DNA from: Thermoanaerobaculum sp.
GTDB lineage: Bacteria; Acidobacteriota; Thermoanaerobaculia; Multivoradales; UBA5704
Assembly (NCBI GenBank): GCA_021154885.1
Contig: JAJKHS010000025.1
Coordinates: 1 to 64,000 of the forward strand
Direction: 5' to 3'
Length of the DNA: 64,000 nt
The translations under genes were made by a program, and so were the position numbers. The notes beneath the pieces are model-generated. The model searched no databases and was not told the origin of the DNA. It was given only the letters and a program-made list of their open reading frames with translations. Shown one piece after another: positions 1 to 64,000 of this stretch (position 1 is the stretch's first letter; each line of letters opens with the position of its first letter).

Positions 1-3000
1 GCGCACCCCGCCTTGAGCACCCCGAGGATCGCCGCCACCATCCCCGCGCTGCGCTCCAGGCGCAGCGCCACCCGCGAGCCGGGCTCCACCCCCAGGGCTT
101 CCAGGCCGCAGGCCAGGCGCTCGGCCCAGCCGTTCAGCTCGCCGTAGCTCAGACGCTCGCCCTGCCAGTGGAGCGCCGGCGCCTCCGGCGTGCGCTCCGC
201 CTGCGCCGCGAAGCGCTCGTGCAGACCCAGGATCTCCCCGGTTTCGACAGAAGGCTCGGCCGGCCCGCTCCACTCCACCAGGAGCTGCTGGCGCTCCCGG
301 CGCGACAGCAGGGACACCGCCAGCACCGGCGCCTCCGGCCTCTCGACCATGGCCGCCAGCAGGCGCAGCAGAGATCCGCCCCAGCGCTCCACCGTCACCG
401 CGTCGAACAGGTCGGTCGCGTACTCGAGCTCCCCCGCCAGCTCTCCCTCCACCTCGGTCAGGGTCAGCGTCAGGTCGAACTTCGCGCTGTCCGTCGCCAC
501 CTCCCAGGGGGTGAGCCGGAGCCCCGGCAGCTCGAGCGCCGGCATCGGCGCGTTCTGGAGCGCGAAGGCCACCTGGAAGAGGGGCGTGTAGGCCAGGCTG
601 CGCTCGGGCGCCAGCTCCTCCACCAGCTTCTCGAACGGCACCTCCTGGTGCGCGTAGGCCGCCAGGCACTCCTGCCGCACCCGCGCCACCAGGTCGCGGA
701 CGCTGGGCTCGCCCGACAGGTCGCCGCGCAGCACGAGGAGATTGGCGAAGAAGCCGATCAGCCCTTCGAGCTCCACCCGGCCGCGGTTGGCGATCGGCGT
801 CCCGACGCTCAACAGCTCCCGTCCGGAGAGCCGGGAGAGGAGGGACGCCATCCCGGCGAGGAGGCCCATGAACAGGGTCGCTCCCTCCTCGCGGGCGAGC
901 TCGCTCAGACCGGCGGCCAGCCGACGGCCGACGCGGAACGGGAGGAGCGCGCCCCGGCCCGAGCGCCGGGCCGGGCGCTGCCGGTCGGTGGGCAGCTCGA
1001 GCAGCGCCGGCAGGCTCGCCAGAGGGCGCCAGAAGTCGACCTCGGCGGCGAGCGCCGGGCCGGCGAGCGACTGCCGCTGCCAGACGGCGAAGTCCCGGTA
1101 CTGCAGCGCCAGCTCCGGCAATGGCGGCAAGGGTGGCCGCTCGCCCGCCCGGTACGCGGCGTAGAGCGTCCCGAGCTCGCGCACCAGCACCCCCAGGGAC
1201 CAGCCGTCCGCGATGACGTGGTGCAGGCCGGCGAAGAGCGCGTACCCGGCCCCGCCGGGGGCCGCGGGCAGGCTCATCAGCAGCGGCCGGAACAGCGGGC
1301 CGCGCTCGAGGTCGAAGGGGCGCCCGGCCTCGGCGGCGGCGATCCTCTCCACCTCCATCTCCATCTCAGACATCGCCGCCGCGTCCAACCCTGAAAGGTC
1401 GACCACCGGCAGGGGGAACGCCCCGCCCGCCGGCCGCACCACCTGCACGGGATCGCCCTGGACCGCCGTGAACACGGTGCGCAGCGTCTCGTGGCGGCGG
1501 ACGATCTCGCCGAGCGCGGCGGCCAGGGCCGCGACGTCGAGGTCCCCCTCCAGGCGCAGGCCCAGGGCCAGGTTGTAGGTCGTGCTCCCGGGCTGCAGGC
1601 GGTCGAGGAACCACAGACGGTTCTGGGCGAAGGAGAGCGGCCAGTGGTCCCGCGCCCCCTGCAGGCGAGGGAGCAGGGGCGCCGGCGGGGCGCCGCGCCG
1701 CAGGGTGGCGACGCGGGCCGCCAGGGCGGCGACCGTCGGCGCCTCGAACAGCGTGCGCAGGGCGAGGTCCACCCCGAACGCCGCCCGCACCCGCGACACC
1801 ACCTGGGTCGCCAGCAGCGAATGGCCGCCGAGCTCGAAGAAGTTGCCGGCGATCCCGACCCGCTCGAGCCCCAGCACGTCCGCCCAGATGGCGGCGAGCT
1901 GCTCCTCGGCGGCGTCGCGGGGCGCCACGTAGCCCGCGCCGCGCTCCGCCGCCGCCACGGCAGGCAGCGCCGCCTGGTCGAGCTTGCCGTTGGCGTTGAG
2001 CGGCAGGACCGGCAGGAGCATGAAATCCGCCGGCACCATGTACTCCGGCAGGAGCTGCCGCAGGTAGGCGCGCAGCTCCTCGAACGGCGGCGCCGGCTCC
2101 CCCTCCGGCACCAGGTAGGCGACCAGCCGCTGCCCTTCGCCCGGCGCCGGCTGGGCCACCACCGCCACGTCGCGCAGCCCCGGGTGGCGGGCGAGCACGG
2201 TCTCCACCTCTCCCAGCTCGACCCGGAAGCCGCGGACCTTCACCTGCCCGTCGCGCCGCCCCAGGTACTCGATGGCGCCGGTCGCCAGATAGCGCGCCAG
2301 GTCGCCGGTGCGGTAGAGGCGCTCTCCCGCGCCCCCGGAGTGGGGGTCGGGGACCATCTTCTGCGCCGTCAGCACCGAGTCGTTGAGATAGCCGCGCGGC
2401 ACGGCGAAACCGCCCGCGTAGAGCTCGCCCAGAACGCCGGCCGGCACCGGCTCCAGGCGCTCGTCGAGGAGGTGGATGCGAACGCGGGCGATGGTGCGTC
2501 CCACCGCGGGGATGGCCGGCCAGTCCGCCGGCTCGCCGGCGAGCGTCAGGGAGCTCACCACGTGCGTCTCCGACGCGCCGTACTGGTTGTGCAGCTTGCA
2601 GCCGGGCAGCCGCTCGAACAGAGCGCGCACGGCGGGCGTCACCCGCAACTGCTCGCCGGCGGTGATCACCTCGCGCAGACGGGCCGGCAGCTCCGGGCGC
2701 CCGGCGAGCGCCTCCGCCAGGTGCTTCAGCGCGGCGTACGGCAGGTGCAGGCGCTCGATCCCCTCGGCCGCCACGAAGCGGCCCAGCCCCTCGATGTCGC
2801 GACGCGTCATCTCGTCGACCACCACCAGGGTGCCCTCCCGGCACCAGGAGGTGAAGATCTCCTGGAAGCTGACGCAGAAGCCGAAGGTGGCGTACTGGGC
2901 GGTGCGCGTGGGCGCGGCGAGCGGCGAGCCGGCGAGCTGCCATTGCAGCAGGTTGGCGAACTGCCGGTGGGGGACGACGATCCCCTTGGGCGCGCCGGTC

Positions 3001-6000
3001 GAGCCGGAGGTGTAGATGACGTACATCGGGCTGTCCGGCGTCACCCCGCTCCGCGGATTCTCGGCGCTCTCGCCGGCGAACGGGTCCTCCCCGCCGTCGA
3101 GGCAGAGGGCGATGTCCCGGTGGCCCGGGAAGTGGCGCAGCAGGGCCTCCCCGGTGAGCAGCACCGAGAGCCCCGAGTCCTGGATGATGGTGGCCAGCCG
3201 CTCGCGCGGATAGGCCGGATCGAGGGCCACGATGGCGCCGCCGGCCTTGAGCACGGCGAGCGCCGCGACCACCATGTCGAGGGAGCGCTCGACGCAGATG
3301 CCGACCAGCGACTCGGGCCCGACGCCCCGCCGCCGCAGGCCGTGCGCCCAGCGGTTGGCCGTCGCGTTGAGCTCGCGGTAGGAGAGCCGGCGGCCGGCGA
3401 AGACGGCGGCCAGGGCTTCGGGGCTCTGCGCCACCTGCTCCTCCACCCACGCGTGGGCGCAGATCTCGCGGCTCGCCGCGGCCGCGACGTCGTTCCACTC
3501 GGCCAGCATCTGGTGGCGCTCCACCGGCGAGAGCAGGGGCAGCTCGCCCACCGGCCGCCCGGGGTCCGCCAGCACCGCCGCGACGAGACCCTCGAAGTGG
3601 CGGTAGAAGCGCAGCACCGTGGCGCGGTCGAAGAGGTCGCTGTTGTGCTCGACCACGCCCGCCAGCGCCCCCTGCTCCTCGCGCCAGAACATCGTCAGGT
3701 CGAACTTGGCGGTCGCCGAATCCACCGCCAGGGGGGAGACCGCGAGGTCCTCCAGCGCGATCTCCTCGCGCGGCTGGTTCTGCAGCACGAACATGATCTG
3801 GAACAGCGGGTTGCGGCTCATGTCCCGCTCGGGCTGGAGCTCCTCGACCAGCCGCTCGAAGGGGAGGTCCTCGTGCGCATAGGCACCCAGGGTGACCTCG
3901 CTCACCCGCCGCAGCAGCGCGGCGAAGGTCGGGGAGCCGGAGAGGTCGGTGCGCAGCACCAGGGTGTTGGCGAAGAAGCCGAACACCCCTTCGAGCTGGC
4001 GGCGGTTGCGGTTGGCGATCGGCGAGCCCACGGGCACGTCCGTCTGCCCGCTGTAGCGCCAGAGCAGGGTCTGGAAAGCCGCCAGCAGGGTCATGAACAG
4101 GGTCGCCCCATGGCGTTGCGCCAGGGCGTGGAGGGCGCGGGTCGTCGCGCCATCCAGGCGCACCGGCCGGCTCATGCCGCGGAAGGTCTCGACCGCCGGC
4201 CGCGGCCGGTCGCCGGGCAGCTCCAGCCCCGTGGTGCCGGCCAGTTGCCGGCGCCAGTAGGCGAGCTGCGCCGCCAGCCGTTCGCCGGCGAGCTGCTCGC
4301 GTTGCGCGACGGCATAGTCGGCGTACTGCAGGGGGAGCGGCGGCAGCGGCGAGGGACGGCCGGCGCAGAAGGCCCGGTACAGGGCGGTGATCTCGCGCAC
4401 GAAGATCTCCGACGACCAGCCGTCGGAGACGATGTGGTGCAGGGTGTGGACCAGCACGTGGTCGCGTCCGTCCAGGCGGTAGAGGACCACCCGCAGGAGC
4501 GGCCCGCGGGCGAGGTCGAACGGCCGCCGGGTCTCGGCGGTGACCAGGAGCTCGACCTCGCCCTCCCGCGCCGCGGGCGGCAGCGCGGCGAGGTCGATCA
4601 GGGGCAGGCCCACCGCGACGGCCGGCGCGATCACCTGGTACGGACGGCCGTCCTGGTCGCCGAAGGTGGTGCGCAGCGCCCCATGGCGCGCCACCAGCTC
4701 CGCCAGCGCCGGCGTCAGGACCTCGGGGCGCAGCCCGCCGCGCAGCCGCACGGCGCCGGGGATGTTGTAGAAGGGCGTCCCTGGCTCAAGCTGCTCCAGG
4801 AACCACAACCGCTCCTGCGCGAAGGAGAGCGGCCAGGGGCCGGCGGCGCTGGGCAGCGCCTGGATGGGCGCCGCTCCCGCCTGGCGCGCCGCGAGGCGCT
4901 GCGCCAGATGGTGCAGCGCCGTGGCGCTCAGGGTCTCCGGGCGGACCGGCTCCTCCTCCCCCTGCTCGCGCAGGCCCGCCATCATGGCGTGGGAGATCGC
5001 CGCCGCCAGCGCGTTGAAGGTGGGCTCCCGGAACAGGGTGCGCACCCCGAGGTCGACGCCGAACACCTCGCGCACCCGCGAGTTCAGCCGGATGCCCATC
5101 AGGGAGTGGCCGCCGAGGGCGAAGAAGTCGTCCGTCTCGCCGACCTCGGGGACCTCCAGCACCTCCGTCCAGAGGGCGGCGAGCAGGGCCTCGAAGTCGT
5201 TGCCCAGGCCGGCGCGGCGCGTCTCGCCCCCGCCGCCCGCCGCCGGCCTGGGCAGGGCGCCGCGATCCAGCTTGCCGTTGGGCAGGCGCGGCAGGGTCTT
5301 CAGGATCATCAGGGCCGAGGGCACCATGAACTCCGGCAGGCGCGCGGCCAGGAAGGCGCGCAGCTCGCTGGCGGTGGGCGGCTCCCCCGCCCCGCCGGGC
5401 ACGGCGTAGCCGGCCAACTGCTGCCCGCGCACGGCGACCACCCCCTCCCGCACCGCCGGATGGGAGGCGAGCACGGCCTCGATCTCGCCGAGCTCGATGC
5501 GGAAGCCGCGCACCTTGACCTGGCCGTCGACCCGGCCGAGGTATTCGAGCTCGCCGTTGGGACGCAGCCGGGCCAGGTCGCCGGAGCGGTAGAGCCGCCC
5601 TCCCGGCGCCGGGCTCCAGGGATCGGGGAGGAAGCGCTCCGCCGTCAGCGCCGGGCGGCCGAAATAGCCCCGCGCGAGGCCGGCGCCGGCGACGTACAGC
5701 TCGCCGGGGAGGCCGGGGGCGAGCCGCCGCTGCGCGCGATCGAGGACGTGGCTGCGCACGTTGGCGAGCGGGCGGCCGATCGGCGCGCCCTTCGCTCCGG
5801 CCGCCAGAACATCCGGCAGGCAGGGGTGGAAGGTGGCGTCGATCGCCACCTCGGTCGGTCCGTAGAGGTTGCACAGCGCCGCGTCGAGGCGGGCGAAGAA
5901 ACGGGCGCACAGCTCGGCGGAGAGCGCCTCGCCGCCGCAGAACACGCGGCGCAGGCTGCGGCCCGCGGCGGCGAGCCCTGGCTCGTCGAGCACGGTCTCC

Positions 6001-8135
6001 AACTGCGACGGGACGAACTGCAGGTGGGTGACGCCGTGCGCCGCCGCCGCCGCGACCAGGTAGGCCGGATCGCGGTGCCCGTCGGGCTCGGCGAGCACCA
6101 GGCAGGCGCCGGCCAGCAGGGGCGAGAAGATCTCCCACACCGAGGCGTCGAAGCTGTACGAGGTCTTCTGCAGCACGCGGTCGTCGGGACCGAGCGGGAA
6201 GGCGTGCTGCATCCAGAGGAGGCGGTTGAGGATGGCGCGGTGGCTGATCATCACCCCCTTGGGCCGGCCGGTCGAGCCGGAGGTGTAGATCACGTAGGCC
6301 AGGCTGTCGGGCAGCCCGGCCGGCGCGCCGTCCATACCCGCCGGAAACCCCGCCGGAAATCCCTCCGGGAACGTCCCCGGCTCGTCCAGGCAGACCCGCC
6401 GGCAGCCCGCGGGCAGGCCGGCGGCGAGCCCGCGCTGCGTCAGCACCACCTCGGCGCGCGCATCGTCCACCATGAACGCCAGCCGCTCGGCGGGATACGC
6501 CGGATCGAGCGGCACGTAGGCGCCGCCGGCCTCCAGGACGCCGAGCATGCCGACCACCATGTCGAACGACCGCGGCACGCAGAGGCCGACCCGCGTGTCC
6601 GTGTCCACCCCGGCGGCGCGCAGGTGCCGGGCCAGCGCGGCGGAGCGCCGCCGCAGCTCGCCGTAGGTCATCTCCTGCTCGCCGAGCACCACGGCCGTCC
6701 GCTCCCACGAGCGCTCCGCCTGGGCGTGGAAGAGCCCATGCAGGGTGGCGGGGCCCCCGAGGTCGAGGGCCGTGTCGTTGAGCGCGGCGAGGCGCTCCCG
6801 GTCGTCGCCGGCGAGCAGCTCCAGGCTGCCGAGAGGGCGGGACGGCGCCGCCAGCGCCTGGTCGAGGAGGTGGAGGTACCAGCCGCTCAGACGCTCGACC
6901 GCGACCGCGTCCAGCACGGCGGCGTCGTAGTCGAAGGCGGCCTCGATCGCCCCGTCCCGGCGCACACAGGACAGCCGGAGCCGGAAACGGTCGATCCAGG
7001 TCTGCCAGCGCTCCAGCCGGAAGCTCGCCGGGCCGCCGTCGCGGCGCTCGGGCTGGGTGCCGGATTCGAAGCAGAAGCTGAACCCTGAGTCCTCCCCTCC
7101 GCCCTGACCGGACACGAGGCTCCAGTCGAAGGCGTCCTGCCACTGCCGGGCGATGCGGGCGGCCCGCGCCATGGTCGCCAGCGCGGCGTCGAACCCCAGG
7201 GTCTCGACGACCTCGCCGGTCACCGGGACCGAGGAGGCGAGCAGCCCCAGGGCCTCGGCGAGATCCTCGTGGTCACGGCCCGGGAAGGCCACGCCGATGA
7301 CCACCTGGGGGCGGTCGACCAGCCGGTCGATCAGCACCCTCCAGGTCGTCAGCAGCACGTCGGAGGGCTCCACGCCCGCGCCGCGGGCGAGGGCCTCGAG
7401 GCGCTCCAGCCGCTCGCCCCCGAGCGTCCGGCGCAGCGTGCGCGGGGTGAACGGGGTGAGGGCGCCGCGCTCGAAGGGGAGCCGCACCGCGAGCTCGCCG
7501 CCGAGCCCGAGGCGCCGCCAGTAGGCGGCGCCCGCCGCGTTCTCCACGCCGGAGCGCTGCTCGAGCTGCCAGGCGGCGACGTCGGCGTACTGCACCGGCT
7601 CGCCGAGCGCGAGCGGCGCCTCGCCGGCGGGCACCGCCGCGTGACAGCACGCGATCTCCCGCACCAGGCAGTCGAACGTCGCGGCGTCGGCGAACAGCGC
7701 CGGCAGCGCCAGGAGGAGCGCCGCCCGCCGGGGTTCGAGCACCGCCAGGACGGCGCGCAGGGCCGGTTCCGCCGGCGCGTCGCCGCCGGCGGGACCGCAG
7801 ATCTCGCCGCCCAGCCGCTCCAGGTCGCGCTCCTGCAGCTCGGCCGGCAGGCCGGAGAGGTCGGTGCGCCGCAACGGCAGGCTCGCGGCGTCGGCGATCA
7901 CCTGGACCGGAATGCTGGTCCCGGGCAGCAGGCGGATCGTCGTGCGCAGCGCCTCGTGGCGCTGCACCACGCGGCGGAGGGCCTCCTCCAGGCGCGCGGC
8001 GACGATCTCCCCCTCGACCGCGGCGACGCCCAGCGCGTAGGCCGGCATCCCCCGTTCGTCGCGCGACAGCCGCCAGGGGCGCTCCTGGAGGGGGGAGAGC
8101 CGGAACCCCTGGACAGCCTCTTGCATCGTCTCCAT
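1..8135 (-). CDS. Non-ribosomal peptide synthetase, C*-A-T-C-A-T-C-A (C-terminally truncated by window)
   Basis: Large NRPS; 2711 codons are visible from ATG 8135 and the frame stays open to the left edge. Reading the complement gives: a condensation-like domain whose HHxxxDG site is replaced by LPALFADAATF (about residue 144); an A domain (TSGSTGRPKG about 617, pocket D-A-W-Q-F-G-L-I-D-K, which matches the Gln code I know); a carrier (GGHSL about 1008); a C domain with HHIVSDG (about 1235); an A domain with a Pro-like pocket C-V-Q-H-I-A-Q-V-V-K in which the usual Asp235 is Cys (about 1754); a carrier (GGHSL about 2103); a C domain with HHVIADG (about 2305); and the start of a further A domain. 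There are no epimerase domains. The ATG lies 4 bp after the upstream permease stop, so co-translation is likely. The release domain must lie outside the window. Amino-acid calls are pocket-based inferences. Confidence 0.93.
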   Translation of the reverse strand, partial: METMQEAVQGFRLSPLQERPWRLSRDERGMPAYALGVAAVEGEIVAARLEEALRRVVQRHEALRTTIRLLPGTSIPVQVIADAASLPLRRTDLSGLPAELQERDLERLGGEICGPAGGDAPAEPALRAVLAVLEPRRAALLLALPALFADAATFDCLVREIACCHAAVPAGEAPLALGEPVQYADVAAWQLEQRSGVENAAGAAYWRRLGLGGELAVRLPFERGALTPFTPRTLRRTLGGERLERLEALARGAGVEPSDVLLTTWRVLIDRLVDRPQVVIGVAFPGRDHEDLAEALGLLASSVPVTGEVVETLGFDAALATMARAARIARQWQDAFDWSLVSGQGGGEDSGFSFCFESGTQPERRDGGPASFRLERWQTWIDRFRLRLSCVRRDGAIEAAFDYDAAVLDAVAVERLSGWYLHLLDQALAAPSRPLGSLELLAGDDRERLAALNDTALDLGGPATLHGLFHAQAERSWERTAVVLGEQEMTYGELRRRSAALARHLRAAGVDTDTRVGLCVPRSFDMVVGMLGVLEAGGAYVPLDPAYPAERLAFMVDDARAEVVLTQRGLAAGLPAGCRRVCLDEPGTFPEGFPAGFPAGMDGAPAGLPDSLAYVIYTSGSTGRPKGVMISHRAILNRLLWMQHAFPLGPDDRVLQKTSYSFDASVWEIFSPLLAGACLVLAEPDGHRDPAYLVAAAAAHGVTHLQFVPSQLETVLDEPGLAAAGRSLRRVFCGGEALSAELCARFFARLDAALCNLYGPTEVAIDATFHPCLPDVLAAGAKGAPIGRPLANVRSHVLDRAQRRLAPGLPGELYVAGAGLARGYFGRPALTAERFLPDPWSPAPGGRLYRSGDLARLRPNGELEYLGRVDGQVKVRGFRIELGEIEAVLASHPAVREGVVAVRGQQLAGYAVPGGAGEPPTASELRAFLAARLPEFMVPSALMILKTLPRLPNGKLDRGALPRPAAGGGGETRRAGLGNDFEALLAALWTEVLEVPEVGETDDFFALGGHSLMGIRLNSRVREVFGVDLGVRTLFREPTFNALAAAISHAMMAGLREQGEEEPVRPETLSATALHHLAQRLAARQAGAAPIQALPSAAGPWPLSFAQERLWFLEQLEPGTPFYNIPGAVRLRGGLRPEVLTPALAELVARHGALRTTFGDQDGRPYQVIAPAVAVGLPLIDLAALPPAAREGEVELLVTAETRRPFDLARGPLLRVVLYRLDGRDHVLVHTLHHIVSDGWSSEIFVREITALYRAFCAGRPSPLPPLPLQYADYAVAQREQLAGERLAAQLAYWRRQLAGTTGLELPGDRPRPAVETFRGMSRPVRLDGATTRALHALAQRHGATLFMTLLAAFQTLLWRYSGQTDVPVGSPIANRNRRQLEGVFGFFANTLVLRTDLSGSPTFAALLRRVSEVTLGAYAHEDLPFERLVEELQPERDMSRNPLFQIMFVLQNQPREEIALEDLAVSPLAVDSATAKFDLTMFWREEQGALAGVVEHNSDLFDRATVLRFYRHFEGLVAAVLADPGRPVGELPLLSPVERHQMLAEWNDVAAAASREICAHAWVEEQVAQSPEALAAVFAGRRLSYRELNATANRWAHGLRRRGVGPESLVGICVERSLDMVVAALAVLKAGGAIVALDPAYPRERLATIIQDSGLSVLLTGEALLRHFPGHRDIALCLDGGEDPFAGESAENPRSGVTPDSPMYVIYTSGSTGAPKGIVVPHRQFANLLQWQLAGSPLAAPTRTAQYATFGFCVSFQEIFTSWCREGTLVVVDEMTRRDIEGLGRFVAAEGIERLHLPYAALKHLAEALAGRPELPARLREVITAGEQLRVTPAVRALFERLPGCKLHNQYGASETHVVSSLTLAGEPADWPAIPAVGRTIARVRIHLLDERLEPVPAGVLGELYAGGFAVPRGYLNDSVLTAQKMVPDPHSGGAGERLYRTGDLARYLATGAIEYLGRRDGQVKVRGFRVELGEVETVLARHPGLRDVAVVAQPAPGEGQRLVAYLVPEGEPAPPFEELRAYLRQLLPEYMVPADFMLLPVLPLNANGKLDQAALPAVAAAERGAGYVAPRDAAEEQLAAIWADVLGLERVGIAGNFFELGGHSLLATQVVSRVRAAFGVDLALRTLFEAPTVAALAARVATLRRGAPPAPLLPRLQGARDHWPLSFAQNRLWFLDRLQPGSTTYNLALGLRLEGDLDVAALAAALGEIVRRHETLRTVFTAVQGDPVQVVRPAGGAFPLPVVDLSGLDAAAMSEMEMEVERIAAAEAGRPFDLERGPLFRPLLMSLPAAPGGAGYALFAGLHHVIADGWSLGVLVRELGTLYAAYRAGERPPLPPLPELALQYRDFAVWQRQSLAGPALAAEVDFWRPLASLPALLELPTDRQRPARRSGRGALLPFRVGRRLAAGLSELAREEGATLFMGLLAGMASLLSRLSGRELLSVGTPIANRGRVELEGLIGFFANLLVLRGDLSGEPSVRDLVARVRQECLAAYAHQEVPFEKLVEELAPERSLAYTPLFQVAFALQNAPMPALELPGLRLTPWEVATDSAKFDLTLTLTEVEGELAGELEYATDLFDAVTVERWGGSLLRLLAAMVERPEAPVLAVSLLSRRERQQLLVEWSGPAEPSVETGEILGLHERFAAQAERTPEAPALHWQGERLSYGELNGWAERLACGLEALGVEPGSRVALRLERSAGMVAAILGVLKAGC

Positions 8136-8139
8136 CGGC

Positions 8140-10584
8140 TCACTCCTGGCGCAGGGCGACGAGGGGATCGACCCGGGTGGCCCGGCGCGCCGGCACGTAA
8201 CAGGCGATGAGCGCGACCAGCGACAGCACCACGACGACGATGCCCAGGATCAACGGGTCGGACGGCTTGACGCCGAAGAGCATGCCGGAGAGCAGGCGTC
8301 CCAGGGCCAGCGCCCCCACCACCCCGCAGGTCAGGCCGACGATCACCAGTCGAGCCCCCTGCCGCAGGACCGACATCAGCACGTCGGCGACGTCGGCCCC
8401 GAGCGCCATGCGGACCCCGAACTCGCGCGTCCGCGCGGCGACCGTGAAGGCGAGCAGGCCGTAGATCCCGATCGCCGCCAGGACCAGGGCGATGGTCGAG
8501 AAGAACGCCACCAGGAGCGTCAGGAAGCGGGGCTGGTCCATGGACCGGTTGACCACCTCGGTCATCGGCAGCACGTCGTCCACCGGCAGCGCCGGGTCCA
8601 TGCGCCGGATCTCGCCCCGCACGGCCCGGGACAGGCCGGCCAGGTCGCCGCTGGCGCGCACCACCACGCCCAGGCTGCGCGGCACGCCGCCGACCGTGGC
8701 CTGGGCCTGCGACTCCAGGAAGTACATCTCGGTGCCGGTCTTCTGCTGCAGACCGCCCTGCTTCACGTCGCCGACCACGCCGACGATGGTCATCCAGGCG
8801 GTATGGTCGGTGGCGCGCAGGCGCTGCCCGAGCGGGCTCTTGCCCGGCCAGAACACCTTCGCCATGGTCTCGTTGACGACCGTGACCGCCGGCGTGCGGG
8901 AGTTGTCAGAAGCGTTGAACAGGCGGCCGGAGATCAGCGGGATCTTCATCGTACGGAAGTAGTCCGCCGTCGCGTACTGCCAGTAGTCGACGCTCTGCGG
9001 CGGACCATGGGGGTCGGCCGGGATGCTCTCGAAGATCGTGGCGTTCGAGTCGGCGCTGCGCTTGGGGGGGAGGCCGGACATCGCCGCCGCACCGGCGACG
9101 CCGGGTAACGTGGACAGCCGCGCGGTGAGCTGGTCGTAGAAGGCGACGACCTGCTCCCCCTTGGGATAGGTCGATTCGGGGAGGTCGAGGCGCAGCGACA
9201 GCAGGCCCTGGGGCTGGAACCCCGGGTTGACCTGCTGCAGGCGCCAGAAGCTGCTGAGCAGGAGAGCGCCGCAGTACACCAGGGCCGCGGCGAGGGCGAT
9301 CTCCACCCCCACCAGGATGCCGCGGACGCGACGCCGCGCGACGCCGCTCGTGCTGCGCTGCCCGCCGTCGCGCAAACCCGAGGCGAGGGCGGCGGTGCGC
9401 GTGTAGAGCGCCGGGGCGAGGCCGAAGAGGATGCCGCTGACCACCGAGGCGGCCAGCGTGAAGAGCAGGATGCGGCCGTCGACGCCGGGCTCCAGCACCC
9501 GTGGCAGGGCCTCCGGGTTGGCGGCGAGGATGAGGCTCGTCCCCCAGCGGGCCAGCAGCAGCCCGAGCGCCCCGCCGAGCAGGGAGAGGAGGATGCTCTC
9601 GGTCAGGAACTGGCGCAGCAGCACGCCCTGCCGGGCGCCCAGCACGGTGCGCAGAGCGATCTCCTTCTGCCGCGCCTCGGCCCGGGCGAGCAGCAGGCTG
9701 GCGACGTTGGCGCAGGCGACGAGGAGCACGAAGCCGACCGCGATGGCCAGCAGGCGCATCTTGGGCCTCGTCTCCCCCACCAGGTCGTCGAGCATCGGCC
9801 GGATCACCAGACGGTGCTTCGGGTTCTTCGGCGTGTGGTGGTTCGGCAGCTCCCGCGGCCAGCGCTCCAGCATGCCCTCGAGCTCCGACCGCGCCTGGGC
9901 GAGAGTGGTGCCGGAGCGCAGGCGTCCGACCATGAACAGGCTGTGCAGCTCGGCCTGGTCCGGGTTGAGCGGGCCGAGGGCCGCGGGCACGTAGAGCTGC
10001 AGGTGCAGGCCGCCGATGTCGAAGTTTCCCGGCAGCACCCCGATCACCGTGCGCGGCGTCCCGTCGACGATCACCCGCCGGCCCACGACCTGCGGATCCG
10101 CGCCGAAGACCCGGTGCCAGAGGCTCTCGCCCAGGACCACCACCGGGTCGGCGTGCGGCACGTCCTCGGCCGCGGAGAAGACGCGCCCCAGCTTCGGCTG
10201 CACGCCGAGGGTGGGGAACAGGCTGGCGGTCACCTGGCCGCCGAGGACCCGCACCGGCTCGTCACGCCCCATCAGGCTGAAGGGCTGCGTGGTGTAGGCC
10301 CCGACGCTGTCGAAGCTGTGCGCCATGCTCTGGAAACCCAGGTACTCGGGCGGCGACACCGGGAAACGATCGAACCCGAGAGTCGGGAACTCGCTGAAGA
10401 TGCTCATCAACCGGTCCGGCGTGCCGTAGGGCAGCGGCGTCAGCAGAACCGAGTTGATGATGCTGAAAATCGCCGTGTTGACGCCGATCCCCAGGGCGAG
10501 CGTCAGGATGGTGATCAGGGAGAACCCCGGGTGCTTGAGCAGCAAGCGTCCGGCATAACGGATGTCCTGGAGCAGTAGTTTCAT
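8140..10584 (-). CDS. MacB/FtsX-type ABC permease, acidobacterial duplicated orphan permease (ADOP) family
   Basis: Predicted 814-residue inner-membrane permease. The N-terminus (MKLLLQDIRYAGRLLLKHPGF, then a hydrophobic helix ending ALGIGVNTAIFS) is the classic start of the ADOP family. A long periplasmic MacB-like domain follows, then three hydrophobic segments, a second periplasmic part and three more C-terminal segments ending VDPLVALRQE. This is the duplicated FtsX layout and has no ATPase domain; no partner ATPase gene lies nearby. The ATG at 10584 overlaps the stop of the free C-domain gene (ATGA), with GAGGTGAG just upstream, and the stop is 4 bp from the next NRPS start. Position inside the NRPS operon suggests export of, or immunity to, the lipopeptide. 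That role is inferred. Confidence 0.92.
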   Translation of the reverse strand: MKLLLQDIRYAGRLLLKHPGFSLITILTLALGIGVNTAIFSIINSVLLTPLPYGTPDRLMSIFSEFPTLGFDRFPVSPPEYLGFQSMAHSFDSVGAYTTQPFSLMGRDEPVRVLGGQVTASLFPTLGVQPKLGRVFSAAEDVPHADPVVVLGESLWHRVFGADPQVVGRRVIVDGTPRTVIGVLPGNFDIGGLHLQLYVPAALGPLNPDQAELHSLFMVGRLRSGTTLAQARSELEGMLERWPRELPNHHTPKNPKHRLVIRPMLDDLVGETRPKMRLLAIAVGFVLLVACANVASLLLARAEARQKEIALRTVLGARQGVLLRQFLTESILLSLLGGALGLLLARWGTSLILAANPEALPRVLEPGVDGRILLFTLAASVVSGILFGLAPALYTRTAALASGLRDGGQRSTSGVARRRVRGILVGVEIALAAALVYCGALLLSSFWRLQQVNPGFQPQGLLSLRLDLPESTYPKGEQVVAFYDQLTARLSTLPGVAGAAAMSGLPPKRSADSNATIFESIPADPHGPPQSVDYWQYATADYFRTMKIPLISGRLFNASDNSRTPAVTVVNETMAKVFWPGKSPLGQRLRATDHTAWMTIVGVVGDVKQGGLQQKTGTEMYFLESQAQATVGGVPRSLGVVVRASGDLAGLSRAVRGEIRRMDPALPVDDVLPMTEVVNRSMDQPRFLTLLVAFFSTIALVLAAIGIYGLLAFTVAARTREFGVRMALGADVADVLMSVLRQGARLVIVGLTCGVVGALALGRLLSGMLFGVKPSDPLILGIVVVVLSLVALIACYVPARRATRVDPLVALRQE

Positions 10585-12182
10585 CGTCTCACCTCGGTGT
10601 CGTAAGTCAACGGTCGGGCGCCGGCGGTGGCGCGCAGACGGCGCGGCCCCGCGGACGCCGGCCGGCGGTGCCTCTCCTCCTGCAACCGGCGCTCTTCGAG
10701 GCCCGCCAGCAGCTCGCGCGCCTCGCGCAGGTCGAAGCCCGGCCGGCGCACGGCGAGGTCGAAGAGGGCCCGCAGTTGTGCGAGCAGGCCCCGCGCCGTG
10801 GCCCGCCGGAAGAGATCGGTGCGGTACTGTACCCCCACCCAGTGGCCGCCGGCGGCGCGCGCCACCACCAGGTTGAGCTCGAACTGGGCGATCCCCGGAT
10901 CGAGGTCGAAGCGGCGCACGGCCAGGCCGGGGAGGCTCACCTCCTCCAGCGGGTCGCGCTCCACCAGGTTGAGCCCCGCCTGGAGCAACGGGCTGTAGCC
11001 CAGGCTGCGCTCCGGGGCGAGCTCGCGGATGATGCGGTCGCACGGCAGGTGGCGGCCCTCATAGGCGTCCGTCACCACCTCGCGCACCCGGCCCAGCAGC
11101 GCGCGGAAGCAAGGATTGCCTGACAGCCGGAGCCGCAGCAGGAGGGTGTCGACGAACATCCCGATCAGGTTCTCGGTCTCGTCGCGGTCGCGCCCGCCGA
11201 GCGGCGCGCTGACCACCAGGTCGGTCTCGCCGGTCAGCCAGTGCAGCAGCACCCCGTAGAGGGCGACGACGACCATGAACAGGGTGCAGCCGTGCTCCTG
11301 GCCGCAGCGGCGCAGCGCCGCCACCAGCTCCTCCGGCAGCTCCGCCCGTTCCTCGGCGCCGCGGAAGCTCTGCACGGCCGGGCGCGGGAAGTCGGTGGGC
11401 AGCGGCAGGAAGCTCGGCGCTCCGGCCAGCCGCCGCAGCCACTCCGCGAGGGCGCCGGCCAGCCGGGGCTCGTCGAGGGTCTCGCGCTGCCACCGCGCGA
11501 AGTCCGGGTACTGCACCGGCGGCTCGGGCAGCGGGCAGGGACGGCCGGCCGCGAAGGCGGCGTAGTGGGCCGCCACCTCGCGCACCAGGACCCCCAGCGA
11601 CCACCAGTCGGCGATGATGTGGTGGACCACGCAGGCCAGCACGTGCGTCTCCGGCCCCAGGCGCACCAGCCAGGCGCGCAGCAGCGGCCCGCGGGCGAGG
11701 TCGAGGGGCGCCCCGGTGCCGGCCGCCAGCAGCAGCCGCGCCTCGGGCTCCCGGCGCTCCTCCGGCAGGGCCGCGAGGTCCGCCAGCGGCAGGCCGGCGA
11801 TGCCGGCGATGTCGGCGGGCGCCGCGGGCAGGACGCGCTGCAGCGGCTGCGCCCCCGGCGCCCCCGTGGGGGCGACGAAGACGGTGCGCAGCGACTCGTG
11901 GCGGCGCACCACGGCGCCGAGGGCGCGGCGCAGCACCCCGGCCGCCAGCCGCCCCTCCAGCCGGACGGCAGCGCAGATGTTGAAAAAGCTGCTCCCCGAC
12001 TCCATCTGGTCGACGAACCACAGCCGCTGCTGGCCGAAGGAGAGCGGCACCGGCGCGCCGCCGGCCGGACGCCGCCCGATCCCCGTCGCCGCGCGGCTGG
12101 CGCGCCGCTTCTCCAGGCGCAGCTCGAGCAGCGTCCGCTGGGCCGGCGTCAGGCGGGCGAGCGAATCGCCGGCCGCCGTCAC
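10581..12182 (-). CDS. Stand-alone NRPS condensation-domain protein
   Basis: A 533-residue free condensation domain. A short N-terminal helix resembling a docking segment (LTPAQRTLLELRLEKRR) precedes the C1 motif LSFGQQRLWFVDQ. The active-site motif is intact (VVHHIIADWWSLGV) and the later core motifs are present (RDRDETENLIGMFVDTLLLR). The C-terminal tail is Arg-rich, with no carrier or adenylation domain. The GTG start at 12182 overlaps the TGA of the upstream A-T gene (GTGA), so translational coupling is likely. It probably condenses the residue on the free A-T protein, or passes its product to the next synthetase. The next synthetase itself begins with a catalytically degenerate C domain, so this protein may supply the missing activity; that is inference. 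Confidence 0.9.
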   Translation of the reverse strand: MTAAGDSLARLTPAQRTLLELRLEKRRASRAATGIGRRPAGGAPVPLSFGQQRLWFVDQMESGSSFFNICAAVRLEGRLAAGVLRRALGAVVRRHESLRTVFVAPTGAPGAQPLQRVLPAAPADIAGIAGLPLADLAALPEERREPEARLLLAAGTGAPLDLARGPLLRAWLVRLGPETHVLACVVHHIIADWWSLGVLVREVAAHYAAFAAGRPCPLPEPPVQYPDFARWQRETLDEPRLAGALAEWLRRLAGAPSFLPLPTDFPRPAVQSFRGAEERAELPEELVAALRRCGQEHGCTLFMVVVALYGVLLHWLTGETDLVVSAPLGGRDRDETENLIGMFVDTLLLRLRLSGNPCFRALLGRVREVVTDAYEGRHLPCDRIIRELAPERSLGYSPLLQAGLNLVERDPLEEVSLPGLAVRRFDLDPGIAQFELNLVVARAAGGHWVGVQYRTDLFRRATARGLLAQLRALFDLAVRRPGFDLREARELLAGLEERRLQEERHRRPASAGPRRLRATAGARPLTYDTEVRR

Positions 12183-14113
12183 GCCTCGCCCTCCCGGCGC
12201 AGGCTCTCCGCGAGCGCCTCCCCTGAGAGCACTTCGACCTCCCGCACCAGAGCCTCCACGTCCTCCTCCTCCCGCGCCAGCTCCAGCCGTGTGACGTCGA
12301 GCGCCAGGCCGCGCACTGTCGGGGTGCGGAAGAGCTGCCCGAGCGAGACGTCGACGCCGAAGCGGGCGCGGATGCGGGTCAGCAGCAGGGTCGCCAGCAG
12401 GGAGTGGCCGCCGAGGTCGAAGAAGCTGTCCAGAGCGCCCACCTGAGGGAGGTTCAGGAGCTCGCCGAAGATGCGGCTGAGCTCCGTCTCCACCGGCGTC
12501 TCGGGCGGCACGTACTCGCCGCCGGCGCGGCCGCCCTCCAGCCCGGGCTCGGGGAGCGCCCGGCGGTTCACCTTGCCGTTCAACGTGCGCGGCAGCTCCT
12601 CCAGTCGGACGAAGATCGCGGGCACCATCGCCTCGGGCAGGCGCTCGCGCAGGAAGCCGCCCAGCTCCCCCGTCGCCACCGGCCGGGCGAGCACCACGTA
12701 GGCGCAGAGGAATTTGTTGCCCTGCACGTCGGTGCGATCGACCACCGCCAGGTCGGCGACCGCCGGGTGGGAGCGCAGGGCGTCCTCCACCGGCGCGAGC
12801 TCGATGCGCACGCCGCGGATCTTGACCTGCTGGTCGCGGCGGCCGACGATCTCGAACTCGCCGTCGGCGCGCACCCGCCCCAGGTCCCCGGTGCGGTAGA
12901 CGACGTCGTCCGCGCGGTCGCTCAGCGGATTCTGCACGAACACCTCGGCCGTCAGCTCCGGCTGGTTCAGGTAGCCGAGCGCCCGGTACGGGGTGCGCAG
13001 GTAGATCTCCCCCAGCTTGCCCGGCGGACAGGGCTGGCCGCTGTCGTCGAGGACGATGGCGCGGGCGCCGCTCATCGGCTGGCCGATGGGGATCGCCTGC
13101 GCCGTCCCGTCCCCCGGCCGCACCCGGTAGAAGAGCTTGGTCATCGTCGTCTCGCTGGGGCCGTAGAGGTTCACCAGCTCGACGCGGCCGCCGAAGACGT
13201 CCTGCCAGCGCCGCACGTCCGCGGGCAGCAACGGCTCGCCGGCGAGCAGCACGTGGCGCAGGGCCGGGAAGCGCTCGGGGGAGAGCGGCTGGGCGAGGAG
13301 CGAGCGCAGGACCGACGGCGTGCAGTGCACCAGGTCGAGCCGCCGGTGGTCGAGCCAGGCGGCGAGCCGGGCGCCGTCGAGGACCGTCTCGCGGCCGGGC
13401 GGCACGCAGACGGTGCCGCCGGCGGCGAGGGGCACGAAGGCGTCGCGCAGGAAGGCGTCGAAGGCCGGCGAGGTCAGTTGCGACACCCGCCACCCCTCGC
13501 CCACGCCGAAGGTCTCGATCTCCCAGCGGATGAAGTGATCGATCGCCTTGAGCCGCCCGGCGATCCCCTTCGGCCGCCCCGTCGAGCCGGAGGTGAAGTA
13601 GACGTAGGCCATGGAATCGGGATCGGCCGGATCGGCGCCGGCACCCGCACCCGCCCCCGCAGAGCTCTCGCGCCACTCCGCGCCCCCGGCCTCCCCCGGC
13701 GCGCTCAGGGCGAGCGGCAGGACCGTGGCGCCGGAATCCTGCTCCCCGATCAGCCGGCCGGCGGCGGCGGCGAGCGGCGCCGCGAGCCACCAGAAGCGCG
13801 GCCGGACCTCCGCCGCCAGGGCCTCCAGGCGCGCCGCCGGGAAGTGGAGGTCGAGCGGCACGAAGACACAGCCGAGGTCGAGCGCCGCCAGGATGGCGGC
13901 GATCACCTCCGCGCCGGTGCTGCCCAGGATGGCCACCCGATCGCCCGGCACGGCACCGGCCATGCGCAACGCGGCGGCCAGGCGGGCGACCTCGCCGCCG
14001 AGCTCGCGGTAGCTCAGCCGGCGCTCCTGCCCCTCCGCCTGCCACTCGATCGCGATCCGCTCACCGCAGCGAGCGGCGATCCGGCGCACCATCGTATGGA
14101 CTGGTTCAGCCAT
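12179..14113 (-). CDS. Free NRPS adenylation-carrier (A-T) didomain
   Basis: A 644-residue A-T protein. The A domain carries FTSGSTGRPKGIAG, NLYGPSETTMTK, YRTGDLGR and the catalytic Lys in LNGKVNRRAL; the carrier has DSFFDLGGHSLLATL near residue 555. The pocket reads roughly D-A-R-H-L-A-L-M-T-K, which I cannot match to a known amino acid; the region FDAFLRDAFVPL also departs from the usual FDxSxxEIF. I chose ATG 14113 because GAGGAG lies 6 bases upstream; an in-frame TTG at 14137 gives a longer form. It lies between the amidotransferase gene and the free C-domain gene and probably loads residue X after Ser-Val. Confidence 0.9.
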   Translation of the reverse strand: MAEPVHTMVRRIAARCGERIAIEWQAEGQERRLSYRELGGEVARLAAALRMAGAVPGDRVAILGSTGAEVIAAILAALDLGCVFVPLDLHFPAARLEALAAEVRPRFWWLAAPLAAAAGRLIGEQDSGATVLPLALSAPGEAGGAEWRESSAGAGAGAGADPADPDSMAYVYFTSGSTGRPKGIAGRLKAIDHFIRWEIETFGVGEGWRVSQLTSPAFDAFLRDAFVPLAAGGTVCVPPGRETVLDGARLAAWLDHRRLDLVHCTPSVLRSLLAQPLSPERFPALRHVLLAGEPLLPADVRRWQDVFGGRVELVNLYGPSETTMTKLFYRVRPGDGTAQAIPIGQPMSGARAIVLDDSGQPCPPGKLGEIYLRTPYRALGYLNQPELTAEVFVQNPLSDRADDVVYRTGDLGRVRADGEFEIVGRRDQQVKIRGVRIELAPVEDALRSHPAVADLAVVDRTDVQGNKFLCAYVVLARPVATGELGGFLRERLPEAMVPAIFVRLEELPRTLNGKVNRRALPEPGLEGGRAGGEYVPPETPVETELSRIFGELLNLPQVGALDSFFDLGGHSLLATLLLTRIRARFGVDVSLGQLFRTPTVRGLALDVTRLELAREEEDVEALVREVEVLSGEALAESLRREGEA

Positions 14114-14142
14114 GAGCTTCTCCTCGATCGACACCAATGCCT

Positions 14143-16026
14143 TTAGACCACTCCGGACAACGAGAACTCTTCGAACAGGATGTGCACTGTCAAGACTACC
14201 ATCAGAAGGTCGGTTTCGAGATGAGGTTGGAGACGGAAATCGGGCCGCGAATAAACCTTACGTAATTTCTCCACGGCTTCAGGGTTGAAGACCCCCCGGC
14301 GCCGCACCGTCTCGCTCGACAGCAGATCCTCCACCCAGGAGGTGCGCCGTTGCAGCAAAAGCGGGATTCCCGGGGCGCGGAATCCGAACTTGTCGCGCTG
14401 GATGATCGGCTCCGGAACGAGGCCGCGCGACATTTCTTTTATTACGTATTTCTCGGTAAAGCTCCTGACTTTCAATTCGGGTGGAATGGTGCGCACGAAG
14501 TCCACCAGCTCGACGTCCAGGAAGGGGTAGCGCGCCTCCACCGAGTTTGCCATCACCATGCGGTCGCCGTGATCCGACAGGAGATGGTCGGCCAGGCGCA
14601 GCTTGCTGTCCAGATACGACCTCTGATGGAGCGGGTGCCGGTTGCGCAGCCGCTCGCGGTTGACCAACGGATGATTCAAGCAGTCGACCTCCAGGAACCG
14701 TTCCACGACTTGAGACGAATAAAGCGCGAGCTTCGTTTCACGGAGTGGAATCTGCTCCTTTTCGTAGAAGAGATGGCGGTCTCCCCACAGCCGCTCGCGC
14801 AGCTCCTCCTCGAGCGCCGCCTCGACGCCGTCCATGCCGGTTTCGGGGCGCGCCCCGAGGCCGTCGAAGCGGTACCCGGGGTAGCCGCCGAAGAGCTCGT
14901 CCGCGCCCTGGCCGGCGAGGACGACCTTGATCCCCGCCTGGCGCGCCGCGGCGGCGAGGGCCAGGTTGCAGGTGTCGAAGGTCTCCTTGACCGGGCACTC
15001 GCAGTGCCGGACCATGTCCCGCAGCAGGCCGGCGATCGACTCCGCTTCGAAGCGGATCTCGTGGTGTCGGCTGCCGATGGCGCGGGTGATCAGGCGCTGG
15101 TAGCGCGTCTCGTCGATCTCCTGGTCGGCGAAGGTGATGGAGAAGGAGTGGCGCTCGACGCCGGGCGTCAGCCGCGCGGCGACCGCCGCCACCAGCGAGG
15201 AGTCGAGGCCGCCGCTGACGAACAGCCCCACCGGCACGTCGGCGATGAGCCGCCGCTCGACGCTCTGTGTGAAGAGCTCCGCCAGGCGGGCGATGCAGGG
15301 TCCCTCGGGCTGGGGAGCCGTCTCCGGCGCCAGCTCCGGCGCCAGTTCCGGATAATCGAGGTCCCAGTACTCCGCCAGCGTCAGCCCCCCGTCCGCGGCG
15401 AGCAGCGTGTGGCCGGGCCGCAGGCTCTCGACGCCGGCGAACGCCGTGCGCGGGCTCACCAGCCCCGGGAACGACAGCACCTGGTCGAGCCCCACCAGGT
15501 CCAGCCGGCGCTCGGCCGCCGGGTGGCGCAGGATCGCCTTGACCTCGGAGCCGAAGAGGAGCAGGTCGTCGCAGCGGGCATAGAACAGCGGGTTGACGCC
15601 GAACGGGTCGCGCGCCAGGAGCAGCCGGCGGCGGCGGCGGTCGTAGATGGCGAAGGCGAACTGGCCGTTCAGGCGGTGCACCAGACCGGGGCCGAGCTCC
15701 TCGTAGAGGTGGACCAGCACCTCGACGTCGGTGCGGGTGCGGAAGGCGTGGCCCCGGGCGGCGAGCCCGGCGCGCAGCTCGCGATAGTTGAAGATCTCGC
15801 CGTTGCACACCATCACCACCGAGCCGTCCTCGTTGACGATCGGCTGATCGCCGGTCGCGAGGTCGATGATCTTCAGCCGGCGGATGCCGAGCCCCAGGTC
15901 CGGCTCGACGTGGCAGCCCGACGAATCGGGACCCCGGTGGACCAGGGTCTCGGTCATGGCCCGGATCACGCCGGGCGCGACGCGGCCCGCGGCGCGGAGG
16001 TCGAGACAGCCGGCGATTCCACACAT
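14143..16026 (-). CDS. asnB: Asparagine synthase-like glutamine amidotransferase
   Basis: A 627-residue AsnB-family protein. MCGIAGCLD places the Ntn nucleophile Cys at position 2, and RGPDSSG, NGEIFNY and ARDPFGVNPLFY mark the glutaminase domain. The synthetase half has the PP-loop SGGLDSS, with GADELFGGY and a conserved C-terminal DKFGFRAP-like stretch. It should transfer glutamine-derived ammonia to an adenylated carboxylate. The ATG is 3 bp after the NRPS stop, so it is part of the cluster. It could supply Asn or an amide donor, or amidate a tailored residue or the peptide C-terminus. The last 100 codons are noticeably more AT-rich than the rest. Confidence 0.92.
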   Translation of the reverse strand: MCGIAGCLDLRAAGRVAPGVIRAMTETLVHRGPDSSGCHVEPDLGLGIRRLKIIDLATGDQPIVNEDGSVVMVCNGEIFNYRELRAGLAARGHAFRTRTDVEVLVHLYEELGPGLVHRLNGQFAFAIYDRRRRRLLLARDPFGVNPLFYARCDDLLLFGSEVKAILRHPAAERRLDLVGLDQVLSFPGLVSPRTAFAGVESLRPGHTLLAADGGLTLAEYWDLDYPELAPELAPETAPQPEGPCIARLAELFTQSVERRLIADVPVGLFVSGGLDSSLVAAVAARLTPGVERHSFSITFADQEIDETRYQRLITRAIGSRHHEIRFEAESIAGLLRDMVRHCECPVKETFDTCNLALAAAARQAGIKVVLAGQGADELFGGYPGYRFDGLGARPETGMDGVEAALEEELRERLWGDRHLFYEKEQIPLRETKLALYSSQVVERFLEVDCLNHPLVNRERLRNRHPLHQRSYLDSKLRLADHLLSDHGDRMVMANSVEARYPFLDVELVDFVRTIPPELKVRSFTEKYVIKEMSRGLVPEPIIQRDKFGFRAPGIPLLLQRRTSWVEDLLSSETVRRRGVFNPEAVEKLRKVYSRPDFRLQPHLETDLLMVVLTVHILFEEFSLSGVV

Positions 16027-16029
16027 GGT

Positions 16030-19000
16030 TCAGGCCTCTCCCGGCTCGAGCTCTTCGTTGAAGTTGCTGGCGAGCGGCTGGAGCTCGGCCTGGGGCGCGA
16101 TGGCGATGGCGTGCAGCGGGAGGTCCGGATCGGCCCCCACCCGCTCGAGCAGGGCCTCGACCTGCCGCGCCATGCCGGCGATGAAATCGGCCGCGAAGAG
16201 CTCGCGGTCGTAGATCAGCGCGCCTGCGATCCCCTGGCGAGTGGCGGTGAGGCTCAGGGTGAGGTCGAAGTTAGCGCTGCGCTCCGGCAATTCGATCGGC
16301 GCCAGCTCCAGCCCGTCCAGCCGCCAGGCCGAGAGCTCGAAGGTGCGCAGCACGAGCATCACCTGGAAGAGCGGGGCGTAGCTGCCGCGGCGCTGCGGGC
16401 GCAGCGTCTCGATCAGCTTCTCGAACGGCAGGTCCTGGTGGGCGAAGGCGTCGAGCACCACCTCGCGCACCTGGCGCACCAGGGTGCGGAAGCTGGCCGT
16501 GGCCGCGACCTCGACCCGCAGCACGAGATTGTTGACGAAGAAGCCGATGAGCCCCTCCACCTCCGGCCGGTTGCGGTGGGTGACGTTGGTGCCGATCAGC
16601 AGGTCGGCCTCGCCGGTGTACTGGTGCAGCAGGGCGGCGAGGCCGGCGAGGAGGACCATGAAGAGCGTCGCCCCGGACTGGCGGCCCAGCCCGGCGAGGA
16701 GCGCCGCGGCTTCGGGGCCCAGGGCGACCGGCTGGGCGGCGCCGCGGAAGGCGGGCTGCGCGGGGCGCTGGCGCTGCCCCGGCAGGCTGAGGACCGGCAG
16801 CGGCTCCGCCAGCCGCCGGCGCCAGTAGGCGAGCTGCCCCTCCAGGCGCTCGGCGTCGAGCCGGCGCCGCTGCCAATCGGCGTAGTCGGCGTACTGCACC
16901 GGCAGCTCCGGCAGCGGCGAGGGGTGGCGGCGCACGCCGGCGCCGTAGAGAGCGGCGAGCTCGCGCATCAGGATCTCCATCGACGCGCCGTCGCCCGCCA
17001 GGTGGTGGAGCGTGAGGAGGACGGCGTGCTCGCCGGCGGCGAGGCGGACGAGCGTGGTGCGCAGCAGCTCGCCGCGGCCGAGGTCGAAGGGCCGGCCCGC
17101 CTCCTCGCCGGCCAGCCGCAGCAGCTCGCGCTGGCGGCGCTGCGGGGAGAGGGCGCCCAGGTCGACCGCCGGCAGGGGGATCGGCGATGGTGATGGCGAC
17201 GGCGATGGACCGGCGTGGACCTGGACCAGCCGCCCCGCCTCGGCGACGAAGCGGACGCAGAGGATCTCGTGCCGCCGCCGGATCTCGGCGAAGCTCGCGG
17301 CGAGCGCCGGCACGTCGAGCGGCCCGGTGAGCCGCACCGCGCCGGCGATGTTGAGGACGGCGCCGCCGCGGTCGAGCAGGTGCAGCACCCAGAGCCGCTC
17401 CTGGGCGTAGGAGAGCGGCAGGTGGGCGCCGCGCGGGACGCGGGTAAGGGGCGGCTCGGGCCGCTCCGGCTCGGGTCGCTCCGTCTCGCCCCGGCGGGCG
17501 CTCTCGACGGCGCGCGCCAGCAGCGCCACCGTGGGCTGGTCGAAGAGCTGGCGCAGGGGGAGGTCGACCCCCAGCTCCTGGCGGAGGCGCGACGCCGCCT
17601 GGATGGCGAGCAGCGAGTGGCCGCCCAAGGCGAAGAAGTCCTCGTGGATCGCCACCCGCTCGCGTCCGAGGAGCTCGGCCCAGAGGCGGCAGAGCAGCTC
17701 CTCGACGGGGTCGCGGGGCTCGCCCCCGGCGCTCTCCTCCGCCGCGCCCGGGGCGGGCGCGAGAGCCAGCGCGCGCAGCGCCCGCCGGTCCACCTTGCCG
17801 TTGGCGGTCAGGGGCAGCGCGGCGACGCGCACGAAGCTCGACGGCACCATGGGCTCGGGAAGGCGGGCGAGGAGCGCGCGCCGCAGGCCGGCGCTCTCCA
17901 GGGCCTCCGGCGGGCTGCCGGCGGCGGGCACGAGGCAGGCGACCAGGCGCTTGCCGGCCGGCCCGTCGATCGCCACCACGGCGCACCCGGCCACTTGGGG
18001 CAGCGCGCAGAGCGCCGCCTCGACCTCCCCGGGCTCGACGCGGAAGCCGCGGATCTTGACCTGCAGGTCCACCCGCCCGAGGAAATCCAGCCGGCCGTCG
18101 GCGCGCCGGCGGACGAGGTCGCCCGTGCGGTAGAGCCGGCCGCCCGGCTCGCCCGCCAGCGGGTCGGGCACGAAGCGCTCCGCCGTGAGCTCGGGGCGCC
18201 CCCAGTAGCCGCGGGCGAGGCCATCGCCGCCGACGTGGAGCTCCGCCGGCGCGCCGATCGGTGCCGGCCGGCCGCCGGCGTCGAGCGCATGGGCGCGGGT
18301 ATCGGCGATCGGCCGGCCGATGGCGACCGGCCCGCTCCCCGGCTCCGGCGCCAGCGTCTGGCAGCAGGAGAAGGTGGTCCCCTCGGTGGGGCCGTAGCCG
18401 TTGATCAGGCGCAGCGCCGGCAGGGCGGCGAGCAGCTCGCGCACGTGCCGGGGCGACAGCGTGTCGCCGCCCGCCAGCAGTTGCCGCAGCGGCGCGAGCC
18501 CCGGGAGGTTGCGCTCGATCATCTGGTGCAGCAGGCCGGCGGTCAGCCACAGGGAGGTCACGCCGTGGCGCGCCAGGGCCTCCCCCAGCTCGTCGAGCGA
18601 CGGCACCCGCGCCGCATGGAGGACGAGCCGGCCGCCGTGCAGGAGGGGGCCCCAGATCTCCAGCGTCGACGCGTCGAAGGACTGCGGTGCGAGCTGGAGG
18701 AAGGTCTCGCGCGGGCCGAGCTCGACGTAGGAGACCCCCAGGAGCAGCCGGACGATGCCGCGATGGGTGACGGCGACCCCCTTCGGCCGGCCGGTCGAGC
18801 CCGAGGTGTACATGACGTAGGCGAGGCTCGCCGGGCAGGCGCGCGGCGGCAGGCGCGCCGGGCTCTGGCGGGCGATCTCCCCCCGCTCCCCCGCCCCCAC
18901 CCGGCGCACGCCGGCCGGTAGCTGGAGGGGGAAAGGGAGCTCGCCGCGGCCGAGGTCCAGGAACAGCCCGACCCCGGAGTCGGCGCAGAGGAACGACGCC

Positions 19001-22000
19001 CTCTCCGCCGGCAGGGCAGGGTCGACCGGCACGTAGGCGCCCCCCGCCTTGAGCACCGCGAGCAGGCTCACGATACCGTCGAGCGAGCGCTCGTCGGGGA
19101 CGCCGACGCGGGTTTCCGGCGCCACTCCGAGCGTGAGCAGGAACCGGGCGAGCTGGTTGCTCCGCGCCTCCAGCTCGCGGTAGGTGAGGGCGTTGGCGCC
19201 GTCGGTCACCGCCACCGCGTCGGGAGCGCCCGCGGCCTGCGCGCTGAAGATCTCGGGCACCGTGCGCCCGGCCGCCACCTGGCAGCGGGTGTCGTTCCAC
19301 TCGTGCACCAACTGGTGGCGCTCGCCCGCGGCCAGCATCTCCAGCGCCGCGAGCGGCTTCTCGGGATGGGCGGCGAGGTCGGCCAGCAGGGTGGCGAAGT
19401 GCTCCAGGAAGCGCCGGGCGGTGGCGGCCTGGAACAGGTCGCGGCGGCAGCGCAGGGAGAGGGTCAGACGGTCTTCCTGCAACCCGGCGAACAGGCTGAG
19501 GTCGAAGTGCGACTTGTCGAGGTCCAGGTCGAGCTGGCGCACGCGCAGGGGTCCGGCGGCCGGGCGCGGGAAGCTCTGCAGGGCCAGGACCACCTCGAAC
19601 AGCGGATGGCGCCCCGGGTCGCGCACGGTCTGGAGCTCCTCCACCAGGCGCTCGAACGGCACGTCGGCGTGGGCCGCGGCGCCGAGGACGGTGGCGCGCA
19701 CCTGGGCGAGGAACGCGGCGCCGGAGAGCCCGCCGGCGGGCCGCAGGCGCAGGACCAGGGTGTTGACGAAGAACCCGATGAGGTCCTCCAGCTCCTGCCG
19801 CCCGCGGCCGGCGAAGGGTGAGCCCACCGCCAGGTCGTCCTGGCCGCCATAGCGGTGCAGCAGAGCGCCGAAGGCGGCGAGCAGGACCATGAAGACGGTC
19901 CCCCCCTGGCGGCGGGCGAGCCCGGAGACCGCCGCGCCGAGGTCCGCCGGCAGCTCGCGGTCACAGGCGATGCCGGCGTACCCCGGCCGGGCCGGGCGCT
20001 CGCGCTCGCAGTCGATGGGCAGCGTCACCGCCGCGGGGGCCGCCGCCAGTTGCTCGCGCCAGTAGGCGAGCTGCGGCTCGAGCACCGCGGGGCCCAGACA
20101 GCGGCGCTGCCACACCGCGTAGTCGGCGTACTGGACCGGCAACGGCCGCAGGGCCGCGGCCGGCCCGCCCGCGAGCTCCTGGTAGAGGGCCAGCAGGTCG
20201 CGCAGGAACACTCCCAGCGACCAGCCGTCGGCGAGGATGTGCGGGGTGTGCACCACCAGCAGGTGCTCGTCCGCCGCGAGGCGCAGCAGGGTGGCGCGCA
20301 GCAGCGGTCCGCGCTCAAGGTCGAACAGCCGGCGGGCGCCTTCATGCGCCAGCTCCGTCACGGTCTCCCACCGCACCCCGGCCGCCAACCCGTCGAGGTC
20401 GACCACGGGCAGGGGGACGGCCGGCGCCGGGGGCGCGATGCGCTGCACCGGCTCGCCGGCCTCCAGGCCGAACGTGGTGCGCAGCCCCTCGTGCCGCTCC
20501 ACCACCGCGCCCAGGCTGCGGGCCAGGGCGGCCGGCGAGAGGGGACCGCTCAGGACGAGGCCGATCTGCTCGTCGTAGAGCCGGCTCTCCGGCTCCATCT
20601 GGTGGATCATCCAGAGCCGTTGCTGGGCGAGGGAGAGGGGCAGCGGCCCCTGCCGCGGCACCGGGGCGAGCGGCGGCAGCGCGGGGCCGCTCCCCCCGCG
20701 GGCCGCGCGCTCGACCTCGCGCGCCAGGGCGGCGGGCGACGGCGCCGCGAAAAGCGCGGCGAGCGGCAGGTCGACCTGCCAGATCCCCCGCACCCGGGCG
20801 AGCAGCCGCGTCGCCAGCAGCGAGTGGCCGCCGTGGGCGAAGAAGCTCTCGCCGGGGTCGAGCGCGGGAATCCCCAGGAGCTCGGCCATCAGCGCCGCCA
20901 GCACCTCCGCCGCCGGCGAGCCCGCCGCCGATGCCGCCGTGGCCGGGTCCCCCCGGCGCGGCGCCAGGCGCGCCAGGGCGCGGCGGTCCACCTTGCCGTT
21001 GGGCGACAGCGGCAGCTCCTCCACGGCCACCAACGCCGACGGCACCATGGCCGGCGGCAGCCGGCGCTCCAGGAGCTCCCGCAGCTCCCCGTCGCCCAGC
21101 GGCGCCGCCCCGGCCGCGGCGACCAGGAAGGCGACCAGCCGGGGCTCGCCCTCCGCCCCCTCCGCGGTGAGGACGAGCGCCACGGCCTCGCGCACTCGCG
21201 GATGGGAGGCGAGCGCCGCCTCGATCTCCCCCAGCTCGATGCGCACCCCGCGCACCTTCACCTGGTGGTCGATGCGGCCGAGGTACTCGACGGCGCCGTC
21301 CGGGCGGTGGCGGGCGAGGTCGCCGGTGCGGTAGAGGCGCGCTCCCGGCTCTCCCTCTCCCTCCGCATCCGGCAGGAACTTCTCCGCCGTGAGATCGGGG
21401 CGCGCGAAATAGCCGCGGCCGACGTTCACCCCGCCGATGAAGAGCTCGCCGGGAGCGCCGATGGCGACCGGCCGCAGACGGCGGTCGAGCAGCCGGATCT
21501 GCGTGTTGGCGATCGGCCGGCCGATGGCGACGACCTCCGGGACGCCCGGGGCGACTGTGACGGAGGGGCCGCAGCTCCAGGACGTCACGTCGACCGCCGC
21601 CTCGGTCGGCCCGTAGAGGTTCTCCAGCGCGGCGGGCAGGCGCTCGCGGCAGAGCCGGGCGAGGCGCTCCGGCAGCGCCTCGCCGCTCGCCACGATCAGG
21701 CGCAGCGCGCCGCCGAGCCGCTCCACCCCGGGCTCCTCCAGGAACGCCTGCAGCATGGCGGGCACGAAGTGGGCGACGCTCACCCGCTCGCGGGCCAGCA
21801 GCTCCAGGAGATAGCGGCTGTCGCGGTGCCCGCCGGGCCGGGCGAGGACGAGCCGGGCGCCCGTCAGCAGCGGCCAGAAGAATTCCCAGACCGAGACGTC
21901 GAAGCTGAAGGGGGTCTTCTGCACCACCGTGTCCGCCGACGTGAGGCGGTAGGCCGCCTGCATCCAGAGCAGCCGGTTGCGGATGGCCCGGTGGTGCACC

Positions 22001-25000
22001 ATCGCCCCCTTGGGCCGGCCCGTGGAGCCCGAGGTGTAGATCATGTAGGCGAGCTGGGAGTCGTCAAAGACCTCCGCCTCCCCGGCCCCGCCCTCCCCGC
22101 CTTCCTCTTTGCAGCCGGGCTCGAGGTCGAGGCAGAGCACCCGCGGCAGGGCCGCGGGACAACGGGCGAGCAGGCGCGACTCCGAGAGCACCAGCGCCGG
22201 GCGGGAGTCCTCCAGCATGAAGGCCAGGCGCTCCAGCGGGTACTCGAGGTCGAGCGGCACGTAGGCCGCGCCGGCTTTCAGCGTGGCGAGCAGGGCCACC
22301 ACCAGCTCCACCGAGCGTTCGAGGGCGACGCCCACCAGGGTGTCCGGGCCGCAGCCGAGGGCCCGCAGCCGGGCGGCCAGGCCGTCGGTCCAGCGGTCGA
22401 GCCCGGCGTAGGTCAGAGTCCGCGCGCCGTCCGCCACCGCCACCGCGTGCGGCGAGCGCCGCGCCTGGCGGCGGAACAGGTGATGGAGGCCCGCGCCCGG
22501 CGCCGTATCGGCCACCGCCGTGTCGTTCCACTCGCCGCCGGCCTGCGCCGTCTCGGCCGCGGAGAGCAGGGGGAGGTCCGACAGCCGCCGCCCCGGCCCG
22601 GCGGCGGCCGCCGCGAGCAGGCGCTCCAGATGGCCGGCCAGCCGCGCCGCCGTCGCCGGGTCGAAGAGGTCGCTCGCGACCTGGAGCGCGCCGGCCAGGC
22701 GTCCCCCCACCTCGGCCAGGGTGAGCGCGAGGTCGAAGGCCGCGCTGCGCTCGGGGATGGCGACGGGCTCCAGGCACAGCCCGCCGAGGTCGAGCGGCGG
22801 TCCGGCCTGCCTGAGGGCGAAAGCCGCCACCGCCTCCTCCTCAGGGGAACGGGCGCGGTGCAGGGCGAACAGCACTTGGGCGAGGGGGAGCCGGCCGGGC
22901 TCGCGCTCGACCCGCAGCCGCTCGGCGAGCAGGAGGAAGGGGAAGCCGAGGTGGGCGAAGGCGCCGAGCGCCGTCCCCCGCACCCGGCCGACCAGCTCCG
23001 CGAAGGCGGGATCGCCCCCCAGGCCGGTGCGGAAGGGCACCGGATTGGCGAAGTAGCCGATCACCTGCAAGAGGTCGGGATCGCTCCTGCCCGCCTCGGC
23101 CGAGGCGACGAGCAGGTCCTCCTGCCCGCTGTAGCGGTGGAGCAGGGCCTGGAATGCCGCGAGCAGGACCATGAAGAGGGTCGCGCCCTGCTCCCGTGCC
23201 AGGCGCCGCAGCCCTTCCGCGGTCGCGGCGTCCAGGGCCAGGGGGGCGGCCGTGCCGCGGAAGCTCTGCACCCGCGGGCGGGGACGGTCGAGGGGAAGCT
23301 CGATTGTCCCGGACATCTCTGGAACGCCGGCCAGCCGCTCTCGCCAGTAGCGCTCCAGCCGCTCCCCTTCGGGGCCCTCCAGCCGCCTCCGCTCCCACGC
23401 CACGTAGTCGCCGTAGCGCAGGGCCAGGGGCGCCAGGGCCGCCGGCGGTCCCTCCGACTCCGCCCGGTAGAGGGCCGCGAGCTCCCGCGCCAGGACGCCC
23501 AGCGACGCGAAGTCGGCCACCAGATGGTGCACCACCACCACGAGCCAGGCGCCCGCCTCCTCCGTCCGCCGCAGGAGCGTGACCCGCCAGAGGGGCTCCG
23601 CCACGATGTCGAAGGGGCGGCAGGCCTCCCGTTCGAGGGCCGCGGCGACCTCCGCCGCGCTCCACCCCGAGGCGTCGACCACCGCGGGACGCGGCGCCCT
23701 GGCCTCGCCCTCCACCCGCTGGAACGGCTCGTCCGCTCCCTCGTGGCCCTCATGGAACGTCGTCGACAGGGCGGGGTGGCGGGCGGCGAGAGCGCGACAG
23801 GTGCGCTCCAGGGCCGCGGCGTCCAGCCCCGCTGCGACGCGGGCCGCCGCCACCAGGTGATACGCCGCGCTCGCGGGAGCCAGTTGGTGGAGGAACCAGA
23901 GGGCGCGTTGCCCGTGGGAGAGGGGGAATTCGGCCTGCGCCGCGGCAACGGGCCGCGGCCTGTCCGCCGCCGCTGCACTCCCGTTCTGGAGCTGATCCAG
24001 GACCTCGCCGGCGAGGGCCTCGAAGCTGGGCCGCTCCAGGATGCGGGCCAGCGACACCTCCACCCCGAGCGTCCGCTCCAGGCGCTGCGCGAGCTCGGCC
24101 GCGGCCAGCGAATCGAGGTCCGCGAGCCCGGCGCTCTCGGCGCGCACCACCGCCGCCGCCTGGTCGCGCAGGAAGGCGGCGAGCTGCGTCAGCGCTTCAT
24201 CTGAGGCCAGCGGAGCCAGCCGGGCCAGGGACTCCGGCCCCGCAGGCGCTTCTTCTTCCCGGGCTCCCCGGGCGAGGACCGGCAGCTCGTCCCGGAGGTA
24301 GAGCTCGCGACAGAGCTGGCGCTGCACCTTGCCGCTGGAGGTCTTGGGCAGCCCCCCGGGGCGGAGCAGGAGCAGAGCGTGGAGGGCGACCTCGTGCTCC
24401 GCCGCCAGAGCCCGGCGGACCTGGCGGGCGATCTCCTCGACCTGCTCGCCGGCGGGGTCCGCCGCGATCGCCAGGGCCGAGCGGCGGTCGACCTCCTGCG
24501 CCAGCACCAGGCGCTCCTCGTCCGCCACCTCGACCGAGAACGCCGCGCCGCCGTCCGGCACCAGGGCCGGGTGGGCCGCCTGCGCCGTCGCCTCCAGGTC
24601 CTGGGGGTAGCAGTTGCGGCCCCGCAGGATGATCAGCTCCTTGCGCCGCCCGGTCACGAAGAGGACGCCGCCCTGCAGGAATCCGAGGTCCCCCGTGCGC
24701 AGGAACGGGCCGGCCCCCGGTTCGTCCGCCAGGCGGGCGGCGAAGGTCCGCGCCGACTCCTCGGGCTGGTGCCAGTAACCCTGCGCCACGCTCGGACCCG
24801 CCACCCAGACCTCCCCCACGCGGCCGGGCGGCAGTCGCCGGCGCTCCTCGGGCTCGGCGATCACCACCTCGAGGTCCATGCCCGCCGCGCCGCAGCCGGC
24901 GAGCGCCAGCCGCGCGCCCGCGGCCCGCGGCTCCTCCGCCCAACCCCGGCCCAGGGCCGCCGCGTCGACCGTGGCGACCACGGGCTCGTCCTCGACGCGG

Positions 25001-26187
25001 GCGCCGGCCACGAACAGGGTGGACTCCGCCAGGCCGTAGCAGGGGAGGAACGACCGGCGCTCGAAGCCGCAGCCGGCGAACGCCGCGGCGAACCGCGCCA
25101 GGGTCGTCGGCCGCACCGTTTCCGAGCCGGTGAAGGCCACCCGCCAGCTCGACAGGTCCAGCCCGGAGCGCTCCGCCTCCCCCACCCGGCGCGCGCACAG
25201 CTCATACGCGAAGTTCGGCCCGCCGCTGGTCGTCGCCCGGTAGCGGCTGATCGCCTCCAGCCAGCGGCGCGGCCGCTGGAGGAAGCTCAAGGGGGAGAGG
25301 AGGACGCAGACCGCGCCGGTGTAGAGCGGCTGGAGGACGCCGCCGATCAGCCCCATGTCGTGGTAGAGAGGGAGCCAACTGACGATGACCGAGCTCTCGC
25401 TCTGGGCGAAGGCCCGGCGGATGACCTCCTCGTTGTGCAGCAGGTTGCCGTGGGTCACCACCACCCCCTTGGGCAGGGAGGTCGAGCCGGAGGTGTACTG
25501 GAGGAAGGCAGGGGTCTGCGCACCGGCGCCGGGGTCCCGCCAGTCGCCTTCGCCGGACTCCGCCGCATCCGTGGCGAGGACCGGCACCCCGGCGAGGCAG
25601 GGGACCGCCGCCGCCCAGGCCCGCACCTGGCCGGCGAGCGCCGCGCTGGTGAGGACGACCTCGGGCCGCGCGTCCGCGGCGATGGCCAGTAGCCGCGGCG
25701 AGCTCCGTCCCCGCGCCGGCGGGAACGCCGGCACCGCGATCCAGCCGCCGTAAAGGCAGCCGAAAAAGGCGGCGATGAATTCGACGCCCGCCGGGTAGAG
25801 CAGCAGGGCCCGCCCCCCTGGCCCGCCGCGGGCCTGGAGCCTCGCGCCCAGCCGGCGCGCACCTTCGTCCAGCTCTCCCGCCGTCAGGCTCTCCGCTTCC
25901 TCGCCCGTCGCGGCCAGGAAGCGATAGACCTTCCAGTCCGGGTTCTGCGTACCGTGCGAACGGAGCAACTCGACAAGAGTAGAGAACTGCCGTGGCAGTT
26001 GCAGACGAAAGCGGTCCAAAGTCAATCCAGTTTCAGAGCTTCCAACCAATGTGTTGGATTCAAATTCTAGCAGGGCCTGGTGGAAAGAACAATCCTCAGC
26101 AGGAGCTCTCAAGCCGGCGCCAGAAAGTCTGCAATTAAAGATTTTCAAATTCGTACCGCGCACGCTGACGCTGCTGATTCTCCGCAT
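16030..26187 (-). CDS. Lipopeptide starter NRPS: FAAL-ACP-C-A(Ser)-T-C-A(Val)-T-C
   Basis: A 3385-residue megasynthase. A fatty acyl-AMP ligase (residues about 70-640; YTSGSTSLPKGV, WLPLYHDMGLIGG, KTSSGKVQR) loads an ACP (LADLDSLAAAEL, about 692). A starter C domain has HHLVADFASL (about 886). Module 1 A has pocket D-V-W-H-V-S-L-V-D-K, matching the Ser code; its T domain is at about 1786. Next is a C domain with TPHILADGWSL, where the first His is Pro but the catalytic second His is kept. Module 2 A has pocket D-A-L-W-L-G-G-T-F-K, matching Val; its T domain is at about 2858. A final C domain (HHLAGDGAS, about 3060) ends the protein and must act on an A-T partner supplied in trans. ATG 26187 follows TGAGG by 7-8 bases, but the first 50 codons are AT-rich and unlike FAALs; TTG 26025 or 26019 could be the true start. 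Confidence 0.95.
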   Translation of the reverse strand: MRRISSVSVRGTNLKIFNCRLSGAGLRAPAEDCSFHQALLEFESNTLVGSSETGLTLDRFRLQLPRQFSTLVELLRSHGTQNPDWKVYRFLAATGEEAESLTAGELDEGARRLGARLQARGGPGGRALLLYPAGVEFIAAFFGCLYGGWIAVPAFPPARGRSSPRLLAIAADARPEVVLTSAALAGQVRAWAAAVPCLAGVPVLATDAAESGEGDWRDPGAGAQTPAFLQYTSGSTSLPKGVVVTHGNLLHNEEVIRRAFAQSESSVIVSWLPLYHDMGLIGGVLQPLYTGAVCVLLSPLSFLQRPRRWLEAISRYRATTSGGPNFAYELCARRVGEAERSGLDLSSWRVAFTGSETVRPTTLARFAAAFAGCGFERRSFLPCYGLAESTLFVAGARVEDEPVVATVDAAALGRGWAEEPRAAGARLALAGCGAAGMDLEVVIAEPEERRRLPPGRVGEVWVAGPSVAQGYWHQPEESARTFAARLADEPGAGPFLRTGDLGFLQGGVLFVTGRRKELIILRGRNCYPQDLEATAQAAHPALVPDGGAAFSVEVADEERLVLAQEVDRRSALAIAADPAGEQVEEIARQVRRALAAEHEVALHALLLLRPGGLPKTSSGKVQRQLCRELYLRDELPVLARGAREEEAPAGPESLARLAPLASDEALTQLAAFLRDQAAAVVRAESAGLADLDSLAAAELAQRLERTLGVEVSLARILERPSFEALAGEVLDQLQNGSAAAADRPRPVAAAQAEFPLSHGQRALWFLHQLAPASAAYHLVAAARVAAGLDAAALERTCRALAARHPALSTTFHEGHEGADEPFQRVEGEARAPRPAVVDASGWSAAEVAAALEREACRPFDIVAEPLWRVTLLRRTEEAGAWLVVVVHHLVADFASLGVLARELAALYRAESEGPPAALAPLALRYGDYVAWERRRLEGPEGERLERYWRERLAGVPEMSGTIELPLDRPRPRVQSFRGTAAPLALDAATAEGLRRLAREQGATLFMVLLAAFQALLHRYSGQEDLLVASAEAGRSDPDLLQVIGYFANPVPFRTGLGGDPAFAELVGRVRGTALGAFAHLGFPFLLLAERLRVEREPGRLPLAQVLFALHRARSPEEEAVAAFALRQAGPPLDLGGLCLEPVAIPERSAAFDLALTLAEVGGRLAGALQVASDLFDPATAARLAGHLERLLAAAAAGPGRRLSDLPLLSAAETAQAGGEWNDTAVADTAPGAGLHHLFRRQARRSPHAVAVADGARTLTYAGLDRWTDGLAARLRALGCGPDTLVGVALERSVELVVALLATLKAGAAYVPLDLEYPLERLAFMLEDSRPALVLSESRLLARCPAALPRVLCLDLEPGCKEEGGEGGAGEAEVFDDSQLAYMIYTSGSTGRPKGAMVHHRAIRNRLLWMQAAYRLTSADTVVQKTPFSFDVSVWEFFWPLLTGARLVLARPGGHRDSRYLLELLARERVSVAHFVPAMLQAFLEEPGVERLGGALRLIVASGEALPERLARLCRERLPAALENLYGPTEAAVDVTSWSCGPSVTVAPGVPEVVAIGRPIANTQIRLLDRRLRPVAIGAPGELFIGGVNVGRGYFARPDLTAEKFLPDAEGEGEPGARLYRTGDLARHRPDGAVEYLGRIDHQVKVRGVRIELGEIEAALASHPRVREAVALVLTAEGAEGEPRLVAFLVAAAGAAPLGDGELRELLERRLPPAMVPSALVAVEELPLSPNGKVDRRALARLAPRRGDPATAASAAGSPAAEVLAALMAELLGIPALDPGESFFAHGGHSLLATRLLARVRGIWQVDLPLAALFAAPSPAALAREVERAARGGSGPALPPLAPVPRQGPLPLSLAQQRLWMIHQMEPESRLYDEQIGLVLSGPLSPAALARSLGAVVERHEGLRTTFGLEAGEPVQRIAPPAPAVPLPVVDLDGLAAGVRWETVTELAHEGARRLFDLERGPLLRATLLRLAADEHLLVVHTPHILADGWSLGVFLRDLLALYQELAGGPAAALRPLPVQYADYAVWQRRCLGPAVLEPQLAYWREQLAAAPAAVTLPIDCERERPARPGYAGIACDRELPADLGAAVSGLARRQGGTVFMVLLAAFGALLHRYGGQDDLAVGSPFAGRGRQELEDLIGFFVNTLVLRLRPAGGLSGAAFLAQVRATVLGAAAHADVPFERLVEELQTVRDPGRHPLFEVVLALQSFPRPAAGPLRVRQLDLDLDKSHFDLSLFAGLQEDRLTLSLRCRRDLFQAATARRFLEHFATLLADLAAHPEKPLAALEMLAAGERHQLVHEWNDTRCQVAAGRTVPEIFSAQAAGAPDAVAVTDGANALTYRELEARSNQLARFLLTLGVAPETRVGVPDERSLDGIVSLLAVLKAGGAYVPVDPALPAERASFLCADSGVGLFLDLGRGELPFPLQLPAGVRRVGAGERGEIARQSPARLPPRACPASLAYVMYTSGSTGRPKGVAVTHRGIVRLLLGVSYVELGPRETFLQLAPQSFDASTLEIWGPLLHGGRLVLHAARVPSLDELGEALARHGVTSLWLTAGLLHQMIERNLPGLAPLRQLLAGGDTLSPRHVRELLAALPALRLINGYGPTEGTTFSCCQTLAPEPGSGPVAIGRPIADTRAHALDAGGRPAPIGAPAELHVGGDGLARGYWGRPELTAERFVPDPLAGEPGGRLYRTGDLVRRRADGRLDFLGRVDLQVKIRGFRVEPGEVEAALCALPQVAGCAVVAIDGPAGKRLVACLVPAAGSPPEALESAGLRRALLARLPEPMVPSSFVRVAALPLTANGKVDRRALRALALAPAPGAAEESAGGEPRDPVEELLCRLWAELLGRERVAIHEDFFALGGHSLLAIQAASRLRQELGVDLPLRQLFDQPTVALLARAVESARRGETERPEPERPEPPLTRVPRGAHLPLSYAQERLWVLHLLDRGGAVLNIAGAVRLTGPLDVPALAASFAEIRRRHEILCVRFVAEAGRLVQVHAGPSPSPSPSPIPLPAVDLGALSPQRRQRELLRLAGEEAGRPFDLGRGELLRTTLVRLAAGEHAVLLTLHHLAGDGASMEILMRELAALYGAGVRRHPSPLPELPVQYADYADWQRRRLDAERLEGQLAYWRRRLAEPLPVLSLPGQRQRPAQPAFRGAAQPVALGPEAAALLAGLGRQSGATLFMVLLAGLAALLHQYTGEADLLIGTNVTHRNRPEVEGLIGFFVNNLVLRVEVAATASFRTLVRQVREVVLDAFAHQDLPFEKLIETLRPQRRGSYAPLFQVMLVLRTFELSAWRLDGLELAPIELPERSANFDLTLSLTATRQGIAGALIYDRELFAADFIAGMARQVEALLERVGADPDLPLHAIAIAPQAELQPLASNFNEELEPGEA
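26064..26092 (-). promoter_or_regulatory. Possible sigma70-type promoter for the NRPS operon
   Basis: On the minus strand TTGTTC (26092-26087) is separated by 17 bases from TAGAAT (26069-26064), in a locally AT-rich patch. If used, transcription would begin near 26057 and translation would have to begin at a downstream TTG (26025 or 26019) rather than at ATG 26187. No experimental support. Confidence 0.3.
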
Positions 26188-26215
26188 TGACAGACCTCAT
26201 TGGGAACGTTACCGT
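26187..26215 (+). promoter_or_regulatory. Possible promoter for the SbnA-like gene
   Basis: A perfect TTGACA (26187-26192) lies 17 bases ahead of a weak TACCGT (26210-26215), about 100 bp upstream of the proposed start of the SbnA-like gene. It overlaps the longest possible start of the divergent NRPS, so this 100-300 bp patch is probably the cluster's divergent control region. Confidence 0.3.
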
Positions 26216-26311
26216 TGCTTCAGGTCCAGACTTCAGGTTCTGTCGGCAGGCTCAGGGTCGCTCACCCAGGGTCCCCCCGTCAGACCCTGGAACGAACTGA
26301 GGGGGTGGAAT

Positions 26312-27334
26312 TTGCAATCTCAGCAAGTCCGAGAGAGCGTGCTCTCGGCGATTGGAAATACGCCTTTGGTGCGGCTCTCCCACTTCCTTGCGGACTCGAG
26401 CCTCCAGGTTTTTGCGAAGCTCGAGCTGCTCAATCCCGGCGGGAGCATCAAGGACCGGACCGCGGTGGCGATCCTCGAGGAGGCTTTTCGCAGCGGGGCG
26501 ATCGATTCGCGCTCGGTGATCGTCGAGTCGAGCTCCGGGAACATGGGGATCGGCCTGGCCCAGGCATGCCGGTATCACGGTCTGCGGTTCATCTGCGTCG
26601 TCGATCCCAAGACCGCCGCCCAGAACATCCAGATCCTGAGGACCTACGACGCCGAGATCGTGCAGGTGACCGAGCCCGACCCGGAGACGGGAGAGTTCCT
26701 GCAGGCGCGGATCGATCGCGTCAAAACGCTCCTCGGCCAGATCGAGAGCTCCTTCTGGCCCAATCAGTATGAGAACCTGAGCAACCCCGGCGCCCACTTC
26801 GAGACGACGATGCGCGAGATCGCCTCGGCCCTCGACGGGAAGATCGACTACCTCTTCGTGGCGACCAGCACCTGCGGCACCATCCGGGGCTGCGCGGAGC
26901 ATGTCCGGCACTACGGTCTGCGGACGAAGATCGTGGCGGTCGACGCCGTGGGCAGCCAGATCTTCAGCAACGTGCGGGCGAAGCGGATGATCCCGGGACT
27001 GGGAGCGGGCATCAAGCCCCCTCTCTGCCGGCCGTCGCTGATCGACGAGTGCGTCCACGTCGACGACGTCGACTGCGTCGCCGGTTGCCGCCGCCTCGTG
27101 CTGCGGGAGGCCATCCTGGCCGGCGGCTCGTCAGGAGGCGTCGTCGCCGCGCTGGAGAAGATGCAATCCCGCATTCCCCCCGGATCGGTCTGCGTGGTCG
27201 TCCTGCCCGACCGGGGAGAGCGTTATCTGGACACCGTCTACTCCGACGAGTGGGTGCACCGCCACTTCGGCAACGTCGAATACCGCTGGCACGCTGCCGG
27301 GGCCGACCTACCCGTCGAGGCGGCGGCATTGTAG
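26312..27334 (+). CDS. SbnA-family PLP enzyme (2,3-diaminopropionate precursor synthase)
   Basis: About 340 residues. A fold-type II PLP enzyme: IGNTPLVRL, NPGGSIKDR with the Schiff-base Lys, ESSSGNMGIGLAQAC, TSTCGTIRGC, AVDAVGSQIF, GGSSGGV and PDRGERYLDT. These match the SbnA family, which joins O-phosphoserine and glutamate to give the precursor of L-2,3-diaminopropionate, rather than ordinary cysteine synthase. In staphyloferrin B biosynthesis SbnB completes the reaction; no SbnB homologue is in this window. I chose TTG 26312 because it follows GGGGGTGG and sits just ahead of the conserved domain; the open frame extends up to 26051. Divergence from the NRPS operon argues that it supplies a building block. 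Confidence 0.88.
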   Translation: MQSQQVRESVLSAIGNTPLVRLSHFLADSSLQVFAKLELLNPGGSIKDRTAVAILEEAFRSGAIDSRSVIVESSSGNMGIGLAQACRYHGLRFICVVDPKTAAQNIQILRTYDAEIVQVTEPDPETGEFLQARIDRVKTLLGQIESSFWPNQYENLSNPGAHFETTMREIASALDGKIDYLFVATSTCGTIRGCAEHVRHYGLRTKIVAVDAVGSQIFSNVRAKRMIPGLGAGIKPPLCRPSLIDECVHVDDVDCVAGCRRLVLREAILAGGSSGGVVAALEKMQSRIPPGSVCVVVLPDRGERYLDTVYSDEWVHRHFGNVEYRWHAAGADLPVEAAAL

Positions 27335-27410
27335 CCAACAAATGCGCGACGGCTTGGGAAATCTCAATTTTGTCGAGAATGACCGGCAGAACCCGTCTGC
27401 AGCTACCAGC

Positions 27411-27590
27411 AGGACAAACGACGGACTTTCAGGACCGAGCTCCGAGTTTTCGGACCCAAGCTGGCGCCTAAGGACGAAAGACCAACTTTCAGGCCGTTCA
27501 ACGGCTTTTTCGGCTGTTCGGCGGCGCTTCAGGACACGGGTTGGCGTTTTAGGACCGAAGGCGGAGTTTCAGGACGGAAAATGGTGTTTC
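27411..27590. repeat. Degenerate 20-bp tandem repeat array (nine units)
   Basis: Units begin at 27411, 27431, 27451, 27471, 27491, 27511, 27531, 27551 and 27571, exactly 20 bases apart. A further diverged copy is shifted by one base at 27590. Most units open with AGGAC (variants CGGAC, AGGCC, CGGCT) and end with TTTC or TTTT; the unit at 27551 (AGGACCGAAGGCGGAGTTTC) is close to the consensus. Twenty is not a multiple of three, so this is not a peptide repeat, and no convincing gene covers it. Function unknown. Confidence 0.85.
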
Positions 27591-27890
27591 GGACTGAATC
27601 AGCATCCGGATTCAGCTTTCCGGGTTTTCCCGTCTGTCAGGGCCCCGGCGAGCCCTTTGCCAGCTCTTCCCGGATGATACATCAGATCCTTCGCTCGCTG
27701 GCGCGAAAATGTCCTCGGAAATGTCCTCGGCAAAGTTCATAAGAGTCCACGCTCAAGGACACCGTTGCGATCCGGTGGGGCTCCCGACGGGTGAGCCGCC
27801 TCTGTGGCGACTTGCTGGCACGGGCTCTGCACAAGGTGGGCATGACTCGTTCCCGCGCAATGACGCCGGGGGCTTGGAGGTATATCTCTT
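27591..27890. other. Intergenic stretch between repeat array and small lipoprotein gene
   Basis: No convincing gene. It contains a direct duplication of AAATGTCCTCGG (around 27703-27730) and AT-richer patches that could hold the promoter of the small lipoprotein gene. I saw no recognisable riboswitch. Confidence 0.4.
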
Positions 27891-28061
27891 ATGAATACGA
27901 AACGAACTGTCCCCGCGTTGCTGGTCCTCACCAGCCTATTGGGTCTTTGCATCACAGGTTGTTGCTGGGAACCTCACCGTCGCCACGGCCGTCGCCTTGA
28001 CAGCCTTGATCTGAAGGCCGGCGTTCCATCGGCGGCCCAGACGGAGGTGGCCGCCCCCTAG
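27891..28061 (+). CDS. Small lipoprotein, 56 residues
   Basis: A short gene read directly from the DNA: MNTKRTVPALLVLTSLLGL is followed by a lipobox (CITGC), so the mature protein would be a lipid-anchored peptide of about 33 residues rich in His and Arg (EPHRRHGRRLD) and ending TEVAAP. GGAGG lies 10 bases ahead of the ATG, and a strong intrinsic terminator starts 14 bases after the TAG, which supports expression as a single-gene unit. I do not recognise the family. It is reminiscent of entericidin-like small lipoproteins only in size and signal. Confidence 0.7.
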   Translation: MNTKRTVPALLVLTSLLGLCITGCCWEPHRRHGRRLDSLDLKAGVPSAAQTEVAAP

Positions 28062-28075
28062 ATGTCGCGTGCACC

Positions 28076-28103
28076 GCGGCCCGCTCCGGCGGGCCGCTGT
28101 TTT
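28076..28103 (+). terminator. Rho-independent terminator after the small lipoprotein gene
   Basis: A perfect 9-bp stem GCGGCCCGC / GCGGGCCGC with a TCCG loop is followed by TGTTTT. It lies 14 bp after the lipoprotein stop and 22 bp from the end of the convergent gene at 28126. Confidence 0.85.
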
Positions 28104-28125
28104 CCGCGTGGTGAGAAAGGCCCTT

Positions 28126-29343
28126 TCAGGTGCGCGTTTCGTTCTGAGACGGCTCGAGCTCGAAGGACGTCCAGAGCAGCCATACGGATTGGCTCCAGAG
28201 ACTCGTCGCGATGAGGGCGGCGAGCGAGCCCGGCGGAATCCTGACCCGTTCGCGCATCCAGGGGTCTTCGAGCAAACGCCAACTGGCGGCGAGCATGGGC
28301 GGATAGATCAGATCGATGGCGGGGTGAGGATCGTTTTTCTTTTGCAGTTTGTCGGACCACAGGCTGAGGATTCGCACGTCGAGATGGCCGGGAGCGAGTC
28401 TCTGGAGGTTCGCCGTCACAATGGAGAAGAGATTCACGTCCACGGGATTTTCGAGCAGAAGAAGATGGGCGCCAAGAACGCCCTGCATGGGATCTTCCCA
28501 CTTGGCCATCAGCAGGCGTTCGGTCTGGTCATGCGGGAGAGCGGCCCGGCCTACACTCAAGTTGGCGCGCGCCTGTTCGGTGATGCGCGCGACTTTCCAA
28601 TCGGGCTTGTCAGCGCCGAGCCTGCACATGGTAACGCCGGCGTTGGCGAGATCAGGACGGACTTTGCGGGTGTGGACGCCGAATTCGCGGAGCGGGAGGA
28701 AGACGCAGGTCTCAAATCCCTTCTCGGTCCAGATGGGCATTTCGATGGCGCCGAGGTCGGCGAGTTGGACCCGCAGTCGATAAAAGCCGGGCGCGCAGGT
28801 AATGATGGCGGTGAGCGACTGGAGGTTGACGTCGGCGAAGCCTTTGATGTCCTCTCCAGCTTCGTTGATCAAGCTCATGGCGTCGACGAGATCCGCGGGA
28901 ACCTCGCTTCCCTGGATGCCGACGTAGAAAAACAGCTCGCTGCCGGTGCCGCTCCATTTTCTCTTGCGCGGCGTGGGACCGCGGCTCGCGCTCGCCTCAG
29001 GTGCCTTCTCTGCGGCGCCGCGCGTAATTCGGCGGCCCCTGCCGGTGGGGGTGCGAGCGGGCGTTGGGGATGGCGCGAGATCCTCGGGCGGCAGCGGCGA
29101 GGCGAGCTCGATCGGCGGACCCTCCACTTTGACGAGCTCCTGATTGAATACCTTGGACATCTCGACGACGTTGTTGCCAGCCTTGAACTTCAACTTGTAC
29201 AGGCCCGGCTCCAGGTCATCGGCGACCAGACCGCCGACCCCTTTCGCGACGCGGTTGTAGCCGCCATCAATGAGGAAGACTTCGTCGAAGGGGCTCGCGG
29301 CCTTCACTTCCAGACGTACCTTGCCGTCGAACAACTTAAACAT
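28126..29343 (-). CDS. Unknown protein, third gene of the caspase operon
   Basis: A 405-residue protein of no family I can name. An N-terminal beta-rich segment (residues 1-65, FDGKVRLEVK...GLYKLKFKAGNN) is followed by a Pro/Arg/Ala-rich linker (about 80-125). A second beta-rich domain (SELFFYVGIQGSEVPADLVDAM..., with CAPGFYRLRVQL) comes next, then a helical C-terminal domain carrying DPMQGVLGAHLLLL. No signal peptide or membrane helix is evident. ATG 29343 overlaps the last 8 bases of the caspase-like gene, so the two are probably translationally coupled. It may be a substrate, scaffold or effector of the protease; that is inference. Confidence 0.8.
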   Translation of the reverse strand: MFKLFDGKVRLEVKAASPFDEVFLIDGGYNRVAKGVGGLVADDLEPGLYKLKFKAGNNVVEMSKVFNQELVKVEGPPIELASPLPPEDLAPSPTPARTPTGRGRRITRGAAEKAPEASASRGPTPRKRKWSGTGSELFFYVGIQGSEVPADLVDAMSLINEAGEDIKGFADVNLQSLTAIITCAPGFYRLRVQLADLGAIEMPIWTEKGFETCVFLPLREFGVHTRKVRPDLANAGVTMCRLGADKPDWKVARITEQARANLSVGRAALPHDQTERLLMAKWEDPMQGVLGAHLLLLENPVDVNLFSIVTANLQRLAPGHLDVRILSLWSDKLQKKNDPHPAIDLIYPPMLAASWRLLEDPWMRERVRIPPGSLAALIATSLWSQSVWLLWTSFELEPSQNETRT

Positions 29344-30364
29344 GGAGGTCCACCGCCTCTCCAAAAGCATCGAACTCGCTGGCGGATTGGCCGTCTGGAT
29401 TCATCAGGGCATAGTGACCCATGGGGAGCTCCAGCCGCCACGGGTTGGCACCGCCGGTGTTGGGTCTGAGCAGGTTCGGACTGCCGCCGAATATGCTGTA
29501 GCCGTTGCTGGCGGCCGCCGCAGGGGCTTGAAACTGCACGGTCACCGCGGTCAACTTCGTGGCGAGCCCTTCCGCCATGGCGAACTCATCTTTGGGAAGG
29601 AATTGCGGCTCGTCGAAGCCGGCGCCGATGGCATCGAGCTTCGGCTTGACGCGCTGGGTGAAGTAGTTGAGGACGTAGCGCGTGACGTCCGCCGTGTTCA
29701 GCCTGCCATCTGCGGTCACGGCGCCGCCGTCAAGGGCGCCCATCAGCGCCTGGGTGAAGTAGCCATGGACATCGCCGTTGGCCGCTTCGGCCTCGCGCGC
29801 CTTCTTTGCCCAGCGGGTGGCAAGACCGTAGAAACGCTTCACCTGGCCGCCGCGCACGTTGTGAACGGATTGCCAGGGCGCCTGACCCAGGGGGGCCCGG
29901 GGCATGTCGTCGCGGCAGCAATCCATGAAGAGCACGATCTCGTCGAAGTAGGCGGCGGCGGCAAACCAGTCAGCGTACTCGACAGCGTTGAGGTGGTGGC
30001 CGGTGGTGCCGAGGAGGAGGTCGGCGTTTGAGGCCAGCAGCGCGGAGGTGTTGAGATCCGGGCCGAAGCCGTGGCCGGCGAAGAAAAGGTAAAGGCGTTT
30101 GCCAATCCGGCTTTTCGAGCGGCCGATTCTGAGCAGGCGCTCGAAGGCGCGGTTGATGACCATGATGTCGGGTTGAGAATCGATGCTCTCGGCAGTGCCG
30201 GTAAATTGGGAGCCGAGAATGAGCGACGCGTTTTTGTCGGGGTTGACCAACTTGTTGGAGACGAGCCACTCATGGAACCAGGTGGCGTCGTTCTCCGGGC
30301 CCCGAAGGCTGGAGATTCCCGGATAGTTGTTGATACCGGCCGTAATGGCGTAGTTTTCGTCCAT
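29336..30364 (-). CDS. Caspase-like cysteine protease (peptidase C14 fold)
   Basis: A 342-residue protein. The catalytic dyad of the caspase/metacaspase clan is visible: His in LYLFFAGHGFG (about residue 98) and Cys in VLFMDCCRDD (about 148). The N-terminal strand (NYAITAGINNYPGISSLRGPENDA) is typical of bacterial caspase domains. After the catalytic domain (to about 260) comes a beta-type tail containing NPWRLELPMGHYALMNPDG, perhaps a regulatory or pseudo-substrate domain. The ATG is 2 bp after the hydrolase stop, and the gene overlaps the next one by 8 bp. The operon context resembles conflict or immune modules with caspase effectors, but no canonical sensor is present. Confidence 0.9.
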   Translation of the reverse strand: MDENYAITAGINNYPGISSLRGPENDATWFHEWLVSNKLVNPDKNASLILGSQFTGTAESIDSQPDIMVINRAFERLLRIGRSKSRIGKRLYLFFAGHGFGPDLNTSALLASNADLLLGTTGHHLNAVEYADWFAAAAYFDEIVLFMDCCRDDMPRAPLGQAPWQSVHNVRGGQVKRFYGLATRWAKKAREAEAANGDVHGYFTQALMGALDGGAVTADGRLNTADVTRYVLNYFTQRVKPKLDAIGAGFDEPQFLPKDEFAMAEGLATKLTAVTVQFQAPAAAASNGYSIFGGSPNLLRPNTGGANPWRLELPMGHYALMNPDGQSASEFDAFGEAVDLHV

Positions 30365-30366
30365 GC

Positions 30367-31863
30367 TCACGACCACCCGTTCTTGAGGAGAAAGCGGATG
30401 CTGTCGATGGTGGCGCGCTTGGCGGGATCTTCGGTGTCGTCGAAACCACCGTGGGAGTCGGCGTTGGTTTCGCTTCCCGGGGCGCCGGTGTTGAGCGAGA
30501 ACACCATCTGTTTGGGGCCGCTCAGGAAGCCGCGCACGTCGGGGATGCCGGTCTGCGGGTTCTGGTAGGCCGGCGCGTCGGAGATGAAATAGCGTTCCAT
30601 GCCGAGGAGTGGCTTGTCCGCTTCGTCCTCCAGAACACCGGAGATGAAGTAGAGCAGCGAGTGCGGATAGAGAATCGGAATCAGGCGGTCCTTCTTTTCC
30701 AACTCGTCGAACATCGTGAACATGCGGATGTTGCGGATGTGGCTGGCGTTGTGGCGAACCGTGTCGGCGAAGAATTCGATCCGGCAGGCGGGGGCCATCA
30801 GCACGATGTCGAACTGGTAGTTTTTCGACAGGAAGCGATCGGCGTTGCGCAGCAGGTTGCAGACATACTCCGCGCCGGCGCTGTGCCCGATCAGGGTGAT
30901 GCGCGTCTTGTTGTCGGGGTCGACGCGCTGGATCTCTTCGAGAAACGCCGAGCCGCCGCAGAGCATGGTGTTATCTCCGAAGGCGTCGGCGGTGTCCTGC
31001 TTCATCAGACCCCAGATTTCGCGGCCCACGGCGCTGACGTAGAACTCGCGGAAGATTTCTTCGACGACCGTGGCGTGGAAGCCGTGATCGCGCTTGCGGG
31101 CGAATCGCGCGACGACTTTCGCGACGACGACGATGGCGCCCTTGATGAGCCGCGTACTGCCGAAGATGCCGCGCGTTCCCTCGGTGCCGGCCATCTTTTC
31201 GCGGCGGATGTCGGCGAGGACTTCGGGCGCCATCAGGGTGTGGCGCGAGCCGGCGACTTCGGCGCCGCGCGAGCGGGCCAACTGGTCCGCCGGTTCGACG
31301 CTGTTGGAGATCAATTGCACTTCGCCCATGAAGACCGGGTCGCCTTCCAGCAGGTCGCGCAACTGCTGCGCTTCAAGCTCGGTGAGGTCGGAAGTGGCGG
31401 CGCGGCGGTCTTCGGTCATTTCTTCCCAGTGCGCCTCGCCGGCCTTCATCTTTGCCGTTTCCTGTTCGACATGCGTGTCGTCGACCGGCGTTACCATCAC
31501 ACCGCGTTCGCCCACGGCCTGGAGTACTTTTCCACCGGCAAACTGCAGCGCGAGCAGCAGCAGTCTTTCGAAGAACTGCTCATTGGCAACCTCGGCAACG
31601 TTGTTGCGGATGGATTCGAGCAGACCGGACTCCCAGACGAAGAACACCGGATAGGCGACGTTGGTCTGGTGGTATTCGGGCAGCAGGCGTTCGGCCATGG
31701 CCATGGCCGAACTTTCAGAAACCAGGCCGCCGTGGAAGTGGACAGCCAGGTTTTTGGTGCCCTCCTGAACGAAGCTGTCGAAGAGTTGCCGAAGATCCGA
31801 CCGCGAGGTGGAGTCGAACCGGCCACTGCGCAAATTGACGAAATTCGCTGGCATGATTCCCAT
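30367..31863 (-). CDS. Alpha/beta-hydrolase protein, first gene of the caspase operon
   Basis: A 498-residue protein. The oxyanion-type motif NLAVHFHGGLVSES (about 38-51) and the nucleophile elbow LIGHSAGAEYV (Ser about 326) mark an alpha/beta hydrolase of esterase/lipase type. In between lies an insertion of about 250 residues with charged and hydrophobic parts (GAIVVVAKVVARFARKRDHG). There is no signal peptide, so it is probably cytosolic. AGGGG lies 8 bases ahead of ATG 31863. Two bases separate its stop from the caspase ATG. The three genes are AT-richer than the surrounding genes, which fits horizontal acquisition. Confidence 0.85.
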   Translation of the reverse strand: MGIMPANFVNLRSGRFDSTSRSDLRQLFDSFVQEGTKNLAVHFHGGLVSESSAMAMAERLLPEYHQTNVAYPVFFVWESGLLESIRNNVAEVANEQFFERLLLLALQFAGGKVLQAVGERGVMVTPVDDTHVEQETAKMKAGEAHWEEMTEDRRAATSDLTELEAQQLRDLLEGDPVFMGEVQLISNSVEPADQLARSRGAEVAGSRHTLMAPEVLADIRREKMAGTEGTRGIFGSTRLIKGAIVVVAKVVARFARKRDHGFHATVVEEIFREFYVSAVGREIWGLMKQDTADAFGDNTMLCGGSAFLEEIQRVDPDNKTRITLIGHSAGAEYVCNLLRNADRFLSKNYQFDIVLMAPACRIEFFADTVRHNASHIRNIRMFTMFDELEKKDRLIPILYPHSLLYFISGVLEDEADKPLLGMERYFISDAPAYQNPQTGIPDVRGFLSGPKQMVFSLNTGAPGSETNADSHGGFDDTEDPAKRATIDSIRFLLKNGWS

Positions 31864-31967
31864 GATAGTCGCCCCTTAGCATATGTATATCTCGGGTGCT
31901 GCCTGTTGGCTGATGGCGAGCCCAGCATACCGCAAGCAGGGTCCGCATTTCCAGACGGGCGCTTTTT

Positions 31968-33269
31968 CTATGGGCTCGGAGCCGCCGGCCGCGCCGGCCG
32001 CGCAGCGGAATGGTCCACCACGACCGCTCCACCTTTCATGACCCACACCACGCGGCGTGTCACGGCTTGGACGTCCGCCAACGGATCGCCGTCGACGGCG
32101 ACCAGGTCGGCGTAGTAGCCGGGGGCGAGGGCACCAAGGCTGTCGCCCTGGTTCAGCAGCGCTGCTCCCGTGGTGGTGGCGCTCGCCAGCGCCTGCGCCG
32201 GGGTCATGCCGGCTTCCACCAGGCGCTCCAATTCGCGGGCATTCTCCCCGAAGCCCGTGAAGACCGCGTCGGAGCCCATGGCGATCTTCACCTTGGCGCG
32301 AAGGGCACGGCGCACGGTCGCGAGGTTCCTTTGCACGTAGGCCTCGAGACGCTGGACGACCTGATCGTCGTAGCCGAATTCCTCGCGATGCGCGATGTAG
32401 TAGCGATTGTGCTCGACGGTCGGCACGTAGACCGTTCCACGGCGGGCCATCTCGGCCAGCGTCTCGTCGTCCATGTCCGTCGCGTGCTCGACGGAATCGG
32501 CTCCCGCGCGCACGGCGTCCCGGGCTCCGTCCGGACCATAGGAATGAATCGAGATCCGTTTGCCGGCCCGATGCGCCACGTCGACGGCGGCCTTCATCTC
32601 CTCGAACGAGAAGGTCTGAAAACCTGTCACGTCCTGGTCGCTGCCCGTCGAGCCGTACATCTTGATCCAATCCGCCCCCGCTCCGAGCTGCTGCCGCGCG
32701 ACGCGTTGCACCTCGGCGACGCCGTCGCACTGGCCCGGCTCCGGCGCCGCGCCGGCGCGCGGCGGAGCGTTGCTGATATGAAGCCCATAGCCTGCGACGA
32801 ACATCCTGGGACCGATCATCGCCCCGCGATGGATCAGGTCCCGCATCGCGATGTCCGTGTACTCCCACGATCCGAGGTCCCGCACGGTCGTGACTCCCGC
32901 TTCGAGCGTCTTCCGTGCGTTCTCCTGCGCCAGGAACACCGTCACCGCCGCGCCCAAGGTTCCCAACTGCGCCCAGGGCCGCGTGCCTGGCGATCGGTCC
33001 CAATAGAACGTCATGTGCGTGTGCACGTCGACGAGACCGGGGATGGCGGTGAGCGGACGGAGATCGATCAGCTTCGCCCCTGCCGGCACCGCCTTGTCCC
33101 CGGAGCCGACGTGATCGATGCGCTCGCCGTGAACGACGACCACCGCGTCCTGGACCACGCCGCCCCGGCCGTCGATCAGCCGGCCGAAGCGGACGGCTGT
33201 CGTATCTTGGGCGGCCGTGCCAGGAGCCGCAAGCGCGGCAAGCAGGACTGCCGACAGAAGTGCACGCAT
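31968..33269 (-). CDS. Secreted metal-dependent amidohydrolase
   Basis: 433 residues from ATG 33269 (AAGGAGAG just upstream) with a Sec signal peptide (MRALLSAVLLAALAAPGTAA). The amidohydrolase metal site is visible: VDVHTHM, WIKMYGS (Lys that may be carbamylated), SIHSYG, VEHATDMD and the late Asp in AMGSDA. Domain order is that of imidazolonepropionase/prolidase-like enzymes of the extracytoplasmic type; the substrate (dipeptide or cyclic amide) cannot be told. It is a stand-alone gene between the caspase operon and the bufferin-like operon. Confidence 0.9.
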   Translation of the reverse strand: MRALLSAVLLAALAAPGTAAQDTTAVRFGRLIDGRGGVVQDAVVVVHGERIDHVGSGDKAVPAGAKLIDLRPLTAIPGLVDVHTHMTFYWDRSPGTRPWAQLGTLGAAVTVFLAQENARKTLEAGVTTVRDLGSWEYTDIAMRDLIHRGAMIGPRMFVAGYGLHISNAPPRAGAAPEPGQCDGVAEVQRVARQQLGAGADWIKMYGSTGSDQDVTGFQTFSFEEMKAAVDVAHRAGKRISIHSYGPDGARDAVRAGADSVEHATDMDDETLAEMARRGTVYVPTVEHNRYYIAHREEFGYDDQVVQRLEAYVQRNLATVRRALRAKVKIAMGSDAVFTGFGENARELERLVEAGMTPAQALASATTTGAALLNQGDSLGALAPGYYADLVAVDGDPLADVQAVTRRVVWVMKGGAVVVDHSAARPARPAAPSP

Positions 33270-33307
33270 GGAGCTCTCCTTTCGTCGCCGAACTATCTCG
33301 AGGCTGT

Positions 33308-34195
33308 CTACTCGATCGCCTGGAAGAACCCCTCCGCCGTGAACACCCGGAACCATTCATGCAGCGCGGTGGCGAGGGCATCGTCGTCCAGGTCGCTGAC
33401 GGCGGCCGCGGCGGCGAGGGCCTCGGCCACGGTGGCGCCGGACTGGAGGGCGGCGAGGAGGGCGTGCTGGGGGAACGACAACGAGTAGCGGCGGACGACG
33501 AACTCGCGGCGGGTGATGGCCGTGTACTCGGGAGCGGGATCCGGAATGGGGATCTCCTCTCCCTCTTCCACCTGGCGCACCGCCGTGAAGTAGGCGTTCA
33601 CGGGATAGCGGGAGACCACCAGTCGCAGGCAGGGCACGGGCACCAGCCGGGCGCCGGCGAAGCGCTCGGCGGGGAAAGCCTGGAGAGCCTCGGGAGTCAG
33701 GAGGGTCTGGCCCTCGGTCCCCGGGCCGTCGAAGACCTTGGCGAGGGTCCACTCCAGGGAGGCAAGGTCGATGAGGAAGTCCGGCCAGCCCACCTCGCCC
33801 GGCGGCGGTCCGCCGTCCTCGGGGCCCGGCCGGGTCTCCTCCAGGAAGCGGGGGAAATTCTCCCCCAGCCGGTCCAGGGTGTAGCTGCGCGAGGGGTAGC
33901 GCTGCAGGTACTCGAAGGCGAAGCCGCTGAAGACCTCCTCGCCCACGGCCCCCTTCAGCACCGGGAAGCACTCGCCCACGCACTCCAGCAGACGGGCGTA
34001 GTAGGCGTTGGCGTAGATGCCGATGCGCTCGGCCGCCGTGAGGTTGCGGGAGCGCCGGACCACGGCCTCCAGGTCGCCACGGGTCAGCCGGATGAGCGCC
34101 TGCGCCGCCTCGGACTCCACGCCCCCCTCGACCCCCCCGGGGTGGGTGACCACGGCCTGGAACCATTGCTGCACCACGGCGAGCGACCGGCTCAC
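33308..34195 (-). CDS. DUF2063 protein, BufC-like partner of the DUF692 enzyme
   Basis: 295 residues. The N-terminal DUF2063 region ([13 protein letters not shown]...[33 protein letters not shown]) is the hallmark of BufC/HvfC-type proteins that accompany DUF692 enzymes and help present the precursor peptide. The rest is the usual beta-rich partner domain. The GTG start at 34195 overlaps the TGA of the DUF692 gene (GTGA), so stoichiometric coupling is likely. Confidence 0.87.
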
Positions 34196-35142
34196 TCGAC
34201 CTCCGGCTGGATGTGGTGCAGGGGATGGGGCACGCTCGCTCCACTCGCTCCAATCATTCCGGCCAGGATCAACTCGGGCTCGGGCTCCTCGGCGGCCGGC
34301 GGCGCCTTCGGCAGGTGCTCGCCCATGAACTGCCTGGCCTTGAGCACCTCCTCGTGGACCACGGGGAAGGGCGGGATGTTGGCATCCCACTCCAGGAGGG
34401 TCGATACGCCTCCGGTCAGCTCGTGGGCCGTGCGGTAGAGCTCCCAGACGGGATCGATCACGTGGTTGTCATGCGTGTCGATCAGGTGGGTGGTGTAGTT
34501 GCTGTGCCCCGCGAGGTGGAACTGGACGATGCGCTCGTGAGGGAGAGAGCGGATGAAGCGGTCGGGGTCCATGTCGTGGTTGAAGCTCGACACGTAGACG
34601 TTGTTGACGTCGAGCAGCAGGCCGCAGTCGGCCTCCTCGGCCATGCGGGTGACGAATTCCCACTCGTCCAGGGTCGAGTCCTGGAAGGTCACGTAGGAGC
34701 TGGGGTTCTCCAGCACGAACGGCCGCTCGAGGAAGTCCTGCAGCGTGCGGACGCGCTCCACCACGTGGCGGAGGGTCTGCTCGGTGAAGGGCACGGGGAG
34801 CAGATCGTGGGTGTTGCGGCCGAGGACGCCCGTCCAGCAGATGTGGTCGGAGATCCACTGGGCCTTGATCTCTTTCGCCAGCCGCTTGAGCTTGCCCAGG
34901 TACTCGAAGTCGAGGGGATCGGTCGAGCCGATGGAGAGCGACACCCCGTGCATGACGACGGGATAGCGCTCGGCGATCTGCTGCAGGACGTAGCGCGGCC
35001 GGCCCTGCGAGTCGATGTAGTTCTCGCTGATGATCTCGAACCAGTCCACCGCCGGCTGGTGCTTGAGGATGTGGTCGAAGTGGACGGACCGCAGGCCCAC
35101 TCCGAGGCCGAGGTTGTCGTGTCCGAGGCGGGGGGGTTTCAT
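34192..35142 (-). CDS. DUF692 multinuclear iron oxidase (BufB/MbnB-like)
   Basis: 316 residues from ATG 35142 (AAGGAG upstream). A TIM-barrel DUF692 protein with the conserved metal ligands in [53 protein letters not shown] and LLEWDANIP. Members use a mixed-valent iron centre to oxidise Cys residues in a precursor peptide, giving oxazolone/thioamide in methanobactin and thiooxazole in bufferins. Here it follows a Cys-rich exported peptide gene by 68 bp and precedes a DUF2063 gene, the standard precursor-enzyme-partner order. Confidence 0.93.
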
Positions 35143-35210
35143 ACGGCTCCTTCCTGGCAGAAGGGAGAACGGCGGCCCGGGCTGCATTGTTCCGGGGCCG
35201 CCTCAGCGCG

Positions 35211-35636
35211 TTACGAAGCGCTGCACGAAGCGGGGGCGGGGCCGAACTTCTTGCCGGCCTTCTTCATCGACGCCTCGTAGCTCGCCCGGGCCTTCTTCCA
35301 GCCGTCGCCCTTGATCGGCACCGCGCAGCTCCCCTTGCCCTTGCAGGAGTTGTCGCCGGTGCCGCCCTGGCCCTTGCAGTCGTTGGTGCCGGCGCAGCTA
35401 TGGGCCGCGGCGGTGGCGCACGAGCCCTGGCCCGCGCAGTCGTTCTTGCCGCCGGCGCCCTCGCCCTTGCAGGCATTGAGGCCGCAGCAGGCGTGAGCGT
35501 CCTTGGCCGCCTCCTTCTTCTCGTCCGCCGAAAGCAGGCGTCCGCCCAGCACCGAGCCGGCGACCACACCGCCGAAGGCGGCCAGGGCCAACTTGCCGAA
35601 ATCTCTCCGGCTGACGTCTTCGTCCAACTTCTTCAT
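35211..35636 (-). CDS. Tat-exported Cys-rich precursor peptide, bufferin-like
   Basis: 141 residues. The N-terminus has a twin-arginine signal (SRRDFGKLALAAFGGVVAGSVLGG). The mature part carries ten Cys in repeating Gly/Lys-rich patterns (CCGLNACKGEG, NDCAGQGSCA, NDCKGQGGTGDNSCKGKGSCA). A Lys-rich tail ends in CSAS. AGGAGA lies upstream of the ATG. Its position as first gene before the DUF692 and DUF2063 genes identifies it as the probable modified substrate. By analogy the product should bind or buffer copper or another thiophilic metal in the periplasm; the metal is inferred. Confidence 0.88.
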   Translation of the reverse strand: MKKLDEDVSRRDFGKLALAAFGGVVAGSVLGGRLLSADEKKEAAKDAHACCGLNACKGEGAGGKNDCAGQGSCATAAAHSCAGTNDCKGQGGTGDNSCKGKGSCAVPIKGDGWKKARASYEASMKKAGKKFGPAPASCSAS

Positions 35637-35718
35637 GGTTCGGTCTCCTGTGAGGTCTCCGAAAATCGGGCCTTGAGTCTATACCCTCTAGTACGGGTGA
35701 CGAAGCCCAGCGGATCGG

Positions 35719-36147
35719 TCACCAGCTCATCCGGTACAGCATCCAATAAACGACGACGCCGGTGACCGACACGTAGAGCCAGATGGGCAGGGTCCAGCGG
35801 GCGATCCGCACGTGCCGGTCGAAGCGCCTCCGCCAAGCCCGCCAGACCGTGATGCCGGCGAGGATCGGCACCGCCGCGGCGAGGATCGTGTGGGTGATCA
35901 GGATGGCGAAGTAGACGGTCCGCGCCGTCCCCGTCCCCGGGAAGTGCTTGGATCCCACCTGCGCGTGGTAGATCAGGTAGGAGGTCAGGAAGAACGTCGA
36001 GCAGACGAGCGCCGCGATCATCACGTTGCGGTGGGCGATCGGCCGCCGCATCCGGATGAGCACGTAAGCCGTCACCAGGAGGACGGCGGAGGTGGCGTTG
36101 AGGGTGGCGTTGAGCGCCGGGAGGTCCTGGAGGGTGAGCATGAGCAT
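35719..36147 (-). CDS. DUF420 membrane protein
   Basis: 142 residues with four to five hydrophobic helices and conserved His (IAHRNVM, LIYHAQVG, ILITHTILA, FDRHVRIARWTLPIWLYVSVTGVVVYWML), the pattern of the DUF420/CtaM-like family linked to haem-copper oxidase assembly. The ATG is 3 bp after the EttA stop, so it shares that transcript; ATG 36141 is an equally possible start. Confidence 0.85.
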   Translation of the reverse strand: MLMLTLQDLPALNATLNATSAVLLVTAYVLIRMRRPIAHRNVMIAALVCSTFFLTSYLIYHAQVGSKHFPGTGTARTVYFAILITHTILAAAVPILAGITVWRAWRRRFDRHVRIARWTLPIWLYVSVTGVVVYWMLYRMSW

Positions 36148-36150
36148 CGG

Positions 36151-37836
<1,686 letters not shown>

Positions 37837-37950
37837 GGAGACGGTTCCTCGTAGATGGAGTTGCAGCAGCGGAAGACGACTGCCGGACCGCGGATTGTAG
37901 CGCAGTCGGGAACCCCACCCATCCTCCTAGGCGTTTACTTTTACCCTGAT

Positions 37951-38075
37951 GCTTAGGGTAGGGGCGGGTCTGGACGGCAGGTTGGGGGCTCGACCCGCCC
38001 TGGTGCGGACGACCTCGGCGCTGCAGGGCGGGTCGCGCCCCCTCCCAACCGTCCAGACCCGCCCCTACTCTAAGC
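37951..38075. repeat. 125-bp imperfect palindromic element
   Basis: The outer arms (37951-37990 and 38035-38075) read GCTTAGGGTAGGGGCGGGTC onwards and its near-perfect complement ending GACCCGCCCCTACTCTAAGC. The inner arms CGACCCGCCC / GGGCGGGTCG flank a 24-base loop region. The whole can fold into one long hairpin. It lies in the gap between divergent EttA and the convergent small gene at 38103. It could be a REP/MITE-like mobile palindrome or a terminator-like structure. Confidence 0.75.
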
Positions 38076-38102
38076 AACATCGAACGCTATGGGTGTGGCC
38101 CC

Positions 38103-38318
38103 TCACCCCACCGCCCGCAGCCGCTCGGGCAGCGAGGCCAGGAACGGCCCGAGGTCGTCCGTGTCCGGCAGGGTGATCTCGAGCCTGCCCTTCTTCGTCC
38201 GGGCGACCTTCCCCTCCCCCTCCATCACCAGGGGGACCTGGAGGGCCTCGCGGTCGACGGGGATCTCGTCCGTCACCGCGAAGAGCTGGTTCATGATCCG
38301 CTGATCCACGATGCGCAT
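38103..38318 (-). CDS. Small hypothetical protein, 71 residues
   Basis: Begins MRIVDQRIMNQLFAVTDEIPVDREAL with a perfect GAGGAGG 7 bases upstream and ends LGPFLASLPERLRAVG. Mixed alpha/beta composition with a short basic stretch (KVARTKKGRLEITL); no membrane segment. I do not recognise it. Divergent from the secreted-protein operon at 38457, with a 138-bp shared control region that includes AT-rich patches (GAAGATATTAATGAA). Confidence 0.65.
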   Translation of the reverse strand: MRIVDQRIMNQLFAVTDEIPVDREALQVPLVMEGEGKVARTKKGRLEITLPDTDDLGPFLASLPERLRAVG

Positions 38319-38456
38319 GGCCGTACCTCCTCTTATCGACTCGAAGATATTAATGAATTTGCTTGTCACGCTTGGTGGTTGTGGGGCACCATGGCTGTAT
38401 CGACAACTTATCTCATCCGAGGTTCGCTTCGGCTTGAAGAAAGAGGAGGGAGACGA

Positions 38457-39026
38457 ATGAGAAACGCAGCGAGAGCTGTCCTCGGCCTGCTGGCGACCGC
38501 GCTGGCCCTGGCGCCGGCGATGGCCACGACCGCCGTGGAGCGCTCGGAGACCGACCTGATCCGGGAGTCCGCGATCATCGTCACCGGCCACTGCACCCAT
38601 CTGCAGAGCCAGTGGCTCGACCGCGACCTGGTGACGATCGCCACCATCTCGGTTTCCGAGGCGCTCAAGGGCCAGGCGGGAACCGAGGTGACGGTGGTCC
38701 TGCCGGGCGGGATCGACACCCACCGCCAGGTGCCCATCGCCATGACGTTCCCGGCCGCGCCGCAGATCTTTCACCAGGAGGACGTCCTCCTCTTCCTGAG
38801 GTCCGAGGACCGGGTGGCGAACGGCTACACCATCGTCGGCTTCTCGCAGGGCAAGTTCACCCTCGCCGACAACGGGCAGGGGCAGAAGGTGGCCAGCCAG
38901 AACCTCAGCGCGCTCAACCTGCAGGGCCGCACCGGTGCCGTCACCCGCGGCCGGGCCAAGACGCTGCTGCTGTCCGAGCTCCGGCAGAAGATCCAGGAAA
39001 CCCTTGCTGCCGAGAGGCCGCGGTGA
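38457..39026 (+). CDS. Secreted protein of unknown function preceding a matrixin-like protease
   Basis: 189 residues from ATG 38457 with AGAGGAGGG upstream. Sec signal peptide MRNAARAVLGLLATALALAPAMA; the mature domain has a beta pattern (ESAIIVTGHCTHLQSQW..., TEVTVVLPGG, EDVLLFLR). It is 34 bp from the metalloprotease gene with the same export route, so it may be its partner, chaperone or inhibitor; that is inference. Confidence 0.8.
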   Translation: MRNAARAVLGLLATALALAPAMATTAVERSETDLIRESAIIVTGHCTHLQSQWLDRDLVTIATISVSEALKGQAGTEVTVVLPGGIDTHRQVPIAMTFPAAPQIFHQEDVLLFLRSEDRVANGYTIVGFSQGKFTLADNGQGQKVASQNLSALNLQGRTGAVTRGRAKTLLLSELRQKIQETLAAERPR

Positions 39027-39060
39027 GGCGGGTCCGTCCCGTCCGCGAGGAGATGAAGCC

Positions 39061-41007
39061 ATGCGCGTAAATTTTGCCAGGATCCTGCCTGCCGCCCTGC
39101 TGGTGGCCATCGCCGGCGTCGGCGCCTCCCCGGCCTTTGCCGGAGGAGCGCTCGAGACCATCGACCTCACCAATGCCCAGCCTTCCCCGATCCCGGGGCA
39201 GTTCACCGCCAAAGTCATCCGGATCTTCTGGGATCCCCGCTGCATCCCGGTCCAATTCCGCGTCAACGACACGTTGAACCCGATCCCCAACCCGCTCGGC
39301 GCGCCGTTTCTCACCGTGACGGGCGCCACCGCTGTCTTCCAGAAAGCATTCAACACGTGGAACTCCATCCCGACCTCGTACATCGACATGCGGGTCGTGG
39401 GCACGGTGAGCAATCCCGGTCTGCAGGGCTTCGACTTCGTCAACGAGCTGACCTTCCGCACCGACAGCAGCTTCGGCTTCATCGCCACCACCCCCTCCAT
39501 CTCCCTGCTGGCGGACAGCGTGCTGGTGGACGGCGAGGACATCGACGGCGACGGCGTCCCCGACGTCTCCAGCGCCATCACCACCTGCCAGTATGTGGGC
39601 GGCCACATCAAGTTCCCGGCCGGCTTCTACAAGGCGGGCACCATCCTGGATACCGACGTCCAGTTCAACACCAATCCCGACGGCTTCCGCTTCACCACGG
39701 CCGACGCCGACGTCGACACCAATCCCCGCTCGGTGGATCTCCAGGCCGTGGCCACCCACGAATTCGGCCACGCCCACGGCCTCTCCCACGTGCTCAACAA
39801 CCAGAAGAGCCCCACGGACGGCACCGCGACCACCATGTTCCCCTTCGTCGACACGCGCGACCCGGCCTCCGAGCTGGCGCAGCGCACCCTGGACAGCGAC
39901 GACATCGCCTGGAGCTCCTACTTCTATCCTGAAGGCTCGACGGCCTCCGGTCCGGCCGCGCTCCAGCCGGGGGACATTCCGTTCAAGTCGGTCTACGGCC
40001 TGATCACCGGCACGGTCACCCACGGCGTGCTCAACCAGCCCATCGCCGGCGCCAGTGTCTCCGCCACCAACCTGCTGACCGGCGAGCTGTTCACCAGCGG
40101 CTTCAGCGGCACCACCCAGGTCTCCTTCGACCCGGCGACCCAGAACATCTTCGTGGTCAGCCCGTCGTTCGACATCCTCGACGGCAAGTACGTCCTGCCG
40201 GTCAAGCTCGGCGCCTGGAAAGTCGGCGTCGAGGCCGTGGACGGCGAACCGGTGCCTTCGTTTTCGGTCAGCCTCACGGCGGAGATCGGGGACATCTTCG
40301 GTCAGCAGAATTTCAACGAGGGGTTCTGGGGCGGCCCGTTCGAGTCGGCGCACGAGGAGAATCCCGGCCTGGCTTTCCCCGTCATCTCGCTGCCAAACTT
40401 CACGGCGGCCAACGTCAACCTCGTCACCAACGACCAGATCAACGTCAACAACTTCGGCAGCCGCGACTTCGTAGGCTTCACCGGTGTACAGCCGGGCTTC
40501 TACTACGCCGTGCAGTTCCCCGCCAGCCAGCTCTCGGCCATCCATCCCGGGGGCGACCTCCTGATCCAGGAGGGGGCCTTCGAGATGTTCCCGCCCAGCG
40601 CCTCGGTCGTCCCAGTGTTCGCCGAGGCCACGCTGACCACCGGCACGGTGAGCGGCTCGACGGCCACTCTCGACCTCGCCCATCCGCTCGTCCGCCAGAC
40701 CGGCTTCGTCGGCCAGGACAGCGACTTCGCGCCGTTCTACTTCCCCGACCCCGAGGCGCTCGGCAAGCTGGTGCGCAAGAAGATCGCCAGGGGGGAAATC
40801 CAGAACCTCTTCCTGGTGCTGCGCCTGCCCACCACGTCGCCGTTCCCCGGCGTCTCGGGTCAGCCGACTTTCATCGGACTCGACGGCGGCAACGCCACCA
40901 ACGACGTGCCGATCTTCGGCCTCTCGTACACCTCCGCCGACGGCGTGACCTTCACCCGCAGCAACAGCTTCAACTTCCGGTTCTCGCTGATCGTCGCCAA
41001 GCCGTAA
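39061..41007 (+). CDS. Secreted matrixin-like zinc metalloprotease
   Basis: 648 residues with signal peptide (ILPAALLVAIAGVGASPAFA). The metzincin zinc site HEFGHAHGLSH is followed by a Met-turn candidate (TTMFPFVDTRD). Residues about 30-300 form the catalytic part; the remaining half is beta-rich, including a carboxypeptidase-regulatory-like stretch (YGLITGTVTHGVLNQPIAGASVSA) that probably serves in surface or substrate binding. GAGGAGA lies upstream of the ATG. Confidence 0.88.
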   Translation: MRVNFARILPAALLVAIAGVGASPAFAGGALETIDLTNAQPSPIPGQFTAKVIRIFWDPRCIPVQFRVNDTLNPIPNPLGAPFLTVTGATAVFQKAFNTWNSIPTSYIDMRVVGTVSNPGLQGFDFVNELTFRTDSSFGFIATTPSISLLADSVLVDGEDIDGDGVPDVSSAITTCQYVGGHIKFPAGFYKAGTILDTDVQFNTNPDGFRFTTADADVDTNPRSVDLQAVATHEFGHAHGLSHVLNNQKSPTDGTATTMFPFVDTRDPASELAQRTLDSDDIAWSSYFYPEGSTASGPAALQPGDIPFKSVYGLITGTVTHGVLNQPIAGASVSATNLLTGELFTSGFSGTTQVSFDPATQNIFVVSPSFDILDGKYVLPVKLGAWKVGVEAVDGEPVPSFSVSLTAEIGDIFGQQNFNEGFWGGPFESAHEENPGLAFPVISLPNFTAANVNLVTNDQINVNNFGSRDFVGFTGVQPGFYYAVQFPASQLSAIHPGGDLLIQEGAFEMFPPSASVVPVFAEATLTTGTVSGSTATLDLAHPLVRQTGFVGQDSDFAPFYFPDPEALGKLVRKKIARGEIQNLFLVLRLPTTSPFPGVSGQPTFIGLDGGNATNDVPIFGLSYTSADGVTFTRSNSFNFRFSLIVAKP

Positions 41008-41021
41008 GCCCTCACCCCCTA

Positions 41022-41066
41022 CCCCCTCTCCCGCCCCCGCCCAACCCCCCACACCGGGAGAGGGGG
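41022..41066 (+). terminator. Hairpin after the metalloprotease gene
   Basis: A 12-bp perfect stem CCCCCTCTCCCG / CGGGAGAGGGGG around a C-rich loop, 15 bp past the stop, without a T-run. Could terminate transcription or be a dispersed GC-rich repeat. Confidence 0.5.
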
Positions 41067-41093
41067 ACCTTGTTGGAGCGGTCTTGCCTTTCT

Positions 41094-41140
41094 CCCTCTT
41101 CTCCCGGGGAGGGGGGTGTGGAGGGGGCGGGAGAAGAGGG
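41094..41140. repeat. Second GC-rich hairpin upstream of the kinase gene
   Basis: A 13-bp perfect stem CCCTCTTCTCCCG / CGGGAGAAGAGGG around a G-rich loop; sequence-related to the hairpin at 41022. Two kindred hairpins in one 170-bp gap suggest a small dispersed palindrome family. Confidence 0.55.
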
Positions 41141-41178
41141 CTGGGGTGATGAGGGCTTTTCTTTGCTACATTGGCTCC

Positions 41179-42258
41179 ATGACGGACCTCGTGGTGGCGC
41201 CAGAAACCGACCTCTTCCTCTCCCTCACGCCCGAGAAGGTGCTGGCGGCCGTCGAGGCCGGCGGCCTGCAGTGCAATCCCGTCTGCTACCCCCTGAACTC
41301 GTTCGAGAACCGGGTCTACGAGGTGGAGCTCGCAGACCGCACGCGGGTGGTGGCAAAGTTCTATCGCCCGGGCCGGTGGAGCGAGGAGCAGATCCTGGAG
41401 GAGCACCAGTTCCTGGCCGACCTCGCCGCCGAGGAGATCCCCGTCTGCACCGTGCGGCCCTTCCCCGGCGGCGGCAGCCTGCGCCGGGTGGAGGGTATTT
41501 TCTACAGCCTCTCGGACCGCCGGGGCGGGCGGGCGCCCGACGAGCTGAGCGACGAGACCGTCCGCCGGCTGGGCATGCTGGTGGGGCGGATGCACAACGT
41601 CGCCGTGCGGCGGCCGGCGCCTCACCGGCTGCGGCTCGACGCCGCCACCTACGTCCAGGAACCCGTGGCCTGGCTCGACGCCCACGATACCCTGCCGCGC
41701 CACCTGCGAAGCCGCTACTTCGACGCCGCGCTGGCCATCGCCGGGATCGCCGACCGGCGGCTGGCGGGGGTACCCGTCCACCGCCTCCACGGCGACCTCC
41801 ACCTCGGCAATCTCCTCTTCCGCGACGGGCTGCTGCACGTGCTCGACTTCGACGACATGGCGGTGGGTCCGGCGGTGCAGGACCTCTGGCTGGCCCTGCC
41901 CGGCCGCGACGCCTCCGCGCTCGCCCAGCGGGAGGTCTTCGTCGAAGGCTACGAGAGCTTTCGGGAATTCGACCGCTCGACCCTGGTCCTGATCGAGCCG
42001 CTGCGCGCCCTGCGCATCGTCCACTACGCCGCCTGGCTCGCCCGCCGCTGGCACGACCCGGCCTTCCCCGCGGCCTGGCCCCACTTCGGCACTCTGGATT
42101 ACTGGCAGCGGGAGACCGAGGACCTGGAGGAGCAGCTCGCGGTGCTGCGCGGCGAGGCATCCCCCGAGGAGGTCGAGGCGCGGACCACGGAGGCGGCCGC
42201 CCAGGAGGAGGAGACCACGCTCACCAACAAGGATTTCTTCTGGGATTGGGAGGGGTAG
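41179..42258 (+). CDS. srkA: SrkA/YihE-type stress-response kinase
   Basis: 359 residues from ATG 41179. An aminoglycoside-phosphotransferase-like fold: Lys in VVAKFYRPGRW, Glu in EEHQFLADLAAEEIPVC, catalytic loop VHRLHGDLHLGNLLF and metal site HVLDFDDMAVGPAVQDLW. These are the SrkA (YihE) motifs; the Escherichia coli protein is a Ser/Thr kinase that limits stress-induced death. An upstream in-frame ATG at 41116 would add 21 residues encoded by a GC-hairpin region and is less likely. Confidence 0.93.
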   Translation: MTDLVVAPETDLFLSLTPEKVLAAVEAGGLQCNPVCYPLNSFENRVYEVELADRTRVVAKFYRPGRWSEEQILEEHQFLADLAAEEIPVCTVRPFPGGGSLRRVEGIFYSLSDRRGGRAPDELSDETVRRLGMLVGRMHNVAVRRPAPHRLRLDAATYVQEPVAWLDAHDTLPRHLRSRYFDAALAIAGIADRRLAGVPVHRLHGDLHLGNLLFRDGLLHVLDFDDMAVGPAVQDLWLALPGRDASALAQREVFVEGYESFREFDRSTLVLIEPLRALRIVHYAAWLARRWHDPAFPAAWPHFGTLDYWQRETEDLEEQLAVLRGEASPEEVEARTTEAAAQEEETTLTNKDFFWDWEG

Positions 42259-42261
42259 GGA

Positions 42262-42308
42262 CCTCACACCCCTGCCCTCTTCTGAACAGGAGAGGGGCAG
42301 GGGTGAGG
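42262..42308. terminator. Bidirectional terminator-like hairpin
   Basis: An imperfect inverted repeat, CCTCACACCCCTGCCCTCT against AGGAGAGGGGCAGGGGTGAGG, in the 67-bp gap between the converging kinase gene and the glycine-zipper gene. Confidence 0.6.
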
Positions 42309-42325
42309 GTGGGAGGGTAGGGAAC

Positions 42326-42868
42326 CTACCGGTTATAGTTGCTGCCGGTGCCGGTGGTATCCGGGTGGGGCTTGCCGGTCACCTTGTCCTCGACGCGGTG
42401 CCAGGCGTCGCGGGTGGCGTTGCGGGCCTCGCTCCAGGTCTGGCGCGAGGCGCCCCGGGCGGTGTTCCAGCCGTGCTCCAGCTCGGGCTCCACGTCCTCG
42501 AAGCGGCGATCGGCGCCGTAGCGGGAGCGGGACTCCCAGCCGTACTTGTAGGCCGGCTGGTACTCGTCGTAGCTGCGACTGGCGTCCACGTACGGCCGCG
42601 AACGGTAGTTCTCGCGCCAGTAGGCGTCCTCCACCGTGGGGTTGACTCCCTCGGCGACGCCGTGGCCCACCAGGCCGCCGGCCACCGCGCCCACCGCCGC
42701 ACCCACCAGGGTGCCCACCGGGCCGCCCACCGCCGTGCCGACCGCAGCCCCCGTGGCCGCGCCAGCCGCCGCGCCGACGCCGCTGCCGACGGGATGTACC
42801 TTGTCGTGGCTCTGGTCACCCGTGTCCGGCTTGCCCGTGAAGTCGCTTCCCGTTTTGTTGTCCGCCAT
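42326..42868 (-). CDS. Glycine-zipper domain protein
   Basis: 180 residues from ATG 42868 (AGGAGA upstream). Residues about 28-75 form a Gly/Ala/Val glycine zipper ([22 protein letters not shown]...) able to insert into or form channels in membranes. The flanks are hydrophilic and the Tyr/Arg-rich C-terminal half carries [21 protein letters not shown]. No signal peptide. Resembles small stress-related glycine-zipper proteins; specific role unknown. Confidence 0.8.
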
Positions 42869-43022
42869 GATGAGTTCTCCTCTCGTGAGTGGGTTTCGGT
42901 CCAATGCTGACCGCGCCTTTGAGCGCACATCAGAAGGTGACTGCAAGGTCGGGGCCAACTGGGAGGTGTGCTAGCATCCGCGCCGCATTCCTGATCGAAA
43001 AGAAGCGGGCCACGGAGAAGCG

Positions 43023-44000
43023 ATGGAGATCTACGAGAACATCCTGGAAACCCTGGGGAACACTCCCCTGGTCAAGCTCGGCCGCTTCCACTCGGGGCCT
43101 GCCACGCTGGCGGCCAAGGTCGAGTTCTTCAATCCCGGCGGCAGCGTCAAAGACCGCATCGGCATCGCCATGATCGAAGCCGGCGAGAAGGCGGGGCTCC
43201 TCAAGCCCGGAGGCACGATCGTCGAGCCCACCTCCGGCAACACCGGCGTGGGCCTCGCCATGGCCGCCAACCTCAAGGGCTACAAGCTGGTCTGCGCCGC
43301 GCCCGACAAGATCCCCAAGGAGAAGATCGCCCTGCTCGAGGCCATGGGCGCCACGGTCCTCACCTGCCCGACGAACGTCGGCGCGGACGATCCGCGCTCC
43401 TACTACAAGGTCGCCGAACGCATCCGCGACGAGCAGGGGGCCTACCTCCCCTACCAGTATTACAACCAGGCCAACCCCGAGGCCCACTACCACTCCACCG
43501 GCCCCGAGATCTGGCGCCAGACCGCGGGCAAGGTCACCCACTGGGTGGCCGGCGTGGGCACCGGCGGCACCATCAGCGGCGCGGGCAAGTACCTCAAGGA
43601 GCAGAACCCGGCGGTGCAGGTGATCGGGGTGGACACCGTGGGGAGCGTCTACAAGTACTACTTCGAGCACCGGGAGCTGCCGCCCGCGGAGCAGATCCAC
43701 CAGTACCTCATCGACGGCATCGGCGAGGACTTCATGCCCGCGACCGTCTGGTGGGACTACCTCGACGGCATCGTCACCATCGACGACAACACGGCCTACA
43801 AGGCGACGATGGACCTCGCCCGCCACGAGTCGATCTTCACCGGCTCCTCCGGCGGCGCCGCCGCCTCGGGGGCGCGGCAGGTCGCCCAGTCCCTGGGCGC
43901 GGACGGCCTGGTGGTCACCCTCTTCCCCGACTCCGGCGAGCGCTATCTCTCCAAGCTCAACAGGACATGGCTGAAGGAGAAGGGCCTGCTGGATGATTGA
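43023..44000 (+). CDS. Cysteine synthase / cystathionine beta-synthase-type PLP enzyme
   Basis: 325 residues. Fold-type II PLP motifs: LGNTPLVKLGRF, NPGGSVKDRIG (Schiff-base Lys), EPTSGNTGVGLAMAANLKGY, GVGTGGTISGAGKYLKE, SSGGAAASG and FPDSGERYLSK. There is no CBS regulatory domain. The QYYNQANPEAHYHSTGPEIW stretch is closer to the CBS-like O-acetylserine/serine enzymes than to the SbnA-type gene at 26312. Probably primary sulphur metabolism. A 12-bp gap to the next gene suggests an operon. Confidence 0.92.
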   Translation: MEIYENILETLGNTPLVKLGRFHSGPATLAAKVEFFNPGGSVKDRIGIAMIEAGEKAGLLKPGGTIVEPTSGNTGVGLAMAANLKGYKLVCAAPDKIPKEKIALLEAMGATVLTCPTNVGADDPRSYYKVAERIRDEQGAYLPYQYYNQANPEAHYHSTGPEIWRQTAGKVTHWVAGVGTGGTISGAGKYLKEQNPAVQVIGVDTVGSVYKYYFEHRELPPAEQIHQYLIDGIGEDFMPATVWWDYLDGIVTIDDNTAYKATMDLARHESIFTGSSGGAAASGARQVAQSLGADGLVVTLFPDSGERYLSKLNRTWLKEKGLLDD

Positions 44001-44012
44001 GAAAGGAGACCG

Positions 44013-44318
44013 ATGTACATCGCCATGAACCGCTTCCGCGTCAACGCCGGCCACGAGGACGTCTTCGAGGAGATGTGGCGCCGGCGCGACTCCTACCTCG
44101 ACCAAGTCCCCGGCTTCAAGACCTTCCGCCTGCTGCGCGGCGAGACCACGGACGGCACCACCCTCTTCGTCTCCCACTCCACCTGGGAATCCCGCGACGC
44201 CTTCGCCGCCTGGACCGAGTCCGAGGCCTTCCGCAAGGCCCACTCCGATGCCCGCTCGCCGCAGGGGACCCTCGCCGGGCATCCCGTGTTCGAGGGCTTC
44301 GAGGTGTTGCTGGAGTAG
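44013..44318 (+). CDS. Antibiotic-biosynthesis-monooxygenase fold protein (HmoA/IsdG-like)
   Basis: 101 residues: MYIAMNRFRVNAGHEDVFEEMW and FVSHSTWESRDAFAAWTESEAFRKAH are the ferredoxin-like ABM fold typical of haem-degrading monooxygenases. Conserved Asn7 and Trp are present, and a later His (SEAFRKAHSDA) could bind haem. Transcribed right behind the PLP enzyme. Confidence 0.88.
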   Translation: MYIAMNRFRVNAGHEDVFEEMWRRRDSYLDQVPGFKTFRLLRGETTDGTTLFVSHSTWESRDAFAAWTESEAFRKAHSDARSPQGTLAGHPVFEGFEVLLE

Positions 44319-44328
44319 GATTTGCGGC

Positions 44329-45342
44329 ATGCGCGCGAACACCCTGCCTGCCGCCGTCCTCCTGGCCGTCCTCCTGTCGATCGCCCTCGCGAGCTGCGCC
44401 GGACCCGGAACGTCCCACCCGCCCGCCACCGTTAAATCCGCCCCGCAAGGCGAGGTGAGGACGGAGCCCCTCCCGCCTCTGGACCACGCCCCCCTGCTGC
44501 GGGCCAAGGCGGCGACCTACCTGTCGCCGGACGATCCCATTCTGGGGATCCAGATCGGCGACGATATGCGGGCCTATCCGCTCCGCATCCTGGACTGGCA
44601 CGCCGTGTCCAACGACAACGCCGGCGGCGTCCCCGTGGCCCTGGTCTGGTGCCGCCCCTGCGGCTCCGCCATGCTCTACCGGCGGGACACTCCCAAGGGC
44701 ACGCTCACCCTGGCGGCCTCCGGCATCTTTCGGGACGGCGACCAGCTCCTCCGGGACCGGGAGACCAAGACCCTCTGGAAGCAGCTCACGGGCGAGCCAG
44801 TGGAGGGCCCTCTGGCCGGCTCCGGCATCAAGCTCCAGCCGCTGCCCGTGGTGCTGACCACCTGGGGGAACTGGACCCGCATCCGGCCGGAGACCCGGGT
44901 GCTCGCGCTGGAGACCGGCGCCCGGAAGGACTACCCGCAAGGTGGCCGGCCGGCGGCGGACCTGCCGGAGACGTCGTCCCTCTATGGCCTGGTGGTGGAC
45001 GGCACGGCCAAGGCCTATCCTCTCGACAGCCTGAGCAGGACAGGGGTCGTCAACGACGAGATCGCCGGCCGGCCCGTGGTGGTCGTCTGGGAGCCCGGAG
45101 CCGACGCGAAGAACCGCACGGTCCGCGCCTACGAGCGGGGCGACCGCACCTTCTCCCGCTCCGAGCGGGCCTTCCTCGGGGCCCTCTTCCTGAACGACCA
45201 GAACGGCCGCCCCTGGCTCGTCGGCGAGGAGGCCCTGACCACGCCGGACGGCAAGAAACTCCCGCGCCTGCCGGGGTATCTCACCCACGGCTCGGGGTGG
45301 TACGCGGCCCATCCGCGGGCGTCAATCTGGGAGGCGAAGTAG
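44329..45342 (+). CDS. DUF3179-family lipoprotein
   Basis: 337 residues. Lipoprotein signal with lipobox LASC (MRANTLPAAVLLAVLLSIALASC). The mature domain is the DUF3179 type (GIQIGDDMRAYPLRILDWHAVSNDNAGGVPVALVWCRPCGSAMLYRR), with an internal repeat of the same pattern (VDGTAKAYPLDSLSRTGVVNDEIAGRPVVVVWEPG). The WCRPCG Cys pair is conserved in the family and may bind a metal or form a disulphide. Function unknown. Confidence 0.88.
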   Translation: MRANTLPAAVLLAVLLSIALASCAGPGTSHPPATVKSAPQGEVRTEPLPPLDHAPLLRAKAATYLSPDDPILGIQIGDDMRAYPLRILDWHAVSNDNAGGVPVALVWCRPCGSAMLYRRDTPKGTLTLAASGIFRDGDQLLRDRETKTLWKQLTGEPVEGPLAGSGIKLQPLPVVLTTWGNWTRIRPETRVLALETGARKDYPQGGRPAADLPETSSLYGLVVDGTAKAYPLDSLSRTGVVNDEIAGRPVVVVWEPGADAKNRTVRAYERGDRTFSRSERAFLGALFLNDQNGRPWLVGEEALTTPDGKKLPRLPGYLTHGSGWYAAHPRASIWEAK

Positions 45343-45350
45343 ACGGCGAG

Positions 45351-45379
45351 TTGACTTGTAGCACCAGGAGTGCTACCCA
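45351..45379 (+). promoter_or_regulatory. Promoter with operator palindrome; leaderless start downstream
   Basis: TTGACT (45351-45356), a 17-bp spacer and TACCCA (45374-45379). The spacer holds a perfect inverted repeat TAGCAC-cagga-GTGCTA (45359-45375), the size expected for a dimeric ribbon-helix-helix regulator. The -10 box ends 6 bases before the ATG of the next gene, so the mRNA would be leaderless, and the downstream protein may repress its own promoter. Confidence 0.6.
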
Positions 45380-45385
45380 TTGGCC

Positions 45386-45592
45386 ATGGCCAGAGAGCTT
45401 CCAAAGCAAATTGAACGCACCTACTCCGAGATGCTGCGCTTCCGGGTTACCCCGGAACACGCCGCATTGATCCGGGAGGCGGCAGAGAGCGCCGCCCGCC
45501 GCAAGGGAACAGGCGACCTTTCCGCCTGGGTCAGAGAGACGTTGGTGGCAGCGGCCCGCAAGGAGCTGAAGAGGAGCGAAGGGGAGGGATAG
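45386..45592 (+). CDS. Small ribbon-helix-helix-like DNA-binding protein
   Basis: 68 residues: a basic N-terminus, a strand-like segment (MLRFRVTPEHAALIREAAESAARRKG) and a following helix (LSAWVRETLVAAARKELKR) fit a CopG/MobC-like ribbon-helix-helix fold. TTG 45380 is an alternative start. No Shine-Dalgarno sequence is seen, but the promoter placement predicts a leaderless message. Looks like an antitoxin or autorepressor, but no toxin gene follows; the next gene is the YihY membrane protein. Confidence 0.7.
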   Translation: MARELPKQIERTYSEMLRFRVTPEHAALIREAAESAARRKGTGDLSAWVRETLVAAARKELKRSEGEG

Positions 45593-45671
45593 GACCGTCC
45601 GCGGGCCGGCAAGCCTTTTGCAGTCTCCCATCAGCCCCGCCGCCACGCTGCTCGTGGCGATGGGGCTGACG

Positions 45672-46607
45672 ATGCATCCGAAGACGCAGAATCTATGGCA
45701 CGTCCTCCGGGAGACGTTCGCGAACTGGAGCCAGCACGAGGCCTTCACGCGTAGCGCGGCCCTGGCCTATTTCTCCCTTTTTTCCCTGGCGCCGATCCTC
45801 ATCCTGGTGATCGCCGTCGCCGGCTGGGCGTTCGGGGCCAGCGCGGCGCGGGGGGAGGTGCAGAGGGAGCTCAGCCTCATCATGGGCTCCCAGGCCGCCG
45901 AGGTGGTGCAGCAGCTCGTGGCCGCCGTCGGCGCGAGGCCGCGCACCGGCCGCTTCGCCGCCATCCTCGGCACCGTCACCCTGCTGATCACCGCCACGGG
46001 GGTGCTGATCCAGCTCCAGGACACGCTCAACACGGTCTGGGAGGTGATCCCCAAGCCGGGCTTCTTCCTCAAGCGCCTGCTGCTCAAGCGGCTGCTCTGC
46101 TTCGGGCTGATCGTCAGCGTGGGCGGGCTGGTGCTGGCCTCGATCGCCGCCAGCGCCGGCCTCGCCATCCTGCAGAAGGTCCTGGAGTCGCGCCTGGAGA
46201 TCGGGTTGTCGAAGGTCCTCGGGTGGACCGACGTGACCCTCTCCTGGCTGCTGATGACGGCGGTGATCACCCTCATCTTCCGCTTCCTGCCGGACGTGGA
46301 GCTCAGTTGGCGCGACGTGGCCTGGGGTTCCGCCGTCACCTCGGTCCTCTTCCTCATCGGCAAGTACGCCATCGGCTTCTACCTGGGGCGGATCGGCATC
46401 ACCTCGACCTACGGCGCCGCCGGCTCGCTGATGCTGATCCTGCTCTGGGTCTACTACTCCTCCCTCATCTTCCTCCTGGGGGCGGAGTTCACGCGGGTCC
46501 ACTCCCGCCGCTACCGCGAGGGGATGGCCAAGGCGTCGCCGGGCGCCGTGCGCGCGGTCACTGTCACGGTGCCGCTCGAAGCGCCGCTCGAAGCGCCGCA
46601 GTCCTGA
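45672..46607 (+). CDS. YihY/BrkB family inner-membrane protein
   Basis: About 311 residues with six hydrophobic helices. Family motifs: FTRSAALAYFSLFSLAPILILVIAVAGWAFG, ITATGVLIQLQDTLNTVWEV, RFLPDVELSWRDVAWGSAVTSVLFLIGKYAIGFYLG and YGAAGSLMLILLWVYYSSLIFLLGAEFT. Long mis-annotated as RNase BN; more recently linked in enterobacteria to phospholipid transport to the outer membrane. Only 1 bp separates it from tamA, which fits lipid or outer-membrane work. ATG 45660 is an alternative start. Confidence 0.9.
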   Translation: MHPKTQNLWHVLRETFANWSQHEAFTRSAALAYFSLFSLAPILILVIAVAGWAFGASAARGEVQRELSLIMGSQAAEVVQQLVAAVGARPRTGRFAAILGTVTLLITATGVLIQLQDTLNTVWEVIPKPGFFLKRLLLKRLLCFGLIVSVGGLVLASIAASAGLAILQKVLESRLEIGLSKVLGWTDVTLSWLLMTAVITLIFRFLPDVELSWRDVAWGSAVTSVLFLIGKYAIGFYLGRIGITSTYGAAGSLMLILLWVYYSSLIFLLGAEFTRVHSRRYREGMAKASPGAVRAVTVTVPLEAPLEAPQS

Positions 46608-46608
46608 C

Positions 46609-48354
46609 ATGCGCAAGCCCGCCCTCCTCCTGGCCCTCGGGCTCGCCTGCCTCGCCCCGGCGCTCCACGCCGCGGTGTTCGGGGCGAAGCCCAAGGTCAA
46701 AGTCGAGATCGAGGGGGTGTCGCGCAAGCTGGCGCAGAACATCCACTCGTCGCTGAGCCTGGAGCAGGCGGAGAAGGACGAGCTCGACGAGCCGCACATC
46801 CGCCGCCTCCACGCCGCGGCACCCGGCGAGATCGAGGAGGCCCTCCAGCCCTTCGGCTACTACCGGCCGCGCGTCCGCTCCGAGCTGCGCCAGGAGAAGG
46901 ACCAGTGGATCGCGCGCTACGAGGTGGACGCCGGGCCGCCGGTGAAAATCGCCAGCGTCGACCTGAAGATCGCCGGCGCCGGGGCGGACGACCCGCGGTT
47001 CCGAGAGGTCGCCGCCGCGTTCCCCCTGCGCCAGGGGGAGGTCCTCTACCACCCGGACTGGGAGAAGGGCAAGAAGGCCTTCGAGGACCTCGCGGCCGAG
47101 GAGGGCTACCTCGACGCCGCCTTCCAGGAGAACGAGGTACGGGTGAGCCTGGAGCGCTATCAGGCCGACGTCGTCCTGCATTACAACACCGGTCCCCGCT
47201 ACCGCTTCGGCGAGGTGCGCTTCCACCAGGACGTGCTCAACCCCGACCTGCTCAAGGGGTACGTGAAGTTCAAGCGCGGCGATCCCCTGGACGTCAACCG
47301 GGTGCTCGAGCTCCAGAGCGCCCTCTCCGACAGCCCCTACTGGGGGCGCGTCGAGGTGGTGACCCGGCAGGACGAGGCCCAGGGGCTGGAGGTGCCCGTC
47401 GACGTGAACCTGGCTCCCAGCAAGCCCATGCGCTTCTCGGGCGGCCTGGGCTACGGCACCGACACCGGCCCCCGCGCCCGCGGGGTCTGGGAGCTGCGGC
47501 GCCTCAACAGCCGGGGACACCGCGCCGAGGTCGACCTCACCGCCTCGGCCATCGAGCAGGGCTTCAAGACGAGCTACTTCATTCCGGGCGCTTATCCGCG
47601 TACCGACGTCCTCTCCCTGAACGCCGCCTACGACCGGCAGGACACCAACTCCAGCCGCAGCGACAGCGGCCTGCTGGGCACCACCCTCACCCAGTCGCGG
47701 CACGGCTGGCGCGAGGCGTACTCGCTCAATTTCCAGCGCGAGAAGTTCACCGTCGGCCTCGACAAGGGGACGTCGAACCTCCTGGTGCCCGGCGCGAGCC
47801 TCGAGCGGGTGAAGGCCGACGACCGGATCGACACCACCAACGGCTACCGCGCGCGCCTCTCGCTTCAGGGCGCCTCGCCGCTCTCCGACACCTCGTTCGT
47901 GCAGGGCGAGATCGACGCCAAGGTCATCCGCACCCTGGGCGACCGCAACCGGCTCATCGCCCGTACCCAGGTGGGCTACACCGACACCAACGACTTCCGC
48001 GCGCTGCCGCCGCGGTTCCGCTTCTTCGCCGGCGGCGACCAGAGCGTGCGGGGCTTCTCCTATCAGTCGCTGGGGCGCAAGGACGAGGCGGGCAACACCA
48101 TCGGCGGCGAGGCCCTGGTGGTGGGGAGCCTGGAGTACGAGCGCCGCTTCTTCGCGAAGTGGGGCGCCGCCGTCTTCTACGACACCGGCAACGCCTCGCA
48201 ATCCTTCAGCGGCCTGGGCACCCTCGCCCGCGGCGCCGGGTTCGGCGTGCGCTGGCGCTCGCCCATCGGCCCCATCCGTGCCGACGTGGCCTGGGCGCTC
48301 TCCGAGCCCGGCCATCCCATTCGTTTCCACTTGAATATTGGACCGGACCTGTGA
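46609..48354 (+). CDS. tamA: TamA, Omp85-family outer-membrane protein
   Basis: 581 residues with signal peptide (PALLLALGLACLAPALHA). Three POTRA-like domains (about 30-260; RYRFGEVRFHQDVLNPDLLKGYVKFKRGDPLD is typical) are followed by a 16-strand-type barrel with RFFAGGDQSVRGFSYQSLG (lid/RGF motif) and a C-terminal beta-signal. It pairs with the downstream tamB in the translocation and assembly module linking inner and outer membranes. Confidence 0.94.
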   Translation: MRKPALLLALGLACLAPALHAAVFGAKPKVKVEIEGVSRKLAQNIHSSLSLEQAEKDELDEPHIRRLHAAAPGEIEEALQPFGYYRPRVRSELRQEKDQWIARYEVDAGPPVKIASVDLKIAGAGADDPRFREVAAAFPLRQGEVLYHPDWEKGKKAFEDLAAEEGYLDAAFQENEVRVSLERYQADVVLHYNTGPRYRFGEVRFHQDVLNPDLLKGYVKFKRGDPLDVNRVLELQSALSDSPYWGRVEVVTRQDEAQGLEVPVDVNLAPSKPMRFSGGLGYGTDTGPRARGVWELRRLNSRGHRAEVDLTASAIEQGFKTSYFIPGAYPRTDVLSLNAAYDRQDTNSSRSDSGLLGTTLTQSRHGWREAYSLNFQREKFTVGLDKGTSNLLVPGASLERVKADDRIDTTNGYRARLSLQGASPLSDTSFVQGEIDAKVIRTLGDRNRLIARTQVGYTDTNDFRALPPRFRFFAGGDQSVRGFSYQSLGRKDEAGNTIGGEALVVGSLEYERRFFAKWGAAVFYDTGNASQSFSGLGTLARGAGFGVRWRSPIGPIRADVAWALSEPGHPIRFHLNIGPDL

Positions 48355-51300
48355 ACAGCCCCGAGATCCCCGCAACGCCATCCCCGGCCCCCGCGCCTCC
48401 TCCGCCCAAGAAGCGCCGCCGCGTCCTGCGCTGGACGCTCGGCCTGCTCCTCACCCTCGTCGTCCTGCTGATCCTCGTGGTCGCCGGGGCCTGGTATGCG
48501 GTCTCCACCGAGCGGGGGACCCGCGTTCTCCTCGGCCGCGTGGAGGGCATGCTCGGCGGCAAGCTGACGGTGGGCGCCCAGCGCGGCCCCCTCACCGGCC
48601 CGCTGGACCTGCGCGACGTCCATTACAAGACGGACACCCTGGACGCGCGCATCGCCCACGTCGCCCTGGCCTGGCACCTCGGCAAGCTGCGGAGCCGCCA
48701 GCTCGACGTCGAGAGCCTGCACGCCGAGGGCATCCGCATCGTCCTGCCGCCCACCAAGACGGACACCAGCAACGGCCGCCTGGTGGACATCCACCTGCCG
48801 GTCAACATCATCGTGCGCGACGCGTTGATCCGCGACGTCGAGATCCGCCACACGAGCCCGCCGGGGCAACCGGTCCAGCCTCCCTTCCGACTGGACCAGA
48901 TCGCCCTCGACGCCCAGAGCGAACGCCTGCGCGACGTCCTCCACGTGCACAGCCTGCGGGTGGACGGCCCCACCTTCCGGCTGCGGGCCGGCGGGGACGT
49001 GACACCTGTCGGCGACTACGCTCTGAACCTCCAGGCCGAGGCCACCTACAACGCGCCCCAGGTCCCGCCCGTCGTGGCCGTGGGGACGTTTCGCGGCAGC
49101 CTGGAGAAGCTCGGGGTGGACGTGCGCCTGAGCCGGCCGTTCGCGGCCGAGGTGAATGGCGACGTGCTCACCCCGATGCGCGAGGTGGGGCTCGACCTCG
49201 CCGCCCACGCGAAGAACGTGGAGACGAAGGCGATCAACCCCGCCTGGCCCGTCGCCCGGCTGGCGGAGGGGAACGTCAAGATCAAGGGCAAGCTCAACGA
49301 CTTCATCTCCGAGGGCAAGGTGGCCGGCTTCTACCAGGACCTGGGCTCCGGCGTCGCCACCTACCGGCTCGCCCGCCGCGGCACCGACTACTATTTCGAA
49401 TCCTTGAACGTGAAGGCCGCGAACGGCTCCGACCTGACGGCCAAGGGCACGGTCGGCACCGCCAAAAAGGAGCTGGACCTCGACGTGGTGGCCGACTGGC
49501 GCCGCCTCGCCTGGCCGCTCCAAGGCGCGCCGGTGGTGGTGAGCCGCCAGGGCGACGCCAAGCTCCGGGGGACGCTGGCCGACTACCGGGCGGACCTGAA
49601 CGCCGACCTCGCCGGCCCCGGCATCCCGCCGGGCCGCTGGGCCCTCTCCGGCCGCGGCGACCTGGAGAAGATGACCCTCCGCTCCCTTCAGGGTGACGTG
49701 CTGCGCGGCCGTCTCGCCGCCGTGGGCACCGTCGCCTGGAAGCCGCAGGTGGCCTGGCGCCTCAAGGTGAACGGCACCGACATCGATCCGAGCACCCTGT
49801 CCCCCCAGTTCCCGGGCCGCGTCAGCTTCGCCGCCACCAGCGACGGCACCCTGCGCAACGGCGGCCCCTACGGCCGGGTGGACGTGACGGACCTCGGCGG
49901 CAACCTCCACGGCAACCCCGTGGCCGGCGCCGTCCACCTCGAGCTGGCGGGCGACCGCTACGGCCTGCCGCGCCTCGACCTGCGCTCCGGCTCGGCCCGC
50001 CTCACCGCCGCCGGCAGCTTCTCCAAGACCGCCGGCAACCTCGACTGGCGGCTCGAAGCCCCCAACCTGGGCGAGGCCCTGGCGCAGGCCGCCGGCGCCG
50101 TCACCCTCCAGGGGAACGTCTCGGGACCGTGGAAGTCCCCCCACGTCCGCGCCCAGGGGACCGGCCAGTCGCTGGTCTACCAGACCTACAACGCCGCGAC
50201 CCTGGCCCTCAACGCCGACGTCGACCTGGCGAACCAGGGCCCGGTCCTCCTCGACTTGAACGCCACCAACGTCGGCGCCGGCGGCGGCCACTACGACTCC
50301 ATCGTCGTGAACGGCCAGGGAACCCAGCGCAGCCACACGGTGACCCTGGCCGTGCGGCAACAGACCGGGAGCCTCGACTTGGCGCTGGCCGGCGGCCTCC
50401 AAGGCACCACAACGTGGAACGGTCAGATCCAGCGCCTCGACCTGCGCAACCCGCAGACCGGAAACTGGTCGCTCGCCGGCCCGGCGGGCCTCACGGCCGG
50501 CACCACGGCCGCCGCCCTGCGCAACTTCTGCTGGACCTCCGGCAACGCGCGCCTCTGCGCCGACGGCCAGTGGAGCAAGGCCGGCCCGTGGAACGCTGCG
50601 GGGACGATCGCGGACCTGCCGTTCTCCCTCTTCAAGCCATTCCTGCCCCCCGACCTCGCGATCACGGGCGGCGTCAACGGCACCTTCCGCGGCCAGAGCG
50701 CGCCCAACGGCTTCGTCACCGCCAACGTCGACCTGCGGCCCGGTCCCGGAGAGGTGCGCTACCCCCTGAAGACGGGCGAGACGGCCCGCATCCGCTTCGA
50801 CCAGGGCGCGGTGACGCTGACTGCCGGCCAGGACGGCCTCGCCGGGCACGCGGTGCTCAACTTCCCGGACACCGGCAAGGTCGACGGCACCCTCCGCCTC
50901 CCCCAGTACAACGCCTTCGGCCTCCCCCTGAAGCAGCAGACCGTGGGCGGGCACGTCGTCGCCAACTTCACCAACCTCGGGCTGGTGGAGGCCTTCGTGC
51001 CCGACCTCGAGGACCCCAAGGGCACGCTGGACGCCGACCTCACCCTCGCCGGCACGGTGGCCGTGCCGAAGGCCGTGGGCGCCGTCCAGTTGCGGGGCGG
51101 CCAGGTGGACGTGCCACAGCTCAGCCTCCAGGTGCGGCAGATCGAGGTGGCGGCGAAGAGCGACGGCCAGGGGGTCCTCCAGGTCAACGGCTCGGCCGCG
51201 TCCGGCGGCGGCACGGTGACGATCGCGGGCGCCGTCCCCCTGGATCAGCGGCCGGCCGAGCTCACCGTCGAGGGCCGCCGCTTCCTCGCCTCCAATTCCA

Positions 51301-52316
51301 AGGAGGCGAAGGTGTTCGTCACCCCGCACCTGAAGATCGCCATGCAGTCTCCGCGGGTCGACGTCACCGGCGACGTGGACGTCCCCGAGGCCGCGATCGG
51401 CGAGCAGAAGAAGAAACGCGCCGCCATTCAGCCGTCCAAGGACGTCGTGATCGTCCCCCCCTCCGAGCAGCGGACGGCCGCCGTGGCCAATAAGAAGCTC
51501 CAGCTCTACGCCCGCGTGCGCGTCGTCCTGGGAGAGAAGGTGACGGTGGCCACCTCCGGCTTCACCGGCAAACCTTACGGCAGCCTCCTGGTCATCGAGC
51601 AGCCGGACAAGCCCACCACCGCCGTGGGCGAGCTCCAGATCGCGGATGGCGTCTACAAGGCTTACGGCCAGGACCTCACCCTCGACCACGGCCGGCTCCT
51701 CTTCGCCGGCGGTCCGGTCGACAACCCCGGGCTCGACCTCCAGGCCTACCGCACGGCCACGGACGGGACGGTCGCCGGCGTCATCGTCAAAGGCACCCTC
51801 AAGTCACCCCAGGCGACCCTCTACTCCACCCCTCCCATGGGCCAGAGCGACGCCCTCGCCTATCTCCTCCTGGGCCACCCTCTGAGCCAGAGCACGCCGC
51901 AGGAAGGGAGCCTGGTGGCCAACGCCGCGACCTCGCTGGGGCTGAAGGGCGGCAACCTGCTCGCCAAGAAGATCGCCTCCCGTTTCGGCCTGGAAGAGGC
52001 GCGCATCGAGAGCACGGGTGGACTCCAGGAGTCGTCGCTGGTGGTGGGCAAGTACCTATCTCCCCGCCTTTACGTGAACTACGGCATCGGCCTCTTCCAG
52101 CCCATCAGCACCTTCCGCATCCGCTACATCCTCGGCCGGACCTGGACCCTCCAGGCCGAGCAGGGCACGGGCACCTCGGCCGACTTCCTCTACGAGATCG
52201 AGCGCGGCAAGGGGCTGGCCACCCCCAAGCCCGGCCGCGGCGACCCGAAGCAGCCGGTGAAGCTGCCGCCGACGGACAACCAGACGGCGGGGACGGGCTC
52301 GAACGGGGGGGTGTAG
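48351..52316 (+). CDS. tamB: TamB, AsmA-like inter-membrane bridge protein
   Basis: 1321 residues from GTG 48351, which overlaps the tamA stop (GTGA). A Pro-rich cytosolic start (TPSPAPAPPPPKKRRR), one inner-membrane helix (WTLGLLLTLVVLLILVVAGAWYAV), a very long beta-taco region and the conserved C-terminal DUF490 domain (residues about 1060-1290; GKYLSPRLYVNYGIGLFQP, TWTLQAEQGTG). Members span the periplasm and carry phospholipids or assist TamA. The last 30 residues are a low-complexity Pro/Gly tail. Confidence 0.94.
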   Translation: MNSPEIPATPSPAPAPPPPKKRRRVLRWTLGLLLTLVVLLILVVAGAWYAVSTERGTRVLLGRVEGMLGGKLTVGAQRGPLTGPLDLRDVHYKTDTLDARIAHVALAWHLGKLRSRQLDVESLHAEGIRIVLPPTKTDTSNGRLVDIHLPVNIIVRDALIRDVEIRHTSPPGQPVQPPFRLDQIALDAQSERLRDVLHVHSLRVDGPTFRLRAGGDVTPVGDYALNLQAEATYNAPQVPPVVAVGTFRGSLEKLGVDVRLSRPFAAEVNGDVLTPMREVGLDLAAHAKNVETKAINPAWPVARLAEGNVKIKGKLNDFISEGKVAGFYQDLGSGVATYRLARRGTDYYFESLNVKAANGSDLTAKGTVGTAKKELDLDVVADWRRLAWPLQGAPVVVSRQGDAKLRGTLADYRADLNADLAGPGIPPGRWALSGRGDLEKMTLRSLQGDVLRGRLAAVGTVAWKPQVAWRLKVNGTDIDPSTLSPQFPGRVSFAATSDGTLRNGGPYGRVDVTDLGGNLHGNPVAGAVHLELAGDRYGLPRLDLRSGSARLTAAGSFSKTAGNLDWRLEAPNLGEALAQAAGAVTLQGNVSGPWKSPHVRAQGTGQSLVYQTYNAATLALNADVDLANQGPVLLDLNATNVGAGGGHYDSIVVNGQGTQRSHTVTLAVRQQTGSLDLALAGGLQGTTTWNGQIQRLDLRNPQTGNWSLAGPAGLTAGTTAAALRNFCWTSGNARLCADGQWSKAGPWNAAGTIADLPFSLFKPFLPPDLAITGGVNGTFRGQSAPNGFVTANVDLRPGPGEVRYPLKTGETARIRFDQGAVTLTAGQDGLAGHAVLNFPDTGKVDGTLRLPQYNAFGLPLKQQTVGGHVVANFTNLGLVEAFVPDLEDPKGTLDADLTLAGTVAVPKAVGAVQLRGGQVDVPQLSLQVRQIEVAAKSDGQGVLQVNGSAASGGGTVTIAGAVPLDQRPAELTVEGRRFLASNSKEAKVFVTPHLKIAMQSPRVDVTGDVDVPEAAIGEQKKKRAAIQPSKDVVIVPPSEQRTAAVANKKLQLYARVRVVLGEKVTVATSGFTGKPYGSLLVIEQPDKPTTAVGELQIADGVYKAYGQDLTLDHGRLLFAGGPVDNPGLDLQAYRTATDGTVAGVIVKGTLKSPQATLYSTPPMGQSDALAYLLLGHPLSQSTPQEGSLVANAATSLGLKGGNLLAKKIASRFGLEEARIESTGGLQESSLVVGKYLSPRLYVNYGIGLFQPISTFRIRYILGRTWTLQAEQGTGTSADFLYEIERGKGLATPKPGRGDPKQPVKLPPTDNQTAGTGSNGGV

Positions 52317-52320
52317 AAAT

Positions 52321-52839
52321 TCAAACCCCCATCGCCGCGAGCCTTTCCGACATCCGCCTCACATGCGTCCCCCGCCAGTAGACCCTCCCGCAGGCGGGGC
52401 AGACGCGGAATTCGGTCTGGGTGCGGGCCACCCAGGGCGGAACGCGGGCGCGGGCGGCGTCCGGAGCGAGCGGCTCCAGCGGGGCGTTGCAGCGCAGGCA
52501 GCGGCCGAGGAGGCGGGCGGGGTCGGGGCGCAGGCCGAGGTCGTCCAGCACTTGGCGCACCTGCTCGTCCACCACGTCGGAGCGGATCAGCAGGTGATTG
52601 CGGGCGAGGCGGCGCTCGGTGAGGCGGCGGTCGCGGGTGAGGATCGTCCGCCCCTCGGCGTGGGCGCGCGCCACCAGCTCGGGATCCTCCAGTCCGGGAT
52701 CGTAGGCGGTGTCGAGGTCGAGGACGCGGAGCCAGCGGGCGAGGGCGCCCAGCATGGCGTCGGCGAAGAGCCTGGGGCTGGAGAGCGAAAAGCCCGGCGG
52801 ACGCCGGGCCTGGGAGTCGTCTTCAGGTTGGTAGCGCAT
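52321..52839 (-). CDS. Mut7-C RNase-domain protein (PIN-like) with zinc ribbon
   Basis: 172 residues as drawn. The PIN-like Mut7-C domain (LFADAMLGALARWLRVLDLDTAYD, RTILTRDRRL, HLLIRSD) ends in a four-Cys zinc ribbon (RCLRCNAPL and VCPACGRVYWRGTH). The only in-frame ATG ahead of the conserved LFADAM is at 52839, inside the 3' end of the tRNA-Glu gene. The tRNA terminator therefore lies inside the reading frame, encoding the unconserved ARRPPGFSL stretch. The true start may be a non-canonical codon downstream. Confidence 0.8.
   Translation of the reverse strand: MRYQPEDDSQARRPPGFSLSSPRLFADAMLGALARWLRVLDLDTAYDPGLEDPELVARAHAEGRTILTRDRRLTERRLARNHLLIRSDVVDEQVRQVLDDLGLRPDPARLLGRCLRCNAPLEPLAPDAARARVPPWVARTQTEFRVCPACGRVYWRGTHVRRMSERLAAMGV
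52787..52810 (-). terminator. Intrinsic terminator of tRNA-Glu
   Basis: On the minus strand GGCCCGGCG-TC-CGCCGGGC is followed by TTTTC, 22 bases after the tRNA 3' end. It also falls within the 5' part of the Mut7-C frame. Confidence 0.75.
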
Positions 52840-52904
52840 ACGGGATTCGAACCCGTGTTACCGGCGTGAGAGGCCGGCGTCCTGGACCCCTAGACGAATG
52901 CGCC
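52832..52904 (-). tRNA. tRNA-Glu (CTC)
   Basis: A 73-nt cloverleaf: acceptor GGCGCAT pairs with ATGCGCT, discriminator A. The anticodon stem CCGGC/GCCGG encloses loop CTCTCAC with anticodon CTC (codon GAG). The T-arm GGGTTCGAATCCC is perfect. CCA is not encoded. Confidence 0.96.
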
Positions 52905-53079
52905 ACATGTCCAATGAACCTGCCATCGGACCCGCGAAGGGTAACACAGACCGCAGGGTCAGACAACCCGGCGTGGGGGGAGCGTATTCCGCTTTGGACC
53001 GGGGCAGACACCCTTTTGTAGTAGGGTAGTCGATTCTCGGCGGACCGCCCGGCGGCGGCCCTCCGGAGGAGGCAAGCGT

Positions 53080-54753
<1,674 letters not shown>

Positions 54754-54763
54754 GGCGCGGCCT

Positions 54764-55250
54764 CTACGAGGACGTCTGCCACTCACCAAAGATCGAGCTG
54801 ATCAGGTTCTCGTCCACATAGAAATTCGTACCGCGCAAGCGCGCCAGAACTTCTGGGACGTCGACCAATCCTCTTTCGGCTGCTGTGCGAAGAATTCCCA
54901 ACGTGCCGGTCACTCGCAGACTCCGTCGGCGGGCCTCGGCTCGCCCTGAGAGCTCGTCAATCAGGAGCAGATCCGCTCCCAGGAGATGCGCGAGCGCAAT
55001 CGCCTCCCGCTCGCCGAGATCGAGCTCGTCGGTGACGAGATCGAGTTGGTCGGGAGGGACCGACTGAGCTCGAAACCCAGGCAGGAGGCTTGGAAATCCA
55101 ATCCCTCACAGGTTGGGGCGCCTTACTGGCGGTCAATTCCCAGAGAACGGCTTCAGGCACGATGACCTGACCGTAGAAGCGAGACAGAAGCTCCGTCTGC
55201 TCCAGAAGAATGAGGTAATGAAGTGGCCCGCTGTCCGCGACAACGATCAT
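54764..55250 (-). pseudogene. Frameshifted DUF3368-type PIN toxin
   Basis: The first 60 codons read MIVVADSGPLHYLILLEQTE...KPPAW, a good DUF3368 PIN start with the first acidic residue. At a GGG run (55076-55078) the frame breaks. One base removed restores FRAQSVPPDQLDLVTDELDLGEREAIALAHLLGADLLLIDEL..., the rest of the PIN domain, down to a TAG at 54764-54766. So an otherwise intact toxin of about 162 residues is split by a single-base insertion: a true pseudogene, or an error in the sequence. The ATG overlaps the antitoxin stop. Confidence 0.85.
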
Positions 55251-55522
55251 CAGCCAGGAAGGATTCCGAGACTCCGGTGAGAGGCGAGATCTTCTTCCAG
55301 ATCGGCTTGCGTGTAGTGAAGTGGAACCTTGTGCTCCTTCAACAGCGCATGGACCTCGAACCGTGTCTCCAACCCGAGCAGGCGCCTGACCTGCGTCTCG
55401 GTCAAAGCGCCCGTCCTATAGCCCTCCACGGCAATAGTCTCCAGGGCGTGGCGCGACACGTTCCCCCACTGCCCTTGAAGGGATTCGGAGATGTCTTCCG
55501 GCAGGCTGATGGTGACCTCCAT
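55250..55522 (-). CDS. UPF0175 family antitoxin
   Basis: 90 residues (MEVTISLPEDISESLQGQWGNVSRHALETIAVEGYRTGALTETQVRRLLGLETRFEVHALLKEHKVPLHY...), the standard UPF0175 partner of DUF3368 PIN toxins with a winged helix-turn-helix-like middle. The stop overlaps the toxin ATG (TGATG). With the toxin frameshifted the antitoxin may be an orphan. Confidence 0.9.
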   Translation of the reverse strand: MEVTISLPEDISESLQGQWGNVSRHALETIAVEGYRTGALTETQVRRLLGLETRFEVHALLKEHKVPLHYTQADLEEDLASHRSLGILPG

Positions 55523-55651
55523 GGCGCGAGTCCTCGATCAGTTCGATTCTAGACTACATCAAGAAGGAGCCGGCGCGGGCCTAGTCGCTCTGTTCGGCGC
55601 CCCACGAGCGCCAACTCGCCGTCACGGTGAAAGAGGAGCGCTACGCCTCGG

Positions 55652-55973
55652 GAGTTGGCCCGGCGGTACCCGGACAAGCTGCGGATCGTCCACACACTAT
55701 CCCGGGAAGCCCGGGAAGCCCACGTGCAACGCCCCGCCTCCGGAGCGGCGGAAGTCCGCCACGGCCGTGTCAACGAGGCGCTGATCCGCGAATTCATCCC
55801 CGACCCCACCGCCGTCGAGGTCTACGCCTGCGGCCCGGGGTGGGAAAGTTCGAGCGCCAGGCGGCCAGAGAGAAGGGCGAAGAGCCCGCGCCCCGTTCCT
55901 GGAGACCACCCTCGAAGCCTTGGAGAGCCTCGGCGTGCCGGACGAAAGGATTCATCGGGAGAGCTACGGCTGA
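55652..55973 (+). pseudogene. Relic of a ferredoxin/flavodoxin reductase-like oxidoreductase (C-terminal part)
   Basis: Three frames together give a recognisable C-terminus: ELARRYPDKLRIVHTLSRE ... GRVNEALIREFIPDPTAVEVYACGPG (frame 2), KFERQAAREKGEEPAPR (frame 1) and FLETTLEALESLGVPDERIHRESYG-stop (frame 3). The VEVYACGP motif is the NAD(P)-binding end of FAD/NAD oxidoreductases. At least two frameshifts, and the N-terminal two-thirds are missing, so this is a dead fragment. Confidence 0.75.
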
Positions 55974-56112
55974 GCCGGGGCGGCCCACGCCTCGCTTCGC
56001 TTGCGACACGACGCGGGTCCGCACGACAAGACCCGGGAACTGGACGACGCACGCTGGGAATTCCCTCCCGCCGATCCCGGTCTGCGCGACGGCGACCACG
56101 ATCCCTCCGCCG

Positions 56113-56322
56113 GGCTTCGCGAGGCGCCACACAAAAACGGCGGAGCGCATCATGGGCCTCGCCGATTGCGTCACAGGCTTCGCGAGGCGCATCATTCGCC
56201 CCGCGAAGCCCATCATTGGCTCGGCGAGCCCCGTGTCGCAATCCGCGAGGCCTGTGATGCGCCCGGCAAAACCCATGATGCGCCTCGCCAGGCGCGTGTC
56301 GCGCCTCGCGAGGCCTGTGAGA
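56113..56322. repeat. Degenerate 21-bp tandem repeat array (ten units)
   Basis: Ten units start every 21 bases from 56113 (56113, 56134, 56155, 56176, 56197, 56218, 56239, 56260, 56281, 56302). The core approximates the palindrome CCTCGCGAGG followed by CGCATCATG-like ends. Because 21 is three codons times seven, both strands stay open and encode pseudo-heptads (for example LARRIMG, FAGRITG, LAKPVTQ on the minus strand), but no start, ribosome site or known domain supports a protein. Confidence 0.85.
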
Positions 56323-56485
56323 GGGTGTTTGGAAAGTTCGCCTCCCAGGCGCAGGCGCTGCGCCGCCGGCCCGTTCGGCCCAACGGGCCGGGAGAGCTGA
56401 GCCCAGGGCTGAGGCCGCAGGCCGATGCCCTGGGTGGAGGCATGACAACGCGGTGCGGACTGAAAGCCGGGGACGCGGCGTCGCC
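56323..56485. other. Intergenic stretch with hairpins beyond the TIR-STAND gene
   Basis: No gene. Contains a hairpin (GGCCCGTT / AACGGGCC, 56379-56400 region) and a GCCCAGGGC...GCCCTGGGT inverted repeat, either of which could end the leftward transcript of the TIR-STAND gene. Confidence 0.45.
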
Positions 56486-59400
56486 TCAGTCGAACGCCTT
56501 TGGGAACTCGGGGCAGGGCTCCCTCTCCTGATAAGGCTCGGAGGGGATGTAGGCCCTCCACTCCTTTTCGGTGAGGTTGCGGCCGACGGCTTGGCAGGCG
56601 GTGGCGAGGAGCTTGTCGGTCCGCAGCTCCCAGCGGCGGAGACTGCCTCCAATCAGAGTCCACAAGCCATGCCCATCTCGTGTGAAGGCGACCCCTACAG
56701 CCCTTCCCGCTGTTAGCCTGACCGGCTTCGATTGTAGATCCTGAGGGTCCAGGCTCCAGATTGCTCCGGGGGAAGCCAGTCGATCCCCCTGGGGATTACT
56801 CGTAAGAAGAGAAGTATCGGCGCGCTGCACATCGAGCTCGGCTTCCCCATGCCCGCGCCTCCAGAGCCGGAGGCGATGGCCGAGTTGTCTAATAGTCAAC
56901 TCGCTAATAGCCAATCTGCCGTCCGGAAGGAAAGCGAGCGCCGAGACGGACTGACCGCTGGGTGCCGGAGCCTCCTGAGTATCGTGTGTTGCTGGGTTTC
57001 CGTTCAATTCGCGAAGATAGACAGCACCCTCACCGCCCGCTGTGGCGATCAGGTGCCCGTCATAGCTGAACGCGAGGGCGGTAACCGGCTTCGAATGATT
57101 CGTGAGATCTCGCGGCTCGTTTTGGGGATGCTGGAGGTCCCAAAGGCGGGACTCGCCGGCCTCATTACCCGTAGCGAGCCAGCGATCATCAGGACTGAAG
57201 GCTAGTACGGTCAGGGGGTGTGAATGTTGAGATTTGGCCGGGAACGATATTTGGAAGAGAACGGTACCGTTCTCGCGGAGCCGCCAGACAAGCGACCCTC
57301 CATCGGACGTTGCAGCCGCGAGCCAGCGTCCGTCAGGGCTGAAGGTCCAGAGACTCGTCGTCTTCTCTGAACCAGGTATGGGTTGGGCGCCGCGAGGGCC
57401 CCAAAGTCGCCTAACAGGGCTATCCAGGCTGAGCCGCCAACCGTCGAGTGACAATGCCTCCACATGTGAAACTGGAGGGGAAACTTTTGGCTCCAACTCG
57501 ACCAAGGTCGTGCCCCGGCCGACATCGAGGACCCTCGGCGGATCATTTCCCCCTTGCGTGATTAGCCATCGACCTCGTAAGGCGAGCACCCGGACGGGCC
57601 CTGCCTGAAAGTATGTTGTCGTCGTCATACTGATTTCTGGCGTCTTTAGATCAAAAAACCATATGCCGCCATCCACATCGCCGAAGACGCGCCTCCTCTC
57701 CGTGGGGTCATCGGTAGTAGTCACGATAGATGAAAGGCTTAAGAAGAATTGTCTCGGGGCAATATTGCTCATCTGGCAGCCTGCTAAAGTTACGTTTCCA
57801 GAGAGGAGGGGATCATCAAAGAGGTTCATTCCATCGGGATGACTCCAAACGCAATCCTCCAGATGGACCTGCAGATCCGGATCCTGGCCGGTCCTCAGTC
57901 TCCAAGCCTGGACGGAGCTCGTCGGTGAGGTCTTAATCCTCTGGGTTGGGCCAGAGTCCGTTGGTAAAGTTTCGACGATCCAATCCTGGACGGAGCTCGT
58001 TGCGACCAACCACTGGGAGTCCGAGCTGAAAGAGAGCTTGGCGACCGGCGAATCTTCTTTCCAGGAAATCTTACGAAATACCGAGCCGGTCCGGAGCGTC
58101 GACATGTCGCCAACCCCAAGGCTCCCTTTGTCGACCACAGCCAGAGAACGGCCGTCTGGGCTGAAAGCCATGGCTTCAGGATTGATGTCCAAGGTGGCGA
58201 CCTTCGGTGCAGAAGAAAGAGACAGGTCCCGGATGATCCAACGGGCCGCTTGACGGGTCAGTAGCCAGCGACCGTCCGGGCTGAAGGGATTGCTTTGGAC
58301 GAGCCAGTCCTCCTGTGACAATGGCTGCCGGCTCGGCTCATGATCTGTCCCCGAGCTCGTGTCGAAGAGGAGAGAAGGGCTGGCCTCAAAGGTGACGACG
58401 ACCTTCCGGCCTCCCGAGCTCACCGCGATCTGTTTCAGGTGGGAGCTCGATCTCAACTCTGCAACGCTGGCGGCCTTGACTGGCCCACCGTCAGTGAGAT
58501 GCCACAGCGAGATCGCGTCATCAGTGCCGGCCACAGCCAACCACTGGTGATCAGAGCTGAGGGACACGGCCCTTACCCGCCCTGTCGGCAGGGGCGCCCC
58601 ACTGAAGCCCATCAGGGCTAATCGAAGGGTTTCTTCAGCCACCGGCAGGTGTGGCTGTCCGGCTTTCTCGGCCCGGCGGACCGCCTCAATTGAGAGCAGG
58701 AGAGCGAGCGCCCGTTCTTTCACGGCTTGGACTTTCTCACCCAGCTGGGTAGCGATGGCGATACTCCGCCGATCCGCCAAGTCCTTGTACTGGTACAGGG
58801 CGACGCCAAAGGCGATCACGGCAGCCAGAGCCGTGGCTGCAGAGGCGATCGTCCATCTCTTCAGCCGCTTACGAGCCGAAAACTGCTCCTGGGCCCGCTG
58901 CTGCTCGGCGTCTGCCCGGCGCCGCTGTTCCTCTTCGAGAGCCCGGGCCTGGACCAACTCGCGTTGCGCCTTCTGGTCTTCCTGGGTGCGACTCGCGGCG
59001 AGGAATTCCTGCGCCTCCGGGCGCAACTCTCCCAGGTGGCTCCCGGCCCACTCCTCCGCCCGGGCCAGACGGGCTCCTGTATATAAGTAGGAAGGGTCGC
59101 GATCTTTTCCAGTCCACTCCGCCACCGCCTCGTCCAGCCGGCGGCGGGTCTGGAGAGATTCCCGGTCCTGCTCGATCCAGTCCTTGAGGCGCTTCCAGCC
59201 GGTGAGGAGGGCTTCGTGTGCCACCTCGACGGTGGGGCGCTTCTCGTCCCCCTCGGCTTCGGCGATCAGCAGGCGGGCCTCGGTGAGGCGAGCGACGACG
59301 CTTGCCATGGCCTTGCCCTCGGGCTCGGCCTCCGACGCCAGCTCGGCGAGGCCGAGGCGCCGCTTCGTGGCCCTCCCCTGATCGTCCACTTGGACCAGCT

Positions 59401-60775
59401 TCAGGAGGACCTGCCGGCAGGCCTCGCCCTCGGCCGTGGTGAGCTTCGCGTACACCTCCTCGGCGCGCGTTTCCAGGGCGCCGGTGACACCGTGGATCTC
59501 GTTGTAGGCGGTGGCGGTGAGCCGCCGGCCTTCGCGGTGCTGCCAGATCTGGAGGAGGGCGTATTCGAGGAGCGGCAGGCAGCCCGGCTGGGCCTCGACC
59601 TCTTTCAGGAGGAGCTCGGTCAGGCCGCCTTCCAGCTCGCAGCCGGCGAGGTAGGCCGGGCGCTCGATGGCGCTCCGCAGCTCGTCCCGGGTCATCGGCC
59701 TCACGAGGGTCTGCCGGTCGGAGACGGCCGGCGCCAGGTCCGGGTAGACGGCGCAACGGCCGTAGAAGTCCGCCCGCAGAGTGAGCACGACGACGGTGGG
59801 GCCGTCAGCCGCCATGGCGGCGTGGAGGAGATTGTCGATGAACGCCGTACGCTGAGCTTCATCGGAGCAGAGGGTGAAGACTTCCTCAAACTGGTCCACG
59901 AGCACGAGGAGGCGCCGGTCGGCCGGAGCCTGCGAGAGGGCGACCCGGGCATTGAGATGAAGCGCCCGCTTGTCGGCGGCGAGGTCCCGCAGCAGCTCGA
60001 AGACGGAGGGGAACCCGCCGAGCGCGGCCAGTTGCACTGCAAGAGTTTCCAGAGGCTTCTCGCCAGGTCTGAAGACGGTGGTGGGCCAGGAGTCGCTGCC
60101 CGCGATCTCGCCGCGCTTGACGGCGGCGAGCAGGCCGGCGCGGGCGAGCGAGGACTTGCCGCTGCCGGAAGGACCGAAGATGGCCAGGAAGCGGCTGGCG
60201 TTAGGGACCGGGCGGAGCTTGTCGAGGAGCCACTCGGTGAGGGCTTCGCGGCCAAAGAAGAATGGGGCATCGTCAACGTCGAAGACCTGAAGGCCGCGGT
60301 AAGGCTGGGCGCCTTCGGCCACGGCCTCGCCGGGGCCCGGTCCCGGTTGAACGCCGCGGATGCCTGAGATCAGGCGGTGCAGGACCTTCTCGTCGTCCAG
60401 GGTTTCCCGGAACTCGACCCAGCCGGCGTTGCGGAGGAAGGGTGGAAGACGGCTCGGCTCTCCCCGCATCGAGTGGGGGAGGAGGACCGGAATCACCCGG
60501 AAGCGCTCCTTTCCGGAGACCCGCCGCTCGATGGCCGTCCGCATCTCCTCGTTCTGCCAGGGGCCGGTGCCGCTCGGGCCGAGGCAGACGGCGCAGGTGA
60601 CACAGGATTCCAGAGCATCCTCGACCACCTTCTGCCAGGGCTCGCCTGGGATCAGATTCCAGATGTCGAGCCAGGGCTCGATCCCCTGCATCCGAAGGAT
60701 GCGAGCGAGCTCCTCCACCACCGGCTTGTCCGGCGTCGCGTGCGACAGGAAGACGTCGTACTTGGCTTTTTCCAA
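56486..60775 (-). CDS. TIR-STAND NTPase-WD40 protein, putative immune/conflict effector
   Basis: 1429 residues. An N-terminal TIR domain (1-140; YDVFLSHATPDKPVVEELARIL, WLDIWNL, with the likely NADase Glu in GPWQNEEMR). Then a STAND NTPase of nSTAND1 type (about 155-590; PYRGLQVFDVDDAPFFFGRE, Walker A GPSGSGKSS, Walker B LLVLVDQFEEVFT). An Ala/Glu/Arg coiled stretch and a hydrophobic segment (WTIASAATALAAVIAFGVALYQY, about 640-665) follow, then about ten WD40-like repeats (FSPDGRWLA and variants) to the end. Expected logic: the WD40 part senses a ligand, STAND oligomerises, and TIR cleaves NAD. The WD40 half is AT-richer than its surroundings, suggesting transfer. Stand-alone gene with a divergent promoter gap. 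Confidence 0.93.
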   Translation of the reverse strand: MEKAKYDVFLSHATPDKPVVEELARILRMQGIEPWLDIWNLIPGEPWQKVVEDALESCVTCAVCLGPSGTGPWQNEEMRTAIERRVSGKERFRVIPVLLPHSMRGEPSRLPPFLRNAGWVEFRETLDDEKVLHRLISGIRGVQPGPGPGEAVAEGAQPYRGLQVFDVDDAPFFFGREALTEWLLDKLRPVPNASRFLAIFGPSGSGKSSLARAGLLAAVKRGEIAGSDSWPTTVFRPGEKPLETLAVQLAALGGFPSVFELLRDLAADKRALHLNARVALSQAPADRRLLVLVDQFEEVFTLCSDEAQRTAFIDNLLHAAMAADGPTVVVLTLRADFYGRCAVYPDLAPAVSDRQTLVRPMTRDELRSAIERPAYLAGCELEGGLTELLLKEVEAQPGCLPLLEYALLQIWQHREGRRLTATAYNEIHGVTGALETRAEEVYAKLTTAEGEACRQVLLKLVQVDDQGRATKRRLGLAELASEAEPEGKAMASVVARLTEARLLIAEAEGDEKRPTVEVAHEALLTGWKRLKDWIEQDRESLQTRRRLDEAVAEWTGKDRDPSYLYTGARLARAEEWAGSHLGELRPEAQEFLAASRTQEDQKAQRELVQARALEEEQRRRADAEQQRAQEQFSARKRLKRWTIASAATALAAVIAFGVALYQYKDLADRRSIAIATQLGEKVQAVKERALALLLSIEAVRRAEKAGQPHLPVAEETLRLALMGFSGAPLPTGRVRAVSLSSDHQWLAVAGTDDAISLWHLTDGGPVKAASVAELRSSSHLKQIAVSSGGRKVVVTFEASPSLLFDTSSGTDHEPSRQPLSQEDWLVQSNPFSPDGRWLLTRQAARWIIRDLSLSSAPKVATLDINPEAMAFSPDGRSLAVVDKGSLGVGDMSTLRTGSVFRKISWKEDSPVAKLSFSSDSQWLVATSSVQDWIVETLPTDSGPTQRIKTSPTSSVQAWRLRTGQDPDLQVHLEDCVWSHPDGMNLFDDPLLSGNVTLAGCQMSNIAPRQFFLSLSSIVTTTDDPTERRRVFGDVDGGIWFFDLKTPEISMTTTTYFQAGPVRVLALRGRWLITQGGNDPPRVLDVGRGTTLVELEPKVSPPVSHVEALSLDGWRLSLDSPVRRLWGPRGAQPIPGSEKTTSLWTFSPDGRWLAAATSDGGSLVWRLRENGTVLFQISFPAKSQHSHPLTVLAFSPDDRWLATGNEAGESRLWDLQHPQNEPRDLTNHSKPVTALAFSYDGHLIATAGGEGAVYLRELNGNPATHDTQEAPAPSGQSVSALAFLPDGRLAISELTIRQLGHRLRLWRRGHGEAELDVQRADTSLLTSNPQGDRLASPGAIWSLDPQDLQSKPVRLTAGRAVGVAFTRDGHGLWTLIGGSLRRWELRTDKLLATACQAVGRNLTEKEWRAYIPSEPYQEREPCPEFPKAFD

Positions 60776-60856
60776 GGGAGGGCCCGTGCTCTTAGTTGCC
60801 CAAGCAGTGTTCCTATCCTATCATTAAGAAAATCCAGAATCCCAGGAAGGTTGTGC

Positions 60857-62230
60857 ATGCTCCGAGCTGTGCCTCTTGCGGTCCTTGTCCTCTGCGGTCT
60901 GGCCATCCTGCCGGCGAGGACTGGAGGTGCGACCGCGCCTCATCTCGCCGAATCCGGGGTCGACTTGGTCGAGGGGCTCGCGGCGCTCCAGGCCGGGCGA
61001 GATGCGGAAGCGGCCGACTGGTTCGCCGAGGCCGTGCGGCTCGATCCGGAGGCCGGCACGCCGCGGTACTGGCACGGGCTCGCCCTGCTGCGGCTGGGCC
61101 GTGCGGCAGAGGCTGCGGAGGAGCTGGCGGCGGGCCTCGCGGCGAAGCGTTCGCCGGACGTGGCGCGGGAGCGCGTGCTGGCCGACCTGGAGGCAGCCCG
61201 CAGGGCAGGGGCGGAGCCGGTGCGGTTGGAGCCGCCGGAGATCGAACCGGATGAGCGGCCCACGGACGACCGGGGGCTCTGGGAGGGGAACCTGGGGCTG
61301 GAAGCAGGGACTGACTCCAACCCCAACCTTCTCTCCAAGGAGCTGATCCTTCCCCGGCCCGGCGGTGGGCTCGTCCGCGGCGGGGAGGGGGATACCGGCG
61401 GCCTCCTTGGAGCGCGGATCGGGGTCTATCCCTTCCACGCCAGCACCGGCCCGAACGTGGGGGTGAGTCTGGAGGTGCGGCGGTCCTACCACCGGGACTT
61501 CGGTTATCTGGACCTCGGCACGGCGCGCGGCATGGTGGGGATCGCCTTCGGGCGCGATCCGCTGGGGTTCCTGGAGGGACCTCTTGGCACCGCCCGAGTG
61601 CCGTTCGGCACCGGCCGACTGTCCGCCCTGCTTCAGGTGGGCGGCTCGGACTACCGGCTGAATGGCGCCCCCTTTCTGCGGGTCTGGGAGGGAGCGGCTT
61701 CGCTCCTCTGCCAGGAGACGCCCGGCACGGCGACCCGGCTGGACCTCGCCGGCGCGAGCCGCGGGTTCTCGGGCAGCGGTCTGTCCGACGAGCAGCGGAG
61801 CGGGAGGGACCTTTCGCTCCAGGTGAGCCAGCTCCTCTACTTTTTTGGGCGGCGGGACCGCCTCTTTCGCCTGGGCGCCCTGGCGATGGACCGCCAGTCC
61901 CACCCGGCGTTCGCCGCCTCGCGGCTGGCGGGGAACGCCGGTCTGAAATGGCCCCTGGGCCTGCGCTGGAAGGTGGAGCTGGAAGGGGAGCTGCGCCGCG
62001 ACCGCTACCATGACCCGGAGTCCAACCTCTTCAATACGGCGGGGCCGCCACGGCGGGACACGCTACGGCGCGGGGCCCTGGCCGTGATCTGGGAGGCCAC
62101 GGACCGGCTGCGCTGGACGGCCCGGGGCGCCTTCGCCTCGCGCACCTCGAACGTCGATCTGGGAGACGCCCTCCCCGATCTGGGCTACCGCAGAGCGACC
62201 TTCACCCTCGGGATGGGCTGGATCTTCTGA
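60857..62230 (+). CDS. TPR plus outer-membrane beta-barrel protein
   Basis: 457 residues from ATG 60857 (AGGAAGG upstream) with a Sec signal. Residues about 35-110 are two TPR-like repeats (GLAALQAGRDAEAADWFAEAVRLDPEAG, YWHGLALLRLGRAAEAAEELAAGL). Residues about 140-457 are alternating beta-strands (GNLGLEAGTDSNPNLL, GARIGVYPFHAS...) ending in an aromatic (FTLGMGWIF), as in outer-membrane barrels. The layout resembles TPR-porin exporters that act with secreted surface proteins. First gene of a three-gene overlap operon. Confidence 0.85.
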   Translation: MLRAVPLAVLVLCGLAILPARTGGATAPHLAESGVDLVEGLAALQAGRDAEAADWFAEAVRLDPEAGTPRYWHGLALLRLGRAAEAAEELAAGLAAKRSPDVARERVLADLEAARRAGAEPVRLEPPEIEPDERPTDDRGLWEGNLGLEAGTDSNPNLLSKELILPRPGGGLVRGGEGDTGGLLGARIGVYPFHASTGPNVGVSLEVRRSYHRDFGYLDLGTARGMVGIAFGRDPLGFLEGPLGTARVPFGTGRLSALLQVGGSDYRLNGAPFLRVWEGAASLLCQETPGTATRLDLAGASRGFSGSGLSDEQRSGRDLSLQVSQLLYFFGRRDRLFRLGALAMDRQSHPAFAASRLAGNAGLKWPLGLRWKVELEGELRRDRYHDPESNLFNTAGPPRRDTLRRGALAVIWEATDRLRWTARGAFASRTSNVDLGDALPDLGYRRATFTLGMGWIF

Positions 62231-62925
62231 TGGCTCCGAGGCTCCGCCGCCGAGGGTCCGCACTGCTGGCCCTCTGGATCCTGGCCGGGGCGCCGCTCCT
62301 GGCCGGGCCAGTCGGCGTCGCCCTTCGGGTCAATCCAAGGGTCGACGCGTATCTGGTGGGAAAAGAGATCCACGCTCTGCGCCGGAACGATCCCATCGAG
62401 CTCGGGCTGACGGTTCTGCTCCGCGATCCAATTTCCTCCCTGCTGGTGGGGTTCAACCTCGGCGGATGTGTGCCGGTAACGGCGAAGGGGGGGCTCAGCC
62501 ATCAGTTTACAGGCACCGCCACTCTCGACGGCCGGACCGAGGTGGACTTCGGTGATCCCAATGACCCCTCGGCGTCCAGGTTGCGGCTGGCTTTGGGGCG
62601 GCTTGCGGTGAAGCTCCTCCCCAACTCCGGCTGCCCTCCTCCTGAGACGCGAACTCCCCACGCCGTCATCCGCCCGCAGGGAACCGCTTTCCGGGTCCTG
62701 GTCGATGTGGTGGCAGGGACTTTCGTGGGCGTGGACGAGGGGAGCGTCCTGGTGCAGGCCGAGGCGGGCGGCGATCCCGTGGAGGTCCGGGCGGGCCAGT
62801 GGGTGGTGGTGCCGCCGCACGGCCTGGCCACCCGCCCGGCATCGCTCGGCAGCGTGGACATCCTGGACGACCCGCCCTTCCGGCTGCGCGACTTCACAAC
62901 CCAACCCCCGGGGCCTCCCCAATGA
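62230..62925 (+). CDS. Secreted FecR-domain protein
   Basis: 231 residues; ATG overlaps the previous stop (TGATG). N-terminal signal (ALLALWILAGAPLLAGPVG). C-terminal FecR-like beta domain (RPQGTAFRVLVDVVAGTFVGVDEGSVLVQAEAGGDPVEVRAGQWVVVPP). Unlike iron-signalling FecR there is no anti-sigma N-terminus, so it is probably a periplasmic or surface-organising FecR domain that works with the TPR-barrel protein. Confidence 0.85.
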   Translation: MAPRLRRRGSALLALWILAGAPLLAGPVGVALRVNPRVDAYLVGKEIHALRRNDPIELGLTVLLRDPISSLLVGFNLGGCVPVTAKGGLSHQFTGTATLDGRTEVDFGDPNDPSASRLRLALGRLAVKLLPNSGCPPPETRTPHAVIRPQGTAFRVLVDVVAGTFVGVDEGSVLVQAEAGGDPVEVRAGQWVVVPPHGLATRPASLGSVDILDDPPFRLRDFTTQPPGPPQ

Positions 62926-64000
62926 ATATCGATGCTCCCGCGCGGAGGCTCTTCCGTCTCCTGTGCCTCGCAGGCACGGTCCTGGCGCTCGGGGTGCCGG
63001 GTCTCGTCGCCGCGTCCGAGACGATCGTTTGCGATGCGTCGGTGCTCCTCGCAAGCTCTCCCCACGGTGGCGCCCAACTGGGATGGTCGCTCAGTGCGAA
63101 CGGAGAATGGCTCGCGGCCGGCGCCAACCAGGACAACGGGAATGCCGGCTCGGTGGCTCTGTATCGGAATCCCCACCCGGGAGTGAGACCGGATCAGGAG
63201 ATCCGTCCGTCCGACCTCCAAACCGGCGACCAGTTCGGCTCCTCGGTCTCGCTCAGCGGCGACTGGCTGGCGGTCGGCGCTCCCGGAAAGACCAGGGGCT
63301 CCGGAGTGGTCTATCTGTTCCAGCTTGTGGGATCGAGCTGGGTTCAAAAGGAGCCCAGGCTGAGCGCCACCGATGCCGCAGGGGGAGCCCACTTCGGCGC
63401 GTCCGTCTCGCTCAGCGGCAAGACGCTCGTCGTCGGTGCCAGCGGCGACTCGGGCAGTGGGAGCTCCTCGGGCGCGGCCTACGTCTTCGAATTGCAAGAA
63501 GGAGGCTGGCAGCAGACGAAGAAGCTCCTTGCCAACGACGGCCGGCCCTTCGACGAATTTGGCTCTTCCGTGGCGATCGACGGAAACGAGATCGTGGTTG
63601 GCGCTCCTTTTGCCGACGAACTCCACGTGTTCAAAAACTTCGGAGCCGCCTACGTCTTCAAGCGAGACAGTACCGCAGGGGGTTGGGCCCCGGACGACAA
63701 AGACAAAAATAAAGGCAAGCTCACAGCCGCCGACACATTCCGAGGAGACAACATTCAGTTCGGCTCATCCGTCGCGATCCGAGGGAATCGAATCGTGGTC
63801 GGCGCCCCTGGGGACGACCTCCAAGGGACAGACTCCGGATCTGCCTACGTCTTCGAGCGGACGGACGCTGGCTGGAGCGGCAAACAGACTGTCCAGGATC
63901 TGAAGCCGCACGATCAGTTCGGTACGTCCGTCGCAATCGATGGCGACCGCGTGGTGGTCGGCGCCCGCTCCGACGGCGGAGGGGCGGGGGCGGCCTACCT
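62922..64000 (+). CDS. FG-GAP (integrin-like beta-propeller) repeat protein, truncated by window
   Basis: 359 residues visible; continues past the right edge. Signal peptide (RLFRLLCLAGTVLALGVPGLVAASE), then repeats of about 55-60 residues each with FGSSVAIDGNEIVVGAP...GAAYVF (five seen: starts near 63235, 63390, 63550, 63760, 63918). The ATG overlaps the FecR stop (ATGA). Likely a large exported or surface beta-propeller whose export or anchoring uses the preceding TPR-barrel and FecR proteins; that link is inferred from the operon. Confidence 0.9.
   Translation, partial: MNIDAPARRLFRLLCLAGTVLALGVPGLVAASETIVCDASVLLASSPHGGAQLGWSLSANGEWLAAGANQDNGNAGSVALYRNPHPGVRPDQEIRPSDLQTGDQFGSSVSLSGDWLAVGAPGKTRGSGVVYLFQLVGSSWVQKEPRLSATDAAGGAHFGASVSLSGKTLVVGASGDSGSGSSSGAAYVFELQEGGWQQTKKLLANDGRPFDEFGSSVAIDGNEIVVGAPFADELHVFKNFGAAYVFKRDSTAGGWAPDDKDKNKGKLTAADTFRGDNIQFGSSVAIRGNRIVVGAPGDDLQGTDSGSAYVFERTDAGWSGKQTVQDLKPHDQFGTSVAIDGDRVVVGARSDGGGAGAAY

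Follow-up and report, generated by a model that had tools for sequence, protein, structure and literature searches.

A conserved hydrolase-caspase cassette of bacteria, possibly encoding a protease-gated lipase or esterase

Background

Three tightly packed genes in the 64,000-nucleotide stretch of Thermoanaerobaculum sp. DNA analysed here (the window) encode an alpha/beta hydrolase, a caspase-fold protease and a third protein, for which no Pfam match was found. Do these genes form a functional unit, and on what would the protease act? A sequence-only reading had seen in them a possible conflict system, in which the caspase cuts a Pro-rich linker of the third protein and a lipase-like enzyme does the damage. 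The layout it gave is confirmed: all three genes lie on the minus strand, with a gap of 2 bp between the hydrolase and caspase genes and an overlap of 8 bp between the caspase gene and the third gene.

30367..31863, minus strand: gene 1, alpha/beta hydrolase of 498 amino acids, the predicted gated lipase/esterase effector
29336..30364, minus strand: gene 2, caspase-fold protease with a C-terminal TTR/Ig-like domain, 342 amino acids counted from the ATG
28126..29343, minus strand: gene 3, third protein of 405 amino acids counted from the ATG common to its relatives, a predicted caspase-binding regulator or scaffold

Results

The three-gene cassette is a genuine conserved system. The co-occurrence on which the sequence-only reading hinged is found at 39 of the 50 named hydrolase-family loci, which carry the complete trio and represent about ten phyla; in 38 of these 39 the order is hydrolase, caspase, third gene. 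A search of 396 genomes from the window's phylum with the third protein gave five strong matches, and the caspase adjoins it in all five. Direct search with the third protein returned only 5 relatives, further ones being recovered by profile searches of the loci; its profile revealed no new strong locus in Pseudomonadota, Chloroflexi and Myxococcota, where only the seeds and a match in genome G587, the same locus as L008, were returned. The hydrolase is dispensable at some loci, since the caspase-third pairs of G090 and G239 have no recognisable first gene. An all-against-all comparison of neighbours at the 50 loci, considering families present in at least 4 loci, revealed no conserved fourth gene: apart from the trio, no family is widely recurrent beyond Streptomyces. 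Two others do occur outside that genus at 3 or 4 loci, and another, which overlies the trio on the opposite strand, at 2.

The trio as such lies outside the coverage of the Pfam, NCBIfam and PADLOC models searched, which returned little for the three window proteins except weak caspase and hydrolase matches. Single-sequence PDB searches with the same proteins gave nothing useful, and profile searches with the hydrolase and the third protein gave weak matches at best. No published description of the trio was found in titles, abstract openings and passages, supplements and subscription papers being beyond reach. Recognised defence genes, which had been looked for near the window copy, were not found by PADLOC among 10 ORFs, some of which may be non-genes; the sole matches were to an ABC-type ATPase and are read as cross-hits. 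On rhizobial plasmids, three annotated copies have IS elements in their vicinity, and one S. meliloti copy has lysozyme and DUF2235 genes nearby.

The catalytic residues of the protease are found at:

30071..30073, minus strand: caspase catalytic His98, present in 172 of the 172 relatives having a letter there
29915..29917, minus strand: caspase catalytic Cys150, present in 173 of 173 relatives
29339..29581, minus strand: caspase C-terminal beta-sandwich, residues 262-342, related to the N-terminal domain of the third protein

The His/Cys dyad, correctly described as intact from the sequence, is thus invariant among relatives, as expected of the caspase (C14) fold, and Asp148 (173/173) and Asp26 (171/171) are equally constant. 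The caspase profile matches metacaspases and MALT1, with a best value of 1.4e-5. Both MALT1 and metacaspases cleave after basic residues (Arg/Lys), according to PMC4357240; this family precedent, together with the aligned acidic residues, suggests that the caspase of the trio has basic P1 specificity as well.

Gene 1 possesses the nucleophile elbow G-x-S-x-G and the catalytic His of the alpha/beta hydrolase superfamily and also a long insertion that contains the candidate cleavage sites:

31030..31605, minus strand: hydrolase insertion, spanning roughly residues 87-278, modelled as entirely helical (DSSP) and missing from the distant relatives compared
30880..30882, minus strand: Ser328, predicted nucleophile (GHSAG), in 176 of 176 relatives
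30706..30708, minus strand: Asp386, candidate triad acid by inferred assignment, in 172 of 176 relatives
30451..30453, minus strand: His471, candidate catalytic His, in 175 of 176 relatives
31501..31506, minus strand: site A, Arg120-Gly121, where the caspase is predicted to cut, on a loop linking two insertion helices
31168..31173, minus strand: site B, Arg231-Gly232, likewise a predicted cut site of the caspase, on a loop modelled with reduced confidence
31264..31269, minus strand: Arg199-Gly200, weaker third candidate, in the sole stretch with pLDDT under 50 (residues 196-203)

His327, next to the predicted nucleophile, is likewise conserved (176/176). The fold assignment rests on VIA re-alignment, because Foldseek with the hydrolase model gave no E below 0.38. 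A comparison of the hydrolase with phage records gave no match.

Conservation of a basic residue by itself says little, because the basic columns 253, 272 and 288 of the hydrolase persist in all seven hydrolases without a caspase. Sites A and B behave differently from these columns: Arg or Lys is found at site A in 44 of the 45 hydrolases with a neighbouring caspase (the remaining one has a gap), in 1 of the 7 without and in 164 of 173 overall, and at site B in 45/45, 3/7 and 170/174, respectively. Both sites are basic in 44 of the 45 caspase-adjacent hydrolases versus none of the 7 others, a set that is small, divergent and poorly aligned in its loops, in which 'without caspase' refers to the hydrolase locus and not to the whole genome, and the counts ignore kinship. 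Among 25 hydrolase representatives sharing less than 50% identity, both positions are R/K in all 25. As a control, 62 columns are class-conserved in at least 44 of the 45 trio hydrolases; 59 of them are kept in at least 5 of the 7 caspase-less proteins, and columns 120 and 231 are the only two kept in at most 3. The loop at site A is confidently modelled (block pLDDT 90-93) and not disordered, and conservation of either site could instead reflect folding or substrate binding. Arg199-Gly200 had been considered as the second cleavage site and was demoted, as Arg120-Gly121 tracks the caspase far better: Arg199 is R/K in 150/166 relatives overall, in 31/45 trio hydrolases and in 4/7 without caspase.

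The third protein consists of the following parts:

29089..29343, minus strand: TTR/CnaB/Ig-like domain 1, residues 1-85
28978..29082, minus strand: Pro-rich linker, residues 88-122, of low model confidence
28678..28962, minus strand: TTR/Ig-like domain 2, residues 128-222, from hhalign and the model
28150..28599, minus strand: helical C-terminal domain, about residues 249-398

Three copies of an Ig/TTR-like fold are therefore present in the cassette, one in the caspase tail and two in the third protein. In hhalign the caspase tail matches the N-terminal domain of the third protein with a probability of 96.9 (0.2 for the caspase core as control), and domain 2 matches domain 1 with 95.4. The VIA alignments of the third protein are largely confined to residues 5-81 and scarcely cover the helical part; the window protein is without a longer C-terminal part that most aligned relatives have. 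At two loci (L095 and L096) caspase and third protein are fused into one polypeptide.

Effectors shuffle on a constant caspase-third core. The lipase-like effector suggested earlier is plausible. In one relative the hydrolase is replaced in the first slot by a phospholipase-C-type enzyme plus astacin, and elsewhere this slot is taken by an astacin/matrixin metallopeptidase or a subtilase. The C-terminal enzymes of the third protein vary as well (trypsin plus Endonuclease_NS, trypsin plus PLD, or astacin), and in rhizobia trypsin plus Endonuclease_NS is either fused C-terminally to the third protein (L100) or encoded in an adjoining gene (L098). Amidase and papain fusions are also seen, and the varied C-terminal domains include pYEATS and GroEL, neither of which is an obvious toxin.

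Discussion

The reading that we favour, with a probability of about 0.55, is that the cassette is a caspase-gated suicide module, which opens a dormant lipase/esterase that damages the cell's own lipids. The third protein would hold the caspase in check or recruit it, probably via the common Ig-like domain; the MALT1/metacaspase-like protease would then cut the hydrolase insertion after Arg120 and Arg231, and these cuts would open the dormant enzyme, whose attack on the lipids of its own cell would end in self-destruction. The cleavage itself, lipids as the substrate and the death of the cell are steps that we infer, as is a trigger of the infection type.

Several other explanations deserve attention. 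The caspase-third pair might be a general proteolytic switch, of which the hydrolase is one client, and the outcome might be stress signalling or development instead of lipid damage and death. The variety of first genes and C-terminal domains, GroEL and pYEATS included, and the two loci at which no first gene is recognised are in line with such a switch, but hydrolytic activities (lipase-like, phospholipase C, PLD, nuclease, peptidases) predominate among the attached enzymes observed, a pattern known from conflict systems, and we regard it as unlikely, though worth keeping in mind. Cleavage of the Pro-rich linker, with the third protein as effector or inhibitor, was the original proposal, and the low-confidence, Arg- and Pro-rich linker of the window protein invites it. 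However, the linker is not conserved: that of the relatives differs, is not Pro-rich and is partly conserved with an S-AP..T motif, while the basic positions whose conservation follows the presence of the caspase sit in the hydrolase insertion, so that this proposal is unsupported and appears very improbable indeed. An offensive polymorphic-toxin or predation locus, exporting its enzymes to rivals, would accord with the rhizobial plasmid copies near IS elements, with the lysozyme and DUF2235 neighbours in S. meliloti and with the amidase and papain fusions. Yet among the annotations of the plasmid stretches no dedicated export gene was noted (conjugation typing apart), and the caspase and the third protein are constant parts, not delivered domains; the chances of such a locus seem slim.

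Descent from the VMAP ternary conflict systems (Kaur et al. 2020) is suggested by the pairing stated in PMC7159879: there the caspase is invariably accompanied by a gene for an alpha/beta hydrolase, the combination that is also present in the trio. Linkage to VMAP was rejected as a feature of the trio: VMAP-C exceeds the cut-off in 3 of 28 genomes (27 locus genomes plus that of the window) and never adjoins the trio. In the window genome the VMAP-C match lies on contig C126 and the trio on C25, and in two Streptomyces with VMAP-C no match coordinate falls inside the fetched trio stretches. Unlike the VMAP systems, moreover, the trio has a stand-alone caspase with an Ig/TTR-like tail, and its third protein has no Pfam match, so that an offshoot of these systems is improbable.

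An experimentally tested precedent for the proposed suicide module is Canu (CanABC), in which a caspase and a nuclease act against phages (Tuck et al. 2025, PMC12799240). Its caspase has an Ig-like fold and, in complex with CanB, switches on a gated pro-nuclease, which gives defence against T4. Both systems comprise three genes and a MALT1-like caspase with a C-terminal Ig-like fold, as seen in the Ig-like beta domain and the MALT1 match of the trio caspase. The second Canu protein complexes with the caspase, as is predicted for our third protein, which is likened to CanB by position and caspase fusion only. The Canu effector has two insertions, and conserved residues in them, predicted to be sites of proteolysis, are required. 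In contrast, the effector slot of the trio holds an alpha/beta hydrolase instead of an MBL-type nuclease with gating insertions, no Pfam match to the MBL family was found among the neighbours scanned (the window plus 15 neighbours of other loci), and the trio sites are basic-small pairs, whereas the Canu paper names a conserved Gly. The trio is not counted as Canu because it has no nuclease; we predict that it follows the same logic from outside that system. The claim that no such system had been described calls for qualification: caspases with alpha/beta-hydrolase neighbours have been noted in VMAP systems, and Canu shows the same logic with a nuclease. Of the conflict-system reading as a whole the conserved system and the plausible lipase-like effector stand, while the linker substrate is unsupported and no recognised defence genes surround the window copy.

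More tentatively, and at somewhat less than even odds, the cassette may represent an undescribed, widespread and modular immune platform, in which a fixed core of MALT1-like caspase and Ig-partner unlocks an exchangeable dormant enzyme. In most cases this would be a pro-lipase released by double cleavage, in others a module of phospholipase C, metalloprotease, subtilase or nuclease type, and lytic death would result from lipid hydrolysis, not from gasdermin pores. If true, caspase-gated killing in bacteria would extend past nucleases and gasdermins to lipases and, via swapping, to further enzymes, as a bacterial counterpart to caspase-executed lytic death. What is predicted is precise, namely that a single protease acts on two conserved Arg-Gly bonds of the hydrolase. 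Studies of how Ig domains control caspases would also gain a second lineage of caspases with such domains, like Canu and human MALT1.

Further systems share single traits with the trio. The bacterial gasdermin and CARD-NLR systems, for which PMC13236601 names phospholipases as effectors alternative to gasdermin, resemble it in protease-linked cell lysis (predicted for the trio), but the trio is without NLR/ATPase and without gasdermin. Trypsin and Endonuclease_NS, an attached module in relatives of the trio, form the core of the NucA-trypsin systems (System 3, PMC7159879). The caspase core of the trio is distantly related (1.5e-8) to that of the two-gene EACC1-caspase system (PMC7159879; NCBIfam NF047832), but it scores 34.4 bits against a curated cut-off of 140, and the gene 5' of the caspase is the hydrolase, not an EACC1 transmembrane gene.

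Gene organisation and distribution of the trio

The sequence-only reading described three minus-strand genes separated by a 2-bp gap and an 8-bp overlap, and the window sequence agrees on the three ORFs:

30367-31863, minus strand, hydrolase with an all-helical insertion (about residues 87-278)
29336-30364, minus strand, caspase
28126-29343, minus strand, third gene (Ig/TTR-like domains, no Pfam match)

Both junctions are present as claimed with the start codons used by relatives, ATG at 30364 for the caspase and ATG at 29343 for the third protein: hydrolase and caspase genes meet at TGA-GC-ATG (2-bp gap), caspase and third gene at ATGTTTAA (8-bp overlap). The GC content of the trio is 62-63% versus 70% for the whole window; it is 76% in the adjacent NRPS, 68% in the upstream amidohydrolase and 64% in the downstream cysteine-synthase-like gene. 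The 3385-aa NRPS-like ORF adjoining the trio (16030-26187) was assigned by reading its sequence, and a tRNA-Ala call antisense within it (16737-16825) is probably false.

The three families indeed co-occur: scanning the hydrolase alignment against named bacterial and archaeal genomes yielded 50 loci, and profile searches of their ORFs recovered the complete trio in 39, ordered hydrolase-caspase-third in 38 and caspase-third-hydrolase in L031. Among the 11 non-trio loci, L010, L025, L033 and L051 lie at a contig end or are seemingly broken, and in L037, L040, L045, L046, L048, L049 and L050 neither a caspase nor a third gene is recognisable within the stretch retrieved. The 39 trio loci do not represent independent events, because the 50 loci were picked by hydrolase patterns, 11 are from Streptomyces or Kitasatospora, and the hydrolase DNA of L031 and L051 is identical. 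By record title, trios occur in Chloroflexi, Proteobacteria, Desulfuromonadales, Acidobacteria (Holophagae), Verrucomicrobia, Actinobacteria, Deinococcota (Calidithermus), Bacteroidetes, Planctomycetes and Myxococcales.

The third-protein profile, run against 396 genomes from the same phylum as the window, matched nine at E 0.001, five of them strongly (>270 bits, the window included), with a caspase beside 5/5 and a hydrolase beside 2/5 of the strong matches. One genome, G454, corresponds to locus L009, and the new finds in this phylum are therefore three (G090, G239, G297). G090 also carries a second, very distant caspase-like and third-like pair (L077, 1189-3248; 30 and 22 bits). Outside the window's phylum the family is sparse: the phylum to which Thiocystis belongs yielded strong matches in 2/299 genomes (its seed plus G587, identical with locus L008), and those of the Anaerolineae and Myxococcales loci in 1/251 and 1/235 (seed only in each), or 3, 5 and 5 when weak matches are included. 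The hydrolase profile matched 8 of 98 relatives of the window's genome (own genome counted), seven of them through distant, insertion-less proteins only. A same-genus genome (G002) has the upstream amidohydrolase (96% identity, residues 64-462), followed by different ORFs. Given these sparse matches and the other ORFs beyond the amidohydrolase in G002, the cassette is patchy in distribution and was probably gained laterally.

Exchange of putative effectors and domain fusions

Putative effectors are shuffled around the caspase-third pair. Caspase and third gene are present in all 11 plasmid loci (10 records with caspase matches plus L105, one of 14 with hydrolase matches), the caspase of L102 being split over two ORFs. 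The first gene in the 10 caspase-matched records is a hydrolase in six, a metallopeptidase in two, a subtilase in one and none recognised in one. An astacin/matrixin metallopeptidase precedes a caspase-third fusion in Sinorhizobium terangae (L096) and Cupriavidus campinensis (L095), and a subtilase is the gene before the caspase in Mesorhizobium huakuii (L097). The sole ORF before the caspase of S. mexicanum (L098) is short and of unknown kind, and an Endonuclease_NS + trypsin gene follows the third gene. In G297, a phosphoesterase of the phospholipase C type (PF04185, 5e-81) that also bears an astacin domain lies 4 bp before the caspase.

Table. Domains at the C-terminus of the third protein in other loci
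L099: trypsin + PLD
L100: trypsin + Endonuclease_NS
L101, L102, L103: pYEATS, by Pfam
L105: pYEATS, by the record's product name
L080: astacin
L016 (5309-8815, Bradyrhizobium cytisi): Cpn60 (GroEL-type chaperonin), 1e-77
L042 (12607-17013, Hymenobacter, 1468 aa): Amidase_2 + papain + second same-family hydrolase domain

Elsewhere, distant hydrolases form fusions with caspase + amidase, or with papain. In the window's order, L053-L059 hold insertion-less hydrolase relatives within large proteins; Pfam scans of two of these showed caspase + amidase in the first and a papain-type peptidase in the second, and others resemble them by eye. An Anaerolineae trio (L003, 7135-17474) has NACHT-FGE-sulfatase proteins on either side, a conflict-type context.

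Candidate cleavage sites in the hydrolase

From an alignment of 176 hydrolases, drawn with some overlap from 120 listed proteins, 50 genome loci and 6 plasmid loci, we compared 45 trio hydrolases (39 genome and 6 plasmid loci; L105 excluded as a near copy of L101) with seven lacking a neighbouring caspase (L010, L025, L033 and L051 excluded as cut or broken), which align poorly in loops; counts ignore kinship, and caspase absence was judged at the locus only. Control columns were the 62 with a residue class conserved in at least 44/45 trio hydrolases. Of these, 43 are kept in 7/7 caspase-less hydrolases, 8 in 6/7, 8 in 5/7, and one each in 4/7, 3/7 and 1/7, the two least kept being positions 231 (3/7) and 120 (1/7). 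Position 120 (window hydrolase numbering) is R/K in 44/45 trio hydrolases (L026 has a gap) versus 1/7 caspase-less ones, with G/A/S directly after it in 41 of 45 versus 0/7. At position 231, R/K followed by G/A/S occurs in 45/45 trio hydrolases; the caspase-less ones have R/K in 3/7 and the full pair in 2/7. Both positions are basic in 44/45 trio, 0/7 caspase-less and 161/176 of all aligned hydrolases, and in 25/25 versus 0/6 clusters when representatives below 50% identity are taken (Fisher 1.4e-6, uncorrected for phylogeny). In the structure model both lie in loops of the insertion, the 120 loop block being confident (pLDDT 90-93) and the 231 loop weaker (73-74); cuts at both would free about 111 residues. 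A weaker third candidate, position 199, lies in the only stretch with pLDDT <50; it is basic in 31/45 trio and 4/7 caspase-less hydrolases and thus does not track the caspase.

Proposed mechanism and comparison with known systems

In our assessment the trio is probably a conflict operon gated by its caspase, in which a lipase-like hydrolase usually serves as the effector. Domain sharing and fusions suggest that the third protein and the caspase would form a complex via their Ig-like domains, from which some trigger would then release the caspase. The freed caspase would cut the hydrolase after Arg120 and Arg231, sites predicted from conservation, and the hydrolase so opened may act as a lipase/esterase harming the cell's own lipids, an outcome to which the phospholipase swap and family precedent point.

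Canu is the experimentally tested parallel to this mechanism. According to PMC12799240, CanA, a MALT1-like caspase with an Ig-like fold, acts with CanB to activate the nuclease CanC, whose two insertions are predicted to keep it blocked; Canu shields E. coli from T4. Membership of Canu was rejected, the trio's effector being no nuclease. Nor is the trio a VMAP ternary system, for which passages of PMC7159879 already note a caspase/alpha-beta-hydrolase pairing: VMAP-C exceeds the cut-off in 3/28 genomes, never beside the trio. A single VMAP-C protein is present in the window's genome (G000:C126:71387-72052), on a contig other than the trio's. An EACC1 system was rejected with a caspase score of 34 bits against a cut-off of 140. 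No description of the trio was found in the titles and abstract openings of the papers that our literature searches listed, or in passages of PMC7159879, PMC8195603, PMC10907252, PMC10910872, PMC3501461, PMC4357240, PMC13236601 and PMC12799240 (section 8).

Elsewhere in the window, 33308-35636 encodes an MbnB/TglH/ChrH-type enzyme (PF05114) and a DUF2063 protein, together with a small, Cys-rich ORF that resembles a precursor (35211-35636). These genes look like a RiPP (peptide-modification) cluster of the bufferin kind.
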